Below, piece by piece: positions 1 to 64,000 of a DNA stretch of 64,000 bases. The stretch lies in the NCBI GenBank assembly GCA_001600615.1, contig BCKK01000003.1, forward strand, positions 570,500 through 634,499, given 5' to 3'. The position numbers and the translations under genes were made by a program. The notes beneath the pieces are model-generated. The model did no database searches. It saw only the letters and a program-made list of their open reading frames with translations, and was not told the DNA's origin. How positions within the stretch are numbered: position 1 is the stretch's first letter; each line of letters begins with the position of its first letter. The DNA comes from Dioszegia crocea (taxonomy: Eukaryota > Basidiomycota > Tremellomycetes > Tremellales > Bulleribasidiaceae).

Positions 1-1663
1 TGATATTAGGCTGTTGATCATTCGTACGTTTCTCTACTGTTGCTTTTGAGTGATGCTGACTTTTCAGTCGGTCTTTGCTATGCTGTCTCTTTGATGTGCG
101 TACTGTGCCCGACTGTACAGAGGCCAAACTGATCAATCCAGCGACCGAACCAACATCTCTTCAGCACGAGGTGAGTTGTCTATTCCGGGTCCGTAAGAAC
201 TATCGCTAACAGTACAGTGGCTGGTATGCAGGTCTCCCTCCAACTGCAAATCGGAGACCGATACTCCATCATCTCCCTCCTCTTCTTTGTTCCTTACATC
301 ATCTTCGTGAGTACCTACTTTATTCCCTTTGAGGCCTGAGCTGACCCACAGGAACTCCCCTCCAACATCATTCTCCGTAAAGTCGGAGCCCGTCTATGGC
401 TCAGTTCCATCGTTCTCGGTTTCGGTGCCATCATGACCGGTATGGCCTTCGTCAAGGAGTGGTGGCAGTTGGCTATCTGCCGAACTCTTCTCGGTTTGCT
501 AGAGAGTGAGTCTGATCTCAAGCTGAAATAAGCTAACATCCAGGTGGTTTCTTCCCAGGCTGTGTCTACCTCGTTTCCTCATGGTACACGCGATACGAGA
601 CCAACTCCCGTCTTGCCGTCTTCTACCTCACTTCAATGGTCATCTCTGGCTTCTCCAACATCTTCGGTTTCGCGATCACCAAGCTGAACGGCCGATCGGG
701 TCTCATCGCCTGGCAGTGGAGTGAGTCTGGAGCTTCAACCTAACGAGCCAGAGCTAATCCCCAGTCTTCCTCATCTTCGGCATCATCACCCTTGGCCTCG
801 GCTTGCTCGGCTACCTCCTCATTGTTGACTTCCCCGAAAACTCCAACTTCCTCACACCTGAGCAGAAGGAGTGGGCTATTGCCAGGATCGAGCGTGATCG
901 TGGAGATGCCGTCCCCGACAAGCTTACCGCCGGTGCCATCGGCCGTGCCCTCCTTGACGCCAAACTTTGGGGCTTCGCATACTGCTTCATGACCGCCACT
1001 ACTGGTTCTTATGCCTGTAAGTCGATCTTTACTTTGCCTCAGGCTTTACTGACATCACAGTCGCCTTCTTCCTTCCCGTCATTCTTGAGGGTCAGGGATA
1101 CAGCCAGGAACTATCCCTCATCCTCTCTGCTCCCCCATACGTCTTTGCCGCCTTCTACACCTTTGGTCTTGCCGTACTCTCCGACAAACTCCGTATGCGA
1201 GCACCCTTCATTGCGACTTCCAACATTGTCTGTGTCGTCGGTCTCGCCATCACTGCCTACGCTGGAACCATCGGTGTCCGATACTTTGGATGCTTCCTCA
1301 CCATCGCCGGTGCCCAAAGTAACGTCCCTGCCGTTCTTGCCTACTCTCAGAACAACATTCGAATGAGTTCCAAGCGAAGCGTCACTAGTGCCCTCGTCAT
1401 TGGCTTCGGTGGTATCGGCGGTATCATTGCTAGCAGTAAGTTGGATCATCACTCGGTTGAAGACTCAAGCTCATTTATCAGCTGTCTACCGTCAGGTCGA
1501 CTACCCCATGTACATTCCCGGTCTATGGACCACCATGGGTCTTAACCTCGGCTCCCTCGTCGTCCTCACCACTCTCTCCTTCTACTTCAAGAAGCAGAAC
1601 CGAAAGGCTGAGGCGGGCGAGACGGTAATTGAGGGTCAGGAGGGATTCTTGTACACTCTTTAG
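1..1663 (+). CDS. MFS transporter, allantoate permease (Dal5/ACS) family, 5' partial
   Basis: Plasma-membrane proton symporter of the anion:cation symporter branch of the major facilitator superfamily; relatives take up allantoate, nicotinate or other organic anions, but the substrate cannot be read from sequence. The window opens inside the coding region: the first bases match the exon DIRLLII of the downstream paralogue, so the N-terminus lies outside. Seen are the family segment ELPSNIILRKVGARLW near 350-400, the GCVYLVSSWYTRYE loop after TM4, TM stretches through 1530-1590 and the C-terminus ending GFLYTL at 1663. At least seven short introns interrupt it, each with GTGAGT/GTAAGT-like donors and GCTGA or CTAAC branch sites. 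It is the tandem partner of the gene at 2577 with the same intron positions. Family is secure; substrate is not. Confidence 0.9.
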
Positions 1664-2576
1664 GGTTATCAGGGCGTAAGGTATAGGTTGTTCATTAGGA
1701 GAAGTTGTGATCAGGGTATCAAGTGTAATCAGGGTATATGAGTAGTCCAAGCTTAGGTAGTTGAACATTGTCATGAATTGACTAGCATTATGTGAAGCAT
1801 ATGAGTCAAGAGTTCAGTTGAACCATGTCCAACCAAGGGCACAATGGTGAAACAGAGTTCGGTTCGAAGGTACCAAATCCGGTACTGGCTCCGGCCGGAA
1901 TGAGGAGAATGGTCGCGTGGCACGTCGCGTGAGATCTTTACATAGAAGCAGCCGCAACGAGGAAAGGACAGATGTGTAGATGCAAGATCTTGGCGCCGAA
2001 CGGGATGTGTGTCTGTGCGATAGGGATGTGTATAGGGATGCCTTCATCTTGTCCAGATCTCTCTCCCTTTATAGAGTCCTCACAAGGACCCCCTCGAAGC
2101 TCAGGCACGGCGTCCGCATGGGGCTCCGCAAAAAGCGCCGAGCCTTCTCAGATTAGAGTTTCGCTTGGGCTCTCCGACCTCCTTCCGACGTTCCTTGCTA
2201 CTCATTCTCGGCCTGGCTCGGCGCATGCCATTCTCACCCACAGCTTCCTCCTTCGGCTACTGAGACTTCCGATAAAAGCGGATTCAGCAACTCCAAGCAA
2301 GCTCTCCACGGCGGAATGGGGCGAGGCATCAAACGCGTCAGGTGATGGTCCGATCAAATCGCATCAACACAAGGGAAAGGATGGGGCTTAGGGTCTGGGG
2401 ACGAGGGGCACTGGGCTTCGGATCTAACAGTAACCGGGTCTACCATCTCTTGGATACATACTTAAGAAATCACTTGTCGTCCCATTCCCCCTTGTTTCTA
2501 ATCATACTCCACTCCGCCACTACCCCTCCTTTACAACTCCGCACAATCCTTCTATCGCACTTCTACACCCATCACA
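1664..2576. other. Intergenic region between the MFS paralogues
   Basis: Holds the 3' flank of the first transporter and the promoter of the second. Short open frames here show no homology or splice logic that I can support. A pyrimidine-rich stretch precedes the start codon at 2577. Confidence 0.6.
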
Positions 2577-4376
2577 ATGAGCAATTTACACCCAGTCGAC
2601 ACCAACGTCGACAAAGCAGAGCACGCGCACATGGAGCACAAACACGGCTCTCTGACTGGCGAAGAGGCCGTCAGTGGCCACGACAAGAAGTGGGAGCGCA
2701 GGACCATTCGAAAGATTGACATCAGGCTGCTCATCATTCGTACGTTGCCTCGTCGTTGCCACTCAAGATTCGGCTGACGTTACAGTCGGTCTCTGCTATG
2801 CCATCAGTTTGATGTGAGTACTACTTGAGCAGAAGAGGAGCCCTAGCTGACTCCCAGTGACCGTACCAACATCTCCGTCGCGAGAGGTAAGCCCATCATT
2901 ATCAGACCAGGACGTCAGCTAACTCTTGCAGTTTCCGGTATGCAGCAATCACTCCAACTGCAGATTGGCGAGCGATACTCAATCATCTCTCTACTCTTCT
3001 TCGTCCCCTACATCATCTTTGTAAGTCCCATTGGCTGACAATGCGCCACCAGTGCTGACCACCAGGAACTCCCCTCCAACATTGTCATGCGCAAAGTCGG
3101 CGCGCGCTACTGGCTCAGCTTCATCGTCTTTGGCTTCGGCATAGTCATGATCGGCATGGCGTTCGTCAAGCAGTGGTGGGAGTTGGCAATCTGCCGAGTT
3201 CTGTTGGGTCTCCTAGAGAGTGAGTTTTTGTCGTCGTTCTTGGCTGACGTTATAGGTGGTTTCTTCCCCGGATGCGTCTATCTCGTGTCCTCCTGGTACA
3301 CCCGATACGAGACCAACTCTCGACTCGCCGTCTTCTACCTTACTTCTATGGTCATCTCTGGGTTCTCCAACATCATCGGGTACGGCATGTCGCTCTTGAA
3401 CGGTCGAGCTGGCCTCATTGCGTGGCAGTGGAGTAAGTTTTGCTTCTTCGTCAAAAGGATCCTTTGACTGACCTTTCAGTCTTCCTCCTATTCGGCATCA
3501 TCACCGTCGCCCTCTCCCTCGCCGGCTTCCTCCTCATAGTCGACTTCCCCGAAAAGTCCAAATTCCTCACTGAGGAGCAGAGGGCTTGGGCCGTAGCCAG
3601 GATCGAGCACGACCGAGGCGACTCCGTTCCCGACAAGCTCACCGGGCGCGCATTGTTCAGTGCCCTCGGAGACGGCAAGATCTGGGCCTTTGCCTACCTC
3701 TTCATGACTGCTACTACTGGTTCCTACGCATGTAAGTACTCATTCTCCTCTGGCTTACTCCGCTAATCGCCAGTCGCCTTCTTCCTTCCCGTCATTCTCG
3801 AAGGTCAGGGCTACTCTACCCAACTCTCCCTCCTCCTCTCAGCCCCTCCCTACGTCTTCGCCGCCTTCTACACATTCGGCCTCGCCATCCTCTCCGACAA
3901 AGTCCGCATGCGTGCACCCTTCATCGCCACCTCCAATATTGTCTGCGTGGTTGGTCTGGCCATTACGGCCTATGCGGAATCTATCGGCGTCAGGTACTTC
4001 GGATGCTTCCTCACTATTGCCGGCGCGCAGAGTAACGTCCCTGCTGTTCTTGCCTACTCGCAGAACAACATCCGGATGAGCTCCAAGCGAAGCGTTACGA
4101 GTGCCTTGGTCATTGGGTTCGGTGGAGTGGGAGGTATCATTGCCAGTAGTAAGTCTTGCCCCTTGAGTCATTAATGAAAGCGCTGACATTACAGCTGTCT
4201 ATCGCCAGGCCGACTACCCTCGTTACATCCCCGGTCTCTGGACTACCATGGCCCTCAACATTGTCTCACTCGTCGTTCTCGCCCTCATGAGCTTGGTCTT
4301 CAAGAAGCAGAACCGACGGGCCGAGGCTGGCGAGATTGAGATTGAGGGTGCGCCGGGATTCCTTTACACTCTTTAG
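2577..4376 (+). CDS. MFS transporter, allantoate permease (Dal5/ACS) family
   Basis: Complete paralogue of the upstream transporter. The chosen start gives a hydrophilic, His/Glu-rich cytosolic N-terminus (about 45 residues) leading into TM1 at DIRLLII. Then come the family hallmark ELPSNIVMRKVGARYW, the FFPGCVYLVSSWYTRYE loop between TM4 and TM5, a central cytosolic loop around residues 230-270 (VDFPEKSKF...EHDRGDSVPD) and TM7-12, ending in the same GFLYTL tail. About eight introns of 45-65 nt sit at the same places as in the first copy, so the pair arose by tandem duplication of the intron-containing gene. Expected role is plasma-membrane uptake of a small organic anion or nitrogen source. 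The long intergenic space suggests separate promoters. Confidence 0.92.
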
Positions 4377-4639
4377 GTCATGGAGGTATAATCTACGAAC
4401 TGTGTTAGCTGTGTATATTAGATACTAGGGTCGAACATTAATCACTTGTAGGTATCGGTTGGAACTTATGCATGCGAACTACTCTATACAGCTGGGCAGC
4501 AGTGGGATGGGACGCAGCCGCTATGGTAGACCCAAAATCGAGAAACACCTCTCACTGTCAAGATAGACTGATACATGCGTCAGGACAAGGTTTAGAGCAA
4601 CACGCATTTCACACCCCGCTCATTGCGCCCCTCAATTCC

Positions 4640-4667
4640 CACCTCTCACCTCTCACCTCTCACCTCA
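4640..4667 (+). repeat. Short tandem repeat (CACCTCT)3 CACCTCA
   Basis: Four near-perfect 7-bp units lie just downstream of the possible small minus-strand gene. Simple repeat with no evident function. Confidence 0.8.
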
Positions 4668-4680
4668 TGTCTCTCACATA

Positions 4681-5031
4681 TCACCTCGACTCATGCTCGG
4701 CGATTCCTGCAATGTCAACCGGGCCCGGCCAGAGACACAGATCGAACGACGTACGCAAAGGGTTGTCCTCCCAAGCCACCGTGGCCGGCTGGTCAATCTG
4801 ATTGTTCAGTTGGGCGATCTGATCAGTAGTCGCTTGGAGGGGCTCGAGGGTCGTAGTCGATGGATTCCTGTGTCTAACCAGTGAGCACTGTGCCAGAGGC
4901 TGACCCCAAAGCTGGGACCGGATCCACTTCCAAGGGATCACTTACTGTAACTCGCTCACTTGAGGGTTGTCGGGACATGTCAGAACCGGAGCAAGGCGAA
5001 GTGCGGAGGTGATGTTGGTGAGTTGATTCAT
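4681..5031 (-). CDS. Possible small two-exon gene, unknown function
   Basis: Two exons on the minus strand, 5031-4946 and 4873-4681, join in frame across a 72-nt intron with a GTAAGT donor, a GCTCAC branch-like site and a TTAG acceptor, giving 92 residues. The second exon holds a Gln/Asn-rich amphipathic stretch (TDQIAQLNNQIDQ) that could form a short coiled coil. There is no signal peptide and no recognised domain. Support is the intact frame across a well-formed intron only; codon use is ordinary. It could be a chance frame in a long intergenic region. Confidence 0.35.
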
Positions 5032-5984
5032 GATGGCTTGAGGTCTGGTCGTAAAGAGATGGTGAGTGGCGAGTGTGGAAGTGCAGCATATGTGCGCATT
5101 GCAGATATTCCCCCGGCGCGCTGTGGAGCACACCCGTTTGGCCCCTGGTCGTCCTTTGAGTCATCCGCTGATCAGGAGTAGCTGGCCCATTTCAGGAGTC
5201 TGACGTCTATGTGCCATCAGATGGAAAGCCCAGACAGCAGGCTAGGAGTCAGGCCTCAGGGTCAGAGTGTCAGGACGTCAGTGCGAGTTATGCAGCAATT
5301 AGTCAATTCCAGTCTCAAATGCAATGACATTTGTTGCGTAAGGTCTGCGAACCATTGGCCGCCTGTCATATCAGCGGACCAACAAGTCCTATGATCTTTG
5401 GAGAGCTTTGCGCTGCAAGGCGCAAGACTGCAGGTGTTGTATGAAGTCAAAAGTCGAATGGCATGACGCCCCAAACCGTACACGATGGAATTACCACATC
5501 GGGCAACACAATCTCCCAAAGGGGCAAATATAGACCGCGTTTCATCCTGATATCAGGGGTCCTCACTCGACTGCATCAACATTTCTGCCTGTCCGCCACC
5601 AAAATCTTAACATCTAGCTTGACGACCGTAACATCCTTTGGCCACCCAGGAGCACCGCTTCCCACCGCATGGGTCACTATACTCTGAAACGTCCTCCTCC
5701 CTCCCTTTTCCCGGAGACGGACGGCAAGGGAGGGGAGGTATGTATCGGATCTCGGAGTTGATACGCTGATCGAGGGGTACCCCTGTCGACGCGGACGGAC
5801 ACGCCTTGAGTACTGAGTGATGGCCCTCTTCCCCATCCCAAAGGGGGGTCAAAGGCGTCAATAGCGGTGCGAGATTTTGGGTCCGGTTGGTCGGCAGCAC
5901 ACAGCAGGAGTTGCGGGCAACGTGGGCGAAGTGGGGGCAGAGGCCCGCTTGGTTGTTGATGCCTTTCCTACCTCATCATTCTTG

Positions 5985-5993
5985 AGATATAAA
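5985..5993 (+). promoter_or_regulatory. TATA box of lectin gene 1
   Basis: GATATAAAG about 205 bp upstream of the start codon at 6196, followed by a pyrimidine-rich leader, as expected for a strongly expressed fungal gene. Confidence 0.5.
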
Positions 5994-6195
5994 GCCAGCC
6001 TCCCTCGTCCTGCAGCCTTCTGATATTATCCACCTTAATCTTGATCTTGCTCACCTTCTTTCAACCCTGCACCCCTCAAATCACCTTACCCATCTCAACC
6101 AATTCTGGACTACCCCACACACCCCTCACTCATCCTTTACTACTCTCACCCAACAACTCACTCATTCACTCTAAACCCATCCTAAAGCAACAACG

Positions 6196-7406
6196 ATGCT
6201 TCTCCAACTCTTCGCCCTCCTCCCTCTTCTCTCCCTCGCCTCTGCTGGGCCCATCAACAAGCGCGCCGCCAGTCGCCTCATCGAGTCCGGCCGCACCCCC
6301 GGGGCGTGCCTCTCCATCGAGGGCGGTCGTCAAGCCGTCGCGGGCGGTAACGTCCACAGCGGTACTCCCGTCATTACCTTGCCCTGTGCCACTGCCTCCT
6401 TCTGGGATATCTCGAAGGGTAGCGGATCCATCATCCTCAGCGGCGCAAACTACGCTCTGGACATTGGGACCGAGCCTGGAAACCACGGTGCGCTCAAGGT
6501 AAGTCAGATCGTGAGCAAGGTGTGGGTGGATGCTGATATCTCTAGGTCTGGGAGTCTTACCCCGGCTCCAAGCCTCAGACATGGTACTTGACCGACGATA
6601 ACCGTATTGCCCAGACTGGCGGTAATCAGTGTATCGACCAAGGAGACAACGGGCCTCAGACTTACGAGTGCACTACTGGTAATACCAACCAAGGTGAGTA
6701 TTTCCTCTGGCGGGTAGGCGATATCGCTGACGACCAGTCTACAATGTGCGCTTCAACGATCCCGCCCCATCCTCTTCCAGCTCCAGCTCGGGCCCGGCAC
6801 CCTCCTCCACCGCCTTCAACGTTCTTCCCAACGTCCCTGACAAACTCATCGTCAAGGATACTCCTCTCGGTGGTAGACGTATCCATCCCGTCGGTCGTCC
6901 CGATATCTGCCTTACGGTGACGAGGAACTTTGCCTTCAACGAGGAGGCCGTTGCTTTGTAAGTCTACCACTCCTCTCGACATTCAGGACTAAGGAGCTGA
7001 TCTTACAGCGGCGACTGCTTTGCCGACGGCGCCAACTTCGCCGACATGCAGACTTGGCACGTCCCCGACAATGGAACCCCAGGCGTCATCAGGCTATTCA
7101 GTCACCCCACTCTCTGTCTCGACGCCGGCAGTAACCCCGCCAACGGTGTCGGTGCCAAGATCTACGCCTGCGGTGTGGGGCTACCCCAGCAGCAGTGGAC
7201 TTTCAAGGACAACACCATCCGTACCGCCAACAGTAAGTCTTTCCGTCTCATGTTAGATCTAATGCTGACTTCTAGACCAATGCTTCAACATCAAGAAAGA
7301 GTCTTCTGGCACTGGTTCCATCTACTACAACACCTACGTCAACACTCAGACTTGGGAATGCTCCACCAATGCCGACCCTTACCAGGCGTTCTTCATCTTG
7401 AACTAG
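6196..7406 (+). CDS. Secreted tandem ricin-B-like (beta-trefoil) lectin 1
   Basis: Predicted extracellular carbohydrate-binding protein. A signal peptide of about 18 residues (MLLQLFALLPLLSLASA) is followed by GPINKR, a Kex2-type Lys-Arg site that would remove a short propeptide. The mature part has two beta-trefoil halves with QxW-type motifs: the first carries CLSIEGG, PQTWYLT and CIDQGDNGPQTYEC; a Ser-rich linker follows (PAPSSSSSSSG); the second carries CLDAGSNPANG, LPQQQWTF and QCFNIKKESS, ending FFILN. Five or so introns are placed as in the two downstream copies. No catalytic domain is present, so this is a lectin or cell-surface adhesive protein and not a ribosome-inactivating enzyme. 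Ligand unknown. Confidence 0.88.
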
Positions 7407-7536
7407 ATATGTGTCGGGGAAGAAGTCAGAAGAAGAAACGGACAATGCCTCATATCAGCCAGTACAGTGTAGCTTGTAGATACCTCATGCACCACTAGGC
7501 TTGACCGATAGCCAGTCAGTTTGGCCACGGCAGAGG

Positions 7537-7562
7537 AGGTGAGGATCGAACAGTCCTCACCT
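7537..7562. repeat. Inverted repeat, 9-bp stem and 8-nt loop
   Basis: AGGTGAGGA pairs with TCCTCACCT across the loop TCGAACAG, about 130 bp downstream of the lectin 1 stop. The loop resembles a tRNA B-box on the minus strand, but no cloverleaf can be built around it. Confidence 0.5.
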
Positions 7563-7931
7563 ATCAGGGGCCGACCTGTTAAGCTTTAGACACACGGGGT
7601 CAATGCACCAAACCCCTTTGGCTCGTCCGTCTGGATCACGTTCCGGGTGCAATTTCTGTTGTAATGTCTCTCTACCCACAATACAAACTCAGGCTGTTCA
7701 TATCCCACCGCTACGTTCCCTACTCGGCAACAGTCCTCCTCAATACTGCAGTGCGAGACACATCAGCCGAATCGCAATGATCAAAACCGTCAAAGGGTCC
7801 GAGCGGCGTCCTCAGCGGACTCTGGGTCAGCTGATGGATCTGATTCCCCTTGAGTGATGAGGAAAGAGGCCCTCCTTCATCGTTTCAGAATATAGACGCC
7901 CCAAAGGTAGTCCTTACCATCACAACCATGG

Positions 7932-7939
7932 TATATATA
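7932..7939 (+). promoter_or_regulatory. TATA box of lectin gene 2
   Basis: TATATATA about 135 bp upstream of the start codon at 8072, with a CT-rich leader between. Confidence 0.55.
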
Positions 7940-8071
7940 GGCACACCTATGGCTATTGACACGCCCATCCCCTCTCACTTCTCTCATCCTCAACCACTCT
8001 AATTCCCAAACCCCGCACCTACACTGCCCGCCTTCACCCACACTCACTTTACCCAATCGCACTCAATCATC

Positions 8072-9307
8072 ATGCTTGCCCCCCTCTTTGCCCTTCTCCC
8101 GCTTCTCGCCCTCGTCTCAGCCAACCCCATCACCAAACGCGCCGACAGTCGGCTTATCGAAACGGGCCGCACACCCGGATTCTGCCTTTCGGTCGAGGGC
8201 GGTCGCGAGGCTGTCTCTCAGGGTAAAGTCCACAGCGGAACCCCCGTCGTCACTCTCGCCTGCCCCCAAGCTTCTTACTGGGACATCTCCAAAGGCAGCG
8301 GATCGGTCATTGTCAGCGGTGTCAAGTTTGCCCTCGATATCGGTCTTGAGCCTGGAAACAATGGGCCACTCAAGGTGAGTCAACTGTGCTTTGGGTGGAA
8401 AGGATAGGTGCTGATTCTTAGGTCTGGGAATCCTATCCCGGCGCAAAGCAGCAGACTTGGTATCTCACCGATGACAACCGGATCGCTCAGACTGGAGGTG
8501 ATCAGTGCATTGATCAAGGAGATAATGGACCGCAGACCTATGCGTGTACCACTGGCAACACCAACCAGGGTAGGTCTATTCTTCCTCTCGGCTGAGGGAA
8601 TTCTGGCTGACGGTACAGTATACAATGTGAGGTTCAACGACCCTACCCCTTCATCGTCCTCCTCGGTCTCTGCCTCAGCCTCCAGCTCAAGCTCCGGTCC
8701 ATCCCCTTCGTCGAGCGTCTTCAACGTCCTTCCCAACGTTCCCGTCTCCCCCATCGTCCCCGACACCCCGGGTATGGGCAAGCGTATCCGCCCCTTCGGC
8801 CGTCCCGACGTCTGCGCCACGGTCCAGAGCGGCTACGCCGGTCTCACCACTCCAGTCGCAATGTGAGTCTGATTCTCTTCATCACTAGCGGAGCTGAGCC
8901 GATATAGCACCGCCTGCTTCCCCGATGGCTCGAACTGGGCCGATCTTCAAACCTGGGATCTTCCCGCCGCAGGCACAACTGGCGTTGTCAGGCTCCATGG
9001 TCACCCCGAATTCTGCCTTGACGCCGGTAACAACCCCGCAAACGGGAGTGGCGTCAAGATCTACACCTGCGGTCAAGGATGGGCTCAGCAGCAGTGGACT
9101 CTGGTCAACAACACACTTCGCACCGCCAACAGTAAGTCCCAGTCGGTAAAGCAGAGGATCAGCGCTGACTATTCAGACCAATGCTTCAACATCAGGAAGG
9201 AGTCAGGCCCTACCCAATCCAAGCCATATGGCACCTACGTCGACACCCAGACTTGGGAGTGCTCGACCAACGGTGATCCCTACCAGGCATTCTCGGTGTC
9301 GGCTTAG
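8072..9307 (+). CDS. Secreted tandem ricin-B-like (beta-trefoil) lectin 2
   Basis: Second copy of the lectin family. Signal peptide MLAPLFALLPLLALVSA, then NPITKR with a Kex2-type site, then two beta-trefoil modules separated by a Ser-rich linker (SSSSSVSASASSSSSG). Conserved elements are CLSVEGG, QQTWYLTDDNRIAQ, CIDQGDNGPQTY, CLDAGNNPANG and QQQWTL, with two Cys-containing exons near the C-terminus (QCFNIRKESG, WECSTNGD). Introns match lectins 1 and 3 and have GCTGAC branch sites. It is closer to lectin 3 than to lectin 1 in linker and C-terminal sequence. Likely secreted or wall-associated sugar binding; the ligand cannot be inferred. Confidence 0.9.
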
Positions 9308-10139
9308 GCTGAAAGGCGAGGCGGTGAAGCATGGACACTTGAGGAGCACCAACGGACATTTTGACTCCTCAGTATAGTAGCGTGTAAATATGCAGCCAAT
9401 GATGTGGTTTCCTATCCCGGGCAGAGATGTTCAGCAAATGCCAGCTTCGGACTGACACACTAGACCCTCAGTTCAGCTCCGCTCCAGCCCTTCGTAATCT
9501 CGGTACGATGACACTATATAGCGTCAGAACCCAAAGCTGCGCCCCGTCCCGTTAGAGTTCATGTAGCTCATGCTTATAGGCCCCATGCTTGCACATGATC
9601 CACTACGCATAGCCCCGCATGATATCCCCGAAGCCGCATGAGGAATGTATTACGTACAATTACGTATACCGGTGCCGGTCCGCCGAATTCCGACAGCACC
9701 GCTAAAATGCGACCGAAACCATCTTTGCGCCTTCCCCCCACTCTCTCATCACTGCATGACGCACTGTTCGGAGATGTCGGCGTGCTTCTCTGACACCTCA
9801 TGACCTCGCATGACAGGTGGACACAGACGGACGGGCGGGAGCCGCAGACGTAGAAGGCACCCCCGAAGTTTATGCCGTCCCAAAGGAGCTCAAAGGTGTT
9901 GTGCGGTGTATAAAGCGATGCTTCGACCGAGATCTGGGACCTGCTGACCTACTTGATGATATATCCGTAAGAAGGGTATCCGTATGGACCGAGCCCGCTC
10001 TCCCAAAGTCCCCTTCGTCGGACATATAAAGCTGACTCCCCCTTGACCATAATTCAATATCCCCATCATCCTCCTCCTCTACATCTAAACCTCACACCCA
10101 AACACCCAACACACTCCACTACCACCTACTCTTACCACA
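9308..10139. other. Intergenic region between lectins 2 and 3
   Basis: Promoter of lectin 3 with a TATA box at 10023. Open frames here lack codon structure or homology; no gene seen. Confidence 0.6.
10023..10031 (+). promoter_or_regulatory. TATA box of lectin gene 3
   Basis: CATATAAAG about 113 bp upstream of the start codon at 10140. Confidence 0.55.
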
Positions 10140-11391
10140 ATGCTCGCTCCACTCTTCGCTCTACTCCCTTTCCTCGCCCTTAGCTCCGCTAGCCCAGTCA
10201 ATAAGCGCGCCTCCAGCCGCCTAATCGAGTCTGGTCGTGCCGGTGGCTTCTGCCTTTCGGTCGAGGGCGGTCGTGCAGCCGTGGCCGCTGGAAAAGTCAC
10301 CAATGGTACACCGGTCACTACGCTCGCTTGCGCCGCTGCGTCTTACTGGGACATCTCGAAGGGAAGCGGGTCTGTCGTTGTGAGCGGTACCAAGTACGCT
10401 CTTGATATTGGACTTCAGCCTGGAAACAATGGTGCTCTTAAGGTAAGTCAAGCTTTAAGTCTAGGGATGAGGTTATGATCGATGCTGACTCTCAGGTCTG
10501 GGAGTCATACCCCACTGCACCCCAGCAGACATGGTACCTCACCGACGACAACCGTATTGCCCAGACTGGCGGTACCCAGTGTCTTGACCAAGGCGACAAT
10601 GGACCTCAGACTTACGAGTGCACTACTGGCAACACCAACCAGGGTAAGTCTCCCCTTCAAACTTGGAAGGTCTCGGCTGACGAAACAGTCTACAATGTGA
10701 GGTTCAACGACCCTACTCCCTCAGCCTCATCCTCAGTCTCTGCCTCGGCGTCAAGCTCGAGCTCTGGCCCATCCCCTTCCTCCAGCGCCTTCAACGTCCT
10801 TCCCAACGTCCCCGTCATTGCTGTCGTCCCCGACACTGCTGGTGGCGGTAAGCGTATCCGACCCGCCGGTCGACCTGACGTTTGCGCAACCGTCACGAAC
10901 GGCTTCGCCGGTATCGGTACCCCAGTCGCTATGTGAGTTGGCCTATTCTCTTTACACGTAATTTGGGTTCCAGTGCTGACATTGTCAGTGGCACTTGCAT
11001 TCCCGATGGCGCCAACTGGGCCGATCTTCAGACTTGGGACCTACCCGCCGCTGGCACGTCCGGCCCTGTCAGGCTACACGGCCACCCCACTCTGTGCCTC
11101 GACGCCGGAAGCAACCCGGCCAACGCAGGATCAGTCACCATCTACACCTGTGGCGAAGGATGGCCTCAGCAGCAGTGGACACTAAAGGACAACACTCTCC
11201 GGACTGCCAACAGTAAGTTTTGGGTCTGGATTGGTTGATGTGATCAGTACTAACTATTAGACCAATGCTTTAACATTAGGAAAGAGTCCGGTCCTACCCA
11301 GTCTAAGCCATACGGCACTTACATCGGTACTCAGACTTGGGCGTGCTCGACCAATGGCGATCCTTACCAGGCATTCACTGTCTTGGCTTAG
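10140..11391 (+). CDS. Secreted tandem ricin-B-like (beta-trefoil) lectin 3
   Basis: Third copy. Signal peptide MLAPLFALLPFLALSSA, then SPVNKR (Kex2-type site), two beta-trefoil halves and a Ser/Ala linker. Conserved elements are CLSVEGG, QQTWYLTDDNRIAQ, CLDQGDNGPQTY, CLDAGSNPAN, QQQWTLKDNT and QCFNIRKESG, ending FTVLA. The exon pattern is the same as in the other two. The central region between halves contains a conserved dibasic GGKRIRPAGRPDVC segment (GGRRIHPVGRPDIC in copy 1), which keeps a Cys in all three copies and may be a second processing or disulphide site. Extracellular lectin is the best call; no enzyme domain is seen. Confidence 0.9.
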
Positions 11392-11807
11392 GAAGGAGTG
11401 GCGAAACAGACGAAGGGTAGAGGGAGTGTGAATGCGAGATGGACTTTGCCTTTGGCTCCGATGGACATTTATCAGTAGCTCAGTATTGGACATTCTTCTA
11501 TAATCTTCCTGGCTTGGGAATGCATGAATGAGCTATGTACACCATATCAAGCATCCAGCACAGAGTACGACGCAACCATACGGCCGAAGCAAATCCGAGC
11601 GATTTGACTGGTGCCGGCGACCGGGAACGAATTTAGCCGAGGACGCCGTGCATTGCCGAGTGGGCTAGGCAAGGTATTGGAAAGTCAGTGCTGTCTGCAA
11701 TCAAGTTGGAAATTGGACATTGTGCATAGGCATATAAGCTTGATCTACCATCTCGCCACTTCGTACAAAGGACGGATCTCAGAACTTCAATCGCAAGATC
11801 GATCAAA
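11392..11807. other. Promoter region of CYB2
   Basis: Lies between lectin 3 and the lactate dehydrogenase gene. A CATATAAG element at 11731-11738 sits about 70 bp before the start codon. No gene seen. Confidence 0.55.
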
Positions 11808-13944
11808 ATGGCACAAGACAAACAGGTAGACGGGAAGGAGGTAGCGGAGCACAATTCGCGGGAGAAGGTGAGTGATATGTATCGAACTCGGGATAATGAG
11901 ACGTTTGCTGATATGCTTGTGTAGGGCGTCTGGATCGTTGTACACGGTATGCCCTAGTGTTCCCGCTTGGCCCGATGTCTGAGGTCTGACACTGATGATT
12001 CAAGGCAAAGTGTGGGATGTGACTGATTTCCTTGATGTAAGTTTACCGCAGGCTTACCTGGTTTTACAAGATGGCTGATAGTGACAGGACCACCCCGGAG
12101 GAGCTGAGATCATCTTGTGAGTGTGCTCTAGGCGATCACGAATGCCGCTGAGCGAGATTAGGAAGTACGCCGGAATGGACGCTACGGAGGAATACGAGGT
12201 ATGTCTCCTTCTTCATTCGCCTTGATCGGAAAACAGCTAGCTTACCCAAACAAGCCGATCCACCCCCCAGATGCGATCAGTGACAACCTCGGTATGATCC
12301 CCTTTCTACCTCCTACCGGACCTATCGCTGACTCCCTAGACCCATCTAAAAACATCGGGACTTTACTCCCCAACACCCTACCCAAACCCGCCGTTGAATC
12401 CCCCGCTCCTGCTCCCGCTGCAGTCGCTATCCCTCAAAAATCAACATCTGCCGCTGGGCAGCCCGAGCCTGAAGAATACGTCAAGCCTGATATTGAAGAG
12501 ATGTTATCTCTGCATGACTTTGAGGCGGTGGCGAGGCGGACGATGAACCGTAGGGGTTGGAATTATTATTCCTCGGGTGCGGATGATGAGATTACCATGG
12601 TACGTCTGAGGCTTTATTTGCTATTACCGATGAGGAAGCTGATGATATAGCGCGAGAACCACAATGCGTACCACAGGGTATGGTTCCGACCTCGGATCCT
12701 TCGCAATGTCAAGAATGTCGATTATTCAACCAAGATTTGGGATTTCCCAACTAGTATGCCAGTCTATATCACCGCTACTGCCCTTGGCAAGCTTGGACAC
12801 CCCGAAGGCGAAGTTGCCCTCACTCGAGCGGCAGGTAAACAGGACATTATCCAAATGGTCAGTGAAAGAGAACGAAAGAAAACTGACGGTCTCAGATCCC
12901 CACACTTGCCTCGTGCTCATTCGACGAAATGGTAGATGCCGCCATCCCTAACCAGGTCCAATTCTTGCAACTCTACGTCAACTCCGACCGCGCCCGAACG
13001 AAGAAGATCATTGCACACGCCAAGGAACGTGGAATTAAGGCATTGTTCATCACTGTCGATGCGCCTCAGCTGGGCCGACGAGAGAAGGTGAGTCTCTATG
13101 GAAGGGTCAGTGAGCAGGGACTGACGTATAGGACATGCGTACCAAATTTGAAGGTGCAGCTGCATCACACCAAGAGAAGGGCAAGGATAATGTTCGCCGA
13201 GATCAGGGCGCAGCACGGGCCATCTCATCCTTCATTGACCCTTCTCTAAACTGGGCCGATCTGGCCGAATTGACAGAAGCGGCCGATGGGATGAAGGTTG
13301 TCCTTAAGGGTGTTCAATGCTGGGAAGACGCAGTCATGGCGGCCGAAGCAGGATGTGACGGTGTCGTCTTGTCAAACCACGGGTAAGTAGGCTGGCTGCC
13401 ATGGGGGATTATCGCTGAATTTACAGTGGTCGTCAGCTTGACTTTGCCCCTTCGCCAATCGCGATTTTACCCTCTGTTGTGGCCGCACTGCAGAGTCGAG
13501 GATTTATGACCCCTCATGCCACCCGAGGCAAATTCGAAATTTTTGTGGATGGCGGTGTGAGGCGAGCGACCGATGTCCTCAAGGCTATCGCACTCGGTGC
13601 GACTGCGGTAGGTATTGGACGACCAATGATTTACGCCATGAGTACATATGGTGAAGAGGGCGTTTCAAAGTTGCTCCAAATTCTCAAGGTAAGTCTTTAG
13701 GTCATGTGGAGGGGCCAAGGCTGATGAAGTAGGACGAGTTTGAGATGAATATGCGATTGATTGGCGCGCCGACATTGGCAGATGTCGTTCCTAATATGGT
13801 CGACACCAGGGCTTTGTTCACACCCGGTCCAGAGCAGACAATGTACGATGCCAACTGTAAGTCTTTGTGTCGATCCCGAATTCGGCAAGAGCTGATGGGT
13901 CAGACGAGAGGATGATGCCTGTTGGGTCTAGGGCAATGTTGTAA
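11808..13944 (+). CDS. CYB2: L-lactate dehydrogenase (flavocytochrome b2)
   Basis: FMN- and heme-dependent oxidation of L-lactate to pyruvate with electrons passed to cytochrome c. An N-terminal cytochrome b5 domain has the heme ligand motif DDHPGG and the second heme His in PIHPPD. A Pro/Ala-rich hinge (PAVESPAPAPAAV) leads to the FMN TIM barrel with WNYYSSGADDE, QLYVNSDR, VDAPQLGRREKD, KGVQ, the catalytic base SNHGGRQLDF, FVDGGVRRATD and GIGRPMIYA. The C-terminus is PVGSRAML. About ten short introns, two of them within the cytochrome b5 part. The chosen start gives MAQDKQVDGKE directly before the b5 domain, with no evident mitochondrial presequence, unlike the yeast intermembrane-space enzyme. 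Paralogues using glycolate or other 2-hydroxy acids cannot be excluded. Confidence 0.92.
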
Positions 13945-14142
13945 ATGCCCTATGTACTTGAAATCTCCTTCAACATTATCTCATTCCGCCCCCTTTTGCC
14001 TTTTGTAAACTTTGCTAGTTTGTATGAATGGACCTGTTCGAAACGGCAAGGTCCTTCACTGCTGACCGCTGCCAATAACTTCATGATTGTTGCATCTTCC
14101 CTTTCGTCATGGTTCTTACGCTGCTATTCAACTAATGTCGCT

Positions 14143-14863
14143 TTACTCCTTCTTGCCAGTCTCAATTTCCTTTCGGGATTGACCGTTCTCTGATTCGAGC
14201 TTCTTAGCGGAGTCCTACAGGGTCAGCTTTGGTCTGTATTCATATAACGGCAAGGAGAGGGCAATGCAGAATCGTCAACCGGGCAGGAAACACCTATCAA
14301 CGGAATGGCAGTCGGGATCGCCAGGTCCGGAGGTTTTGGAATGACGAAGGAGAGATGATATGAACTCTTGCCCCGCCAGCGCTTCAGAGAGAGAGAGAGA
14401 GGCAGAGATCTGCGGCATATAGGTCTGTGGCTAGAAGACAGGCACTTACGTCGGCAGCCTAAAAGATGAAATCAGCTTATATCCCCGTCAGACTTTAAGC
14501 AAGACTCACAGCGATAGCCTCCTTGGTTACCTTACCAGAAGATCCGCTCTCGTCCTTCTTGCCTTCTGAGCTCTTACCGGCGACCTCTGAAGAATGATCA
14601 GCGGGTATCCTTGACATAGGGAGCGTTTGTCTGCGTAATCCATGTCTCCTGTCTCATAGGCACCCCGAACACATACAGCTCATCCGTATGGCCAAACATC
14701 AAGCAGAACGAATTCCAATGAACACCATAAGCGGAGAAGAGGAAAACATACCAGGTCGCTGCTCAGCTCCAGTCTTCGCCCCCGCCTTATCCTCCTGACC
14801 GACCGACTGCTTCCCGAGCTGCTTGTTGTCCTCGGTCGCGGGAGATTGAGCGCCACCTGCCAT
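14143..14863 (-). CDS. Small hydrophilic Lys/Glu/Gly-rich protein
   Basis: A spliced gene of 89 residues with no recognised domain. Exons on the minus strand are 14863-14752, about 14586-14511, a 9-nt exon at 14458-14450 (Ala-Ala-Asp) and 14214-14143; all junctions keep frame and have GTATGT/GTGAGT/GTAAGT donors with GCTGA-type branch sites. The protein starts MAGGAQSPATEDNKQ and ends EIETGKKE; it lacks hydrophobic or cysteine residues and is rich in K, E, G, S and A, like stress-related hydrophilins or LEA-like proteins, though that role is inferred from composition only. The third intron (about 235 nt) holds a GA microsatellite. It is tail to tail with CYB2. Confidence 0.65.
14390..14402. 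repeat. GA dinucleotide microsatellite
   Basis: A run of about six GA units inside the last intron of the small hydrophilic gene. Confidence 0.7.
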
Positions 14864-15336
14864 TTTGATTGGATGTGTATTGGGGAGTAAGGGTAAGGGT
14901 GAGTAAGGGTAGTAAGTGGTGTTGTTGGTGTAGATGTGGTACAGTATAGACGATTGATTCCAGCGAGAGCACTCGAACTTGGGGCTGGGAAGGAGGGCCA
15001 TGACGTCAGGTGAGGTGACGTGGTATTTTCGGCATTGGCCATTATCAATACCGTCGGTATCGCAGCTTGCTGAGGGGAGAGTATGGGCCACTTGTACTAT
15101 GGTCTGAGCTCGTGGATCGTGCTGATCCGTGCAAGCCTGCCCTTTTGGTGTCATTATGTTTATTCATTATAAGACTTCTGTGCCGAGGGCAATGTCGTAC
15201 GGCAAAGCAATGTCCGTTTCCCTGTTTTCCGTTCTTCTAGCTTCTGAGTACTCTTACGCCTCCTATTCTCCCTTTCCCTCTCCGCACATCCACCGAGCAT
15301 CATAACCTCCCCTCCCCTCTTCTTTCCATTCACATC
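14864..15336. other. Intergenic region upstream of the hydrophilic gene
   Basis: Promoter of the minus-strand hydrophilic gene and 3' flank of the first CFEM gene. Contains GTAAGGGTGAGTAAGGGTAGTAAG repeats near 14887-14920 of pyrimidine-leader type on the minus strand. No gene seen. Confidence 0.5.
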
Positions 15337-16475
15337 CTACAACGCCAATCCCAATCCCGCCACGATGGCCAGAACGACCGACCATCCCCCCGTCCCCTTC
15401 ATACCGGCAGTAGCGAGCCCTGCCGATCTGCTCGAGCTAGCAGCAGCCGCGGCAGATGCACCCGATGCGGCTGTAGATGTCCGAGGGACGGTAGATGTCG
15501 TTGCTTGAACGACAGTGACGACGACGGGTGTCTCGGAGCTGATAGTTGTAGTAATGGCGGCAGTTGTGGAAATTTCGGCAGTGACGGTTGAGGTGATGAC
15601 GGGAGCGGGAGTGGGAGAAGTGGTAGATTCGGAAGAACGGAAGTAGGTCAGCGTTGATTCTAAGGAATTCCAGGCAATGGGGGAGGGTAGAGGATGGATT
15701 ATGGTAACTCACGAGGCGACGGGAACAGCTGATGAGGCGGCTGGAGCGCCTGCTGAGGAAGTAGGTGTAGCCGGAGCCGTTTGGATCGACACTTCAGCAG
15801 CACTCGATACTGACGAAGCAGCAGCAGGTGATGCAGATGAAGATGATGCGGGGCTCGGAGCGGGAGTATCAGGTGCCGCTGAAGAGGACGAAGCAGCAGC
15901 CGAGGCTGACTGTGCTGAAGATGCAGCTCTAGAAGTCGAGGAAATGGCAAGTGTCGTACTACTGCTCATCATACCGCCGCCGATAGAGTTGGCACATGTC
16001 GAGTCGTAGAAGGCATAAGCGGCCGTTGAGTCTGTGGGCTGGAGAGTGTCAGTCTAAAACCTACTTTGTCTCACTTCATTGTGCGGGTCATGTGGATGTG
16101 AAGAGAATGACGTACGGAGCATGATCCGCCAATACATGATCGAAGGTAACTGGCTGCTCCTGATGATTTACAGAAACAGGTCGTATTGCTGATCGTCCCA
16201 CAGCCCTGGGATGATCAGTAAGAGATCGAAAGTTGGGTGGAGGGATGACATACAGCATCTCGAGCAGCGTCATTAAAGCATAATTGGGCACAAGACGGAG
16301 GACCGGATTGACGAATCACCCACGTTGGGGGTAGTCTGACCTAGGAGATGAATCAGTAATGGTCGGACAGCAAAGTGTTGTTGACGTTGAGATTGGAATC
16401 CAAAGGAGGGTGGAGCGGACGGGGACTTACGGCCAGAGCTAAGGGGAGGACGGCAAAGAGGAGTGAGGCGTGCAT
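15337..16475 (-). CDS. CFEM-domain secreted protein A (GPI-anchor candidate)
   Basis: First exon encodes a 15-residue signal peptide (MHASLLFAVLPLALA). The next exons give a CFEM eight-cysteine domain: SCAQLCFNDAARDAGC, then TCFCKSSGAASYLRSCIGGSC. CFEM proteins bind heme or act as wall and virulence proteins in fungi. The residue at the usual heme-ligand Asp (three before the CxC pair) is Asn here (NTTCFC). A long Ser/Ala/Thr/Pro-rich stalk follows, and the C-terminus is hydrophobic (VVLAIVAGLGLAL), fitting a GPI signal. Exon junctions are phase 0 with GTAAGT/GTATGT/GTACGT donors. It is the most downstream of six like-oriented CFEM genes and has the longest stalk. Confidence 0.85.
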
Positions 16476-17096
16476 TTCAATCGTAAACTTCTTATGGGTC
16501 GTAGTAGTGGATACAGTTGTGTGGATGTGAGTTGGATGTATAGATGAGTGGTAGTTGAGCAAGAGGTTGGTAGGCAAGGAAGGAGGAAATGCTCCGAAGA
16601 AAATGAAAATGGCGGGTGGAGATGGGGCCCCACATTTTAGGTTCGGGGCTAAATTTAGCGCTAGCGGGGATTGTACGTCATGAGTTTCAAAGGGACCACC
16701 CTCGTTTCGACCCTGTGTGTCGGGACTCTCCTCATCCTCATCCTCATCCTCATCCTCATCCTCATCCTCTGCTTGGATCAAATGGCAGTAACTGGCCGTC
16801 ACGTTGCGATGGCAAGCGAGTCAGCGACAGATGCTCTTATGATGAGAATTTAACAGAACGCTGGGAGAACAAGAGGGCCCGCTTTTGCTGAGACTGGACG
16901 ACTCCAACCTCGCCGAAGTTCCCCATGTCGGGACACGGAGACTTGGCACCGACAGGGGTCGAGACTGGCTCACGCATGTGACAAAAGACAATCTTGCCCA
17001 ACATCAACGCATCAACAGCAGACACCCTGCATGTTCTGACCAAGACTATTAGATATGACTCTTTAAAGACCTTCATCAAACCCCTCTTCCCACCGC
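16476..17096. other. Intergenic region between CFEM A and B
   Basis: Promoter of CFEM A, including a (CTCATC)6 tract at 16731-16766. No gene seen. Confidence 0.55.
16731..16766. repeat. Hexanucleotide repeat (CTCATC)6
   Basis: Six perfect units about 260 bp upstream of the CFEM A start, in a noncoding region; copy number could vary and alter promoter spacing. Confidence 0.85.
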
Positions 17097-17997
17097 CTAC
17101 ATCATCAAGACACCAGCGACGGCTCCGAGACCAACAGCGACAAGGCCCTTGGCGACGGCGGTAGGCTGAGCGCCAGATTTGGAGGAGGCGGACGCAGCGG
17201 CGGAGGAGGCGTTGGAGCCAGAGACGCTGGCGGAGGCAGAGGCAGAAGCGGATGCCGAAGCTGAAGCGGAAACGCTGGAAGCGGACGCGCTGATGTTGCT
17301 AGCGGAAGCTGAGACGCTGTATTATCAGCACATATCTCAAGGAGAAGAGCTCAGGGGGAGCACGTACCCTGTGGCAGAGGCCGAGGTGGGCGCCACTGAA
17401 GCAGAAGGTGTGCCAATGGCTGAAGTCGGGGCGCTGCCTGATGGCTGAAGGGCGGAAGGGACTTCAGGCACGGGCGCGCCGGCGGACCTGCAGGTCTCTT
17501 GGAGGAAGGCAGTGGCGACGGGGATCTGGTCGGCCTGGAGGTGTCAGCGTGAGATTGAAATGTTCGGGTTGGGTCTGCGGAAGGGAATAGGGGGATTGTA
17601 TTGAGGGGTGAGGCCTGAGGAGAAAGACTTACAGAGCAGGAAGAAGCCACACAGGCCGACACTTTGCCTTGGATCTCGGCGTTGGTGCAAAGGCAGACAA
17701 AGTCGGTTCCGCCACATGGGGCAGGCTGAGAGTGTCAGCGTGAAGCTTGGCGATAGGAAGGAGGGGAAGGGGTCTGAGCTGGAAGGTGAAAGGTGCTAAC
17801 TCACGTTCAAGCTGACATCGGCAAGACAACCAACAGCGCACGCCGGGGGAGTTGCCTGACGCTGGACAAGGGCCTGAGGGTGTTAGTGAAGGGTCTGAGC
17901 GGGCGATTGAAGGTGAGAAGTGGGGATGAGAGGAATAGGAGAAGAAGAAACTTACCAAGGCCAAGGGGAGGAGAGCGATAAGTGCGAAGCCCTTCAT
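17097..17997 (-). CDS. CFEM-domain secreted protein B (GPI-anchor candidate)
   Basis: Signal peptide MKGFALIALLPLALA in the first exon, then a dibasic-free short spacer and the CFEM domain: ACAVGCLADVSLN, PCGGTDFVCLC, ACVASSC. The Asp of TDFVCLC is at the position that ligates heme iron in characterised CFEM hemophores. The stalk is an Ala/Ser repeat (SASASASASASASASVSG) and the tail GLVAVGLGAVAGVLMM is a plausible GPI signal. Five or so exons, all junctions in phase. A minus-strand TATATAA at 18109 lies about 110 bp upstream of the start. Probable cell-surface heme/iron or wall protein. Confidence 0.88.
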
Positions 17998-18573
17998 TGT
18001 AGGTTTTGATATGTGGATTCAGGGAGTGTTATGGATAGGTGTTACAAGCAGATGGATGACGGATGATGGAATGATGGGGGAAAGGGGAAGTTGGGTAGAA
18101 AGGATTGGTTATATATACAAGACATTTCGAGCCGAATATCAACGCTCGGACACGGTTTCGGTATTCCGCAGTTGAGTGAAAGGGATACTCAAAGGACGCG
18201 ACTTGGTTGTGCTCAACGACGGGAAAGGGACAAAGGACAAAGCGCCTGTCCCCTTGTCGACCGCCCTTTTGTTTCAGATTCGATAGAGTTTCATCAATTC
18301 AGGGTAGGGCAGGGACAAGGTTTGGCCCGAACTCCGAGTGGCGAAAGGCCCGAGCGCAGTAGCCATGGTTGTCGGTGTTACATGTGTACTGAACATGGAG
18401 AAACTTGCTCGAGCGGACATAGATGTATAGACAGTCGACATGACCAATTTCGTGTATACCAAGCATAAATGTCAAGAATTCCCCAAATTATATCTCCGAG
18501 CTAATCTCTGCTATCAAGACACGTGTATCCTCCCTTTTCCGACAATCCCTTTCTGTAGCCCTGACGACACCGC
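17998..18573. other. Intergenic region between CFEM B and C
   Basis: Carries the CFEM B promoter with a TATA box at 18109-18115 (minus strand). No further gene seen. Confidence 0.55.
18109..18115 (-). promoter_or_regulatory. TATA box of CFEM B
   Basis: TATATAA on the minus strand, about 112 bp upstream of the start codon at 17997. Confidence 0.5.
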
Positions 18574-19601
18574 CTAGATGGCAGCAACGGCTCCAGCAGC
18601 AGCAACCATGATGCAAAAGACACCAGCGGCGGCGGTTGGCATGGCCCAGGCTGACGAGCTGGGAGCGGGGAGGCCGGATGTCTGGGATCGGAGGGAAGAG
18701 AGGGCGTTGGACGCGGAGGCAGAGACGGACGCGGCGATGCCGGAAGCTGACGCAGCGGCGGATGAGGCTGCGTTGGAGGCGGAGGCGACACCGCTGCGTG
18801 TGTTAGATAGAGCGTGAGATTTCAGGTGGGTGAGACTTACGATTGGGCAGCGGAAGCGGCAGATGAGGCAGCGGATGAAGCGGCCGAGGCGCCGCTGGCG
18901 AGGACGGATGAGGCACTGTGTTGTCAGCTTATGAATAGCCTGATTGAGGGGCGAAGACTTACGAGGCAACTTCGCCAGAGACTGCAGATCCAGCACTGGC
19001 AACAGCACCCGAAGCGCTGGACGCAGCACCGGCAACAGCGCTCGAAGCGGACGCAGCGGCAGAGGTGATGGAGGCTGAAACACCGCTGGCGAGGGACGGG
19101 GCTGAGCCAGCCACACTGGAAGCGACGAGAGATCCCGAAGAGGCGATAGGGCTGATGGATGATGCTGGGGCAGTGGCCGAGGGCGCAGCGCCAGACGCGC
19201 AGATTTGCTGGCCGAATGCTAAGGCAGCTTCAACTACTGAGGCCTGTCGAGTTAGCTCTACCAACAAGGATGACAAGGCAATAACTTACGTCGCAAGTGT
19301 ACTGGATGCATCCAGCAAAGTTCCACTGGGTCTGTTGGTCGGCGCAAAGGCAGGCGACATCAGTAGCGGCGCAAGGACCCTGGAACTCAGCACAGCACAG
19401 CACTGGATTCTCAAAATTAAATCTGGACTTACAGGGTTGGCCTGCTGCTGAGCTACACAAGCGGCAATACAGTCCGGGGCGGCTTGACGAGGGATGACAT
19501 TGCCCGGGACCTAGAAATTATCAGTCAACCTCCTTTGTCCAGAGTAAGAAACTTACAGCAGCAATGACGGGGAGAAGAATGAGGAGGGCTGAAGTGCGCA
19601 T
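18574..19601 (-). CDS. CFEM-domain secreted protein C (GPI-anchor candidate)
   Basis: Signal peptide MRTSALLILLPVIAA, then VPGNVIPRQAAPDC and the CFEM cysteines CIAACVAQQQANP, PCAATDVACLC and CIQYTC. The frame holds only if the second intron ends at the later acceptor before GPCAAT; the nearer CAG would make a 30-nt intron and shift the frame. The heme-ligand Asp position is kept (TDVACLC). A long Ala/Ser stalk is split over several exons, and the tail SSSAWAMPTAAAGVFCIM...AAAGAVAAI is a strong GPI candidate. It shares the AWAMPTA motif with CFEM E and F. Confidence 0.87.
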
Positions 19602-20285
19602 TTTGTCTGAGGTGGGGTATAAGGTGGTAAGTACTATATGAGCGATAGGAGTGAAAGACAGTGGGGGTGGGGGGTTTGATGTTGATGTAGATATAGACGA
19701 GGCGAGACGGGGGGAAAAGGAACGAGAGGGAGGGGGGTGTTTATTTATGACGATCCGGACTGATCAAAGGAGTTCAAAGGAGGGTCCCTCATTCTGAGAC
19801 GCACACACAGCTTTAGCGCGGATGGGCATCTTCGGAAGCGAGTAATGACGCGTTTAGGGAGGACAAAGGGGGATGATAAGCTCATTGTGTCGTGTTGAAA
19901 CACGGGGTGGGCGCGTAGGTTTGGGAGCGCTTCCGATGCGTCGGGTTTGGCGTGACGGTCGGGGCTCGGACCTTTCTTTCATGCATCATCACTTGGATTG
20001 ATGAGGAGAGGGTGCTTCTGAGCGCGCATTACTAGCTAGCTATAGCTTAGGTATCTGGTATGCTCATATGGCGGAGATGGATGGTGAATTGAATATTGAA
20101 GAGCGGTCTCGAGTGGCTAGTGGCCACTGACCGGTGGGCGAATGCCATGCCGGCATGGTCAAGAAGGCTTGATCCAGACTCTTGAGAGATGCTGAGCGTT
20201 GTGAGGATGGCTGTATATCCCAGATACATACACTATCTTTACCCATATAAACCCATCAAAAGCCGTACGGCACGGCAACCAAGAT
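19602..20285. other. Intergenic region between CFEM C and D
   Basis: Promoter of CFEM C and 3' flank of CFEM D; G-rich leader on the plus strand (CT-rich on the coding strand). No gene seen. Confidence 0.55.
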
Positions 20286-21156
20286 CTAGACAACAACGAT
20301 AGCGCCAACAGCGACAATCACTACACCCGCCATACCCGCCACGGCGGTCGGTAAAGCCCTAGCTCGGGATGAGGACGCAGCGGCAGGTGGGGCAGTACCA
20401 GCTGCAGGAGCAGTCCTGAGAATCAGCCTTATCTCTTGCCCATCACCCTGAGTAAACGACAGGTAGAAGAGGAGAGAATTTGACATACCCTGCAGATGAG
20501 CCCGCGTTTCCATTTCCATTTCCACTCCCACTCCCACTCCCGCTTCCGCTACCAGTGACGGGCGCTGCGGTAGTCTGTGGCGTAGTGGAAGAAGGAAGAG
20601 GAACGACACCTGGAACCGGGACGGTCGTCTCGGGTATCTTGCTAGTTGTGCGACTGGCTGAGGAGGTCACGGGTACCCAGGTTGCGCAAGCGTCTCGGAT
20701 TTGCGTGAGGATCGCGTCGGTTGTGTCTTGCTAGTGTAGTCAGCGAATGTTCAAGGTATAACTTTGCGAGGGTAACGAGAGTAGGACGTTTATATGATCG
20801 TGGTCAGAAGAGCATAGAGGAACTCACGGGACAAGCAGCCTTGAGGCAAGATTCCACCTTGGTGAGAAAAGAGGGATTGGAGCATAGGCAGACTGAATTG
20901 TTGGTACAGCCAAGTGAGGCCTGTGTAATTAGCTACTTGTATCGCTTTGCCATAAGAGACACAGAGAGGTGTGGGACTTACTGCGTCTCGTGTAGCCTGA
21001 AGTTCACAGGGTTGACGACAAGGGTTGTTGAGTGCGCCTTGACGAGGAAATAGGCTGGGTGACTGGGTGGGTCAGCATTGTACTTATTGATGAAATATGG
21101 AGACGACTCACAGCTACAATCATCGGCAAGAGAGCTAGGAGGTAAGTTAATTTCAT
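20286..21156 (-). CDS. CFEM-domain secreted protein D (GPI-anchor candidate)
   Basis: Signal peptide MKLTYLLALLPMIVA, then SLFPRQGALNNPCRQPCELQ, LGCTNNSVCLC and SCLKAAC, a CFEM pattern in which the usual ligand Asp is Asn (NSVCLC). The stalk is Thr/Pro-rich, then a Gly-Ser/Gly-Asn repeat (GSGSGSGSGSGNGNGN) unlike the Ala/Ser stalks of its neighbours. The tail PTAVAGMAGVVIVAVGAIVVV is hydrophobic and fits a GPI signal. A minus-strand TATATAA at 21219 lies about 65 bp upstream of the start. Wall or surface role is inferred from the family. Confidence 0.85.
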
Positions 21157-21712
21157 CGTGATGGTATCGGAAATAGTAGAGTCAGATGCGCGATGTCAGA
21201 AACAGGGAGGTTCTGGGCTTATATATGCCCAAAAGCCCTACCGAGCAGCCGACGGGCGCAAAGAAAAGCTTGTCAGCGAGGAGGGTCTATTCGGCTGCGA
21301 TCAAGGTAAGAATTTGGCTCGCATGATTGAGATGCGGGGAAGCGAAAGCCAGAGCGAATAAGAACCGGGGAGCCGAAGCGAGAAAAAACCTTCGGTCTCT
21401 CCGGAATTGTATGCGTATAAACACGTCGTAAGAGAGCATCTGTGCAAGGTGGAACTAGGCGCGCCATGATCCCCGCTCAAGGTTGGTGAAGTACTAACAA
21501 TCATCCAAAAGCGTGTTGCGAAAATTGGAGGGTTCAGACTCAGTCTGACGTAACCTAGCCGAGGGGTTCCGAGGTGGCGGAGTACTCCTGAGTACTGGCA
21601 GTGCGAATCTACTGGGAGGTGGGTATGCTGAATGTATGCATACGCGCCATAACTTCTATATACACGAGAAGCACCTTACTAGTCACTATATCAAAGTCCA
21701 TAGCCAGTGTCA
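21157..21712. other. Intergenic region between CFEM D and E
   Basis: Promoter of CFEM D with the palindromic GGGCTTATATATGCCC around its TATA box. No gene seen. Confidence 0.55.
21219..21225 (-). promoter_or_regulatory. TATA box of CFEM D
   Basis: TATATAA on the minus strand about 65 bp upstream of the start at 21156, embedded in the near-palindrome GGGCTTATATATGCCC. Confidence 0.5.
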
Positions 21713-22679
21713 TCAAACAGCAAGGACAGCTCCAGCGGCAAACACCACCATCCCCATCATTCCCGCCCCGGCGGCGGCAGTCGGCATAGCCCAGGCGCTG
21801 GACGAAGAGGACGTAGAAGAGCTACGGGGTGAAGACACAACCCTGTGTCTGGTCAGCTATTGCCCACGACAGAGATCGGCTCCAGCCCGAGGCGAGAAGA
21901 AGTGGATACTCACGATGTGCTGGATGATCCGGCGCTCGAGGCTGTTGACCCAGATCGTACGGTCGTGGATGAGACTGGAGCGGTCTGGGATAAGGAGATA
22001 CTGGCAGCTCCGGAGGCTGAGGAAGCCGAGGCAGCGGAGGAAGAGAATCCAGCGCTGCTGCTGGACGAGCCCGAATCAGGGTCGCCGCCTGTCATGATTG
22101 CGTCGCAAGATGCTTTGATCTCGGCTTTCATACCGGGTGACTTTTCCGCCTGATAAGAAGTCAGCAAGCTCTTACTATGCCTCTAATCATCATCCCAGGA
22201 AAGATCAAAATCCCCTTCTCCAGCTTGGATTCGGGTTGAAGGGGGTCAAAGCGGTCCAGGAACAGAAACTTGAAAGGGCTGAAAGGAAAAACATACCGGG
22301 CAATTAGTTGTGACGCACTCATTGATCCAGTTGATATAAACTGTGTTCTTGCAGAGACACAATGAGTCCATTCCACAACCCGTCAAAGCCTTCAGGTCAG
22401 CTCATGGTCCGAACCATCAAGCGGAGGTAGAACTTACAATTTGCGCTTCAGCACCCGTATCGCACATGTCGAGGCAGGTTTCATTGAGTGTCGTAGGAGG
22501 CTCATCGTCGGCTGCTCCTTGTCGCTTGGATAGGAGGTTGGACTGTGACATCAGCCTGCTGGGCTCTAAAGGAGGGGTCGGGACTGCCTACGACGCCAGA
22601 ACTCACGGCGGCAATAAGTAGAACTCACGGCGGCAATAAGTGGCACAAAGGCCATCAAGGCCAGGATAGCAGTCCGCAT
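21713..22679 (-). CDS. CFEM-domain secreted protein E (GPI-anchor candidate)
   Basis: Signal peptide MRTAILALMAFVPLIAA, then SNLLSKRQGAADDEPP with a dibasic site, CFEM cysteines CLDMCDTGAEAQI, GCGMDSLCLC, ECVTTNC; the ligand Asp position is kept (DSLCLC). The stalk (SSSSSAGFSSSAAS...) is Ser/Ala-rich and the tail SSAWAMPTAAAGAGMMG...AGAVLAV matches that of CFEM C closely. The end of exon 1 and its donor are duplicated as a 22-bp tandem repeat (22599-22642); only the upstream donor keeps frame. Confidence 0.85.
22599..22642. repeat. 22-bp tandem duplication across an exon-intron boundary
   Basis: Two copies of GAACTCACGGCGGCAATAAG plus TA/TG, 21 of 22 bases identical. On the coding strand each copy contains the end of CFEM E exon 1 and a GTGAGT donor, so two equal donors lie 22 nt apart. 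Confidence 0.9.
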
Positions 22680-23068
22680 CTTGACTCAGTTGATAGTCTT
22701 GTAGTCGGAGTAGATGATCTGATAGAGAATTGATGATTGCTAGCAATTTGGTCCGGTAGCGAAGGACGTCCGAGAGCCAAACCTTACATCCAGGCTTGGA
22801 CCGTGGTGTGGTGTTTCAGCCTGTTTCAGATTCAGATGGTGTCGGCATGGGCCGTCCTGGTCATACAGTACCGGCTCAGTCACCGAGTCACGTCGGGGTG
22901 ACTGAAAGCTGTCCAAGACTGAAGTACATCTGTGTGTAACGGAACGAAGACACATCTCCAACCTATAAATGCATATCGAGACCTTTCATTATAAAGTAAT
23001 CCCTATGCCGATATTGCGCCTAGCTAACTGCAGAACAGAACAAGGCGCCCTTGGCTTCCTAGTGTTAC
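22680..23068. other. Intergenic region between CFEM E and F
   Basis: Promoter of CFEM E. Nothing else seen. Confidence 0.55.
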
Positions 23069-23906
23069 TCAGGCTGCAAACGCTACACCAGCCGCCGCTA
23101 GAATAACACCCGCCATCCTAAGTCCCGCCGTAGGCATCGCCCAAGCGATAGAGCGGGGGTCATCGCCGTTGACGGCTGAGGGGAATCTAGGGGGGTCGCC
23201 GTTGACAGCGGAGGTGATACGTCTACACGGCATCAGCTTTGCAAAATCTGACCTCACGGTCTGTAAAGATCGACAATGAATCGACTCACCCGGTAGTCGA
23301 AGTAGCAGATCTGGTACCCGACAATGACACTGATGTTCTCGTTGCGGTACCCCCGCTAAAGAATGGCGGCGGAGCTTCTGTGGCAGCTGCGAGGGTCTTG
23401 TCGCATGATGCTTTGGCTTCAGCTATCATCGCTTCGGCCTGGCTTGGCTGATGGATTAGCGCACGTCTTTGTTGATCAAAGTACGACGCAAAATGGCAGA
23501 GGAGTGGTTTTACGAAGGGGACGGGTTGAGTGACGAGCCGCAACGTACAGGGCAATTATCGGTAAAGCAGTTATTCATCCAGGTGATGTATCCCGTAGGA
23601 CCTGTGCTCTCGCAGATACAGGCATTGGTTTTACAGCCGCTATCCTGCTATCCAACATCAGTAAATTGCGTGGAACTGTAGGTGAAGTGGACTTACAACA
23701 GCTTGTTTTGCCTCGCTTTTGCATTTCGCGGCACACGGGTCGTTCAGTGTAGTATTGGCAGCTGTTTGACGTGCGGCCAGGGACAATGACTGTACGGTCA
23801 GCAGAGTGATTGACCCTCCACCACTCACTGCTGAATTGAGACTTACAGCCAAGATGAGTGGAACGAGAAATAAGAGAGCCAGAATGTGTGATAGTGCGCC
23901 GCGCAT
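23069..23906 (-). CDS. CFEM-domain secreted protein F (GPI-anchor candidate)
   Basis: Start MRGALSHILALLFLVPLILA gives a signal peptide; next exons give SLSLAARQTAANTT, CFEM cysteines PCAAKCKSEAKQAV, SGCKTNACICE, NCFTDNC. The ligand Asp position is Thr here (TNACIC) and the spacing between the middle cysteines is the shortest of the six, so heme binding is doubtful. The stalk is short: PPPFFSGGTATRTS, then a duplicated SAVNGD(P/D)PR unit, and the tail SIAWAMPTAGLRMAG...AAAGVAFAA resembles CFEM C and E. Smallest and most derived member of the array. Confidence 0.8.
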
Positions 23907-24204
23907 CGGGCCGAGACTTTGAAGGTGTAAGTGTACTATGCTGATGAGGGTAGTTCTCACTGACAGGGAGGACTTATTGACTTGGTCAGGTGGGCTGTAT
24001 CAAGACTGTGAAGGAGAAGCGAAATCTACAAAGGAGGACCGCCGGACGCAAAGCCTAATCAGGGGGTTCTTGAGGACCCTCCTTTGGATTAGGGACGGAG
24101 CCTCGAGACCTTCGAGACGAGCTGATCAAATGTCCCAGTACGTCCGCAGCAATGCCCAACATATGATCCATGAGTTATGATCATTAATCTAAGACTCTAT
24201 AAAT

Positions 24205-27200
24205 CTAGTCTTCTTCCCGCAAGATCAGCCCTTCCTTATTCAACCAAGCCATCAATTCGCGCCAAACCTGCGCTCCTCCAGCCGGCAACAACTCAGCAGC
24301 TTTTGCGCCCACCTTAGATCTCGCCAGATGATCCGCTGAGCCGAGTATGATTAAGGCCTGAAGACATCAGCCTTCCATCCCGAAATCAAAAGACAGACTC
24401 ACTCTTTTAACCCTAGTCAACCCCACATTCAGCCGTCTCCAATCCGCCATGAATCCAATATACCCGCCCGGGTTATTCCGTACCGTACTGAAGATGATGA
24501 CTGCCTTCTCTCTCCCCTCAAATCCATCCACCGTCTTAATCTCGATATTCTCCAGCTCTTGGGCACGCTCGTGTCCCAGCAGGTCGACAACGACGGCAGT
24601 ACGTTCCGAGTCTGTGCGAAGATATTCCGTCAATTGTCGGATTTGGGCTCGATACGGCGTGATCACTCCGATATCCGTCCCTTTCAGGGTCTATCACCAT
24701 CAGCATAGTCCAACGACCCTACGACAAGACAAACTTACAGGATTCTTGAGCAAAAGATCCGTGACCACATCGCAAACCCTCGCTGCTTCCCCCGCATTCC
24801 GTATACTCTTGCTACTTGGATCTTCTGGCGAATTGTGATGCACAAAAGTAACATTCTGCCTCTTGCCGTTGTCGTCCTCGACCAAGAAGTCAGTGATGGG
24901 AGGCTCGAAGCCAGGTCTAGCCGAGCCGTCACTCTCGGCTGTCCCGTTGGCCAGAGCTGAGGCGTAGAATGCTCGATTGGGGAAATGGGCGATTTGAGGG
25001 TGCATTCGATATTGCGTGTCGAGCATGATGGATGGGATATCTAGAGGTCAGTTGTGGGACCTGAAACTCGTAGGTGAACTCACTGTGTTCATGGATCAAT
25101 CGCTCGAACATGCTTGTGGCCAATCCGCCCAACTGTCCGACCTCCGAGACGATCACGGGAGGCAGTTGCTTATGATCACCGATGATAGCCACATGACTCG
25201 ACTGGCCTGTCAGCTGTGCACAACGTCCAAAGGCTTTACGATAACTCACGCCTTTCATAAGGGGGATGAGCGAAAGTGGTTCTGTAGCCATACTCGCTTC
25301 ATCCAGAAAGACGATAGGAAAGTCAATTGCGTCCAAAGTCCAAGATGCCGCTGATAAGCATGTCGTACAGATCTGCAAATCATCAGTGCCGCTCTCATTC
25401 ACCGTCAAGACCAGATCTCAACTCACCACATCTGCATCCAACACGATATCCCGGACGATTGCTTGTCTCAAGCCTCTCCTTCTTCCCTGTGCTTTCGTCT
25501 TTTCAACAATGACTTGATCTGATTCAATCAGCGCGTCGATCAAACCAGCATCTTTTTGACTTACTTCTAGACATATAAGAGTATTGGTTCTCGGCCTCAT
25601 CCACGCTCTTCCCATTGTCGCTCGAAGCTTTCTTAGCGCCCTGCAGGGTGGTATCCATCGCCAGCATATCCCTACCACAATCCTCCCATTCGCCAAATAG
25701 AGGATGTTCCTCTTGGAGCCGCTCAACAGTCCACTGCCGCAAGTCTTCGCGCACGGCCTGATCGTTGCCGAGTCTTACAGCTTTAAGACCGTGATCCCGT
25801 AAGCCGCTGAGAAGGTTATCAACTGCGGCGTTGGTGTGAGCTGTGACGAGGATCGGATGGGGGATCTTCCAGTGTTGTTTAAGCAGTTTGATCGTTTCGA
25901 TAATGACTCGAGTCTTGCCTGTTCCAGGTGGCTGAATGTCAGCTTGACAAACCCACACAACGGAGATTGATTGTAAACTTACACCCTGGACCAAACTCAA
26001 TCTTTCGCTCAGCATCATCGCTATCGCCCTCATCTGACTCGGGTTGAGCGGGACATCCGGATCGCCCTCTACCCGCACTGGCGAACGACCATCCTCGGCG
26101 CGATACCGCGTAGTCCAACTTGCAATGAGCTCGTTGTTCGACAAGATACTCGGCGCTTCGTACGCGGAATGAGGGGGCGGTATAGGTGTGGCGTCGATAT
26201 CGCCCGGATGCGTTTCCGCCAGGGCCGGCACCTCGACAACAGGCGTGGATTTGGATAGTTTTTCGCCGATGTGTAGAGAGACCGAGGTATCCTGGGGTAC
26301 AAAGTCCTCCTGGAACGCCCAGAGTAACTTATCCCGCAGATTTGTTCCCTGGAAAACGGTCTGGTGGATCGTACTCCGAGTCGGCTCGTTGAAGGCCTCA
26401 TCTTCGTCCGAGTGACGAGGTGAGATGTAAGATGGAGGTGGATATTTGGCTTGTGCGAGGGCATTGGCGTAATCAGAGCGTTCAGTCTCTGTCGGATCGG
26501 CATTGAGTAAACGGATAGCTTCAAGTTGACGCTGAACAGCAATATCGTTACACCCTTCGTCCAGCCTATATAGTCAGCAGTGACTTTATCTGAAAAGAAG
26601 AGACTTACCGCCAGTGACCAGATTCAATGCCTTCTATCGGCGTAGGAAATGACACCCGAATGAACTTCCGGCCGACCGAGTAAACAGACCCTAAAAGCTT
26701 CTCGATGGGTTGAGCGAGAAGAGGAGTTTCGGATGGATCGCCACCCGCGTATTGATCGCCAGAGGCCACACTAGTTGATCCATCACGCGTCTTTCCGTCC
26801 GTTTTTACATAGTCGTAATGCGGATGAGTACGGCACAGTTCAGTCACCGTTCCGGATCTGTGATCATCAGCGCGGCTCTAGAAGTACAGAGAAGAGCTTA
26901 CTTGAAGATGTGAAACTTGAGGTCGCCTTCTTTACCGGATGCAGCTTTGCCAGTCTTTGCGAAGGTGTAGATGTACGCATTTGGTTTCCGGTGATAAGGG
27001 TAGATAGACGCTCCAACATCCTCGACCATATAGCCCTCCGCCTTAAGCTTCTCAGGAGACCATAACAGTTGCCTTTCAGCGTGTGCGCGCTGCTCTTCCG
27101 CATGTTCAGCCATGATGAGAGGACGAAAGCTGGAAGTGTCAGTATACGCACGAGACAAGAAGAGGAATACGCACTGCTTATCGTACTCGGACACAGGCTT

Positions 27201-28061
27201 GAAGAACTTATCTCCTTTCTCCAATTCATTCACTTTAGCTCTGCTCCGCACGACATTCCTTTGCTCAGGAAACCACCTGGACCCACTGGCCCTTTTTGTT
27301 TGACTTAAAGATGTCTTCTGCCAATTATATCGTTCTTCCTCCACCGCCAAAGTCTCCCCGGGCTGAAGAGGGGGCAGATCAGGTACCTGCAACCGCAACT
27401 TCTTCGTCCGCTTCTTCGGCTTCTTCAGCGTCGGCTCCTCCCATACATCCATCCCCTGCCTGACATCCTCTAGATCCGCGCCATAGCCATCCGACCACGA
27501 AACATCCTCGCCTAGACTGCTTCCTGGATCCGAAAAGCCGAAGTCTGCCTCAGTGGGCTCATATACCGGCACTTCCCTCCCTACAGTCTGCGCCTCTCCA
27601 GCCTTGGTTGGGTAGGTATGTCGGGCAGGATAATTTGGGTCGATATTCGCTATCTCCTCCGCTGTGAAGGTAGGAAAGTCGCGCCAATTTAGATCTGGGT
27701 CGGCGTACGTTTGCTGCCCCCGCTCGAGCGCTTGAGCATCTGCCTGGGCAGAAGAGTGAAGTATCCGTTTGACAATATCAGTGACACAAGAGCGGGGTAT
27801 GGTCGGTTTCCAGGGTTTGAGTGGACGGCCTTCGTTCGTTGCGGGAGGGGGAGAGCGAAGTGGGGCCGAGGTTGAGATATTCCGGTAGTTGCACATAGAT
27901 CCCGGAGGGATGAAGGATGATGGCGAGGGTGGTAGTCGGACTCGGGAGGATGTGGCGATAGGAGAAGGGACGAGGATGTAAGGGGGACAGACGCAAGCTG
28001 ATCGATCGCGTGAGGGGGTAGGGACTCGGAGCGTCCGAACGCTTGTAGGAGCAGGCTTCAT
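24205..28061 (-). CDS. SF1 UPF1-like RNA/DNA helicase, possible mitochondrial presequence
   Basis: ATP-driven nucleic-acid unwinding enzyme of superfamily 1B (UPF1/SEN1/SMUBP2 group). Motifs in order: Q-like region LNPSQMRAI, Walker A PPGTGKT, HTNAAVDNLL, Walker B VFLDEASM, GDHKQLPPV, LDTQYRMHPQIAHF, VITPYRAQ, TVDGFEGREK and WRRLNVGLTRVKR, with a short C-terminal tail ending ILREED. About 500 residues of low-similarity N-terminal region precede the helicase core. The start at 28061 (MKPAPTSVRTLRVP) yields a basic, Ser/Arg-rich N-terminus with an RNISTSAP stretch, like mitochondrial presequences; an in-frame Met at 28337 sits around a TATA-like element and is less likely. Eight or so introns. 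Exact orthology (for example HCS1/DNA2-like) is not resolved. Confidence 0.85.
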
Positions 28062-28649
28062 CTTGAGGTCGAACCTGGGGAACAGCAGGGAGGAGAAGAA
28101 GGATGAGGAGGAGTTGAGTGGGCACACAGCCCTCTTTTGCCGGATCCGCCGCTGATGTGTGACTGGAAGAGGTAGATGAAACGATGACAATAACAGAAAA
28201 AGTTGAGAGGTGGGACGCGCGGGGAAGGTTTCAGTCGCGGGTGGCAACCGGTCCCCCCCTGACCGGCCTGACCACTCTAATCTCACTGTTGGCCAGGGAG
28301 AACGGCATATAAAGCTCGGAGTAGAAGCGTAAAACAATGTATCACATCATCTACCATTATTGACAAGAGCCAGGGCCGATACCTAAAGTCCATAACTGAG
28401 AATCCATCCGATCCTCCCCTACCCTTCCTCGCCTCCCTACACCTCCGTCAGAACGAAACGTAACCTATATAGAGCTAAAATGAATGAATACAAAACAGCC
28501 ATAAAACGACAGTGGGAACCATGGGAAACACGTGGGGGAGAAATACTACAGTATAAGGGGAAATTGACTAGCTGGCTCGTTTCGTCATTATATTACTACC
28601 CATTGTCCGTGATCTTGCCGCGGTGAAATCGAAATCGGAAAGAAGGGGT
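28062..28649. other. Intergenic region between glucanase and helicase
   Basis: Contains the helicase promoter (TTTATATG on the minus strand near 28308-28315) and the 3' flank of the glucanase. No gene seen. Confidence 0.55.
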
Positions 28650-31311
28650 TTAGGAAGGTGGAGCAGTGGCGGCTGGCATGGCTGCGCGGGGGGAAGGGGC
28701 ACGGCCAGCACCGCACATCCCAGCGGTGGGCTGGAGGTTCTCGGCCGAGTACTCGGGTGGGTAGGAGCAGCTGACACGTTAGCATGAGATCTAGACGTCA
28801 AGCAAATTACTCACCCAGCAATAGGAACGTAGCCTCGGCGATTGTTGGAGTCATTCGCCCATCCATCACCGGCAGCAATAGTCGCGCCGGCGTCATTGGG
28901 TTTGGTGAACGTCATGGCGGGCATGGTGATGGGGGTACCGGTCTGGGTGTACTGGGGGAGGAGAGTCATCTGACCTGCGGGGATGTTGTTGAATGACGCT
29001 GGGGGCCAGGGGTAGGACTGGGTCATGGCGGCAGGGATGACACCGGCGCCGGCACCGCCAGTCATGTGAGGGGAAGAGAAGGTACCAGAGAAGGGGTTGT
29101 TGGAGAAGCCCCTCCTGCCGCACTCTCCGCGAGACACCCGAGGGTCGGTGGGGATCCAGCCCTCGCGGAGACCGAGACGGTAGTGCCAGAAAGGGTTGGG
29201 TTCGGGAATGGAGCCAGTAGAGTTTCCGATCCTCCATGTCCAGAAGAAGAAGTCTCCTAGTGCGTCCATCTCCGCCAAGACGACGCTGCGAAGACCAGTC
29301 TTGGTAGCGTTTGACCAGAGCCTGTGGTCATTCCACTGAGCACATGACCCGGGTCCTCCACCCGGGCCAGTATAGCCGTCGGCAAAGGTCCCGTCGTACC
29401 TGGATCCACCGCCGACCTTGTTGACCCACTGGCCACAGTCGTTGATAGCGGCCGACCACTCGCCAGCGACGGTGGTACCGAACTGCTGGAGGGTGGTGTT
29501 GGTCTGCGATGCCCAGATCTGGCAAGCGAGCGTGGCAATTGAATCAAGTGACCCGGTCTGCTGGTCACCAAACACCAAGTACGGGTGCTGGTCAAGACCG
29601 AGTCGGTCCGCTCCGGGCATAAAGTCATACCAGCTGGAGATACCGATGAACCCATCGTGGATAGACAAGTACGGTCCGTTTCCGGCACCGATACCAGTGA
29701 TGGCTCGGATCTCGTCATAGGCCCGACGGTAGAAGGTACCGACGCGCTGCTTCCCGATGGAGTTCGCGTTGGGCTCGTTGAGGAAACCCCAGAGCTGGAT
29801 GACGGGGGCATACTCGGGCTGAACGATGAACTGGGTGACGGTGCGGATGTATTCGAGCCCACGCTGAGCATTGGCGAGCCCCATCACCCCGTTCATCCAG
29901 TTGATCCCTCCGAGCTTGCCCGAGTGGTTCCAGCCGTTCTGGGACCCGGGGATGGTGTGCAAGTCGAGGTTGATTCGGATTCCGTACTTCCTCGCCCACT
30001 TAATGGCAAGAAGCACGTACTCCCAGGATTTACGCTCGTAGTACGCTTCTCCTGGGATAGTCTCAATCGCCCAGTGACCGAAAGGTACACGGACCCAGTT
30101 GATACCGGCCGAGACCATCTCGACAAAGTCACGCTCCGTGATGAAGGTGTTGTAGTGTTCAGTCATGACCCGGTCTCGGTCCGCGCCCATGTTTTCGTTG
30201 AGTGTGTACTCATCGACGGCAGTCTGACCGTTCGCACCGGTGGCGTACCGTTCATAAAGGCCCGGGACGATGAAGGGCTCAGTATCGAGCCAACCACCGA
30301 CGTTGACACCGTAGATTTTGTTCTGACCCCATGTCCAGTTGGTGTTTAGGGCAGGAGTCCAAGACTGGGCTTGAGCCTCGTTGTTGAAGGGGTTCGCGGG
30401 GTCCCAAACCCATTTACCGCCGTGAGGGTTGTCATAGATCATGGTGGAGCCGTCCTCGAGGGTGATGGTGGAACCTCGGGTACCGGTGGTAGGTGCGGCG
30501 GGTGCAGCGCTGGAGGTGGCAGAGCCCGACGCGCTCGCTGTACCGGATGGCCGGCTGGAGCCAGATCCACCAGCAGCAGCGTTATCCGACGCGCTACCTG
30601 CAGCGGCAGTTCGGTTGCGGTTGCCTTGTGTCAATCTGACAATTAGCTCTGGTCTCTTATTAGACTTACCCTACGCCTAGACCAACACCGAGACCAATCA
30701 GCAGCAGCAACGCCGCGGCGCCAAGGCCGATCCACAATCCCTTCCTGCTCTTCTTTCCCTGGCCCGCCCATGCCGCCTTCTCGCTTGGTCCAGCTACGCC
30801 AGCTCCAGCGACGGCCGCAGAGGGCGCGACGTGGCCTTGTCCATACTCGTCGTCGTCGGCATCAGAGACGGAAAGGCGGGATGCGGGAGAAGCAGCGAGG
30901 CCCGAGCGTCCGTGTCCAGCCTGTCTATTAGCTTAACCCTCGCTTCTTTTACGCGAGACTCACCGAGGCACCAGCAAAAGCCCCGCCAGCAGCAGCGAAC
31001 GCTGCGCCACTCCCCCAACTCGCCCGACTATTCCGATCTCCGCCTAATGGTGGTGTGCCGGGGATAGTGGAGTTGCGAGACATGATGGATGGGGCGGGGT
31101 AAGCATCTCGGCCACCCAGAAGCTGGTTTGTCTCTCCGTTCTCAGGAGAGAAAGAGGGGGACATGTATGCGTTGGGTGATAGATTTTGACCAGCAAGGTT
31201 GGCGTAGGGGTCGGTAGCTGAGTGAGGGAGGGCGGAGCCATTGCCACCGGGTGATGATTGGGAAGTGGGAATATGGGATGCCCGACGCGAAGCGGGGGTA
31301 GGGAAGGACAT
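28650..31311 (-). CDS. Membrane-anchored exo-beta-1,3-glucanase, GH5 (ExgD-like)
   Basis: Glycoside hydrolase family 5 enzyme that trims cell-wall beta-1,3-glucan. Start at 31311 gives a cytosolic Ser-rich N-terminus (MSFPTPASRRASHIPTSQ), one TM helix (GLWIGLGAAALLLLIGLGVG) as in type II membrane glucanases, an Ala/Ser stalk and the catalytic domain. Seen: YGVNVGGWLDTEPFI, NWVRVPFGHW, the acid/base Glu in WGFLNEPNAN, LDQHPYLVFG, the probable nucleophile in VAGEWSAAINDCG and the WTWRIG aromatic patch. The domain is mostly one long exon; a final exon adds GCSYPPEYSAENLQPT and stops at 28650. Upstream frames to 31650 would extend it but lack support. Confidence 0.92.
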
Positions 31312-32512
31312 TGTGCCTACTCTTCGTGTGCTGAGTAGGTGTAGAAGACTAAAGGAAGGATCAGTTGATGTTGACTGAAGAAGAGGGAAAGGTAAGGGGG
31401 GAGAAATAGCGGATGCTTTTGCGAATGGGATGTTTGGGAGAAATGCCAAGCAGGGGTAAGGCACCAAGGAATTTCGGTAGTGCGGGGCGGTGTACAGATG
31501 ATGAATGGCGTAGTTAAAGCTTGGGGCTCTGATTATGGTAGGGATGGTCGCGGAGTGCCACGCAAGAGGCAGGACCGAGGATACCAAGATCCAAGGAAGG
31601 AAGAAAGAAGGTTTCAGCAAAAAGGTGACCTGACTTACAAGGCGGGCCAATCGAAGTTGGGAGAAGAGCAGTGGACGAGGTCACACTATCAAAAGTCGAG
31701 AAGAACAGAGGTGGAGAGATGAAGGTGAATGTAGGATATGAAGAGACGAGGGGAGAGGGAGTGGAAGGATGCTACCATAGTCAGGGGCAAGCAAAGGACG
31801 GAGGCCGAGGGACAACGGGGCGCAAACTTACGTTTCAGGTCAATGCCAACAGCCTTTGAGTTTCGGTTGTTTGCGCAGAGCAGAAGCTGGGAGACTCTGG
31901 ACCGGGAAAGATGGAAGAGAGAAGGATGCGGCTGCCTTTTCCTTAGAGTCCGTTCCTCTTGAGTCTCATGCAAACACTCGGCCCGATGTCACGACAAGCA
32001 AAGTTGATCGATCCGATCTTTTCATTTGACGAAACACCGCCACCAGACCGGTCTCCCGCCAAGCATGATCAAAACTAGTGGCAGCGTTTCAGGGCACTCT
32101 TACGCAAGGACCCTGTGTGTACGAAACACGGGGCGGTGTTGCCGTCCTGGCCCGCCCCCCGCGCCGGATCCCCGGGTGCATCGCCGCGGATGCAGATGGG
32201 TCACGAGTGGCAAACCAAAGTGGGGGAGACAGGTGACCCTGGGGCTTGTAGAGCAGAAAATTGGCTGACACAGCCTTGGTAATGAGCCAGACCGATCGCT
32301 TTGTGAGGATAGGCTGGTACCTGAGCATTTAGTCTGCTCGGATCCGCATCTGTTCCGCCCGGCACTTGAAGTACGTACTCGGTAATGGGCGGCACCCAGA
32401 TGGCCTGATGATCGGGCGCCCTATGTGCTTTCTGGCGAAGATGCACTAAGATCGCCACATACCTACGCCTAAGAAATCTACGTATACTGAGAATCTATCA
32501 CCACTCCAGCGC
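31312..32512. other. Long upstream region of the glucanase gene
   Basis: About 1.2 kb of noncoding DNA between LRO1 and the glucanase start. Two minus-strand GTAAGT donors near 31640 and 31830 suggest 5'-UTR introns of the glucanase transcript. No coding gene could be supported. Confidence 0.45.
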
Positions 32513-35500
32513 TCAGTCCCACCGCATCTTCTTCACATACTCTCTTATCCGACTGCCAATCCTCTCATGCACAAGGTCCCCTCTCCCAGATGCTATCCTC
32601 ATGATGGCCTCGTTCAATGGTGTCGACCCTAGGATATCGACGTGGTCCGCACTGCAATGATCAGTTCTGTACCTCCAATGATACGAATAAGGGAGTGGAA
32701 AACGTACGTTTGAGATCCACCGCGGATGTCGAATGATTCTGGCGAATGTTTGTACTCTACTCAGAGTCAGCCATGTAGTCTTTCCCTCAATACACAGAGA
32801 TGGACTTACCCTGCGTTATGACCTCAATTCCAGCTGGATTCCACGCCGTCTTCCCTTTCCAACCCCTCACGCACATCGCACCAAGACTGATGATCGGTAT
32901 CGTCCCATCTCCATCTCCAAACTTGACACCTGATCGGACCTGACAAGTAAGCACCAGCCAGAGATGATAAGGATAGAACTCACTTCAGGCTTGGATCCCT
33001 TGACTGTAACATCTACGTCTATCCGGTGTTTCCTGGCTAGTGGGAAGTCAAGGGGTGTCCGCTGGGTGACGCAAGTGTTGTTCTCCGCGGCGGAATCCGA
33101 GGGGTTACACTGCGAGTCAGCTGTGAGGTCATACACAGGCAAGCACAAGACTGACAATCGCCTCCTCGCCCGTCGCTTCTGATCTCGACTCATCGTGCTC
33201 GTACTCCTCTTTCAAATACCAATATGACCGCTATACAAGTCAGCCCAGATCCCGATCTGAGACACATCCATCGACAGACTCACCTCGGTCTCCTTGCCAT
33301 GACCGTATAAACAGTAGATCTTCATACTTGGCGCCGCCGGTAATCTCACTTCGAGCGGGTTTGTCCACTAACAAATCAGCTTCGCTGTTAGTCCTCATCT
33401 CCCGATCCCAACTCACCTTTCTGTGATCATGATCATTCTTCTTTAGCCGGCCCGCATCATTCTCGAACCCATAACTGTAATTGGTCTCCACCATCCGCTG
33501 GAATGTGCTTGGCGTGTGGGTAAGAATATAAGGCGATGCCTCACTCATGGTGAGATTTGGCGAAACGCTCGTTTTATCCAGATCAGATTCATCGCTGGAT
33601 GTTCCGGGATGGCGGAATGAGAGAAATCGGCCGTGAGAGTCTGTAGCGTTTTTGGGGTCGTCCTGAATATCAGCAATGTACGTGGTACACTAATGCGAGC
33701 AACGTACCGGAGCGGAATCGTGAGTGCCCCATATTCTGTTCCCGCCTTTGATCCACATTGAACTTGCTCCAGGCCATTGTCGGAAGAGCTTTGCACGTTC
33801 CTTGCGGGAGAAGAACTAGAGCGTTAATTGATAACACCCTCACGGACTGGATAGGAAGCTGAACGGACCTTCTCAAGAACCCAAGAACCGGCGGGGTGCT
33901 ATTTGTGTGAGCTCGGACTAACACACTACTGCATTTTGCAAACTTACCAGCTCAACAGTATCTCTCATTTCACCCGACAGGAACGCAGTCATGGCTTTCG
34001 CGACACCTGATTATCAGCTCGTGGCTAGACATAGCGAACGTGAAACTTACCTAGGACAGACCCGGCGATGTTGATCCATGATTCGACATGCTCATCCACC
34101 CATCCAGGCCCCGCTCCGCCTCCGAAACCATTCACGTCTGGATTTGATTCAACCCACTTGAGGCTACAATGTTAGTTCCGATCAAACCCCAAGCGAGGGC
34201 GGGCAAGTGACAACTCACAAATACTGAAACGTCAGCGATTATTAAAGCGAGTGGTGCGTGAAGACAAGACGTACCAGAACCATAGTGCCTCCCATCGAAT
34301 GAGAGCAGAGGACGACCTTCTGCTTGTTGGTCCGCTTCAGGAGCTCAATCTTGGCTTTGAGGCGGCTGAAGTAGGCATCGCGGATCTCGACATTGTAGTA
34401 TGATAAGCGCCTGAGGGTCAGCGATGCAGCTTGCCTATCTGTAAGACTCTGCTCAGCTCACCAATCATATGCTGCCATATCCATCGAGTTGGTGTCGTAG
34501 CCTAGGACGGCGAGATTTTCCACGATCTTCTGCCAAACCCAGTATCCTGAAAGGTAAGCACACTGTTAAGCCTCGGTAGAAGGGCTGCGCACCCTGAATG
34601 AATTCGGACTAGGTTGATCAGCTGTGCCTCGTATACCGCTACGATTGGGCCAACTTACAGCCGCATCCAGACCTTGAGCAGCTCTGACTTTGTAACCTGC
34701 CGGATCTAGTCCAGTCTCCGGATCAAGACTGATGGCCTCTAACCACTTCTCCCTGGATTGATCAGCTTGCTGGGTTGGCTTCCTGGAACTCCTGCCAACT
34801 CACTTGTTCGACACGACAGCCTGGCCCCTCAGCTTAATGACCTCAGCATTCATACCAGACTTACCCTTATCATCGTAGTCGTGCCCTGAACAATCAGCAA
34901 AGCGTCTAGCTGCCCATCCAGCCTTCAAACTTACCCATAACCGCTTCCGAAAGAATGTCCTTGACACAGGCTCCGTAGACCAGCTTTCCAAACCCGTACT
35001 GACGATACCCGGGATGAGCACCATAGGGAACTTCTTCTTCAGTCCGTCCTTCTTCACCGCTTGCTCGCCGACTAGGAAATCCCGGCTCTCGAGCGCCTTT
35101 TTGGCTGTGTCGAGAACTGTGATGTTGTTCAGTAGATCTCGAGGGTCCAGGGTGGATGGGATAGATGACCAGATATCGGCGAAGTCGGTTCTTTATGGTC
35201 AGGGCTGTATGGTGTCTTTAGGAAGATGAGACGTACGGTAGGTCTGCATAGTCTTTCATCAGGTAGCCGCATAATAGGACACCGACAAGGACACCTCTGC
35301 GGATGATCAGCGTACTTTCGTCCAACCAGTAGAACACAAGTCTCACAAGGGGAATATTATCTAGATCTATTAGTTCATGATGCTGGACAGAGCTCACTCC
35401 AGTCAAGCGAACTCACCTTCCTGCCAAAGGCCGAATCTATCCAGCCCTTCTGTTTCCGGTGCTTCTTGGACTTCTTGGCCTCGACCTCATCCATATCAGG

Positions 35501-35887
35501 GAAGAGTTTATCCAGCGCTACATAGTCAGAAGTATGTACAGACCCCGCTGGCGGACAATCTCACCTAGCTCGTCGAAGGGTGTGCCCGGAGCAAGAATAT
35601 GAGCTCATCAGCTCGAGCGTATCATGCCATGATAAGAGCGGACCGACCTTGTAATTCCCATCATTCTTGCTTGGTCAGCTTGTGAGATGGCATAGACGAT
35701 GACAAGTGGATACACATACCTTGCGCTTCAACTTGAGGTTCACTTCATCCGGACCAGCAGCCTTAAGCTGATCTTGAAATCTGCGTTGACGCAAGCCGGC
35801 GCTGTCGGGGACAGTTGAAGCTCCAGCATTCGCGTCAGACAACGCTGGAGAGCTCGGGTTGGATGACTCGGAAGCTGGATCCGACAT
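32513..35887 (-). CDS. LRO1: Phospholipid:diacylglycerol acyltransferase (PDAT)
   Basis: Makes triacylglycerol by moving an acyl group from a phospholipid to diacylglycerol, in the ER. The start MSDPASESSNPSSP leads to a basic cytosolic region, one TM helix (RRGVLVGVLLCGYLMK) and the LCAT-type luminal domain: PMVLIPGIVSTGLESW, the lid region, the nucleophile in VVLCSHSMGGTMV, the Asp in GDGDGTIPI and the His in TADHVDILG, which together form the triad expected from LRO1. About fifteen short introns with GCTGA/GATCAGC branch sites. C-terminus EYVKKMRWD. A shared 300-bp upstream region separates it from the divergent gene at 36189. Confidence 0.95.
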
Positions 35888-36188
35888 CTCTCTCGAGTGT
35901 AGACGTTGTCAGTACTCTCGAATACAAGTGACAGAGGCAAGACGCAAGCAAGACCAAAAGGCGAATGATGTATTTTGGTCTGCGGCAATCACCGAGATTT
36001 GCTTCCCCCGATCAATAACGTAAGGCTGTGCCTGAGGAATGTTCAAGAAGGCACAGACATTTTGAAGCTGACTCAGGCCATTCATTCGCCTTCACAGCCT
36101 CGATAAACACCCATAATCCCTCGGCGCCCATACCTACCACAACTCAAGGCTCAACTCAACCAGACCTCGACGTCGCGCTTCACCCAAA

Positions 36189-37102
36189 ATGATGGGCTAT
36201 ATCGGTTATGCCGTGGGGATAGCCCAGGTGGTACCCTCTCAACCCTCTCCCGAATCCCCACCTCCAGCCTCACCCGCACCGATCCTCATTGACGGCCATC
36301 ACCCAAGCACCCTCCTCTTTCGAGTATACGACCACAGGTCAGCTTCGCCGCTCGAGAGTGATGGATTCACCGCGACTTCTGCTGAATTCAAACCCGACGG
36401 GCAGAACCTTTCCGGTTCCAAATGGCGAGCGACATACAACAAGTTCTATTACTCCCGCGCCTTTCGTACCTCGGACAGAACGCGAGAGACGATCATCAAG
36501 CACGTCCTAGGTGGATGGCCTGGATATACCGGGAGAGGCTTTACTGGCCCCTCCAACTGGATATCCGCCACCGAGTCGTTTGATTGGGCGGTATGGGAGG
36601 TGGCGAGGCGGCTGGTGGTGCTGAAACGGGGTGTCGTTGGACTGGCACTCTTAGACCAGCACATCTATTGTTCTCCTGCGTACAAAGGGAACAGGTGTGT
36701 CGTGGAGCATGCAGATGAGGCGATAGAGGCGTATGGGGATGACTACTGGCTGGACCCAGACCAGACCGCCGCCCTGAATTTCTCGCGCGCGAGCTCGGAG
36801 GTGGTCTTCTTGGGGAGGATTTTCAACAAGGACATCGTCGATGCTACGCAGTGGACAGAGCAGGTGAGTCATTGGCGAGATTTCAACTTGCCTCGTGCTG
36901 ACGATTGCAGGAACCTGCCTATCCATGTCTCCAGCCGTTCATGGAAGGCTTCTTCAAACCTACAAAACACTGGTCTAGAAGTGGAGACACTTGGCTTGAC
37001 TGGCTGGTGTTCAATCCCCGCGAGCCCTTCAGCAAGGCGATGGTGAAGATAGAGGAGAGGAGGGATCAGCTGGAGAGATCGCGCAGAGGATCTAGGCGGT
37101 GA
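36189..37102 (+). CDS. DUF7587-like protein 1, ADP-ribosyltransferase-like residue pattern
   Basis: 288 residues from two exons (36189-36863 and 36911-37102). The N-terminus is Pro-rich (PSQPSPESPPPASPAP). The conserved part reads LLFRVYDHRSASPLESDGF, NWISATESFDWAVWEV and ASSEVVFLGRIFNKDI, matching what I recall of the fungal DUF7587 family. R45, S126 and E204 sit in contexts resembling the R-S-E signature of cholera-toxin-class ADP-ribosyltransferases (Arg on strand 1, STS on strand 2, final Glu); activity is an inference from that pattern. No signal peptide is evident; GYIGYAVGIAQVV at the N-terminus is only weakly hydrophobic. Ends in a basic tail (RSRRGSRR). Paralogue at 37464. Confidence 0.75.
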
Positions 37103-37463
37103 TGGTCGTGGGGCAGACGGATATTTTTTTGCTGTTTTGTCGAACTTTAATGCCTTTCCACAACTCTCTAGTGGACCTTTGTCGTCGTCCGTATCGCTCT
37201 CCCATGGTCTGAGTTTTCTTGTTCCTTCTGTCTCTCAAATTTTCAAATGTCGCTCTAGTTGTCTCTGTCTTGTCTTCTCAGACGCTGGAGCAGGCTACTT
37301 CCCCTTTGGGTAGCCCTTACGTTATCTCGTGAGCCAGACGCTCACAGCAATTTGATCCCGTTGACTGATATATAAGAGCAGATGGAATTCGAATTCCCCC
37401 CTCCTTCTTCCGTACTTCATTCTCGCCACCCTCTCATACATCAAATCACAAAACTACTCCAAA
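37103..37463. other. Intergenic region between DUF7587-like paralogues
   Basis: Promoter of the second paralogue with a TATA box at 37368-37376. No gene seen. Confidence 0.6.
37368..37376 (+). promoter_or_regulatory. TATA box of DUF7587-like gene 2
   Basis: GATATATAA about 90 bp upstream of the start codon at 37464, followed by a CT-rich leader. Confidence 0.6.
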
Positions 37464-38276
37464 ATGACTCTCGTTGGTCTCAGCGACGCGAGCCGCTACC
37501 AGGATCATCATGATCCCAACATCGAAGTCTGTTATCGAGTTTACGACAACACTGCCGCCTCTCCACGCAGGCAGGACGGTTTCACAGCCACCGCCGCCGA
37601 GTTCCACCACGATCCGCTGGGGAAGATCTCCAACAAGGAATGGATCACTCGCACCTACCCCAACTACAACCATTCCCATTTCCTTACCTCCACCGGTACC
37701 CTCTTTTCTATTCTCGGTCACGTTCTGGGTGGATGGGGAGGCTTTGACGGGATTAGCGCGGTTGCCTCGGACTGGATCTCAACCACTGCTTCCCATGACT
37801 GGGCGATTTGGGAGATTGTGCGCAGGCTTGTCTTTCTGGGGAGGGAGAAGGTTGGACTTAGTACTATACAGAAAACATATGGTAGAGGCTATCAAGGGTG
37901 CAGGTCAATCACCGCTGTGGCGGGAGATGCAATTGCTGCGCTAGTCAAGAAGCGGACGAAGCAGCAGGAAGGTCGACCTGATCAAGTTGATCAGGTCAGG
38001 GCCATGAAATACTCTAGGGCGAGTAGTGAAGTGCTGTTCTTCGGGAGGATCTTCGCGAAGGACATTCTCCAAACTACAACCTGGACGAAGCAAACTCCTG
38101 GGGGTTACAACACCTGGGACCCCGAGTTTGAGGCGTACCTCGTAGCTCCGAAGCATCGCCAGGGCAGCCGTTGGGTTGACTGGCTGATCTTCAAAGCGGA
38201 AGACTCTTTCGCCGTAGCTGCGATGAAGATCCAGGCGCGAAGGAACAAGCTGGAGACTAGCCGGCGGGGCAGATAG
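37464..38276 (+). CDS. DUF7587-like protein 2, ADP-ribosyltransferase-like residue pattern
   Basis: A single-exon gene of 270 residues, paralogous to the gene at 36189. It shares VCYRVYDNTAASPRRQDGF, the HVLGGW segment, DWISTTASHDWAIWEI, and ASSEVLFFGRIFAKDI. R25, S106 and E189 align with the putative R-S-E residues of copy 1, and here the second motif is the more canonical S-T-T. The intron present near the end of copy 1 is absent. The basic C-terminus (ARRNKLETSRRGR) is kept. No signal peptide or TM helix; likely cytosolic or nuclear. Function is unknown; enzymatic ADP-ribosylation is a hypothesis. Confidence 0.78.
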   Translation: MTLVGLSDASRYQDHHDPNIEVCYRVYDNTAASPRRQDGFTATAAEFHHDPLGKISNKEWITRTYPNYNHSHFLTSTGTLFSILGHVLGGWGGFDGISAVASDWISTTASHDWAIWEIVRRLVFLGREKVGLSTIQKTYGRGYQGCRSITAVAGDAIAALVKKRTKQQEGRPDQVDQVRAMKYSRASSEVLFFGRIFAKDILQTTTWTKQTPGGYNTWDPEFEAYLVAPKHRQGSRWVDWLIFKAEDSFAVAAMKIQARRNKLETSRRGR

Positions 38277-38924
38277 GGATGAATGAGGAGGTCATAACAA
38301 GGCGTGTTGTGGCTGGGTCGGGGAGGGTGTTACCGGGCACCCATGACATATAGTAAAACCGGAGAATCTCATAGCTTTGGCATGTATTACATTGCCCCTG
38401 ACTCACTCTCCCAGAAGTACCTGGTGAGGCATTGACTCCAGGTGTACGTTGTCGGCAAGGAATGTGTTGTTCGGGCTAACGTAAGTCGAGCTTTCGCTTC
38501 CAGCTCGGATGCAGAATACGCGGACGCCTTTCTCCTCCCTCTCCACACATCACTACCCCCAATCTGCACCAAATTGGTGTGCCTCTGGCAACCGAATGGT
38601 AGCCGTCTATCGGCTGCGACCGCCGTCGCCTGCCGTCGCCAGTTTCAAGCGGAAAGGGAGGCCATCGTCGCGGTCGACGCGACTTCCCAGCAACACAAAC
38701 ACGTCCTTTGGCTCGTCCTCGACGACCGAAATCTGCTTGACACCGAACTGCACGGGCGATGTCAGTCGACCATGGGATAGCCCTTGATCGTCTCATTGTT
38801 CGAAGATCTCGGGGCCAATTGAGCATTCCATCATGTGCTTTGTCCGGTAACGGATCACTCCCTTTCCCCTCCCCCGCTCACGACTATCGTCTCTCCACTG
38901 CCGGTATCAGTCTCCCTCACCACC
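38277..38924. other. Intergenic region upstream of the first DUF6534 gene
   Basis: Two overlapping opposite-strand open frames lie here without introns or homology; treated as chance. Holds the promoter of the gene at 38925. Confidence 0.5.
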
Positions 38925-40728
38925 ATGCCTGCTGTTCTCGCTCGTCAGATACTACCCAATTCGCTCTATCAGAACTCCAGTCTGATGCCGTATTCCGCAG
39001 GGTAAGTCAAAGGTCTTCTCGCGCGAACAGGGACCCCCAACTAACCCCTCAGTGGAACCCTCGACGCGCTTTTTATGGGCATGGTGGTCATGCAGGCGAT
39101 CACGTACTCTCGTTTCTTCTGGACCGACAGTAGATTCGTTGTCATCATAGTCGTGAGTAGATCTCACGCCAGCCAAACGCGCCTTTATTGATAACCAGAG
39201 CCTGGGCGTGCTCGGTACAACAGGCGCATCAATCATGTGAGTGTTTGCTACCTTGATTTGACATCATAATAATGCTCTATCGGATACCATACTGACTCTT
39301 TGCAGTGTGATCCTGTGGCAGCAATCTATATTCGTGTAAGTCTTCCCCCGAGGCTCTGTATACAACGGAGGTACTGACGAAGCTTCAGCTGGGGCTATGG
39401 CAATATCCTCACTACCACTGTGGCAAAATGTGAGTCTCAGGCGTATCAAATCTCCTGTGAGTGTCCTGACGTTGTCAGGGTATATGTTCTTGGCCTCCTT
39501 CAACATCGCCATCACTTTCTTGGTTCAAGTCGGTCCGATCTCTAGGGCAAAGAGCCAGAATTGACCTTGCAGATGATTTACATCGACCGGAGTCGAAAGC
39601 TATACCAGCACTGGTGGCCTGTGGCAGTGATAACTCCCTTCGCGTAGGTCGATTCTTCATGGTCATTATCAAAGATATGCGCTAATAGCATGCAGACTGG
39701 CCGCATTTGCTTGCCAGGTCGCTTTCGTTCATATCGCATATGGCGCCAAATACCTAAACTTTGACGTGATGTTCAATGATCCTGTAAGTGTCGCGCCCCT
39801 CAGCCCAGATCCCCACTTGCCTCCGTGACTGAAATGATTTGCAAGGCTGATGAGAGCAGGTCTCAAACGGATTGTCTAACGCCTATGTAAGCTCTCTTAA
39901 ACCTTACCGGCCGTTCCTGAGACTGATGTTCCAGCTCTCCCTTACTCTCGTCACCGACTTCCTTATCACTGTGGTCGTGGTGTATGGACTGTACCGCGTC
40001 CAGACGGGTTGGGTCCATACCGATAGGAAGCTAAAGCAGCTGATCATGTGAGTTTTGCTTTCGCTCCGGAATAGCAGTATCGATGACTGACTCTTCAGCA
40101 CATGTTTCGAGGCGCAGATCCCGGCACTGTGTATGTGAGTGATCTCTCACCTTCATCACTCTGCCTCATATCGAGTACTGATGCCATCAGCGCGGCTGTC
40201 GCCCTCGCCTGCTGGCCAAATAAGGATCCCAAAATCATGTCATTTTTGTAAGCTCTTCCCGCGTAATTTGAAATCTTGCCCCATGCTGATCCACTAAGCA
40301 TGTGCACCAGCAAGGTCTACGTACTGGGTATGCTGATCACGCTCAACTTGCGCGGATCACCCGAGGCGTCTTCGGCCGATATGGAAGTGACCTTCGCATC
40401 AAGTACTGGACAGCGGGCCAAGCAGGTAAGCTCTCCTCCCTGCTTCTACATGCTCGTGGAGCTGACAAATGAGCTACAAATAGCGTCCATCTCGAGCGAG
40501 GGTGTCAGTTCGTATGCTCAAGCTGAGGAAGGGGTGAGTTCATTCACAATGCTTCAGTGCCACGCTGATGATTAGACGTTGCGTCGGAAGTCCCTCATGG
40601 AAGCAGACAAGGTCAGAGAGGATGGCGAAGGATCACCTGTGACTAGTCTTGGACATCCGACTGAGCAGCTGTCATACTCTTCAGACCCAGTTGGCCCGCC
40701 CGCTTATCGGGTGTATGTGGGGGTGTGA
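38925..40728 (+). CDS. DUF6534-family seven-helix membrane protein 1
   Basis: A basidiomycete-type multi-spanning membrane protein with seven predicted helices, resembling the DUF6534 family (function unknown, receptor-like topology). Start MPAVLARQILPNS; conserved pieces are GTLDALFMGMVVMQ, FVWGYGNILTTTVAK, QMIYIDRSRKLYQHWWPV, VHTDRKLKQLI, CFEAQIPALC and MCTSKVYVLGMLITLN. The cytosolic tail is variable and charged (AQAEEGTLRRKSLMEADK), ending RVYVGV. It is split by a dozen or so introns, including a 27-nt exon at 39860-39886 (VSNGLSNAY). The acceptor of the penultimate tail exon near 40470-40485 is uncertain because the nearest CAG/TAG breaks frame. Confidence 0.8.
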
Positions 40729-41495
40729 TTAGCGTTGACTAGGGGCTTTCCATCGGTGGTCACTGTTGTGCAGATCAAAAGAATTATTACTAGGCGGTTG
40801 TTGGTCTTGCACATCTCTGCCTTCAGCGTTGCAAGCTGCAAGCAAGCTGCTGTACGAGACATCAGAATACGAGGCGGGAGTCAGCTAGGCACCGGGGCTT
40901 GGCCGAACGTCGACGTCGATTCCTCCCCCTTCGCACTTCCAATCAGCACTCATATCAGACCCCGACAGGAACTGTATACCTCTGTATACAATCTTGCCTC
41001 CTTGCAACATCTTATGCTTTGAGCTGAAACGCGCGGATAGCTGAATCCTGTCGGCGCAGGGGAAGCGAATGTGAAGCGAAAGAAGCGAAGGTCGCTTATT
41101 GTCGACTTGTCCGCAGGGACGCGTCCGATCCGTCCTCGAGGCCTTGACTCTTTCCCTCCAGCTATCCCTCCTGTGTGTTGACAGCCTCTCATGTGTGTCC
41201 GCACACACTGTATCTCGCCGCTCTCTCCAACCTCAGCTCGGCTCTATGTACTCGGCTCCCCCCATACCGCACACACTCGACGGAGGCATACACCCGTCCT
41301 ACGACATTCATGTCGGGCTGTCCTGTCCAGACACTCTGGTCATGGGGTGACCTTTAGTTCCTGCAGATCTGGCAGTCCGATGGTCGGTAACAGACCCCTT
41401 ACCAACTACTCAGATATCTATAAAGGACACCCCGAGTCTGATTCATCCCTCGTCGCCCACTTCCGCACCCACCCCGTCTCACCTATCAATCCACA
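40729..41495. other. Intergenic region between the DUF6534 paralogues
   Basis: Promoter of the second paralogue with CTATAAAG at 41418-41425, about 75 bp before its start. No gene seen. Confidence 0.55.
41418..41425 (+). promoter_or_regulatory. TATA box of DUF6534 gene 2
   Basis: CTATAAAG about 75 bp upstream of the start codon at 41496. Confidence 0.55.
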
Positions 41496-43306
41496 ATGCC
41501 CGCCATCCTAGCTCGTCAGGCCCTCCCGGCTGCACTATTGGCGAACTCGCGCTTGATGTCGTATTCCATCGGGTGAGTGGATCTTCTTGATATCATGTAT
41601 ACTCAGCCCATAGCTGAAGCTTGTCACAGTGGGACTCTTGATGCCATCTTCTTGGGCATGATCATCACACAGGTCTTCTCGTACTGGCATTTCATCAAGA
41701 CTGATAGCAAGCTCGTCGTTGGGATCGTCGTGAGTCCACTCTGCTGTGCGAGTTGCGCATCACTGACAATGAGCGTAGGCTCTGGGTGTTGTTGCTACCT
41801 GTGGAGCTTCTCTCATGTGAGTTATTTCCCGGCGTATTCTCAATCGCGCCGTACTTCTCCGAGCGCGACTATTGCTGACCTGCAGTGTCCTTCTGTGGCA
41901 GCATTCCATCTTCGTGTACGTATATCCTTTGCCGTCGACAGCTCAGTGTTGACCAAGTTCTAGGTGGGGCTATGGCAATATTCTTACGGTTGTCGTGACC
42001 AAATGTAAGCCTCCGTCTATCTCGATTCCATGTATATATACTTGCAGATGCTGATGAGGATAGGGTACTTGTACCTCACCCCTATCAACATCGGCACAAC
42101 GCTTCTGGTCCAGGTACGTCATCCGCATTCAGATATCTCAGGCTCATCATACTGACTGGATCGACAGATCTTTTATATCGACCGATGTCGCAATCTCTTC
42201 AGTCACTGGTGGCCCGTTGCTCTCATCTTGCCTTTCGCGTAAGCTACTCCTTCCAGATCTCTCACCGACGAGATGTGCTGATAGATTACAGGATCTGTTC
42301 ATTCGGCATACAGATCGCTTTCGCGCACCTCGAGTATGGAAGCAGGAAATACTTGAGCATCACCATGTTTGACGATACTGTAAGTTGTGTGCGCCATGAT
42401 GGGTGTTCTTAATCTGACTAGGCTAGGTCCCGAACGCGCTCGCGAATACCTATGTGAGCCGGATTTGATTTCTTCTCGCAAGGTCCATCCGAGCTGATCC
42501 ACGTACAGTTGACTCTCACCATCTTCACTGATGTCCTCATCACGGGAATCGTCGTCTTCGGCTTACATCGAGTCAAGACCGGTTGGGCCCATACCGACCG
42601 AAAGTTACAGCAACTGATTGTGTGAGTCCCTCCTCAGCCACAAGATTGAAGTCACTCGACTGATTATGTAGGACCTGCTTCGAGGCCCAAGTACCCGCCT
42701 TAGCTATGTAAGTGCCTTCGCTTGTTTCTGGCCTTTAGCCTTCGCCGCTAATATAGACAGTGCCGCAGTATCCTGCGCATGCTGGCAGAACCAGGATACG
42801 GTGGTCATGTCCTTTGTGTCAGTTTCACCTATCTCCTCCGCTGAGAGGATCAAGCTGATGTCGCCAGGATGTGTACTAGCAAGATCTACGTGCTGGGCAT
42901 GTTGATTACGCTCAATCTACGCCGGTCATCAGCGGCTCCAGGGGGTGGGAACAATTTGACCTACGCTTCAGGATCGAGCCGCAAGCAAGTGAGTACACGC
43001 ATACTGTGCACGAAGACTTGTCTGACCTTCCAGTCGGAGATGAACTCTTACCCTCTGACCAGCATGCCGGACCTGGCGAGCAGCGAGGCATGTACCAGCC
43101 AAGCTGAGGAAGGGGTAAGTCGTCTCGTTTCTTGATGGTCGGATCTTGAAGCTTACTTGGTCCAGAGTATGGGTCGAAAGCCATCCTGGGAGCACGACGC
43201 TGTCAGTGCTGCTTCTGGTCGTGCCGATGACATTGTGATCGATCGCCCGGGTGACCAGTATGCCTCGACCGCGCGTCTCGCATCCAGACATGCTTTGGGG
43301 AAGTGA
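41496..43306 (+). CDS. DUF6534-family seven-helix membrane protein 2
   Basis: Tandem paralogue of the gene at 38925 with the same exon pattern. Start MPAILARQALPAA; conserved pieces are GTLDAIFLGMIITQ, FVWGYGNILTVVVTK, QIFYIDRCRNLFSHWWPV, AHTDRKLQQLIV, CFEAQVPALAI and MCTSKIYVLGMLITLN. The 27-nt exon is kept at 42427-42453 (VPNALANTY). The cytosolic tail is Ser-rich and ends in SRHALGK. Helices and the HTDRKL loop are well kept while tails differ, so the tails may set specificity. Membrane location is secure from hydrophobicity; ligand or partner unknown. Confidence 0.82.
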
Positions 43307-43542
43307 TTGTGGTACGGAGGGGATTCGCGCCTTTCGGCTTTGGTATCTGCTTCTGCGATCTCTACAGGTTCCGCAAATCTTCTTGATAGAGAATGCACAA
43401 CATAGCTACAGCAAGGCTTCGTCAGTGTGCCGAGTGAGTCTGGGAGGTGATACTGCTATGTCGCCGTAGCGGCAAGCCGAACAAGAGCTAGTGATACATC
43501 TAAGGTTAGAATACAACGCACGCCTTCCGAGAGGTCTCACAC

Positions 43543-44909
43543 TCATCCCTCAGCATCTTGTCTGCCCCTATCCTCTCCTGAGCGCTGACCGAAACCTCTA
43601 CTCCTCTCTTTGCTACGCCTCACCTCCATAGTCCGCCTCACGACCTCGACAACCTTCACAACGGCCTCTGCATCCCCCTCGCTCGGCTCTCGACGGGCAT
43701 ATCGCGCCTGCTCCATGAGTCGAATATACGAGTTGACAAAGAGAATCAACGCCTGATCAGCTGTTTCGGCAGCCGCGGTGCTGAGTGACGCGAGGGATAA
43801 CGGGGGTTGCCCATTCTGGGCGGTCCGAGGATGTGAAGAGAGAAGTAGGTGGTCTACAGTGTCAGCTCCAATAGATAAGGCTGGAATCTAGAGGTACGCA
43901 CGCATATCCGGCAATGTGGACAGCATCTCTGTTCGGAAGTGCTTATCTTCCCACTTCGTACCTGTCAGAAATCAGCTTCGGTGCTTTGACAGACATGCAT
44001 ACCCTGCAGACGTACCTGGCCGACCCCAACCCTCTTGTTCTCCCGTAGTGGCCTGGCTGATATGCGCTATTACCGCCGTCCTGGAGTATTCACTCATGAT
44101 GTGGTCGGCAACAGTCTTTGGGCGTCAATCAGACCAGCCTCTCACGGTGTAGTAGGGACGAAGACTGACCTTTTCTAGATCAAGGTACTTTATCGGCATG
44201 TACGGCTTAGGCATAGCACGCAGGAGCCGCTTGATGGTCAGAAGACGAGACCAGCAGAACATGGCGGAGATGATTGCCTGTAAAAGTCAGCCTGAGCTGC
44301 AGAATGTTTGATCACGCCAATGTCGATCGCTTCCTCCTGAGTAGCTCTGGCAAATCTTCTGGGCTGGCCTCCTCGGATAAGAGGACAGAAGTCTGGCCCC
44401 ACTTCTCCTCGGTGCAGCCTTGTCAATGATGGGGGAAAAGAGATCGATGCTGGCTTTGATCGCCCCCTAAAACACTAGCCCTCTCCCACCCCCATCTTTG
44501 TCCCCTTTCGTCGCCCCCCTCAATACCAACTCGACGCCTCTCTCACACCTCTCTCTCCATTGTTTGCATTTGGCCCACATGATGCTCATACTCCAACTCA
44601 CCACAGCCGCATACGCCGCCGCCAGCACGAAAATGTTCCACCTCCCTTGCAAGCCGCCCCTGATCGCCTGTTCCCCTATCCCATACGCCGAAAGAAGCAG
44701 CAATATCACCAGGACCAAGATGAATACCGCAAAGGTGGTCTGATAGCCTATCACACGCCATAGTGAAGGCCTGCTTGATCTCGAGCGGGCATGTCGAGTG
44801 GGCTTTTTGTGATGGCGAAAGGGGGATCGAGTTGGGGGATAGGTATTGGGATTTGGGCGATGAGCGGAAGTATGACGTCGAGAGCTTAGTAGAGGTGTTG
44901 GAGGGGCCA
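43543..44909 (-). CDS. DLT1: DLT1 family membrane protein (defect at low temperature)
   Basis: Fungal protein with two N-terminal TM helices; yeast dlt1 mutants grow poorly in the cold, biochemical role unknown. Start MAPPTPLLSSRRHTS with a basic region, TM1 (TTFAVFILVLVILLLLSAYG), a short loop and TM2 (IFVLAAAYAAVVSWSMSI), then cytosolic exons including AMPKPYMPIKYLDLEK, a Tyr/Ser-rich segment with a GWGRPGTKWE motif, LSTLPDM, LILFVNSYIRLMEQARYARRE and a charged C-terminus GRQDAEG. Five or so introns, some with uncertain edges between 44150 and 44470. Identified from topology and the WGRPGT and IRLMEQARY regions; tail to tail with the DUF6534 gene. Confidence 0.72.
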
Positions 44910-45265
44910 TAGTGAGCTTGCCCCTCGCGTAGTCCGGATGGAGACTGACTTCACTACTAAGATGATGTGAGGATGAGGATTCCGAAAATGCTTCGAAACG
45001 GCCTGTGCTTGTCCTCCGCGGCTCTCCGCGGATCAACAACAACGGATACCCGTGCGTCACTGTGCGGCCATGGCCACTTTTGCTTACTACGCTTGACGTG
45101 ATGACCTGAAGACCGTGTGATTGCCATAGAAGGCAGGGGCAGCTAGACGGGTATGTAGTAGCCAAGTTGCCGAAGCAATACATTATAATCCCAAAGTTCT
45201 CCTATGTATATGTCTAATTGATCTATCTACTGCTTTCCTAAATTCCTTCCCCTTGTTGCGTAACC
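44910..45265. other. Intergenic region between DLT1 and PRA1
   Basis: DLT1 promoter and PRA1 3' flank. Nothing else seen. Confidence 0.55.
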
Positions 45266-46307
45266 CTAGTGTGCGCCGCAGTGTATGGATCCATCGGCGT
45301 GGGTGTGGCAATCGGCAGCAGCGGAGGCCGAAGCTGAGGGAGCAGCAGCGGCAGCGGAGCTGACAGACCGAGCAGCAGAGGATGTAGTAGGGGCGGCAGA
45401 GGAGGTGGCAGCGGGGGCAGAGGTGGCGGAAGCAGCAGCGGAGGATGAGGGTAGGGGTGCACCGTGGGCGTCGGCAGTGGGGGCAGGGAGGGAGGCAATA
45501 TCTCCAATGCAGGAGTCACCGCCCTTGACGACCTCGTTGATGTAGACGTGGGCAGCAAAGTACTGGAGGACGTCCGAGTCGAAGGGGGCAAAAGTGGCGT
45601 TGGTCTTGGCGAGCTGGACGGCGCCGGCAAGACCGGAAGTGTAGTGCTGAACGGCATTGTCGGTGATTTGGGGGACGTGGAGGAGACGGTGGAGGAGGTC
45701 GACGGACCAGAAGGTGGAGGGAGCGGCATTGGTGAGTTTGTAACCCTTCATGCACATCTCGATGTTGTACCGCCGGTCGGTGTATGAGGCGTCGCAGATG
45801 ACAGTCTCGGACGTGGCGTTGTTGCCTCGCCAGTGACCTCTCCATCCGGGGAATTTACAGTTCTGAGGTGTCAGCAATGGATAGATGAACAGAGAAGGAA
45901 AGACTTACCCCGTCAATGTCGTCACACCTTAGAAGAACACCTGACTTGTCCGAGTACAGCACCGACTCGTAGACACCTAGCGCATTGGCGAATGCCCGGT
46001 CGTTGTCGGCACCGAAGTAGAGCTGGAAGGCTGGGTCGTTGGGACCGTTGGACTTGATGTACTTCTGGGCGAACTCTACGACCTCGTAAGTCTCACTAGT
46101 AAGTCAGCAGATGGCCAATAGGTAAAAGAGACAGTTGACGTACTTGAGACCACGCTCGATCATGCGGCGCTGCGTAGCATTGCACGACTGGTGAATCTCG
46201 ACCCATGACTGAGGGGTCTTGAGATCACGAGAGCCGATGTGAGCGGCGATGTTGACGGGGGAGGCGATGGCGCCGACGGCAGCGGCGAGAGCAAAGACAG
46301 CCTTCAT
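45266..46307 (-). CDS. PRA1: Zincophore, PRA1 / Asp f 2 family secreted protein
   Basis: Secreted zinc-scavenging protein. Signal peptide MKAVFALAAAVGAIAS, then the deuterolysin-like core: SCNATQRRMIERGLK, SGVLLRCDDIDG, CKFPGWRGHWRGNNAT, VICDASYTDRR and the zinc-binding FWSVDLLHRLLHVP and SDVLQYFAAHVY segments, all strongly like Aspergillus Asp f 2. An Ala/Ser-rich stretch leads to a C-terminal Cys/His motif, CHTHADGSIHCGAH, the type of tail that loads zinc in the PRA1 family. Three exons. It is divergent from the ZIP transporter at 47130, across an 820-bp shared region, the same arrangement as PRA1-ZRT1 in Candida and aspf2-zrfC in Aspergillus; zinc-responsive control is expected. Confidence 0.93.
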
Positions 46308-46635
46308 TTTGAGAGTTATGATTGGGTTGGGGTGGGTAGGGAGGTTGAAGTTGTAGGGTAGGTGTTTGGAAAGATTGATGTAAAGGGATGATTGACTAGT
46401 CCTATAATGCTCACCCAATCCTTATATCCTCTGACACTCCACAGAGTGGACCAGAAATTTTGATGAGCGTGAGGAATGACCGGGCGCCAAGCAAGTACCC
46501 ACTTCCATCTGCATCCTGTCAAGTCAGATCATCCGGACCGACCGGTCCCGCCAGAACGCCGAATAACAAGTCCGAGTATCTATCGGGAATGGCAAAGCTA
46601 TCAGCGAGCGGGGATGTAACCTCAATTTTTAGTAT

Positions 46636-46648
46636 CGTGCCAAGCACG
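46636..46648. promoter_or_regulatory. Palindromic candidate operator 1 (CGTGCCAAGCACG)
   Basis: A 13-bp imperfect palindrome around the core GTGCCAAGCAC in the PRA1-ZIP divergent promoter. Confidence 0.4.
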
Positions 46649-46786
46649 GTCGATCCCCCTTCTGCCAGCCGAGTACCCCACAGATGCACGTCCACTTCCA
46701 TGTGGAGTAAGGACTAATCTGAAACTACCATGAGCCCGAGCGGTCAAGGGATAACGAGCGAAGCGTAACGCGTGATTGATGAGAGT

Positions 46787-46803
46787 ACTGTGCCAAGTAC
46801 AGT
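46787..46803. promoter_or_regulatory. Palindromic candidate operator 2 (ACTGTGCCAAGTACAGT)
   Basis: A 17-bp imperfect palindrome sharing ten of eleven core bases with the site at 46637. Confidence 0.4.
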
Positions 46804-47129
46804 CTGGAAAAATTTCCAGAGATAGGAGAGGTGAAACGCCACCGGTCGGGTCCTCAATTCGCTACTCCGTCCATCCATCTTGATCCTTTTTGCATTCCTC
46901 TCTCGCGTCTCTGCACAACTACGACTGTCTAGGTACTCCAACGTGCTCACTGTCGAATGTCTTGGCATGAGCTAACGGAGCGAGGGGCCTCCAGTCGGGT
47001 CTCCATCTGATTCTCACTCTGAAGAATTTTTCGCGAAGATTGCCGACTCTGATCCTAGACGATATATCTGACACCCACCTCAAGGCTCCCAACACCAGTC
47101 CATCTACTCTGACAACTACCATCTACACA

Positions 47130-48632
47130 ATGAGACTGCAATTCGCCTCCTCCTTGATACTAGCTTCCGCCGCCGCCGCGCAATTCGTAGCGCCAGTGAC
47201 GGTATCGGCCACGCCTTCTTCCTCCGCGGCAACTTCCTCCCGGTCCCCTGGGTCCATCACCAGCGTCTCCACCGCATCTATCACTCTCGCCCCTCCTCCA
47301 GAATCCACAGGCTGTGTAGCCCACGGCGATCACTTCCACTGCGAAGGCCCCAATACGGCCTATACCGGGGCTCCCACCGCGTCCGGGACCGCTCTATCAG
47401 ACTCGTCGAGCTCGGGCGAATGTATCATCCATGTCGGACACACGTAAGTTTCATCACCCACAAAAAAGTCCTGCATCGCTGATCCCGCAGACATGGTGAT
47501 TGCTCAGCACAAGACCTGGCGTGCGGCGCCATCCTGACGGAAGCGTACAACATGCCCCTCCACATCGGCTCCATCTTCATCATCCTCGTCACTTCCGCCC
47601 TGGGCATTCTCATCCCCATGCTTTCCGGTTGGACACGCAGAGCAGACGGCAGTAAGATTGCAAGTGGTGATCCAGTCGCATTTGGGCGGAAAGCGGGCTT
47701 CTGGGCAAGCTTGTTCTTCCTTGCAAAGCACTTTGGAACTGGAATCATCATTTCCACAGCATTCATCGTATGTCTATCCCTGCTCCATTCGTGACTTATG
47801 GCTGACTCCTCAGCACCTCCTCTTCCACGGCTTCGTCATGTTTCAAAACGAATGTATCGGCGAATTGGCCTACGAATCCACCGCAGCAGCTATCGCCATG
47901 GCTGCAGCGCTCATCACTTTCCTCTTTGACTTCATCGGCAGTCGACTCGCTTCGCGCAAGACGGGCCATGTTGAGGGTCTGTCCCCCCAGAGCTCTGCAC
48001 CTGGATCTCCAGATCGCGAGAAGACGGGGGCTGGCTTCGTCCCCACTGACGGCGCCGGTGCGCACGGTCACGATTGCGGTCATGTCGACGCGGCATTCGC
48101 AGCGGAGGAGAGTTGGCGGGTGGCCCTACTCGAAGCTGGTATCATCTTCCATTCGTATGTCTGTCCCTCCGTGTCACCACGCCAAACCACACGCTAATCC
48201 TACAGCATCATGATCGGCGTCACCCTCGGCGCATCATCCGGCGCAGGCTGGACAACACTCCTCATCGTCATCTGCTTCCATCAATTCTTCGAAGGCGCAG
48301 CGCTTGGTGCCCGAATCGCTCTCCTATTCTGGATCTCAAAAGTCCGCGCCATCATCATGTCCACCGCCTTCATCCTCATCACCCCTATCGGCATCGCCAT
48401 CGGAATCGCCGTCCGCCAGGTATTCTCCCAGAATGGTAAAGCCAGCCTCTTATCCGTCGGGATCCTCAATGCCATCTCGGCCGGTATCCTGCTATACACT
48501 GCCTTCAAATTGCTTGCTTGCGACTTTGTTGATGGACCTCTGAGGCATGCTCCATTCAGTAAAGTCGGACCGGCAGTGGCGGCGCTCATTGTGGGTCTTA
48601 TTGGGATGAGCGTGTTGGGCAAGTGGGCATAG
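47130..48632 (+). CDS. ZRT1: ZIP-family zinc transporter with N-terminal Cys/His extracellular domain
   Basis: Plasma-membrane zinc importer, 452 residues from exons 47130-47443, 47491-47767, 47814-48154 and 48206-48632. Signal peptide MRLQFASSLILASAAAAQF, a Ser/Thr-rich ectodomain with CVAHGDHFHCEGP and CIIHVGHTHGDC motifs that look like metal-capture tails, then eight TM helices. The ZIP metal site is seen in TM4 (HSIMIGVTLG) and TM5 (HQFFEGAALGAR). The intracellular loop is His/Gly-rich (HGHDCGHVD). An in-frame Met at 47040 lies upstream but would bury the signal peptide, so 47130 is chosen. The partner gene PRA1 is divergent. The CxxH...HxC ectodomain motif resembles the PRA1 tail, suggesting zinc handover. 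Confidence 0.93.
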
Positions 48633-48867
48633 GAGTGTTGGATAGGCGCAAATATAGATTTAGCTAGACGGAGACATGTATCTACTTTTAATGGGCACCG
48701 TTCGTCTTTGCTGCAGTACTGGTTTCTTGTACCGTACGTCAAAGAGCGATGATCGAGATACCATGCGGATAGATGTGAACCCCTAATTTACCCCGGATAG
48801 ATGTCTAGAAATACAAGATTGTGCTTCTTCCCAAACTCCCAACATTACATCCCTCTCCCATCAAACA

Positions 48868-51800
48868 TCACCTAACCTCCTCCCCTTCCTCCTTTTCTCT
48901 CCGCGCCATCCACCCACCCACACCCTTATGCACCACCATCAAACCCAGCACAACTGGCAGATACCACAGACTGACAAAGAAGCACTTCTTGGCGGTCTTT
49001 TCCCCCACATCGACATAAAACGCCCATGCCGACTTGACAAACAACACATTGGGTATCAAAGTCGTTAGGCCGAATGACCAATCGACCGCGCCGGATGCCG
49101 GAGCAAGGACAGCCGTGAATGGTACGAGCAGCACTGCGTGTCTGAGAGATACGAGTGCGTTGAGGCGGGGGGAAAGGACGGAGAGCATCGGATAGCCCGA
49201 TAGGGCGTAATATGGCCGAATGAGATGTGAGAGGGCGTTGAAATGTGGGAATTGCCAGGAGAACAAGAGGGCAAAGAGGGTGAGTGGGACGAGGGGGTTG
49301 GGCGTTGTGGCGAGTGGAGAAGAGGGGGAGTGGAATTGAAGGGGTTGGGTCGATGTGGGCCATAATGATCCACCGGTGGCTGTCCAGCCCATGAGCGGTG
49401 TGATACCGCCGACGACTGCGCCTATCCAGGTATTAGACACTGAGAATCGCTTCATTGGCGTATAGATCGCAGCGTATAGCACGAGGTTGCCGAGGCCTAG
49501 GGCCGCAGTGGTGGGGTTACAGCCATGCCACAGGACTAGACCGCCAAGGAGGGTACAGACCACGCCGAACATTGCGGCGTGGAAGGGTGAGACTCGGCGC
49601 GCGACGAGGGGTCGTACGCGGGTCCGAGGTGTTTGCGCATCGAGAGGAGCTTCAAGGATCTGGTTGAATGTGTTCGCGGCGGCAGAGACCAGGAATGTGC
49701 CGACTGAAAGATTTAGGAGGAGGGGGATAGATAAGGGGAGGGGAGAGAGGGCAAGTCCGGTGGTCGCCGTAAGTGTCATGAGAATCGACAGGTTCCGTTT
49801 GGATAATTGAGAGTAAAGACCTATTCGGCGACGGAGCGTGAGAGGGGGGTTCGCCTTGTATGACTCGAGCGGGGCAGAAGGTGGACCTGGGGCAGGCAAG
49901 TCAAGGTCGGGAAAGGGGGGAGCAGTCAATCGACCGGCGGCAAAGACTGTCGATACCCGTTCCCTAGGCGCAGTATGCGCAGAAAAGAACGGACGGTGGA
50001 TAGCAGCGGTATGAGCCTGTCGTTTCGAGCCTGTCGATGTGAAGGGTGAAGGAGGTGCAGATTGGGATTTGGATGATCCGCGAGGTGGTGCAGCAGGTTT
50101 AGAGGGTACTTCCGATTCGGTGTGTGGTTCCGGGTCGTGGTGCTCCGTCTCTTCTGCGGCAGGGGGTGGGGGGTGATGTTCCTCCTCGTCCGTCTTTTCG
50201 GTAGGTGCGCCAATCTTGGACATTTGCCCATCTACCATCCGGCGGAATTTCCCATCTCGCCTTGAGAGTAACTCGCCGTATGATCCGTCCTCCACTACTT
50301 TTCCACCATCAAGGAGGACGACGCGGTCTGCTTGGGCAATGGAGGATAGACGATGGGCAATGAGGATGACGGTGATTTCGGAATTATCAAATAGGGCATC
50401 AAGCGCTGCGTTTACCTAAGACATCAGCACTGACACTATAAACAAAACATCCAGACCCAAGCGAACTTACCGCTCGTTCAGATTCTGAATCCAAAGCACT
50501 AGTAGCTTCATCCATCAACAACACGCTAGGCTCGCCGACCAAAGCTCTCGCAATAGCGATCCGCTGCCTCTGACCTCCACTCATTGCCGCCTTGGTAATG
50601 ACGGTATCATAACCCTGTGGCAACGCATCGATAAAATCACAATGGGCAACTTCAGCTGCGCGCTTGATTTCGTCGCGCGTAGCATTCGGATGTCCATAGG
50701 CGATATTCTCATGGATCGTACCTCCGAATAGAATTGGATCTTGGGGAACGACCCCGATTCTCGATCGCCATGATTCGGGTATAAAGCCGCGAATATCTTG
50801 ACCGTCGAGAAGGACTGTACCGGATGTTGGGTCGTAGAAACGTAAAAGGAGGAGTTGGATAGATGATTTGCCTGATCCGGAACCGCCACTGTTGTGTCAG
50901 CGCGGTCTCATGGTCGAGGGGGAAATTGAAACTTACACAAGAGCGACACATTCACCCTTTTCAATCCGGAGATTTAGGCCGTCAAGAACTTTAGCGTCCG
51001 GTCGGGAAGGGTAAGCAAAGCTGACGTCGCGCAACTCAATAGTTCCTCCTTTCGGCTCGGGTACAGCCTGGCCAGTCCCGAGTTTGATGGGTGACGATAA
51101 TGCGTGTAAACCGATGATACGCTGTGAAGCTCCGACACCCTTCATCAGACCGGTAAAGAACCCAGCGAGCGCTATCGTGTCAGCCGGAAGTTATCGCGGC
51201 AAGTTAACACCCAATTTGAGACTTACTATTCAAGGACCACTCAATCCAATTGACGTAAATGAACAGACTCGTCATATCCCCCACACTAATCTCTCCCCTC
51301 TTCACCAACACACCGCCATAGATCAACAGCCCAATCATCCCAAGATCTCCAGCTACCTCATTCGCCCCCTGAAATACGCCATTCGCGAATGTTTCCTTCT
51401 TCTGCAGACCATACACCTTGCCAACTCGACCAGCATATAACGCCTCTTCCGCCGGCTGGGTATTACTGGCCGTGACGGTCCGGTGGGCCGACAGACGCTC
51501 TTCGGCCAACTTGGACATATTGCCCATTGCCTCTTGCGTCCGGAGAGATAATCCGCGGATGAAGCGGCCGTAGAAGAAGGATCCGATCGAGATAGGAGGG
51601 ATAATCAAGAGCATGACGAGAGTGAGGGTGGGCGAGATGAGGTACATGGCCACGCAACCTGCTCCGGCGCCCAGGACAGCTTTGAGACCTTCGCCGAGAT
51701 TCTCAGATAGACTCTGGCCGACAATGGATGTATCTTGTCCTAGTCGGGATAAGGCATCTCCGACCCCGGCCGTCTCGATGTGCGAAGGTGGCATAGCGAG

Positions 51801-52574
51801 GTATTTTGCATATGTTTGATTTCTATTGTCAGCTCAGACTGTAAGCAGGACATACCTTATCCGCATGACTGTGCGTTGACCAGCCAACCTCAGACATATG
51901 CTCCGTCCCGAATTGGCCACGGCGCCAACGAGAAGAATACCAGCGAGCGCTATTGTGGCATGTTCCAATGGCAGACCGAACAGCTCGGTAGCTTCAGACC
52001 CAGGTGCGAAGAAATCGATAATCCGTCCGATGGCCCATGGTATTCCAAGATTCACACCAGTGGACACGACGAGGAAGGCGACGCCGGCTGTAAGAAGGGG
52101 CCATTGGGGTTTGGCCAAGGCGAGAAGGCGGAGGAGGGAAGCTGTATCGGGCGTCTTTTCGAGTTTAGGGGGTGAGGAAATGGCTGTGGTGGGTGGAGGT
52201 GTGGATATAGATGTGGATGGTGAGGGTGGTGGTGATGTACTGGCCGTAGCTGGTGTTTCGGCGGGAGAAATGGGGGGTTGGGGATTTGAATCTCTCACTC
52301 GGGGTTTATCTGGAGGTTCCGATGGGGGCGGACGAGAGACGTTTGAGTTGAAGCGGATGAACAGCCCGATAGAATTAGGATGTGGGTATCGGGCTGTACA
52401 TGGTACCGCACGCGATGCCAGTCCGGCACGAGGAGGATAGACGAATGTTGTTGTAGCGAATGTCCGGGCTAGCCTCGAAGGGCCTGCTTCTCCCAGGACG
52501 TGTCGGGCGGGCCTGTAAGCTGCGGGACGTATCTCCAGCACCCTGCCGAGAGCCTGGCCGTATCTAGCGGCCAT
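48868..52574 (-). CDS. MDL1-COX10: MDL1-like mitochondrial ABC half-transporter fused in frame to COX10
   Basis: One reading frame of about 1,160 residues from five exons. The N-terminal half has a basic, Arg/Ala-rich mitochondrial presequence (MAARYGQALGRVLEIRPAAY), a Pro/Ser-rich region, TM domain, then an ATPase domain with Walker A GGSGSGKSS, signature SGGQRQRIAIARAL, Walker B LLMDEATSALD and the switch His in LIAHRLSS. After RRMVDGQM no stop occurs: a linker of about 120 acidic, Pro-rich residues with a presequence-like stretch (RQAHTAAIHRPFFSAHTAPR) leads into protoheme IX farnesyltransferase with NTFNQILEAPLDAQ, RTRVRPL, YTPMKRFSVSNTWIGAVVGG and WQFPHFNAL. COX10 makes heme O for cytochrome oxidase; MDL1/ABCB10 relatives act in matrix peptide export and heme synthesis. 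Ends at 48868, tail to tail with the ZIP gene. Confidence 0.9.
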
Positions 52575-52873
52575 TGCAGGCCTGATCTGTACCTTGAGCC
52601 GTTGAGTATAGGATGTATTGGTGGATAGGGTACGGCTATGGCGACTTTCATCTTTAGGTCAGTTCCAAGATCGGCCGAGAGCCACGTGGAGAGCAGGATA
52701 AATACGGATAAATAGCTGAGAAACTAATGAAAAGTCTGAAACGCGGGTGGCGACAGGTCCATCTCACTACACACCTGTCGACTATAGCTATAGCTACACG
52801 ATCATAGGCAATATGGTCGCCTCATCAATGAAGAGTAAGCCCGAACGCAGTACTCAGCTGATACCTAGACGCC
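52575..52873. promoter_or_regulatory. Shared divergent promoter of MDL1-COX10 and UTP11
   Basis: 299 bp separate the two start codons, so both genes are likely driven from here. No clear TATA element; a TAGCTATAGCTACACG palindromic stretch lies at about 52784-52800. Confidence 0.5.
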
Positions 52874-53986
52874 ATGGCTCGGCGGAACCATAAAGAACGA
52901 TCGCAGCCCGCCAATCGTCAGCGGCTCGGTCTGCTCGAGAAGCACAAAGATTATGTTCTTCGAGCGCGAGACTACCACTCGAAGCAGGACCGCCTGAAGA
53001 AGCTGAAGGAGAAGGCGGCATTTAGAAATAAGGATGAATTCTACTTTGGGATGGTCAAGGCGCAGACCAAGGGTGGAGTCGTGATCGGAGACCGAGGGAA
53101 TGAGGCGTTGGAAGTGGACGTCGTGAAAGTTTTGAAGAGCCAGGATTTGGGCTGGGTCAGAGTTCAGATCTCACAGGATGATAAGGTGGGTCTCAATCTC
53201 TGTGTAATGGCAAGTCAAGTGCTGATGGGCCAGAAAGTAGAAAAGCTTAGGAGAGAGCTCGAGGTTACTGCGCCAGCAGCGACGGCGGGCGAGTGGGATG
53301 CAGCTGCTGAGTTGGCCGAAGTTGAGAAATTGGCAGAGATGGGGGTGGTTATAAATCCTCAAGCACGAGCAAGTGGGTCGGGATCCAGCGGGAAGAAGAA
53401 TAAGGGGAAGGGGAAGGCGGTAGATGGCGGTCATGTGTTGTTTGTGGACGGACGGGAAGAGTGTGAGTTGATTTGCTACTTTGGAATCGCAGGTAGCTGA
53501 TATACTAGTTGAGGGGTATGGCGACAAGTCCGCTGTGGTCGATACGATGGAAGAGACGACAAAAGAGGTGGATCTGGGATGGGAGACAGTAGTTCCGAAG
53601 AGCAAACGGAAAAGGCCTACAGCGGCACCTGTCGCTCAGCCTGTCCAATCTGCAGAAGAAATGGCAGAAGAAGCCAGAGTGAGTTGATGTTCTGCGGACA
53701 TCAAAATCTCTGGACTGCTGTACGATACCTATGGGCGCCGCTGACGTTTCAGCAAACGCGACTCGACCTCCTTACATCACTTTCCTCCCACCTCGCACGC
53801 TTACGCCTATTACACCAAGCTGAATCCCGGCTGGAACAGACCAAAGGATTGATGGGTAAAGGTGCGGCGAGGAAGGTGCAGCAGCATGGCTGGGTAGAGG
53901 ACTCGAGTTTGCCCGAAGATAGGAACGGGGAACAGCGGAAGTGGGTCGGAAAGGACTTTAAGTGGAAAGCCGAGCGTAAGCGATAG
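52874..53986 (+). CDS. UTP11: U3 snoRNP / small-subunit processome protein UTP11
   Basis: Nucleolar factor for 18S rRNA maturation. 314 residues from exons 52874-53185, 53234-53462, 53509-53678 and 53753-53986; the sum is divisible by three. Conserved N-terminus: [52 protein letters not shown]. Later segments are [25 protein letters not shown] and the basic C-terminus [11 protein letters not shown]. The first intron (48 nt) has no stop in frame, so unspliced mRNA would add 16 residues. It diverges from the MDL1-COX10 gene and is tail to tail with RPB9. Confidence 0.93.
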
Positions 53987-54225
53987 GGTGGGTATGGTCA
54001 GGGGTAGGCTTTAGGGATTGGCGCTTGGGCTTGTGTCTAGTACAGTGTTGTTGTAATCTACTTTTGCATGGTCTACTGCTATGGTACAACAGAATACTCC
54101 TTCAAACCCAACGCGGATGTCTGGATTTCTAGTTCGCTTGACGGATCGGCGTGGCCATGTCCTTCCGCCGACCCGTATTGCCTCTCTCGCTCCACTTTCT
54201 TCTCCAAGCCTCTCGTAGTACCGTC

Positions 54226-54899
54226 CTACTTTCTCTTCAATCCCTGCAATCTCGGATCTCTAAAGAGATGTTTACAGTTCGTACAGAAGTAGAAGAGCGT
54301 CATGTTGGTCGTCAACCGTCTGGCCTGATCTTGGTATACTACCGATCTAAAGGAAGTCAGCTTATATCTCCCTGCCTTGCCCAAGAGAGCTAAAGATCCA
54401 ACTCACTCCAGCCCATCACATTGTGGACACATCACCGCCGTACTGCGCTGTAATGTCGGATCCGTCTCCAGATCTCTCGTTTGCCCAGCTTGTTCTCTGG
54501 ACGATTTCAGCACCTTGTTCTCCACTCGTCAATTCCACAACTCACCGCTCCCTCGTCAACAGATCGTTCCGGTAAACACACGCAGCATCTTCTTTAGGGT
54601 TGTTGGTTGCATTTTCAGAGTACATGCAATTTCTGCAAGAGTAGAGTAAGACTTTGGAGTTGTTGTCGGACTAGATTGATCAGCTGTGTTCCACTCTCTG
54701 TCACAAAGGCAAGTGAAATGTTCAGCTGGATGCAAGGATATTGATCGCAGCAGTGATGGTCGGACGGAGAGTCGATTCTACAGACTTACTTTTGGATACA
54801 AGAGGTTATTGCTGATTCATCAGCTGGGCCCTTCTCTCCAGTCTAGCGCTTGACTCACCATTCTCCACAGAACCGTAATGTAGGGGGTTTAGCTGCCAT
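54226..54899 (-). CDS. RPB9: RNA polymerase II subunit RPB9
   Basis: Small zinc-ribbon subunit of Pol II involved in start selection and fidelity. Five coding exons, too short to stand out as open frames, join in phase into about 132 residues. Zinc ribbon 1: FCGECNNLLYPK and [11 protein letters not shown]; ribbon 2: [19 protein letters not shown] and [11 protein letters not shown], the expected CxxC quartets. The tail is [11 protein letters not shown]. Start at 54899 follows from the exon [14 protein letters not shown]. Introns have GTGAGT/GTAAGT donors and GCTGAT/CTGAC branch sites. Length fits the family (yeast 122). Confidence 0.94.
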
Positions 54900-55412
54900 T
54901 TCTATTCGCTTCCAGAGGGTTCGATTGCTGTTAAGATAGACTGAGAGTGAAGTGGGATCAGCTTAATAAGAGGAGTAGAAGCAAGAGAGAGAGCCAAAGG
55001 TTCGCTGTGGTTGCTGTTGCCCTCTTGGTGGCGGGAGTTGCTTACCTAATCTTGGTGGCCCGTGCGTCAGGCACGCGCGTTCGGGAAAGAAAGTCACGCG
55101 TCCATCTTTGCATCGCCTTCATCCTACCCCGCTCATCCTTCCCACACTTCACTGCATAGTGATCTCTCGCTCTGTCAGAGTGCAGTAGCAGCTGCCCCAT
55201 CGGAGCTTCTTGGCCGCTCGAAAACAGATCGATTAGCCCATTTACACCCTCCCACCACCCCTTCGAAGTCTGTGTCGCGCCTTTTTGCCGTGATCACTTT
55301 GCGACACCTTCCGGCTGCCAACTACCCATGTCCTCTTCCTGAACCGCCAGCAATCGCACTCTCATCTTATACTCAGCGTCTTTCATCCCCGCCTAGGGTA
55401 TCGCACCCCATC
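54900..55412. other. Divergent promoter region of RPB9 and the GT90 gene
   Basis: About 510 bp. An open frame from 55062 continues into the GT90 gene but its first 117 codons lack similarity and are treated as leader. Confidence 0.5.
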
Positions 55413-58400
55413 ATGGCATTCCCTTTCCCCTCCCCATTCAAAATCCCCCTTCCCCGTCGATTCCTCCTCCTCGCCCTCGGCGCCGCCATCCTCGTCGTCC
55501 TCCTCAACCTCTTTGCGCCCTCCGCCCTCCCGATCATATCCGATGATGACGAAGGTTATTTCGGGGCCGGAAAATGGCTACCAAATATGTGGGACTCAGA
55601 TACGATAATCGATCGTCCGCAGGAGTTTGATGAGGATGGACAATGTCTCTTCTTATCACCATATGACGCCTTGTCGCCAGAAGAAAAGAGGCGGGCAGAG
55701 TTGATGGTACTTGAGGAAGTATCAGCGGGTGTTGTGCGTGCGAAGGATACGTCGGATGATGAGGATGAGAATGATGATCGGCCCAAGGGTCCTAGTCATC
55801 CTATCCTCGCACTTCTCAAAGCGGGCGAGGATAAATGGAACAAGAAAATGTCGACTCAGAGCAAGACGATCGAAGAGGCTGTTGAGAAGTACATCAGTAA
55901 ATGGAATCGGAATCCGCCCAAGGGTTTCGATAAATGGTGGAAATTCGCAAGCTCGGTACATGTTCTCTTGCCTGATGAATATGACGCGTGAGTCGAGTTT
56001 AGGTCCTGCTTCCGACGATAATTGCTGATGGACAGTATCATGACGTCCCTTCTACCCTTCTACGGTCTACCGATCAAAACTCTCCAAGAGCGCCTGGTCG
56101 AGGCTGAAACTATCCCCGAAACCTTCACGTTGATTGTACACGACGGCAAGGTCGAACTTGAGTGGAACGACAATTACTCCAGAGACACATGGTGGGCTAG
56201 TCGACCGCGTGCCGATAGTCAGATCAATCTCATGGAGCCTTTCCTAGCGGAATTGCCAAGTTTCAGGTAGGCTTTGACCCATTATCGTCTATGAATGGTA
56301 CTGAAGATCAGGGCAACATTCACAATTCACGATCAACCGACGATGCTTTTGGATTATGCGAGACAGCAGGAATTGGTAAAAGCTGCCAAGGCTGGCACAG
56401 GTACGTTTGAGCTATCGACCGATCTGACGATAGTATCAAATACCCCGAATGAGGAAGATCGCCATGAACAGATTTGGACTAAAGCTTGTGCGCCTAATAG
56501 TCCGCTCGTCCAGGGTCAAAAGGAGCTACGTGAGTTGAAATTCCCGACAGTGCGTCGCATCAGCTGACGATCTCAGCCGAGACGGATACCTTCATCTCGC
56601 GCCATGAAGCCGCCATGGACATCTGCGAGCACCCATCTGTAAGCTAGGCAACGTCTTCTCTGTCAGCGATGACATCCAAGCTAATCTAGACAGTATATGG
56701 ACAACCACGGGATGCTGCTTGAAGCGCACGACGAAAACATGCACCCTAAACCTCATACAAAGCTCTACCCCATTCTTGTACCTTCGAAAACATCCCTCAA
56801 TGGTGATATCCCAGTCACGCCTATTGGTCGGGATGGACGTCGAGACGACGTAGGGTTCGACCCGGACTGGTCAAAGAAGCGCGGCAAGGTATACTGGGTA
56901 AGTGCTCTTTTCGCATGGGATCTGTTTGGAGTCCTCGGGTGGGAGGGGATCCCGACTCAGCAAGGAGATATCTATGGTTGAGATGAAGCTGACCATGTAG
57001 CGCGGTCTGGCAACAGGTCTCAATCACAATAAGAAATCGGGCGCAAGATGGCGCGAGTCTCATCGCGAGCGTCTCCATTTCTTGGCCAACGACAAGACGA
57101 ATGCGAACCAAGAAGTTCTAGCGGCAGTGGGCGATACCGGTCGAGTCGAATATAACAGGTACCCCATGAAGGAGCTTGGGGAGTATTATATGGATATGAA
57201 GCTGTCGGGCGGGAATTGGCAGTAAGTCTGATTTGCTGTGGCATATAGGCGAAGTGTTGGAGAGTATTGGGTTGCTCTTGCTGTAGTCGAAGATATTGCT
57301 GACACTGCTAGGTGTGATGGTGATGATGGAACGTGCGCTGAGATGGATCGGGAGATATCATGGGCAGAGAAGGACCCAGGGGAGAAGAGTAATGAGTACA
57401 AATATGTGTTTGACGTGAGTGTTTCTTCCTTCCAAACTCACGACTCTGCCCCCTGCTTCAGGTTGAGATGGTTCGCTTGTGCAGTTACTGCAGGGTCTAG
57501 GCTGATCTTGGCAGACAGACGGTAATGCCTGGAGTTCTCGTTTCCCCCGATTGATGGCTAGCAACAAGTGAGTCTTGGCCCCTACATTCCAACCCTGAAC
57601 GTCGCTGATCTCTTTAGCGTCGTCATCAAAGCCTCGGTCTTCCCCGAATGGAGTAAGTGACCTTGCCATTTCTCACAACCAACCTTTCCTCTCATTCCTT
57701 CCTGGATTTTGTTCAGGGATGACGCTGACTCTTTAGACACCCAAAGTCTGCCCGAGTGGTACGTCTACGTCCCGAGCAAAGTAGACTACTCGGACGTCTA
57801 CTCCATCATGGCTTTGTAAGTCGTCCTCTACATCTAGCCACACTTCCAGCGCTGACGTCCAGCTTCCGCGGTACACCACACGGAAAAGGTAACAGGGGAG
57901 GGCACGATGAGGTCGCGAGGCGTATAGCTCTCAACTCGCAGTGCTGGGTTGAAAAGAGTGAGTTGTCCATCTTTAAGCACGACTTGTCCATCTTTAAGCA
58001 CGACAAGGGTGAGAAAAAGCTGACCATTCATAGCGTGGCGAAGGGAAGATATGCAGAGTTACATGTTCTTACTATATCTTGAATACGCCCGACTTGTCTC
58101 CCCAGATCGCGATAACAAGAAGATGGTGAGTGACTTCACATATTTCCACTTTGGAATCCTGAACTTCTCAATCCGAGTCATCGCCCATTGTAGATCCAAG
58201 CTGACATGATAGGACTTCATCTTACCGAAGAAACATCAAACACCTGCACCCGAACACATTCCCGCACCCGAGACTCCCAAAATTGTTGCACCTCTCGGCG
58301 CACCAGAAGACGAGCTACCAGAACCAATAACGACGACAGCAACGACGACGGAGGAGCTCAAGACGGATACGCAAGAAGAGGTGGAGGAGGTGCTACATAT

Positions 58401-58425
58401 TGAGGAATTGATTGAGAGGTCATAG
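55413..58425 (+). CDS. CAP10-family (GT90) glycosyltransferase
   Basis: Golgi type II membrane protein of the GT90 family, which includes Cryptococcus CXT1 beta-1,2-xylosyltransferase and CAP10-like capsule proteins. Start [16 protein letters not shown] gives a short basic cytosolic tail and one TM helix ([19 protein letters not shown]). The luminal part has an acidic stretch, [13 protein letters not shown], the family core [14 protein letters not shown] with [21 protein letters not shown] region, [20 protein letters not shown] and [20 protein letters not shown]. The C-terminus is Pro/Thr/Glu-rich ([15 protein letters not shown]). Ten or so introns; one near 57960 holds a 21-bp tandem duplication. 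Exact sugar donor and acceptor unknown; a xylosyl role is the family default. Confidence 0.88.
57963..58004 (+). repeat. 21-bp perfect tandem duplication inside a GT90 intron
   Basis: TTGTCCATCTTTAAGCACGA plus C occurs twice in a row within an intron whose ends (GTGAGT and a late GCTGAC...TAG) remain usable. Confidence 0.9.
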
Positions 58426-58852
58426 GACATTTTGACGAGACGAGCGGGGTGGAGATCAAGTGGGGAGATGTTGCATGGGTAATCGGAGGGAGGGGATAGG
58501 GCGTACGGAGATTTCCCTCTATACGTGATGTTTGGATGGGAGGGGTGTATTGGGTGTTGGAGGTGGTATCGCATATTTACCTAGACGGATTACGAGCTTT
58601 CATGTATCAGATCATTTAGTCCAGTTCCGGCCACTCGATCTTGACGCGATGCCCTTGACAGCGGTGACTGCTAAGCCTGTGCTGACTAGCGCAACACCGT
58701 CAGAAATGTGATCGTGTTGTTCATGATGTAAGCTAGAATTGGAGATAAGAAAATACGTGTAAAGTGTTTCGAGTGGACGTTCTTTCGCGATCCGCCCCCT
58801 AACCACCTTTGATGATCCCGTCTTCGTGATCTGGCCAACAGAGACCCTTTCT
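58426..58852. other. Convergent 3' region between GT90 and beta-grasp gene 1
   Basis: Both genes end here; no other feature seen. Confidence 0.6.
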
Positions 58853-59934
58853 CTAGCAGCCGCATTCTGCGTTCGTGATCAGCTCTACGCAACGGACCAG
58901 TAGTGGGCTGCCTTTACTTACGACATAGTAGGGCTCTTATCACACTGCCCTCCTTCAATCGCCAGTCGGCTGCAGTCATCGTCCAAGCCTGAATGGTCAG
59001 CTCATAGCCTTAGTCTGTGCCCCTGAGTAACGGGTAAAGGCTCACGTCCTTGTCTCTGATCAGAAAGACCCGGTTCGCTTCTCCTGACTCATCATCTTCT
59101 CCGCCCTCCCCTTCATCATCCTCTGGATCTCCTCTGTTGCCGTAGGCTCCCTCCTCCATTAATTCGTGGTTCTCGAAGTTGAATCTAAGAATGTCAGCGT
59201 AGTTTGCAGATCATTCTGTGGCATAAAATATCACCTCATGGAACTGTACGGAACGTCTAGCTTGTCACAAGCCGTTCGGCAGATTTTTTCGATGAGAGTT
59301 CGGGGAGTGATTTTCAGGCTTACTTCTTCAATATAGTTGTAAGTGACCTAGCACGATTATCAGTAAATGTTCGTATAAGGTCACGCTGCGACCAAACACC
59401 ACTTACAGTTATGGTGAAGGAATCGTCTTTTTTCTCTTCAGGGGCATCCTCAATCTTATCCTTAGAGTCGCTACGGACAAGTCGCTGGGATCTCCGGGCG
59501 GTCTTTACAGCGGGAGAAGCCTGACGTCGTCAACACTCTGGATTTAGGACTTAGTCAAGGCTAAGCCATGGAAAGCTCGCGGGGAGCGATGACAGGGATG
59601 CTCACATTCATGCTTTCCCGCTTCCCTCTCTTGTCAGCGGGGACTTTGACTGCTTCATCCTCATCAGCAGTATCTGTGCTCTTCCGCTTGGCATCACGTC
59701 TGCTGGCAGGGGAGAGGTCGACGGTGAATCTTGTGAACTTCAGCAATTTTCCTATCAATATCGAAGGTTCCCCACGTAAGATGTCACATGGCAAAATTTC
59801 AACACTCACCCGATATCATAGTTTCCCTGATCATCTTGACGCCACTTATAGAATCTGAGTAGCTCGCCTACGGTCGTCTCGGAGGTTACGCGCAGCTGTG
59901 CCATGGCATCATCCTCGTCATTCTTTGCTCGAAC
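58853..59934 (-). CDS. Beta-grasp (SUMO/Rad60-SLD-like) domain protein 1, start unresolved
   Basis: Spliced gene with seven supported exons on the minus strand. The first (from 59934) encodes VRAKNDEDDAMAQLRVTSET and a TVGELLRFYKWRQ segment; later ones give GFTVDLSPASRRDAKRKS, a Lys/Arg-rich linker (TARRSQRLVRSDSKDK), DDSFTITVTYNYIEEVSLKI, TLIEKICRTACDKLDV, FNFENHELMEEG, an acidic loop, and ADWRLKEGSVIRALLC before the terminal QCGC. The strand-helix-strand order and final LKEGSVI resemble SUMO-like domains such as those of Rad60. The first exon is not found with confidence: a frame from 60162 to 59968 would need a 33-nt intron. Function unknown. Confidence 0.6.
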
Positions 59935-60546
59935 CTGCATGGGATCAGTCTAGGCCTACCGTCTCACGACATAAGCGCAAATGATGCAAGCCCCCCTGAG
60001 CGAGGAATCCGAGCTGACTGAGAGACTGCATATCAGACGCGGCTTGATCTGATCATGGATCAGAGTAATGTGATAGATGCGGCTGACGGGTTCTTCTGAG
60101 CTTCGGCGTTGCTGGGAGGTCTGAAACGCATTACGGCATGCCTTTCGGCCAACGAGAGTCACTCCAGAGTCGGGACATGTTGCAGGCTAAGCCGTCAAAA
60201 TCGCAATGCCTTCAGGCCGAGCGTCCGAATACCCGCTTGTTCCGGTTCTTGATCATCACAGGTTTCATAGGGAGGTCTAGAATGGGTGCTGCCTGATTTG
60301 GTCGACGGCTACAGCTACGGATCCCATTCGCTTCCTCGTCCAATCAGCCCGACCTTGCCGGTGTATTCCTGCGCCTAGCCTGCAAGAGCACTGGCTTTTC
60401 GAGATGAAGCGGATCAGCGACCAAGGGCAATTACATATGATTTGATTACATCTTTCGGAATGCTCAGCAGCCGCAAACTAAGATACAAGTCAGCTATGTC
60501 AACATCACCTTGGGCAGTGACCGACAGCTTCGTGGACGGCTTTAAA
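59935..60546. other. Region between the two beta-grasp genes
   Basis: Should contain the first exon and promoter of the gene at 58853 and the 3' flank of the gene at 60547. An open frame at 59968-60162 is a candidate first exon but its intron would be unusually short. Confidence 0.4.
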
Positions 60547-62285
60547 TCAGCACGCACGGCAAAGCACCATGTACAGATCGCTGCCTTCTTCAAGTCCCCA
60601 TTCCTCAGCCGTTCGATCGCAAGCCTGCGAGTATCAGCTATGAATCACGGTCGCCTGAGTTCCGAAGCTCAGCGGTAAACTCACCTCACGATCCCTGATC
60701 AACATGACCGCTCTCTTATCCTCGGACACATCATCATATTCTAGTACTTGGATGTACTCCGGACTGAATATGACACCCTCCCGTATGAATCTGTTGTGGA
60801 TCAGCATAGCCCGTGTAGCTCAGTCACGCGTTCGCTCGGGGAAATCAGACAGACCTCGCTTGTGCGAAGGGAATACCGTCCGTCTCGCAAACCGCTCGGC
60901 CGATGTCTTCCGCTCGCGTTGAGGGTAGTATAGTCAGATGGAAGACTTTACTGGTCATTGTGCGCACCTAGAATATGTATTAGCCTTCCAGATGGCATAC
61001 ATACGGTGATGAAGGTGGACTTACTCGAATATTGAATTTGGACGCAGGTTTCCTCGCCGCATTGTGGGCATTCGTGGGTGCAGTCGTACTGACGAATACG
61101 CCGCGTATGTGCTCTCCCCGTCTACCATACTCGGCTATACGTACTGTCGGGTCCACGATCTTTCGGCAAGACTTCCCAACATCATTCATTGTGGCCATTA
61201 TCACGCTGCCGGCTTCCAATTTCCATTCTTCCGCAGTGTGTTTGCTTTCCTGCGATATCAGCCCACTCGAATAATAGTCGAAATCTGATCTACTCACCAA
61301 CATATCCCACAACCAGACGCTTTCCTTCTTGAGCTCGCCGCGACTGGAATACACAGCCGGCGAAGCCAGCGCGTACGGTTGGTACCGATTCTTCTCGTAT
61401 GTGAATCTGTTGTAGGTCAGCAAATTATCACATACTGTTTTGGAAAAGATGAGAGATATCCCAGCCAGATCACTCACGTCATGCCTTCGAGAGGAATCTT
61501 CAGCGCCTTACAAGCGGACTTAGCGATCTTCTCAATCGGCGTAGTTTCCAAAATGTGCATTGGGATCTTTCTGCCGTTCGAGAAATGAATCTGAAAAGAC
61601 TCAGTATAGGCCATGGTACAGGAAAGCTTGCCGAGAACTCACATTGATTCTACAGCCCGCTTTCGGATCCAGCTTGACGTACTCGGACGGATCGGATGTC
61701 ACGGCGGCCTCCTCCTCTTGCGTTTCTGCTGCTTCCCCAGTCATGTCCACCGCTCCCTGAAGAGCATTGTCCCACTCTTGAACGGCAGCGTGTCTAGGGA
61801 ATGACCGGATTGTTGCTCGAACTGTTTCTCCTATAGCCATCAGCAGGAACTCTCAGCATGAATGACTGCAACCTGTGGCGTGGGGCTATAGGAAGACAGA
61901 GACTTACCTGCCTCAGCTTCTTCGCAGCCTGCACGTCCTGCTCTGCCGCCGTAGAGCCCCTTTTTACACAGGCATCGGTATCTCGAACAGGCGAGATGTC
62001 GATCAGAAATCTGTTACATCTAATCAGCTATTGACTGCGTCGGCTCATACTGCTGATAGAAGCAGTTCACTTACCCTTCAGATAGACTGCTCGTGCTCGA
62101 TCGCCAGTTCCAATACTTGAGAAGCTCGCCAATAGTCGTCTCGGAGGTGACGGAGAGCTCGACTCTGGCTTGTTCATCTTTGGCTTGAACCTGAACAAAC
62201 CCGTCAGCAAAGAGCGCCGTCAGCGGGAGGATAGCGGTTGGGGACATACCCGAGCCATATAACGGCTCGCGGAGCCTGAGGACAT
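60547..62285 (-). CDS. Beta-grasp (SUMO/Rad60-SLD-like) domain protein 2
   Basis: Paralogue of the gene at 58853 with an extra repeat. First exon MSSGSASRYMAR joins VQAKDEQARVELSVTSET and TIGELLKYWNW, then GFLIDISP. A second unit reads IHFSNGRKIPMHILETT, IEKIAKSACKALKI, TFTYEKNRYQ and AEEWKLEAGSVIMATM. A third reads VRTMTSKVFHLTILPS, EDIGRAVCETDGI, FIREGVIFSPEY and AEEWGLEEGSDLYMVLCRAC. Each repeat ends in the same EEW.LE.GS motif, typical of the last strand of ubiquitin-like folds. The exon edge between 61750 and 61840 is unresolved: the best acceptor breaks frame. Upstream 5' exons may exist (GTAAGT at 62467, GTGAGT at 62644 on the minus strand). Confidence 0.62.
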
Positions 62286-63883
62286 GTCTATATTCGGGAG
62301 ATAGCGCTCAATCGGACAAGTGATGATGGCACCTACTCAATATTCCTCGGAGAATGGACGCGACGCGTGCTATTTAGCCTTACGAGAAGGCTGAAATCAG
62401 CGTGGCAAAAAGTTTTCGATCCGCATTGAGGCACTTTGCAGCGATGTCGAGCAGCTCGGGTGGTCACTTACACGACTGACTGTACGATGGACGTTTCGGA
62501 AATTGAAATGTGAGTGAGCGATGTCCAAAAGCGCTGGGTCGCAAGGTTAAATGGAAGACCACTAGCTGACTTGGCCCGACCTCGCGCCGGAGTCTGGTGA
62601 CTGATCGACTTGCTATTCGAGCACTGTACTGACCAGCTGACTCACGTCAAGCGTGTGCGATCTTAATCACGAGGGCTGCAGACGTGTGTCAAATGGGATA
62701 GATCAGCTCATGAAGGCGTCCCACCTAGAGGATCTAAATCTTTCTTCCGACAGCTGGACGCTTGATCGAATTCGTGGCTGAAGCCTGATGGCAAAATCGA
62801 CCGGGTATTCACTCAGCTGACGTAGTGCGCTCATCTCATGTGGACACTCTCTGTTGACTTGGGGCGCAATTGAGCTCACTATTCTATTTGCGCTCGTGCA
62901 AGTCTGCATATATATACTCTGAGCGCACAAGACGGGCGGAACTTCAAAATCCGAGGCGACCCGCGGGCAGCGGACCTGTCAAAGCTGAAGTATGCCCATT
63001 CACGGGTCATAAGGGTCCCGAGTCCCTGGATCCTCTAGCTCTGCGTGCCTCTTTCTGATCTCCAGTCAAGTGGCACTGAGGACTCGGAGGCCGGGGGTGG
63101 CGGCGTCGCGTCGGTCAGCCGCAAGATGTATGCGCGTACACCTGGCAGCCTCGTGGAGCATTCGATCATGCACAGCTCTGTCAGTCCCGCTGCGTGCGGG
63201 TTTATTAATTGCACTACATCGCTGCCATCCTGGTTGATCGAGCCAGCTCCTTCTCCCGGGGGAAAATTCCAGCTGCATCAGTCAGAGTCTTCAGGCACCG
63301 GCACATATGGGATATCGCCGATGCGGATGAATGTGCCTGAATGTGCACCGCTATCCCGGCGCTATCCGCCATTCCACTGTCCTGCATGGGCGAACTGACC
63401 GAAGAAGTCTCCGCAGAAGCTTAGACGGGCATCGGGTTAGCATCGGGGCGGGCATCGGGGTTGCTCAATCCAGGGGTCAGGCACAAAATTCCCAAAGCCA
63501 GCACCGCAATCGCCACGTGTGACGGCTGAAACACAATGAAACATTGCAAGAACTCCCCATTTAGGTAATGCCAAGTCCGAGGCCGGACGAATGTGGCGCC
63601 GGAAAGTCGCGTTCAACGATCAAGCCCCTTTGTTTGTGTGTGAACGGTACAGAAGCAAAGGGTGATGAGTGGTAAGGAAAGTAGCACCGCTTCGGAGATA
63701 TCTGCACAGCCCAATCTGCTGCTTTGCACAGCTTGATTTGCTCACATGCCTGACGCGGACTATAAGATGTGACCGCTTCTGCCCTTATTCCATTTCCTCT
63801 GCCTCCTAACAATCTATTATTAATCGATCTACTACCTCCACTCTCTTCACTCCCAAACACCAAAAAGTCCAACTCTACGCATC
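62286..63883. other. Long intergenic region before the final secreted protein
   Basis: About 1.6 kb. It has possible 5' exons of the beta-grasp gene near 62460-62650, GCATCGGG direct repeats at 63428-63463 and a GACTATAAG element near 63758 that would serve the gene at 63884. No coding gene could be supported. Confidence 0.45.
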
Positions 63884-64000
63884 ATGCACGCCACTCTCTT
63901 CGCTCTCCTCCCCCTCCTCGCCATGGTTAGCGCCGTGCCCGTCACCACCCCCGCTATCGGCACCCCCGTCGCTAGCTCAGTCATGGCTATTCCCACCGAA
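63884..64000 (+). CDS. Secreted protein, 3' partial
   Basis: The reading frame starts MHATLFALLPLLAMVSAVPV, a clear signal peptide, continues TTPAIGTPVASSVMA and runs off the window. The first residues resemble the signal peptides of CFEM A and of the lectins, and a TATA-like element lies about 125 bp upstream with a CT-rich leader. Which secreted family it belongs to cannot be decided from 39 residues. Confidence 0.7.
   Translation, partial: MHATLFALLPLLAMVSAVPVTTPAIGTPVASSVMAIPTE

Follow-up and report, generated by a model that had tools for sequence, protein, structure and literature searches.

Does a single gene of Dioszegia crocea encode both a mitochondrial ABC transporter of the MDL1 type and the heme O synthase COX10, and if so, do the two proteins stay joined? 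In the window, by which we mean the whole stretch of 64,000 nucleotides that was analysed, the spliced model of the MDL1-COX10 gene runs from 52574 to 48868 on the minus strand and comprises five exons and 1171 codons with a single terminal stop. Its four introns measure 33, 55, 48 and 55 nt, and all are of the GT..AG type. The single open reading frame holds two proteins that are, judging by their families, mitochondrial.

52574-51856, minus strand: exon 1; carries the start codon, a leader of mitochondrial type at the N-terminus (about residues 1-130) and the beginning of the ABC membrane domain
51822-51227, minus strand: exon 2; ABC membrane domain (PF00664 at residues 163-430)
51171-50937, minus strand: exon 3; end of the membrane part and start of the ATPase domain (PF00005 from residue 501)
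50888-50471, minus strand: exon 4; ATPase domain with what we take to be Walker A, Q loop, signature MSGGQ and Walker B (motif positions, PF00005)
50415-48868, minus strand: exon 5; end of the ATPase domain, linker, whole COX10 and stop, in one open frame
50223-49855, minus strand: linker between the two proteins, 123 codons (spliced model, alignment of relatives)
49956-49887, minus strand: intron candidate in the linker, 70 nt, donor GTATCG, acceptor CCCCAG; probably not used
48967-49773, minus strand: UbiA prenyltransferase domain of COX10 (heme O synthase; Pfam, TIGR01473)

The original prediction had placed an in-frame fusion of an MDL1-like transporter and COX10 at these coordinates, and the single-exon junction, the five-exon model and the same join in relatives all bear it out. 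Exon 5 is open for 515 codons, from within the ATPase domain across the linker to the COX10 stop. Because a second frame also runs for 101 codons without a stop through much of this region (50231-49926), openness by itself is weak evidence; we judge the join to be real because the whole of it is conserved in relatives. The linker had further been described as lacking a splice donor of the GTAAGT/GTGAGT type. The exon that contains the junction is uninterrupted; one candidate intron that had not been listed was found there. As a route to a separate COX10 it was rejected, since its length breaks the frame and it supplies no start codon: the upstream frame that it would join to COX10 meets stops near 50099 and directly ahead of the donor.

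Pfam assigns ABC_membrane (PF00664) to residues 163-430 and ABC_tran (PF00005) to residues 501-647 of the protein, the layout of a half transporter, with a single membrane domain ahead of a single ATPase domain. When solved structures were searched with phmmer, the top rows were full-length transporters of the P-glycoprotein type with two matched stretches each (272.9 + 260.4 bits for the best one). ABCB10 was the best-scoring half transporter (436.9 bits, against 299.1 for ABCB9, 294.1-296.8 for ABCB8 and 267.1 for TAP1), and Atm1/ABCB7 was absent among the best 60 of 586 matches. Foldseek ranks 1-4 for the predicted fold of the homologue P0007 were likewise ABCB10, so that, among half transporters, ABCB10 appears to be the one nearest to the first half. 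The N-terminal leader of the window protein is basic in composition, and the model of a Kwoniella homologue has a pLDDT below 50 at residues 1-140. Elsewhere in the genome the best other ATPase match is 49% identical over 137/139 residues (shorter pieces reach 61-66%), and we therefore find no second close MDL1 in it.

The second half contains a UbiA domain (PF01040, residues 871-1139, 162 bits) and scores 216.2 with the heme O synthase model TIGR01473, above the cut-off of 210.3; with a second such model, NF003349, it scores 157.5, below the cut-off of 246. NTFNQ, DAQTPRTR and SWQFPHFNALS, which we take to be catalytic motifs of the predicted heme O synthase, are all present. We read the second half as a complete COX10. 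By sequence, no solved structure matched COX10 at E 0.001. The fused copy is the only COX10 found in the genome; the other UbiA matches, all on C5, were rejected as a second one and read as a COQ2-like protein.

Relatives were collected by protein searches that listed the best 120 of 387 and the best 120 of 338 matches. An MDL1 tail lies upstream of COX10 in 72 of 168 COX10-bearing rows (the window included), 24 of the 72 being named proteins of Tremellales or Trichosporonales; since the rows are related, counts over them are not independent. Seventeen rows were set aside as truncated or otherwise unclassified, including P0080, P0081 and P0091 (all above 70% identity to the window core). Of the 151 rows that retain some sequence ahead of the COX10 core, all with at least 71% identity to the window core are fused (72), bar P0060 and P0071, and the next row without a tail is P0086 at 70.5%. 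In a COX10 tree whose outgroup was two COX10 rows of the Ustilaginomycotina CCDC90-TauD-COX10 tandem, the fused clade has a support of 97/93 and rows lacking the tail fall outside it; the topology fits a fusion that arose once and was departed from twice. The COX10 proteins of Naganishia and Phaffia have no MDL1 tail. All 28 complete fused proteins (at least 1000 aa) retain DAQTPRTR as well as all four ABC motifs; the three remaining COX10 motifs occur in 24, 25 and 26 of them. Many database entries named protoheme IX farnesyltransferase, about 1,120-1,230 aa long, also contain a transporter. Among openly licensed PMC papers, judged by title and the start of the abstract, we found none on an MDL1-COX10 fusion.

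Two parts of the linker can be told apart:

50223-50050, minus strand: first part of the linker, acidic at its start; sequence and length vary among relatives
50049-49975, minus strand: presequence-like block SPFTSTGSKRQAHTAAIHRPFFSAH, likely an internal processing site; [KR]R..H[ST] conserved

A presequence-like stretch had been predicted here, and the comparison of relatives' linkers at the protein level agrees with it: the motif at 50049-49975 is kept in most of them, and the acidic spacer before the block varies. [KR]R..H[ST] occurs in 68/72 fused linkers (shuffled mean 0.15, maximum 2). The mean net charge of the 28-aa block is +3.3 (range -1 to 6), that of the spacer -2.8 per 28 aa; 12 of the 68 blocks contain 2 to 4 acidic residues, and that of the window is weakly amphipathic, with a moment of at most 0.3 in the windows printed. 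The stretch after the block, from TV..AA to the COX10 core, is conserved as well. The strict Icp55-type motif R.[FLY]S[ST] was found in only 6/72 linkers (shuffled mean 0.73, maximum 4) but in 18/26 N-terminal leaders of complete fused proteins; [KR]R..H[ST] was found in none of these 26 leaders. In the AlphaFold model of P0007, residues 725-799 have a pLDDT below 50 between two better-modelled halves, a low value that may partly reflect a thin alignment at that stretch.

We think it reasonably probable that the gene encodes a tandem mitochondrial precursor, an MDL1/ABCB10-type half transporter followed by COX10, which is cut by the matrix processing peptidase (MPP) in the basic block. Guided to mitochondria by its N-terminal leader, the precursor would have both halves embedded in the inner membrane, the linker facing the matrix. 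MPP, perhaps with trimming peptidases acting after it, would then cut the block approximately between QKR and RPFFS and so set COX10 free from a transporter that keeps an acidic tail. A cut between residues 787 and 800 would turn a protein of about 125 kDa into products near 83 and 41 kDa. The block itself is probably COX10's own former presequence, and the COX10 start codon would have been lost as the two genes joined in the ancestor shared by Tremellales and Trichosporonales. The observed part of this scheme comprises the fused reading frame, a tree fitting a single gain and the conserved block. The original prediction had offered two fates, a bifunctional protein and a polyprotein cut by the matrix processing peptidase. 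From sequence comparison, we prefer a cleaved polyprotein to a permanently joined protein because of the conserved basic motif, similar short motifs in unfused leaders, an apparent split in Cryptococcus and the known fungal tandem precursors. Points against cleavage in the block are the scarcity of R.[FLY]S[ST] in the linkers, the weak amphipathicity of the window's block and the acidic residues that some blocks contain.

The motif [YF]F[ST] is present in 52/72 fused linkers and in 10/10 Tremellomycete-like unfused COX10 leaders chosen by eye, against a shuffled mean of 0.64; one of these leaders reads RRHSTAASALPLTYFTSARH. When unfused leaders were scored with a profile built from the linker block, none but P0071 and P0060 rose above shuffles; as the profile missed the others, descent from an old presequence rests on short motifs.

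The two halves occur apart in P0071 and P0168, of one Cryptococcus lineage that looks secondarily split, with an MDL1-like leader at the start of its COX10; this lineage thus seems able to do without a permanent join. With a profile of MDL1 leaders built without P0168, the P0071 leader does not stand out (5.8 bits, against a maximum of 6.7 among 78 controls and of 13.1 among 1000 shuffles), whereas with one that includes P0168 it does (12.5, against 4.8 for controls and 8.9 for shuffles). Local alignment of the P0071 and P0168 leaders gives a score of 49, reached by 1 of 2000 shuffles, with the best control leader at 45. In a position-anchored test 8/13 positions are identical, as high a value occurring in 0 of 200,000 random draws, and the best unfused COX10 control reaches 4 and MDL1 leaders of other fused proteins 6-7 against P0168; the test was picked after the similarity had been seen by eye, so its figure flatters the similarity.

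That the protein stays uncut, with transporter and heme O synthase held at 1:1 dosage and a heme-linked exporter beside COX10, we regard as rather unlikely. The fusion has persisted in two orders, conserved motifs are kept in both halves of the complete fused proteins, and the closest solved fold to P0007 is that of ABCB10, reported in an excerpt of PMC7140478 as a partner of ferrochelatase. Against this, the linker to the COX10 core ranges from 99 to 203 aa among fused proteins and is modelled with low confidence apart from conserved blocks, one of them presequence-like; one Cryptococcus lineage seems to have the halves apart, and a cut precursor could keep the dosage equally well. Beyond the long conservation of the fusion, nothing here favours a permanently bifunctional protein. 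It is likewise unlikely that COX10 is covalently attached to the ABCB10-type transporter in at least part of the pool and that heme O synthesis is thereby coupled to the export of a heme-related substrate, an arrangement that would later have been undone in one Cryptococcus lineage by duplication, each copy losing the other half.

An internal promoter or alternative splicing might instead give a separate COX10 message from the one locus, the read-through being a join of the gene model. Neighbouring genes can be merged by gene finders; Dioszegia hungarica, the nearest named relative among the matches listed (94% identity), has an annotated COX10 of 385 aa that begins MSRPFFSAH, and the ABC-only model P0169 of Tremella mesenterica, marked partial, ends soon after the ABC part. 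Yet 58/68 linkers have no Met between the ABC end and [KR]R..H[ST], which makes independent translation with the block at the N-terminus unlikely; the start of P0060 would leave little leader for import, the sole linker intron candidate found supplies no start codon, and the halves are also joined in some short-contig environmental proteins, for example P0059 at 85% identity. We hold this explanation to be distinctly improbable. An assembly or sequencing artefact in the D. crocea genome can be dismissed almost outright, as 71 other proteins carry the MDL1-COX10 join, and the joined proteins of relatives likewise rule out a sequencing error that hides a stop between the halves, which the original prediction had named as a way in which it could fail.

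The cleaved precursor that we prefer has counterparts in other fungi. According to excerpts of the papers cited, Rsm22-Cox11 of Schizosaccharomyces pombe (Khalimonchuk 2006) is a tandem precursor cut after import (PMC12375894, PMC8847149), the Arg5,6 polyprotein of Saccharomyces cerevisiae (Friedl 2020) is cut internally by MPP (PMC8847149, PMC12585908), and Etp1 of S. pombe is named in PMC8847149. As far as these excerpts go, Rsm22-Cox11 resembles the present case in having a cytochrome oxidase assembly factor second in one precursor, but its first unit is a matrix protein, whereas that of MDL1-COX10 is a polytopic ABC transporter, and the cutting of MDL1-COX10 is a prediction. Arg5,6, again on the excerpts, is one precursor holding two proteins and cut by MPP; it comprises enzymes of the arginine pathway, whereas MDL1-COX10 comprises two inner-membrane proteins. 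The Arg5,6 products are soluble matrix enzymes. In Etp1, a Cox15-ferredoxin protein, an enzyme of the heme A pathway is likewise part of a composite mitochondrial precursor; there Cox15 comes first and is joined to ferredoxin, whereas here COX10 comes second and is joined to a transporter. Human ABCB10 and yeast MDL1 share the half-transporter layout and, to our knowledge, have no appended COX10. With the COX10/CtaB/CyoE heme O synthases the second half shares the UbiA domain and a TIGR01473 score above cut-off; unlike them, the fused COX10 has no start codon or leader of its own. The separate CCDC90-TauD-COX10 tandem of Ustilaginomycotina also has COX10 last and presequence-like motifs at its junctions, but the partners of COX10 in it differ from MDL1.

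We know of few mitochondrial tandem precursors. In MDL1-COX10 both partners are polytopic proteins of the inner membrane, and the join has been kept in two fungal orders, which raises the question of what the import machinery does with a second presequence that lies inside a membrane protein. The fusion ties the ABCB10/MDL1 transporter, whose role in fungi is poorly known, to heme O synthesis. Together, the apparent Cryptococcus split and the CCDC90-TauD-COX10 tandem suggest that tandem precursors may repeatedly have taken up COX10 as their final unit.

The spliced model gives a single minus-strand gene of five exons, reaching from 52574 to 48868, with a gene on either side:

Exons, protein domains and neighbours of the fusion gene
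52574-51856, minus strand, exon 1 (spliced model)
51822-51227, minus strand, exon 2 (spliced model)
51171-50937, minus strand, exon 3 (spliced model)
50888-50471, minus strand, exon 4 (spliced model)
50415-48868, minus strand, exon 5, an open frame of 515 codons with the last part of the ATPase domain, the linker and the whole of COX10
residues 163-430, ABC_membrane (Pfam)
residues 501-647, ABC_tran (Pfam)
residues 871-1139, UbiA (Pfam)
52874-53497, Utp11 gene, divergent, upstream of the fusion gene
47483-48632, ZIP zinc transporter gene, convergent, downstream of the fusion gene, its last open frame ending at 48632

The original prediction of an in-frame fusion between an ABCB10/MDL1-type half transporter and COX10 (heme O synthase) was borne out. 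One exon, open for 515 codons, runs from within the ATPase domain through the linker to the end of COX10. The spliced product is 1171 aa long, with a lone stop at its end; it passed the NCBIfam heme O synthase model TIGR01473 (216.2, cut-off 210.3) and scored below the cut-off of a second such model, NF003349 (157.5, cut-off 246). All four introns (33, 55, 48 and 55 nt) are bounded by GT..AG. Intron 1 (51823-51855), at just 33 nt, is near the minimum length for a spliceosomal intron. About 300 bases separate the fusion gene from the likely Utp11 start at 52874, upstream of it. The ABC signature region (50550-50610) reads VITKAAMSGGQ, which is shorter than the G..G..LSGGQ usual in ABCB10-type proteins; it looks short also in two other basidiomycete rows, P0169 and P0175.

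No GTAAGT/GTGAGT-type donor that would separate the halves had been noticed in the linker. Our scan returned a sole GT..AG intron candidate there, 49956-49887 (70 nt); its removal would place COX10 behind a frame that is interrupted by stops and offers no start. The COX10-frame ATGs near the junction, 50238 and 50223, are both within the conserved ABC end, and the next one, 49779, is already inside COX10.

A first homologue search with residues 690-1171 matched 58 proteins, the first 52 of which (P0001-P0052) each carry an ABC ATPase and UbiA and align over 98-100% of the queried stretch at 55-67% identity. Named sources, available for 24 of these 52 and assigned by us to Tremellales or Trichosporonales, are Kwoniella, Cryptococcus wingfieldii, C. 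depauperatus, Cryptococcus sp. DSM 104549, Naematelia, Kockovaella, Uapishka, Vanrija, Cryptotrichosporon and Cutaneotrichosporon. Database entries already exist for these proteins, mostly with names that mention the enzyme or the transporter alone, and a literature search among openly licensed papers found none on an MDL1-COX10 fusion. Pooling the first-search proteins with the best 120 of 387 matches to the COX10 part gave 168 rows (P0001-P0167 and the window), which are related, so that counts over them are not independent events: in 72 COX10 is preceded by the MDL1 tail, in 79 by over 30 aa of other sequence (among them P0053-P0056 and the bacterial-type P0058), and 17 are incomplete or otherwise unclassified. 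Identity to the window's COX10 core is at least 71.0% in 72/72 fused rows; it reaches at least 70% in only three of the 79, P0060 (96.0), P0071 (79.3) and P0086 (70.5, measured over 166 residues), and in P0081, P0091 and P0080 of the 17.

A COX10 tree was built from 54 rows chosen among the 168, with P0053 and P0055 of Ustilaginomycotina as outgroup; on it, all 31 fused rows included form one clade with P0060 and P0071 (97/93). Its sister is P0082, without the MDL1 tail (100/99); rows from Naganishia, Phaffia and mushrooms fall outside the clade. At least three changes are needed on this tree, which we read as one fusion gain and two departures. P0060, from Dioszegia hungarica and 94% identical to the window, is annotated as a 385-aa COX10 starting MSRPFFSAH; we read it as a cut gene model because the environmental P0059 (85% identity) joins both halves. 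The window itself probably comes from Dioszegia or a near relative. P0071, a COX10 of 485 aa that represents 66 sequences under the name Cryptococcus bacillisporus, is nested within fused Cryptococcus (96/86 and 99/85). P0168, an ABCB10 of 725 aa that represents 49 sequences under the name Cryptococcus, falls with fused Cryptococcus on the ABC tree (100/98), and its end lies within the acidic spacer; this lineage therefore looks secondarily split. In Tremella mesenterica the ABC-only model, P0169, is marked partial. On the ABC tree, the MDL1 part of the fused clade sits on a long branch of 1.75 changes per column; on the COX10 tree, made from different rows, the stems of that clade measure 0.22 and 0.57. 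Rapid change of the transporter upon fusion may account for the long branch, or the Mrakia row used as the unfused one may not truly correspond to the transporter.

The start of P0071, MISRKGLGFAAN, resembles that of P0168, MLSRQGLGLAAN, the similar leader being 14 residues at the start of both. Anchored, 8/13 residues are identical, a value reached in 0/200,000 random draws, and the best unfused COX10 control gave 4 of 13; unanchored tests are weaker, the observed score being reached by 1/2000 shuffles and the P0071 leader giving no signal against a leader profile from which P0168 was left out. A genuine likeness would mean that the leader on the split COX10 is copied from the transporter. 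Duplication of the fused gene, with a different half lost from each of the two copies, would have this outcome and is what the likeness suggests. Alternatively, one leader exon, alternatively spliced, may be the source.

Within the linkers, the conserved ABC end FR.MV..Q is followed by a spacer whose charge averages -2.8 per 28 aa and then by a basic block (average +3.3, range -1 to 6). The motif [KR]R..H[ST] is present in 68/72 linkers (shuffled mean 0.15, maximum 2), the other four having near variants as judged by eye; it lies 45-92 aa beyond the ABC end, Met is absent from the interval in 58/68, and 56/68 basic blocks have 0 or 1 acidic residues. In an AlphaFold model of the fused Kwoniella homologue P0007 (67 aligned rows; mean pLDDT 76.3, at least 70 at 840/1178 residues), stretches of 3 or more residues with pLDDT below 50 are 1-140, 725-799 and two short ones of the ABC half within 293-310. 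Residues 725-799 contain the spacer and the QKRQAHT...RPFFSAQ block (768 to about 798). Taken together, the data show the fusion, its spread and a conserved block inside a low-confidence linker. The pTM of 0.54 leaves the mutual placement of the halves unfixed; top Foldseek matches were to human ABCB10 (40-41% identity). A second motif, [YF]F[ST], occurs in 52/72 linkers, in 10/10 Tremellomycete-like unfused leaders (chosen by eye; shuffles gave a mean of 0.64 and a maximum of 4) and in 5/67 remaining unfused leaders (shuffled mean 5.8). Some unfused leaders closely resemble the linker, as RRHSTAASALPLTYFTSARH (P0095) does QRRSNHTQAISRPFFTAHPTP (P0023). Homology between the linker block and unfused leaders stays suggestive because a profile comparison of the two did not confirm it.

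COX10 is also the last unit of a three-part protein of Ustilaginomycotina (CCDC90-like, TauD, COX10; 1457-1525 aa), found in P0053 (Ustilago loliicola), P0054 (environmental) and P0055 (Violaceomyces). We take this for a separate tandem because its partners are unlike MDL1. Both of its linkers contain R.[FLY]S[ST] in 3/3 proteins, with 0/3000 shuffles as high for either, the motif having been chosen after reading these linkers. The environmental P0056, an 886-aa COX10 whose upstream ~580 aa gave no Pfam match, is perhaps a further fusion.

Our best reading of these sequences is a tandem precursor cut by the matrix processing peptidase (MPP) in the basic block, on the matrix side. Two points count against cutting: the strict R.[FLY]S[ST] occurs in just 6/72 linkers (18/26 in N-terminal leaders), and the basic block is weakly amphipathic. 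A bifunctional protein, with transporter and COX10 left uncut, is possible. A functional link between the two is plausible but unproved, since PMC7140478 reports ABCB10 as a ferrochelatase partner and a matrix-facing active site for Cox10. For a tandem precursor, precedents appear in PMC12375894 (Rsm22-Cox11 of S. pombe) and PMC12585908 (Arg5,6), and PMC8847149 counts Arg5,6, Atp25, Etp1 and Rsm22-Cox11 among the composite precursors that contain targeting-like sequences internally, along with MPP sites. The fused precursor would be imported into mitochondria, take up its membrane topology and be cut by MPP within the basic linker block, in the matrix. The fused gene would work like the known tandem mitochondrial precursors, would strictly count as one of them if its product is cut, and is a variant in which two polytopic inner-membrane proteins are joined.
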